A stretch of 10,000 bases of DNA from Kiritimatiellota bacterium. GTDB taxonomy: Bacteria > Verrucomicrobiota > Kiritimatiellia > JAAZAB01. A program made the position numbers and the translations under genes. Positions within the stretch are counted from its first letter, which is position 1. The number at the start of each line of letters is the position of its first letter. Under the pieces are notes generated by a model. It ran no database searches and had not been told where the DNA came from. It worked only from the letters and a program-made list of their open reading frames with translations. The DNA lies in NCBI GenBank assembly GCA_008636095.1, contig VSJD01000250.1, forward strand, positions 1-10,000, given 5' to 3'. Positions 1-10,000 of this stretch are shown here, piece by piece.

Positions 1-1
1 C

Positions 2-1324
2 ACAACAATCCGCACCAATCGTCCGGTTACCGTCATCGGTCTTTCCAATGTTATTGCAATAGCCGCAGGAGATTATCATTCCCTGGCGCTGAAAAGCGAC
101 GGCACGGTTTGGGCCTGGGGATATAATGAGGATGGACAACTGGGAGATGGAACCTTCAGTAACAGCTCTCTTCCTGTTAACGTAATCAATCTCAGCAACG
201 TCATTGCCATTGCCGCCTGCATAGGCAATCATTCCCTGGCGCTGAAAAGCGACGGCACGGTTTGGGCCTGGGGGTATAACTATTACGGCCAGCTGGGTAA
301 TGACAGCACAGTGAATACCAATCAGCCGGTAAAAGTAATCGGCCTTGAAAACGTCAGAACCATTGCCGCCGGCGGCGATCATTCCCTGGCACTGACAAGC
401 GACGGAACAGTATGGTCCTGGGGAGACAATTATTACGGCCAGTTGGGAGATGGAGTTTGGGAATATTATACAACACCTGTTCTCTTCCCCCTTTTCCTTG
501 GACCGTGTCTGAATGATTTTGATGGCGACGGCAAGTCCGATCTGGCCGTCTACCATGACGGCTATTGGTCCATCTACCTGACGGCAGGTAGCATTCTCCT
601 CATTAACGAGGGCGTCTGGGGCGGGCCGGATGCCGTCACAGTGCCGGGGGATTACGATGGCGACGGCAAGTCCGATCTGGCCGTCTACCATGACGGCTAT
701 TGGTCCATTTTCTCACTGGCCAACGGGATCATCCTCAACGACGCCGGCGTCTGGGGCGGGCCGGGTTGGACCCCTGTGCCAGGGGACTATGACGGTGACG
801 GCATTTCCGACCTGGCCGCGTATTGCGACGGCTATTGGTCAACCTACTCGTTGACCAACGGCATAATTTCCCTTAATAATGGCGTCTGGGGCGGGCCGGA
901 CTGGACCCCGGTGTCAGGGGACTATGACGGTGACGGCATTTCCGACCTGGCCGCGTATTGCGACGGCTATTGGTCCATCTACTCTCTGGCGAACGGAACC
1001 ATCCTCTCCAATGCCGGCGTCTGGGGCGGGCCGGGCTGGACCCCTGTGCCAGGGGACTATGACGGTGACGGCCAGTCCGACCTGGCCGTGTATTGTGACG
1101 GCTATTGGTTCATCTTCTCGCTGGCCAATGGAGTCATCCTCAACAACTATGGCGTCTGGGGCGGGCTGGGCTGGACTCCCGTGCCGGGGGATTACGATGG
1201 CGACGGCAAGTCCGATCTGGCCGTGTACCGCGACGGTTACTGGTCCATTTTCTCGCTGGCCAATGGCATTATCCTCAACGACGCCGGTATCTGGGGTGGG
1301 CCGGGCTGGACCCCCGTGCGTTAA
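2..1324 (+). CDS. RCC1-repeat / FG-GAP (VCBS-like) repeat protein, 5' partial
   Basis: The reading frame is open from base 2 to the TAA at 1322-1324, so the start lies left of the window; the ATG at 311 is internal. About 440 residues are visible. The first ~150 hold three RCC1-type repeats of 50-51 residues, each with a core like HSLALKSDGTVWAWG followed by GQLGDG. From about base 515 the protein changes to six repeats of exactly 45 residues, each opening with a DxDxDG loop (DYDGDGKSDLAVY) and carrying DGYWSIFSLANG and GVWGGPGWTPV; the DxDxDG loops resemble the calcium-binding loops of FG-GAP/VCBS/dockerin-like repeats. Both repeat types form beta-propellers in known families, which suggests a secreted or surface protein binding ligands or calcium. 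The signal peptide would be outside the window. The protein stops at a repeat boundary, with no visible C-terminal sorting or anchoring domain. Fold class is confident; the actual role is unknown. Confidence 0.88.
   Translation, partial: TTIRTNRPVTVIGLSNVIAIAAGDYHSLALKSDGTVWAWGYNEDGQLGDGTFSNSSLPVNVINLSNVIAIAACIGNHSLALKSDGTVWAWGYNYYGQLGNDSTVNTNQPVKVIGLENVRTIAAGGDHSLALTSDGTVWSWGDNYYGQLGDGVWEYYTTPVLFPLFLGPCLNDFDGDGKSDLAVYHDGYWSIYLTAGSILLINEGVWGGPDAVTVPGDYDGDGKSDLAVYHDGYWSIFSLANGIILNDAGVWGGPGWTPVPGDYDGDGISDLAAYCDGYWSTYSLTNGIISLNNGVWGGPDWTPVSGDYDGDGISDLAAYCDGYWSIYSLANGTILSNAGVWGGPGWTPVPGDYDGDGQSDLAVYCDGYWFIFSLANGVILNNYGVWGGLGWTPVPGDYDGDGKSDLAVYRDGYWSIFSLANGIILNDAGIWGGPGWTPVR
75..273 (+). repeat. 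RCC1 repeat duplication at DNA level
   Basis: Bases 75-120 and 228-273 are identical over 46 nt, 153 nt apart (51 codons). A third, diverged copy lies 150 nt further on, around 381-420. The absence of synonymous differences between the first two copies points to recent duplication or gene conversion inside the RCC1 part. Confidence 0.85.
515..1321 (+). repeat. Six tandem 135-nt repeats coding FG-GAP-like units
   Basis: Units begin at 515, 650, 785, 920, 1055 and 1190, each exactly 135 nt (45 codons) from the next; the last is cut to 132 nt just before the stop codon. The phase marker is the GAT/GAC codon that opens the DxDGDG loop. The first unit is the most diverged; the others share long near-identical stretches, including the cysteine codon variant (YCDGYW) in units 3, 4 and 5. 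The periodicity keeps frame and indicates expansion by unequal crossing-over or slippage. Confidence 0.93.
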
Positions 1325-1330
1325 ACAACC

Positions 1331-2266
1331 ATGGATCAATCTTTCCCGTCCCTTATCAAAATGTCTTGCCCGCACCCCTTCCGGCTGGGGGTACCCTCCT
1401 ATGTGTACCCGGCGGACATTCTGCCTAACGTCAAGGCCCTGGCGCCTTATGTGGATGACATCGAACTGGTGTTGTTCGAATCGCGAAGCCCAGACGACAG
1501 AGCTTCCAATATCCCGGACCCGGATATTATTCAACGCCTGGCGGAATTGGCGCAACAACACGATTTGACCTATACTGTACATTTTCCCATTGACCGGCAT
1601 TTGGGAAGCCCCGACGCCGAGGAACGCCGGGCGCTTCTACGCCGGATACTTGCCATCATGGACCGTACGCGGCCGTTAGCGCCGTTCGCCTATATTTTGC
1701 ATCTGGAAGGCATCACCCGGGACAGTGATCACGCACGCATTCGAACCTGGCAAAACGATATTGCCGAGCTTCTGCCCACCCTCATCGAGCGCGCGGGCGA
1801 CCCAGCATTCCTCTGCGTGGAAAACCTTAATTACCCCTTTGCCTGGTGTGAACCGCTCCTGAACCGATTTGGCCTGGGCGTCTGTATTGACTTAGGACAC
1901 CTGTGGGTTGGCAGTGAAGCACCTCGTGGCAGACCGCAGGGTATCTTTGCGGAATCCTGCGAAGCCAGCAATACCATTTCTCCCTGTGGCAAGCCACATG
2001 GCTTCCTGGCGAAGAAGGATGACAACGTAGAGGCACACTTGAAGCGCCACCTACCCCGCACACGCGTCATCCACCTGCATGGCGTTTGCGACGGGCACGA
2101 TCACCTGGCCCTGACGGCACTTCCGCCCGGCCGCCTGCGTCAGCTACTGAATTCCATTGACAAATTCACCGGTGTGCTGACACTGGAGATTTTCAATTAC
2201 AAGGAGGTTCGGGATTCGGTGGTCTGTTTGAATCAATGTAATTGCACAGTAGTCAGGAGACAGTAG
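1331..2266 (+). CDS. cbiR: CbiR-like cobamide-remodelling phosphodiesterase
   Basis: Predicted 311-residue TIM-barrel protein of the xylose isomerase/AP endonuclease-like superfamily. CbiR (described from Akkermansia) cleaves the nucleotide loop of cobamides so the lower ligand can be exchanged. Visible family marks are FRLGVPSYVYPADILPNV at the N-terminus (residues 17-34) and candidate metal ligands on strand ends: H84 (TVHFP), H124 (ILHLEG), E164 (VENLNYP), D187/H190 (DLGH), H248/H250 (HLHG) and E286 (LEIF). The next gene is cobU, which acts on the expected product, strongly supporting the role. The ATG at 1331 lies 6 nt after the upstream stop; ATG 1361 is an equally good start, and neither has a clear Shine-Dalgarno site. 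Odd features are an extra ~32-residue segment (about residues 196-227) between DLGH and HLHG, and a C-terminal tail and TAG stop supplied by an intergenic repeat. No cobalamin riboswitch is possible in the 6-nt gap and none is seen. Confidence 0.82.
   Translation: MDQSFPSLIKMSCPHPFRLGVPSYVYPADILPNVKALAPYVDDIELVLFESRSPDDRASNIPDPDIIQRLAELAQQHDLTYTVHFPIDRHLGSPDAEERRALLRRILAIMDRTRPLAPFAYILHLEGITRDSDHARIRTWQNDIAELLPTLIERAGDPAFLCVENLNYPFAWCEPLLNRFGLGVCIDLGHLWVGSEAPRGRPQGIFAESCEASNTISPCGKPHGFLAKKDDNVEAHLKRHLPRTRVIHLHGVCDGHDHLALTALPPGRLRQLLNSIDKFTGVLTLEIFNYKEVRDSVVCLNQCNCTVVRRQ
1916..2011 (+). repeat. In-frame palindrome-rich insert within cbiR
   Basis: This segment of about 96 nt (residues about 196-227) separates the DLGHLW and HLHG motifs, which are normally joined by a short charged helix such as the remaining KKDDNVEAHLKRHLPRTR. 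It contains inverted repeats: AAGCCA at 1991-1996 with TGGCTT at 1999-2004; GAAGCCA at 1961-1967 with TGGCTTC at 1999-2005; and CCGCAGGG (about 1933-1940) against CCCTGTGG (1982-1989) with one mismatch. GAAG occurs at both edges (1916-1919 and 2011-2014), possibly a short target duplication. The protein it encodes is rich in G, P, C and S. Boundaries are estimated from family expectation, not from an alignment. Confidence 0.5.
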
Positions 2267-2362
2267 TCAGAACGAAATGCCCATGTGCATGCCATCCAGA
2301 AGACAGTAGTCAGAATTCTGACTCTTGGCGTTGCTTTCCTCATTCTGAATTCTGACTTCTTA
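2247..2362 (+). repeat. Heptad-phased repeat cluster between cbiR and cobU
   Basis: The gap holds 7-nt units: AGTCAGG, AGACAGT, AGTCAGA (2251-2271), then AGACAGT, AGTCAGA, ATTCTGA (2301-2321), and ATTCTGA, ATTCTGA, CTTCTTA (2342-2362). The 15-mer AGACAGTAGTCAGAA occurs twice, at 2258 and 2301. AGTCAGAATTCTGACT at 2308-2323 is a perfect 16-nt palindrome, and GTCAGAATTC at 2309-2318 can also pair with GAATTCTGAC at 2347-2356, so two hairpins compete. The cbiR stop codon lies inside the first repeat block, so the repeat writes the end of the protein. Confidence 0.85.
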
Positions 2363-2368
2363 ATTAGC

Positions 2369-2372
2369 GAGG
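2369..2372 (+). promoter_or_regulatory. Shine-Dalgarno site deciding the cobU start
   Basis: GAGG lies 5 nt upstream of the ATG at 2378. The farther upstream in-frame ATG at 2285 would translate the heptad repeats into an unrelated hydrophobic leader, so 2378 is preferred. Confidence 0.6.
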
Positions 2373-2377
2373 TCCCC

Positions 2378-3064
2378 ATGCCTAACCGCCTTAAGGCGAA
2401 TAAATCGCGCGTTCCAAAGACCGCTTGGCGGCCTTTGGTCCGCCTTCTGATCCTCGGTGGCGCACGCAGTGGTAAAAGCCGCCTGGCGCAGGATATTGCC
2501 GTACGCCGGTGGCAGCGCCCGGTGTACCTGGCCACGGCGGAAATCCTGGATGACGAAATGGCCGATCGGGTTCGCATGCACCGTCGGGCACGCGCCCTGA
2601 AGTTAAGCGACCCGGGCTACGCCGGAGGCTTCGCCGACTCGCCGTCGCGAAGCGCTATGGCGGAGCGCGGGGCGAGAGCACATACTTCAGGGCGCGCACA
2701 ACGCTGGCGTTGTGTGGAAGAGCCCCTGGAGATTGCCAAAATCATACGCCGGGGCGTACCGGGCACGGATGGCATCCTCGTGGATTGTCTCACAATCTGG
2801 CTCAGCAACGTGCTCCTGAAGGAAGGCCGCGGCGCGTTTGCCCGGCGGCGGGACGAGCTGGTCAAGGCCCTGCACCAGGCGCGGCAGGACGTGATCCTGG
2901 TGGCCAATGAAGTCGGCATGGGCGTGGTGCCGGAATACGCCTTGGGCCGGACATTCCGCGACCTGGCCGGCTGGCTGAATCAGTCCATGGCGAAGGAAGC
3001 GGATACCGTGGTGTTTGTGGCGGCGGGCTTGCCGCTTGTGTTAAAAGGCCGTTTGCCGGAATAA
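2378..3064 (+). CDS. cobU: Adenosylcobinamide kinase / adenosylcobinamide-phosphate guanylyltransferase
   Basis: A 228-residue cytoplasmic nucleotide-binding protein. CobU phosphorylates adenosylcobinamide and transfers GMP from GTP, giving AdoCbi-GDP, the activated form to which a new lower ligand is attached. The P-loop GGARSGKSR is at residues 27-35; ATAEILDDEMADRVRMHRR follows, with H68 at the position of the guanylylated histidine region; later come VEEPLEI (113-119), VDCLTIWLSN (135-144) and the C-terminal family block NEVGMGVVPEYALGRTFRDL (177-196) and AGLPLVLKG (216-224). The start at 2378 has an upstream GAGG. Residues about 75-107 are an excess of about 34 residues between the conserved His and WRCVEEP, where family members usually have about eight residues from H to W. 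If the insert is tolerated the enzyme is complete; it lies in a surface loop region next to the guanylylation site. It lies downstream of cbiR and probably works with it. Confidence 0.92.
   Translation: MPNRLKANKSRVPKTAWRPLVRLLILGGARSGKSRLAQDIAVRRWQRPVYLATAEILDDEMADRVRMHRRARALKLSDPGYAGGFADSPSRSAMAERGARAHTSGRAQRWRCVEEPLEIAKIIRRGVPGTDGILVDCLTIWLSNVLLKEGRGAFARRRDELVKALHQARQDVILVANEVGMGVVPEYALGRTFRDLAGWLNQSMAKEADTVVFVAAGLPLVLKGRLPE
2598..2714 (+). repeat. In-frame hairpin-rich insert within cobU
   Basis: Two hairpins lie here. GCTTCGC at 2628-2634 pairs with GCGAAGC at 2647-2653, extendable by GA/TC past a bulged C. CACAACGC at 2697-2704 pairs perfectly with GCGTTGTG at 2707-2714 across a 2-nt loop. 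The excess coding stretch encodes low-complexity residues rich in G, A, S and R (for example GYAGGFADSPSRSAMAERGA) in place of the short loop of normal CobU proteins. The right-hand hairpin overlaps genuine CobU sequence (AQRWRCV), so the insert probably ends near 2695. Size and reading-frame preservation match the insert in the preceding gene, although the two sequences are not obviously the same. Confidence 0.5.
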
Positions 3065-3089
3065 GGCATGAGATCTGACAAGAATTCAT

Positions 3090-3138
3090 GGTTCTTTGTT
3101 CCAGATTAACGAAGAACCAAGAACAAAGAACTTTCTTG
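3090..3138. terminator. Possible bidirectional terminator / heptad inverted repeat between convergent genes
   Basis: GTTCTTTGTTC at 3091-3101 and GAACAAAGAAC at 3121-3131 form a perfect 11-bp inverted repeat with a 19-nt spacer. The right arm belongs to three 7-nt units (GAAGAAC, CAAGAAC, AAAGAAC; 3111-3131). The whole gap 3065-3148 separates cobU (+) from the ABC exporter gene (-), the position where a shared terminator is expected. The stem is AT-rich with only a short T run after it, so termination efficiency is uncertain; it may simply be another member of the repeat family. Confidence 0.5.
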
Positions 3139-3148
3139 CAACTATCTA

Positions 3149-5131
3149 TTACGCCTTTGTCTGCCGGGCCACGAGGCGGGCATAAAAGCCGTTTTGCGCC
3201 GCCAGCTGGTCGTGGGTGCCCTGTTCACTGATTACGCCGTTTTCCAGCACATAGATCCGATGACAGCGCTGAGCCATGGACACGCGCTGGGTAACGATCA
3301 CCGCGGTTTTTCCCACCAGGATACGGGCCAGCGTCTCCTGAATACGGTATTCAATCTCCGCATCCAGCGCCGAGGTGCAATCATCCAGCAACAGGATTTC
3401 CGGTTGGGTCAGGAGCGCCCGCGCCAGGGACAGCCGCTGTTTCTGGCCGCCGGAAAGGCTGGCGCCCTTCTCGCCCAGGATGGTTTCATACTTGACCTTC
3501 ATGCTCATAATGAATTCGTGAAACTCGGCTGCGCGGGCCGCCTTAATAATGTCTTTCGGCTCGGCATCGGGGAGCCCGTAGCAGATATTGTCCCGCACGG
3601 TACCGCTGATGATCTGGGCTTCCTGCGGCACGAGCGCCAGGCGCTGGTGCAGGGACAGGATCCGGATTTTATTAATGGGGATCCCGTCGTAGAGAATTTC
3701 ACCCGCGTCCGGCTCGAACAACCGGGCCAGCAGGTGTAACAACGTCGTTTTGCCTACGCCGCTGGCACCCATGATGCACACCCATTGGCCCGCCGGAATT
3801 TCGAGCGAGATATCTTCAAGCACCGCCACGCTTTCCGGCCCGTACGAAAAACGAACATGATTCAGGGTGATGCCCTGTTTCAGTGGGAGCGGCAGATCCA
3901 CGGTATCGGGCGTATCCTGGATACGCACGGGTTCATCCATTACTTCCGCCAGCCGGTGCATGTACACCAGCAGGTTGGAGATCGTGACGTTCAGATAGCT
4001 CAACTGCAAGACCGGTCCGAACAGGGCGCCGGCAGTGCCCCAGGCATACATCATCTGGCCGAGGGTCATGGCGCCGTTCAGCACCCGGAATATGCCGTAG
4101 AGGAAAAGCACGCCGTTGCTCGCCATGCCGCTCATAATTTCGGCCGAATACCTCGTGGCCCCGCCCAGGCGGTTCTGCCACAGCACGTCCCGGGAAAAGC
4201 AGGCCGCCAACCGATGAAAGGTCAGGCGCTCCTTCGTCTCCTGCCCGCAGGCCTGGATCATTTTCGTGGCATCCAATTTCTGCGATACCAGCCCGTACAG
4301 GCAGGCGTTCGTATGGCTGAGCTCGATATTCATCCGGCGCAGGTTGGTATGCGCCGCCTTGAAGATCAACACATACAATGGCAGGCAAACCAGCACGATT
4401 ACGGCCATGCGCCAGTCAATGATTAACAACAGCAAAAAGCCAAATACAATAATGGACGTCAGCGAACAGACGTTGATGATAAGCTCCAGCAACTGGTCGG
4501 CTACTTTGTCGACGTCCGAGAGAATCCGGGCCATGAGCCGCCCGGGCGTATGGGTCGTTTGATACCCTAGCGACAACTTCAGCACCTTGGCATGCATATC
4601 AGCACGCAGGTTAACCGCAATGGCCTGGGTCACGCGAATGCGCCGGTGGGCGGCCAGCCGGTTCATCCAGTTGCTGAACGCCAACGTGGCTATATACAGG
4701 ACAAAGATCACACCCAGCCGGCGGCCGGCATCCGCCGGCCGCCAGGCAATCCGCGTCCCGACATCGAGACGCCGATCCAGGCCGGTTTGCACTCTCGGCC
4801 GGGCCGTCTGTTCCTGCTGGCGCTCCAGCCCGAACGATGTGGACTCACGGTCCGTCAGCCGATTACCGGCCGGGATCGTCCGTCGGACGGACTTGCTTTC
4901 CGCCGGCACTACGACCAGAATAGAATCCACCACCACCTTGTTGTAATAGGCCAACAGGTAAAACGATCCACAGTAGTCCAGAGTCGCCAGCAGGACACAC
5001 AAAGCAATGGTCCACCGGTAAGGCCCCAAATACGCGCGCATGAACCGCGCCAGCAGATTCAGTTTGCCGGCTTTACGGTCTTTCTGGCGGTACGGCGGCC
5101 GAAACGCATAGTTGCGATGGTGGAATTTCAT
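3149..5131 (-). CDS. ABC exporter half-transporter, degenerate-site subunit
   Basis: A 660-residue inner-membrane type IV ABC exporter half with six predicted transmembrane helices (roughly 41-62, 139-157, 215-238, 240-260, 328-350, 357-380) and a C-terminal ATPase domain. Motifs: Walker A GASGVGKT (455-462), Q-loop Q503, intact signature LSGGQ (559-563), Walker B ILLLDD (579-584). The catalytic Glu is replaced by Asp (D584) and the H-loop His by Gln (Q615, VTQRVS). In known heterodimeric exporters (TM287/288, BmrCD, TAP) such a subunit forms the degenerate site. Its ATG overlaps the stop of the upstream ABC gene by 4 nt (ATGA, 5128-5131), so the two are translationally coupled. Between TM1 and TM2 it has an unusually long polar extracytoplasmic loop (about 75-138). 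No C39 peptidase domain is present, so it does not process a leader peptide itself. The substrate is not identifiable. Confidence 0.93.
   Translation of the reverse strand: MKFHHRNYAFRPPYRQKDRKAGKLNLLARFMRAYLGPYRWTIALCVLLATLDYCGSFYLLAYYNKVVVDSILVVVPAESKSVRRTIPAGNRLTDRESTSFGLERQQEQTARPRVQTGLDRRLDVGTRIAWRPADAGRRLGVIFVLYIATLAFSNWMNRLAAHRRIRVTQAIAVNLRADMHAKVLKLSLGYQTTHTPGRLMARILSDVDKVADQLLELIINVCSLTSIIVFGFLLLLIIDWRMAVIVLVCLPLYVLIFKAAHTNLRRMNIELSHTNACLYGLVSQKLDATKMIQACGQETKERLTFHRLAACFSRDVLWQNRLGGATRYSAEIMSGMASNGVLFLYGIFRVLNGAMTLGQMMYAWGTAGALFGPVLQLSYLNVTISNLLVYMHRLAEVMDEPVRIQDTPDTVDLPLPLKQGITLNHVRFSYGPESVAVLEDISLEIPAGQWVCIMGASGVGKTTLLHLLARLFEPDAGEILYDGIPINKIRILSLHQRLALVPQEAQIISGTVRDNICYGLPDAEPKDIIKAARAAEFHEFIMSMKVKYETILGEKGASLSGGQKQRLSLARALLTQPEILLLDDCTSALDAEIEYRIQETLARILVGKTAVIVTQRVSMAQRCHRIYVLENGVISEQGTHDQLAAQNGFYARLVARQTKA
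4720..4743. repeat. GC-rich 10-bp perfect hairpin inside the ABC gene
   Basis: GGCGGCCGGC at 4720-4729 is followed after ATCC by its exact reverse complement GCCGGCCGCC at 4734-4743. It lies in the codons for RPADAGRRLG, at the end of the long TM1-TM2 loop insertion, immediately before TM2. It is the strongest stem in the coding part of the window. Confidence 0.85.
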
Positions 5132-6891
5132 TCCTTCTCGTCCTCGATCACATCCTTGTTCACATGCCGATTATATAGCGCGCGGTAACGGCCCTCCGGC
5201 AGGGCCATCAGCTCCGCATGGCTGCCAATCTCCAAAATGCGGCCATCCCGCATCAGTACAATCCGGGTTGCGTTACGGATCGTGCTCAGACGATGCGCGA
5301 CAATAAACGACGTGCGGTTCCGCAGGACCCTCTGCATGGCCAGCTGAATAGCCTGCTCGGATTCGCTATCCAGGGCGCTGGTAGCCTCGTCCATGATCAT
5401 GATGACCGGGTCGGCCAGCACGGCGCGGGCAATGGTCAGGCGCTGTTTCTGGCCGACCGAAAACTGCAGGCCTTCTGTACCCAGTACGGTCCGATACTGG
5501 TCCGGCAGGGCCATAATGAAATCATGGATTTCCGCCACTTTCGCCGCCGCCTCGATCTCAGCGGGCGTGGCATTCGACCGGGCATAGCGGATATTGTCGG
5601 CAATGCTCACGTTGAACAGGAGCGGGTCCTGGAGGACGATACCGAACTGCGCGCGCAGGCTTTTAAGTTCGTATTGCTGAACATCGCGGCCGTCGAGCTG
5701 CAGGCTCCCACCGCTGATATCGTAAAAGCGCATGAGCAGAAGCAACAGGGTGCTTTTGCCGCATCCGGTCGGTCCCACCAGGGCAATGGTCTCGCCCGGC
5801 TGAACGTGCAGGTCGAAATCCCGGATAACGGGCTGGGCCGGCTCGTAGGCGAAATCCACGCGGTTGAAATCCACCTGGCCCCGCAGGCGACCGGAGGGTA
5901 CGGCATCCGGCCGGTTCGTTACTTCCTGCGGTTCATTGTATATTTCGAGGATGCGTTCCACGGCGATGCGCACATCCTGGATTTGCCGCGCCAGCTCGGA
6001 CATGCGCACCGCTGGCCACAGGAGCCGCATGGCATAGACCGCAAATGCCGTCACGTCGCCGTAGGTCATGTCGCCGCGCAGGATCAGGGCACAGCCGGCG
6101 AAAAACAACACGGCTTGGCCCGTGTTCTGCAGAAGCGAGGTGTTTTGCCAGAACGTATTGCTGGAATAGCCGGCCTGCTGGAGCAGTTCCTTGCTGACTT
6201 CCGACTGCTCCTGGAAGATGCCCTGTTCGCGCGTCTCTGTGCCGAACGACTTGACGGCCAAGCTCGCGACCAGCCGGTTCTGCACCCCGCCCGACAGCCG
6301 GTCGAACGATTGCCGGTAACTGCGCGAGAGTGTCACGATTTTACCGATGTTCAGACGGTAATTCAGCACGAACGCGACAACCATGGCCACAATTACCAAG
6401 GCCAGCCGCCAGTTCAATACGAAGGTCGCCGTAATGGCGAAGGCGGCACACACAAGGTCGGAGACAATGCCGATCGTCTGCGCGGACAGCATATTGGCCA
6501 CCATCCCAGTGTCACCCATGAGCCGATTGACCAGCATGCCTGTGCTATGCTTGCTGTAAAAACGGAGCGACATATCCAGCATGCGGCGGTAGAGCGCATT
6601 GCGGATATCGAAGACGAAGCGCTGGCCGACGTAGGCAATCCCCTGCGTCTGGATAAACGCAAATACCGGGACCAGCACAATGAGGGCAATCCGCCAGAAG
6701 CTCAGCGAAAAAATCAGGTCCTGCCGGTTCAGGCTGACCACCTGGTCAATGAAGGCCCGCGTGATCAGCGGCGAGCACATGTTCAGGATGGAAAGCAGGA
6801 CCGTCAACAGCAACAGCCGGATCAGTACCCAGCGGTAAGGGGCGAGGAAACCCAGGACAATCAGGAAATTCGATTGTTTTTTAGTAACCAC
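5128..6891 (-). CDS. ABC exporter half-transporter, catalytic-site subunit
   Basis: A 587-residue ABC exporter half with six predicted membrane helices (about 20-40, 63-85, 140-160, 163-180, 250-272, 276-295) and an ATPase domain. Walker A GPTGCGKS (373-380), Q421, Walker B IMIMDE with catalytic E502, and H-loop H533 are all intact. The signature is FSVGQ (477-481) instead of LSGGQ. This defect is exactly complementary to the partner: this subunit's Walker motifs plus the partner's LSGGQ make one competent ATP site, while the other site is degenerate. The first codon is GTG (6889-6891) with no visible Shine-Dalgarno; heptad repeats abut it directly, and no nearby ATG alternative fits. HlyD and TolC genes upstream on the same strand suggest a trans-envelope exporter. 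Close in type to multidrug/lipid/peptide exporters; the cargo is unknown. Confidence 0.93.
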   Translation of the reverse strand: MVTKKQSNFLIVLGFLAPYRWVLIRLLLLTVLLSILNMCSPLITRAFIDQVVSLNRQDLIFSLSFWRIALIVLVPVFAFIQTQGIAYVGQRFVFDIRNALYRRMLDMSLRFYSKHSTGMLVNRLMGDTGMVANMLSAQTIGIVSDLVCAAFAITATFVLNWRLALVIVAMVVAFVLNYRLNIGKIVTLSRSYRQSFDRLSGGVQNRLVASLAVKSFGTETREQGIFQEQSEVSKELLQQAGYSSNTFWQNTSLLQNTGQAVLFFAGCALILRGDMTYGDVTAFAVYAMRLLWPAVRMSELARQIQDVRIAVERILEIYNEPQEVTNRPDAVPSGRLRGQVDFNRVDFAYEPAQPVIRDFDLHVQPGETIALVGPTGCGKSTLLLLLMRFYDISGGSLQLDGRDVQQYELKSLRAQFGIVLQDPLLFNVSIADNIRYARSNATPAEIEAAAKVAEIHDFIMALPDQYRTVLGTEGLQFSVGQKQRLTIARAVLADPVIMIMDEATSALDSESEQAIQLAMQRVLRNRTSFIVAHRLSTIRNATRIVLMRDGRILEIGSHAELMALPEGRYRALYNRHVNKDVIEDEKE

Positions 6892-6893
6892 AA

Positions 6894-7061
6894 GGTGTTC
6901 GGTGTTCAGGGTTCGGGGTTCAGGTTGAAATCCAGTAATCCCGCTTGATTAAACGTGTCGCAATATTTTGTATTTCAATTGCTTGAGATAAACACGTCAG
7001 GGAAAAACGCTTGCGTCGGCAACCTGATTCTTCCAGTTCCGAACACCGAACACTGAACACC
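6894..7061. repeat. Inverted heptad arrays flanking an AT-rich core
   Basis: The left arm is four 7-nt units, GGTGTTC, GGTGTTC, AGGGTTC and GGGGTTC (6894-6921). The right arm is GAACACC, GAACACT and GAACACC (7041-7061), reverse complementary to the first three left units at 18 of 21 positions. About 120 nt lie between, including an AT-rich stretch (about 6945-7000) flanked by ACGTGT (6953-6958) and ACACGT. The left arm ends two bases from the GTG start of the ABC gene, so it forms that gene's 5' leader. The gap might hold a promoter or act as an RNA hairpin within the operon; no convincing promoter could be recognised. Confidence 0.8.
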
Positions 7062-7068
7062 TGAGCAG

Positions 7069-7096
7069 ACCATCAACCATTCTCCATCATCCATCA
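7069..7096. repeat. Second heptad array beside the hlyD-like stop
   Basis: Four 7-nt units in a row, ACCATCA, ACCATTC, TCCATCA and TCCATCA, run up to 10 nt from the end of the adaptor gene. The heptamer differs from the adjacent GAACACC array but keeps the same period, with a 7-nt junction between the two. Confidence 0.8.
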
Positions 7097-7106
7097 TTCA
7101 GCTCCC

Positions 7107-8147
7107 CTAATTCAGCCCGAACAGGAAAAACCAGAGGCAGGTTTTCCCGTAATAGACCTTGGCTTCCGCCGTGGTGCCGGGCGGGACGGCATGGTTCTGC
7201 GAATCGAAACTGCAGAAGGCCACCCGGTAAGTCGTTTGCCCGTCCGACTGGATCACGTTGCGCAGGTACTGGACCTCGCCCCGGAACCGGACACGCCGGA
7301 GTCCGCGGTAGGAAGCCAGCCAGGCGTAATACCGGTTGCCAACCGCCACGCGCAGGGCGTGACGCTCCAAAATGCGCAGTTTCAGGATTTGCTTTTCGCC
7401 GCCGAAGATTTCGTAGAGCAGTGTTTCCGGCCGCACCAGTTCGCCCAGGACAAACTCATAGCGGAGCACCTGGCCGGCAATCGGCGCACGAATTTCGCGC
7501 GCCCGAATGGCGGCCTCCGCCCGTGCCGCCGCATCCTGCCGCGACTCCAGCTCCTGGCGTAAAACGGTCAGATCTTTCTCATACAGGCTCAGGTCTTTTT
7601 TCAGCAGGGAATCCAACTCCGCGCGGGCAAGCTGTTCCTTCAACTGGTCATCCTCCAGCACACTGCCGGCCACCAGTCCACGTGTCATACCCTCCCGGGT
7701 ACGGGTTAGGCGACTCATGGCGTTCTGCAGGCGCAGGTTAGCAACGGCACTGTCCTCGCTCAGTCTCCGCTTCTGCTCGGCAATTTGAGTTTCGCGTTGC
7801 TTCAGCTCCGCTTCCGCCTTCTGAGCCTGGTTGCGGGACTCCTCCAGGGACGCCTGCTCCTCGGCACAGCTTAACTGGACCAGCAGATCGCCCTGCTTGA
7901 CCCGCGCCCCCGATTGCACCAGGATGTTGGAAATGAGGCCGACCACCGGGGAACGCACTTCAGCGTAATGCTCGGTAGTTACGTAGCCGCTGGCCGGCAC
8001 GTACTGGTTCACCCGGATCGCAAACCCGGCCAGGATCATGCCAACGGCCGTGGCCAACCCATAGGTCAGGAAGCGTCGTTGTTTCAATCGGCGCTCCTGG
8101 GTAGTTAACGGCAGGTCGCCGGCATCTGTTTTCTGAAAAATCCCCAT
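7107..8147 (-). CDS. HlyD-family periplasmic adaptor (membrane fusion protein)
   Basis: A 346-residue adaptor linking an inner-membrane ABC exporter to an outer-membrane channel. The N-terminal ~27 residues are cytoplasmic, followed by one membrane anchor (about 28-46). The first half of the biotinyl/lipoyl-like domain follows (about 52-92, with VRSPVVGLISNILVQSGARV and KQGDLLVQL), then a long alpha-helical coiled-coil hairpin (about 94-215, rich in E, Q, R and A). The second lipoyl half carries the family motif IRAPIAGQVL (219-228) and GELVRPETLLYEI. A beta-barrel region ends in PPGTTAEAKVYYGK, near the C-terminus. The start is ATG with no good Shine-Dalgarno. Co-oriented ABC and TolC genes on either side confirm the assignment. 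The short C-terminal tail (TCLWFFLFGLN) is hydrophobic and could touch the membrane. Confidence 0.92.
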   Translation of the reverse strand: MGIFQKTDAGDLPLTTQERRLKQRRFLTYGLATAVGMILAGFAIRVNQYVPASGYVTTEHYAEVRSPVVGLISNILVQSGARVKQGDLLVQLSCAEEQASLEESRNQAQKAEAELKQRETQIAEQKRRLSEDSAVANLRLQNAMSRLTRTREGMTRGLVAGSVLEDDQLKEQLARAELDSLLKKDLSLYEKDLTVLRQELESRQDAAARAEAAIRAREIRAPIAGQVLRYEFVLGELVRPETLLYEIFGGEKQILKLRILERHALRVAVGNRYYAWLASYRGLRRVRFRGEVQYLRNVIQSDGQTTYRVAFCSFDSQNHAVPPGTTAEAKVYYGKTCLWFFLFGLN

Positions 8148-8321
8148 ATTACCAAACCAGTTTCAAAATTCTATTTTGCCACAAAAATGCACAAGAGACA
8201 CAAAACAAGGCAACAAAGCATAAGAGCATGATATTAAATGGAATACATTGTTAAATCATGATTCTTTGGCTTTCCTATTTGTGAATTTTGTGCCTCTTTG
8301 TGGCTACTTTTGTAATTGACT
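8148..8321. repeat. Intergenic gap with CACAAA-type inverted repeat
   Basis: This 174-nt AT-rich gap lies between the adaptor and the Cys-rich protein gene. Bases 8178-8194 (GCCACAAA then GCACAA) and 8288-8304 (TTGTGC then TTTGTGGC) are inverted repeats matching at about 15 of 17 positions. CACAA/ACAAG units follow the left arm loosely. As RNA from the operon strand this would be a long-looped hairpin between the two genes and could attenuate adaptor expression. No ORF or clear promoter is seen. Confidence 0.65.
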
Positions 8322-9131
8322 CTACTTCTTCTGGTTTTTGATTTTCAGAAAATCCTTGGCAATCATACGGATACCGTCGGTTTCGTCGTCATAGCGCTTG
8401 GTGCACAAGTTGCATTCGGAACACTTGGTCTCGTAACAGTTCCGGTGCACGCGTGACGGATACATTTTCCGGAAGGCCTCATAACAGTCGGTCGAGCAGA
8501 ACACGTAGCGTTCCTGGCTACAGCCGAAAGCCGCCTGTACCAGACTGAAACCATCCTTTTCCGGGTCCGCCGCGCCGTTGCACCACGCACATGCAATCTT
8601 CATGCGATCAGTGACCTGCTTATAGCGTTGGGCAATTTCCGCTTCCGTCCAGATATATTCAATCCAGCTCACGGCGTCCTTGGGCACCTTGGCGCTGACA
8701 ACGTCGTTCCTGATAATGAACACATCGCCCGTGGTAAGGACATAACAATGCTCACCTTCAATCGGAACGTTGTTTTCCCGCAGGTGGACACGCACCGGAC
8801 CGCGTTGGGGCACCTCAAAGGTGTTCCAGCCACAAGCTATGCAAATCGTGGCAAACAGGTGCTCGTTCAGGTGCTCCCCGCACCGGGGGCACATGCCCAT
8901 TTGAATGACGTGCAGGTCCTTGACAGAATCCTCCGCCGCCCCCTGGACCTGTTTCTCCGCCTCCTGATGAAGCCGTTTCTCTTTTTCACCGTATTCATCC
9001 TCCAGGATCATGATGTCACGCTCCAGATTATCCCTCTGCTGGTCCGGCAACACAATGTTTTCAAGAGTAGGTTGATCCACGGTCTCTTCCGGGGTTTTTC
9101 CCAACCCGAACATTTGCTTCAACATGCGCAT
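8322..9131 (-). CDS. Cys-rich zinc-ribbon / TRASH-like protein of unknown function in the exporter operon
   Basis: Not recognised as a named family. A 269-residue protein without signal peptide or membrane helix. Residues 30-72 are charged and probably coiled-coil. Next is a zinc-ribbon-like knuckle pair, C81-x2-C84 and C97-x2-C100 (CPRCG and CIACG). A probable beta domain follows (about 105-160). Then comes C181-x2-C184 with C212-x3-C216 (FCSTDCYEAFRKMYP), resembling a TRASH/MYM-type treble clef, and a third cluster C232, C237, C240, C243 (CSECNLC). The start ATG at 9131 has a strong AGGAGG 12 nt upstream; a longer frame reaching 9311 would overlap the TolC gene and lacks a start signal. It begins 32 nt after the TolC stop, so it is almost certainly cotranscribed with the exporter. 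Possible roles are a metal-dependent regulator, a chaperone, or a factor acting on the cargo; none can be shown. Confidence 0.75.
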   Translation of the reverse strand: MRMLKQMFGLGKTPEETVDQPTLENIVLPDQQRDNLERDIMILEDEYGEKEKRLHQEAEKQVQGAAEDSVKDLHVIQMGMCPRCGEHLNEHLFATICIACGWNTFEVPQRGPVRVHLRENNVPIEGEHCYVLTTGDVFIIRNDVVSAKVPKDAVSWIEYIWTEAEIAQRYKQVTDRMKIACAWCNGAADPEKDGFSLVQAAFGCSQERYVFCSTDCYEAFRKMYPSRVHRNCYETKCSECNLCTKRYDDETDGIRMIAKDFLKIKNQKK

Positions 9132-9143
9132 GATCCCTTCCTC

Positions 9144-9149
9144 CCTCCT
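9144..9149 (-). promoter_or_regulatory. Strong Shine-Dalgarno AGGAGG for the Cys-rich protein
   Basis: AGGAGG, followed by a purine-rich GAAGGGA stretch, lies upstream of ATG 9131. It is the only canonical ribosome binding site among the leftward genes and fixes the start against the longer frame that extends into the TolC gene. Spacing from AGGAGG is 12 nt; the downstream purine stretch may provide closer pairing. Confidence 0.7.
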
Positions 9150-9163
9150 GATTAAAAAAGGGA

Positions 9164-10000
9164 TTAAAATTCGCCGGCATAACCCGACGCATACATAAAA
9201 TTGGAATACGCCCGTAATAACTCGACTGCAATAATTATTTGTCTTTTCAAGGCGTCCGTCAAGTCTTTTTGGGCATCGAGCACGAAACGACTGAGTCCCT
9301 CGCCCAGACAAAACCGCTCGTTTTCAGCTTCCAGCGCCTGGCGGGCCGCCACAATGGCTTGTGCAACCAGATTCAGACGATCCTGGGCGGACATGAACTG
9401 TTCATGCTGAACTTTTAAATCCGCCCGAATCCGGATGGCCGTCTGGCGGAGCAATTCGTGCCGCGCATCAATGGTCGCGCTAATCGCCCGCATCCGTGCC
9501 TTTTCCGTCCGATACCCCCAGGGACGCTTCCAAGTCAATCCGATGCTCGCCCCCAGGTTCTGCTCGCTCAGGTAGCGGCCGGTGCCAATGATGTCGTTTG
9601 GATCCTCCCCCTGCAGGATCGTTTCCATGTTCAGCGACAAATCGTCCCTCAGGTTGTCCTGGTTAATGGCCTGTTCCTTCTCCGCCACCTCGATAAAATC
9701 CAGGATCTCGTTGTAATCCCCGCGGGCCTTGAGCGCCGTGTCTTCGGCATACAATGGCGGCAGTTCCACGGATTCCGCCCACAAAATGAGCGTGTCAAAG
9801 GAGGCGCGCACCGGCCGCACCGGATGGGATGCGCCCAGTATTTCAAGGAGCCTGATTTGCGTAGTCTGGCAGGCCTGCTGGTCCGCCGCCTCCGATTCCT
9901 GCCGCAGAGCCACCTCGGAACGCGCCGCGAACAGCTGGTAGCCCGGCACGATCTTGAGCTGGACAAGTTCCTGGGCTTCCTTCAGCAGTTTTTCCACGCG
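9164..10000 (-). CDS. TolC-family outer-membrane efflux protein, N-terminus missing
   Basis: The C-terminal 278 residues of an outer-membrane factor; the frame is open through the right edge, so the true start and signal peptide lie outside (the GTG near 9997 is internal). The sequence alternates long heptad-like helices with short strands. LGASIGLTWKRPWGYRTEKARMRA matches the membrane strand followed by the helix re-entry of TolC second-half repeats, and RLNLVAQAIVAARQALEAENERFCLGEGLSRFVLDAQKDL matches the typical family helix (LA...A...A...YRLGEGSLLDVLDAQ). The C-terminus ends in aromatic GYAGEF. It would form the outer-membrane exit duct for the HlyD/ABC exporter downstream. It is the first of the leftward genes visible; the promoter is outside the window. 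Confidence 0.87.
   Translation of the reverse strand, partial: RVEKLLKEAQELVQLKIVPGYQLFAARSEVALRQESEAADQQACQTTQIRLLEILGASHPVRPVRASFDTLILWAESVELPPLYAEDTALKARGDYNEILDFIEVAEKEQAINQDNLRDDLSLNMETILQGEDPNDIIGTGRYLSEQNLGASIGLTWKRPWGYRTEKARMRAISATIDARHELLRQTAIRIRADLKVQHEQFMSAQDRLNLVAQAIVAARQALEAENERFCLGEGLSRFVLDAQKDLTDALKRQIIIAVELLRAYSNFMYASGYAGEF

Follow-up and report, generated by a model that had tools for sequence, protein, structure and literature searches.

Genes and gaps of the window

The DNA analysed here, referred to as the window, is a stretch of 10,000 nucleotides that forms one 10-kb piece of the source genome G000 (3.8 Mb in 357 pieces). The host is a Kiritimatiellota-type MAG. The nearest named relatives were MAGs titled Kiritimatiellaeota, Kiritimatiellae, and Verrucomicrobia, and their loci L044, L045, and L046 showed 92-95% identity to the window across an ABC-transporter protein. 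Pfam matches in the window comprised RCC1 and FG-GAP repeats, a xylose-isomerase-like barrel, CobU, two ABC transporters, an HlyD-type adaptor, and an outer-membrane efflux protein; the protein encoded at 8325-9131 had no Pfam match, and no Rfam family was matched in the window up to an E value of 0.1. The cobU reading frame contained about 100 bases more than that of L045 (positions 2596-2707) and stayed open. This insert has the inverted ends CTGAAGT...ACTTCAG, that is, it is a palindromic element within a coding gene, and pieces of it matched other sites in G000 and in the sister species G003 and G004.

A sequence-only reading of the window had described clear heptad arrays in three intergenic gaps and a looser family in a fourth. 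The best lag-7 score of each gap was compared with those of 1,000 mononucleotide shuffles. As a result, tandem 7-base units, intergenic and not coding, were confirmed in the first three gaps (each score matched by 0 of 1,000 shuffles), but not in the fourth.

Gap 1 (2247-2378) had a best score of 9.5. Its left array (2247-2270, score 7) consists of the AGTCAG motif, spaced mainly by 14 bases around a middle unit that is degenerate, whereas its right array (2342-2360, score 9.5) consists of ATTCTGA/ATTCTGACT and is inverted to positions 2305-2321; the arms 2305-2321 and 2344-2360 are 88% complementary. The upstream open frame (1331-2266) ends within the left array: its final codons and stop fall at 2247-2266, and the array may thus encode the C terminus of that protein. 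In gap 2 (3065-3148), one array (3108-3131, score 12) reads AACGAAG AACCAAG AACAAAG AAC and has a short inverted counterpart on its left, the arm GGTTCTTTGTTC. The relative L045 keeps this array; its left arm is 14 bases longer, and the gap is otherwise common to both.

Gap 3 (6892-7106) contains three arrays. The left arm (6894-6924, score 14), composed of GTTCGGT/GTTCAGG heptads, keeps its position in L045, and the right arm (7039-7060, score 12.5) is composed of CCGAACA heptads inverted to the left arm, with 90% complementarity between 6901-6921 and 7041-7061. The third array (7069-7100, score 10) consists of CCATCAA-type heptads. Gap 3 is common to the window and L045, whereas that of L044 bears a pair of CCAT-type arms, and the window's CCATCA array, next to the GAACAC arm, may be what is left of CCAT-type arms such as those of L044. 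In L046, about 5.4 kb of other sequence (3582-9040) occupies the place where gap 3 would be. The earlier description of heptamers that differ while the period and both orientations recur was borne out; both orientations are seen in the complementary arms of gaps 1 and 3. An origin at assembly joins was ruled out for gaps 2 and 3, since the same arrays occur in the separately assembled L045.

The best lag-7 score of gap 4 (8148-8321) was only 3, a value reached by 939 of 1,000 shuffles, and its classification as a fourth heptad array was therefore rejected. Gap 4 is instead one copy of a dispersed MITE-like element whose ends are CACAAA/TTTGTG. The element is short and multi-copy with terminal inverted repeats: a second copy in G000 (L132) is 90.5% identical over 158 bases, and two copies in G003 (L160 and L152) are about 74% identical. 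The site is empty in L044 and L046, where the flanking genes nearly touch. The best candidate for a target-site duplication, TTAC/CTAC, is imperfect.

Period 7 in the intergenic DNA of the genome

The genome-wide scan covered 80 of the 357 pieces of G000 (832 kb, about one-fifth of the genome, taken in order and not at random), with 426 gaps of at least 40 bases as defined by our own approximate gene caller. Intergenic self-match at lag 7 was 0.286 compared with 0.255 after shuffling (z = 22), with further peaks at lags 14, 21, and 28, whereas coding DNA gave 0.2465 at lag 7 and showed the codon period only. The autocorrelation peak that the sequence-only reading had proposed as a check is thus present in intergenic DNA and lacking in coding DNA. 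Intergenic lags 1, 3, 4, and 6 also exceeded the mononucleotide shuffles, the excess being smaller than that of lag 7 at all of these but lag 1, and the lag-7 peak is therefore best judged against neighbouring lags. At a score of at least 10, 74 lag-7 arrays were detected in 60 of the 426 gaps and none in one shuffle of the same gaps; every other lag between 4 and 13 yielded 1-7 arrays, and lag 14 yielded 43. Coding DNA of G000 yielded 18 lag-7 arrays in 742 kb.

Among the sister species, G003 had 20 arrays in 313 gaps and G004 had 61 in 273 gaps, those of G004 having been picked partly because of array hits; the coding calls contained 17 and 37 lag-7 arrays, respectively. The arrays were short, with a median of about 4.4 units. 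The longest in G000, a near-perfect CGGCTGA/CGACTGA array at L010:961-1054, has 13 units, whereas the usual array has four.

Word vocabulary

The 155 arrays of the three sister species fell into 22 word clusters, whereas 79-90 clusters were obtained in ten trials in which the column order was shuffled within each array. These clusters are approximate and depend on a threshold that we set: two of them resemble CCAT, and several CG-rich words are lumped together in the largest. Fourteen of the 22 held at least three arrays, and nine of the 14 were present in all three species. The reduction in cluster number and the recurrence across species indicate that the words form a limited set, and the earlier proposal, read as a mechanism that freely generates any period-7 sequence, is not supported.

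In the phylum, four-unit CCATNNN was found in 23 of 145 genomes and four-unit TCTGANN in 20 of 145 (G000 and G004 included in these counts). The eight genomes densest in CCATNNN gave zero hits with a reversed control, whereas in a few sparse genomes (G032, G102, and G097) control hits outnumbered the hits themselves. Triplets of GAACACN occurred in five genomes and those of AAGAACN in three. Among 38 genomes reached through loci, 12 had CCATNNN matches, three of these being the sister species themselves. In G179, with 191 CCATNNN matches, the variable bases were mainly AAG/AGG, and the idea that CCATNNN is one word everywhere was rejected on this difference. Some words recur in other genera and across the phylum, and lineages differ in others.

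With their fixed anchors and free positions, the words could also form clustered binding sites, occupied at seven-base steps by a protein (ribbon-helix-helix and nucleoid proteins would be examples) or by an RNA-binding factor. There are precedents: the ParB (omega) protein of pSM19035 binds 7-10 contiguous heptads in both orientations (PMC9499535), and IHF/HU has been proposed for paired sites in Geobacter (PMC2700814). However, the many words would demand different factors, and an expansion of HU/IHF received no clear support, with a mean of 2.1 genes in 15 array-rich genomes compared with 1.9 in all 145, and one gene in G000. The search for the omega family gave no match, the control genomes giving none either. 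We consider such binding-site clusters an unlikely explanation.

Inverted pairing and placement

An inverted partner in the same gap (at least 75% identity) was found for 22 of 74, 12 of 61, and 5 of 20 arrays in the three species, compared with 13 of 734, 8 of 599, and 2 of 200 control gaps (1-2%). The pairing of arms noticed in the window thus exceeded the controls in all three species, although most arrays had no partner at 75% identity. In the words examined, the polarity of the pairs was constant by eye, without counting; for example, ATGG lies in the 5' arm and CCAT in the 3' arm. When arm variants were paired in register, the values were close to those of registers shifted by seven.

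Arrays occurred in 9 of 168 gaps between divergent genes, 93 of 718 between codirectional genes, and 21 of 126 between convergent genes. The divergent class was poor in arrays compared with the other two (Fisher P = 0.0045 and 0.0018), and convergent and codirectional gaps did not differ in array frequency (P = 0.26). This avoidance could merely reflect the weeding out of insertions near promoters. In codirectional gaps, 63 of 118 arrays were located in the two-fifths nearest the upstream stop. RNA folding gave a mean z of -2.19 in 46 array gaps and -1.41 in a sample of 73 others.

Relation of units within arrays

The CCATNNN family, which is the best sampled, was analysed in runs of two to eight variable units. 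Neighbouring units matched at 92 of 273 variable letters, whereas 119.9 matches were expected under random dealing among arrays (P = 0.0005, the permutation P values assuming that arrays are independent). Neighbours were likewise below expectation in five further genomes among the matches listed (P = 0.009, 0.051, 0.027, 0.42, and 0.25). TCTGA leaned weakly in the same direction (identical neighbours 1 of 17 compared with 4.4 expected, P = 0.02; letters, P = 0.18), and the test was not significant for GAACA, AAGAAC, and CATTCT. In CGTC, GATT, and GAAC the direction was reversed, neighbours being more alike than units of different arrays, where the short anchors pool sub-words. Accordingly, mutual avoidance of neighbours was rejected as a general rule. 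The arrays were also not near-perfect direct repeats of one word, given that 4 of 155 were perfect and 22 word clusters were present.

These results bear on slippage, in which a polymerase would favour a seven-base step and arrays would arise and then decay. A published hypothesis links the seven-base step to how long a piece of DNA the polymerase holds (PMC4692102), and the 14-base difference between gap 2 and L045, the resemblance of neighbours in CGTC, GATT, and GAAC, and the 13-unit array of L010 are consistent with it. Neighbours that are less alike than unlinked units, in contrast, speak against ongoing slippage in CCATNNN, and the scarcity of perfect arrays points the same way. Moreover, a limited vocabulary would be unexpected, and slippage alone makes no inverted partners. 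Ongoing slippage is a poor account of CCATNNN, in which identical neighbours may be purged or selected against, and for the arrays in general we regard period-7 slippage as improbable.

Turnover of gaps between species and copying

In 31 of 54 orthologous comparisons among G000, G003, and G004, less than 30% of the shorter gap could be aligned, whereas the flanking gene ends were 78-94% identical; intergenic turnover is very fast in this genus. The intergenic sequence hardly aligned in 11 of 19 comparisons that involved an array and in 20 of 35 that did not, and array gaps were thus no better conserved than others. Other words were present in G004 on one or both sides at L024:3301, L164:1874, and L172:9197, but the replacement of words between species was rejected as a special property of arrays, because gaps without arrays turned over equally fast. 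Arrays were found in both orthologous gaps in 5 cases, on one side in 11 and 2, and in neither in 32 (Fisher P = 0.027), in a small table that is raw for gap length and in which some gaps enter both comparisons. In five kept gaps, 156 of 187 array bases were conserved when pooled, compared with 513 of 695 (P = 0.007); taken singly, two of the gaps were clearly better, two equal, and one worse, and this uneven excess is therefore weak evidence that was not relied on.

The sequence-only reading had also argued against the spread of one element, and a masked all-against-all search of the gaps agreed with this view, since no core common to the gaps with heptad arrays emerged. It returned six rows of matches among array gaps. 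Four or five of these were short palindromes or fragments of 17-36 bases, and a local exception was found at L180, where one real copied segment lies on both sides of a TAGGCTG array in two gaps (two match rows). Whole-element copying happens at least once but is not the rule.

The arrays could otherwise be the repetitive ends of short, foldback-like mobile elements moved by a transposase in trans. The two L180 gaps, alike on both sides of the array, would fit such an origin, as would whole gap contents present in one species and absent from another (L023:9029, L024:5229, and L197:7681), and the gap 4 element is proof that MITE-like copies exist here. In G015, 12 of 19 GAACACN matches begin in the first 100 bases of a contig, and this crowding at contig starts, which also favours mobile elements, is expected of a multi-copy repeat that breaks assembly. 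However, apart from L180 the array gaps share no common core, although the same search recovers the gap 4 family; turnover is just as fast in array-free gaps, and target-site duplication was not established. Y1 transposases were not supported as the mover: Y1 genes had a median of 8 in array-rich genomes, yet the array-rich G061 has none. G000 has four Y1 matches, one of which has heptad arrays in its flanking gaps. Foldback-like elements are thus a rather unlikely source of the arrays.

It is also conceivable, though we hold it to be quite doubtful, that a dedicated process writes arrays of fixed vocabulary into gaps, in many cases as the two arms of a pair whose core is unrelated, and does so mostly without element copying and without slippage. 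Examples would be array synthesis that is guided or templated, or selection by related proteins that move along DNA in seven-base steps, the words differing between lineages.

Comparison with known repeats and interpretation

Cyanobacterial STRR sequences are intergenic tandem heptamers. The TAACTGA repeats of Beggiatoaceae are likewise intergenic tandem heptamers (PMC4679880), and compared with both, the units described here are degenerate and often inversely paired. In Xanthomonas, GGGAATC heptamers are intergenic and form about 70 inverted pairs per genome (PMC4692102). They resemble the present arrays in their 7-base units, intergenic location, rarity between divergent genes, inverted pairs, and variation among close relatives; under-representation in divergent gaps and frequent inverted pairs were both found here. 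They differ in that one G-rich, quadruplex-forming word is used there (PMC4692102), whereas many words without a G tract per unit are used here, as read from the words CCATYAA, TCTGAYY, AAGAACN, and GAACACY and not by a quadruplex program.

The paired sites of Geobacter metallireducens consist of tandem heptamers (class 3, MTYCTGA) and octamers in opposite-strand pairs at variable distance (PMC2700814). ATTCTGA of gap 1 fits MTYCTGA and is paired; however, each arm of gap 1 has fewer than three units compared with the five reported, and of the three Geobacter classes one is clearly heptameric (PMC2700814), compared with 14 recurrent heptad clusters here. An excess of heptamers in bacteria has been remarked on but seldom pursued (PMC4692102), and a term search of a survey of short tandem repeats from 2025 (PMC12699852) gave no mention of heptamers. 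No description of these arrays in Kiritimatiellota was found among the open-access papers searched. The arrays extend the little-studied intergenic heptamer repeats described from a few other bacteria and are many-worded here.

With many words in one genome and sister species for comparison, slippage, mobile spread, and selection for binding can be told apart, because they differ in what they predict about the sharing of words and of cores (the latter mostly not shared), the pairing of arms, and the dissimilarity of neighbours seen in one family. With period, vocabulary, frequent inverted pairing, placement, and the difference between sister species observed, the reading that we prefer, tentatively and at somewhat less than an even chance, is that of dispersed short heptad arrays with a small vocabulary, located mainly away from promoter gaps and having a REP/BIME-like hairpin role at gene 3' ends. 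We infer this role as the preferred function. The paired arms would fold as a hairpin or cruciform, and in this form they may work in the manner of REP/BIME-type elements where genes end, with transcript-end protection, termination, or supercoil handling as candidate roles. The fixed positions of the words may be recognised by a binding factor or by the dispersal machinery, whereas the remaining positions would drift, as would the core that the arms enclose. The arrays would then come and go with the fast-changing intergenic DNA and would not be lengthened by slippage at present.

Similar to REP/BIME sequences, the arrays include short palindromic intergenic elements in high copy; however, REP/BIME sequences are without period 7 and are linked to TnpA-REP transposases. 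Other short families of REP-like palindromes were present in G000 gaps (L128:5500-5719, L011:4024-4229, L017:255-507, and L185:9398-9474), and some of the REP-like palindromes in this genome border heptad arrays.
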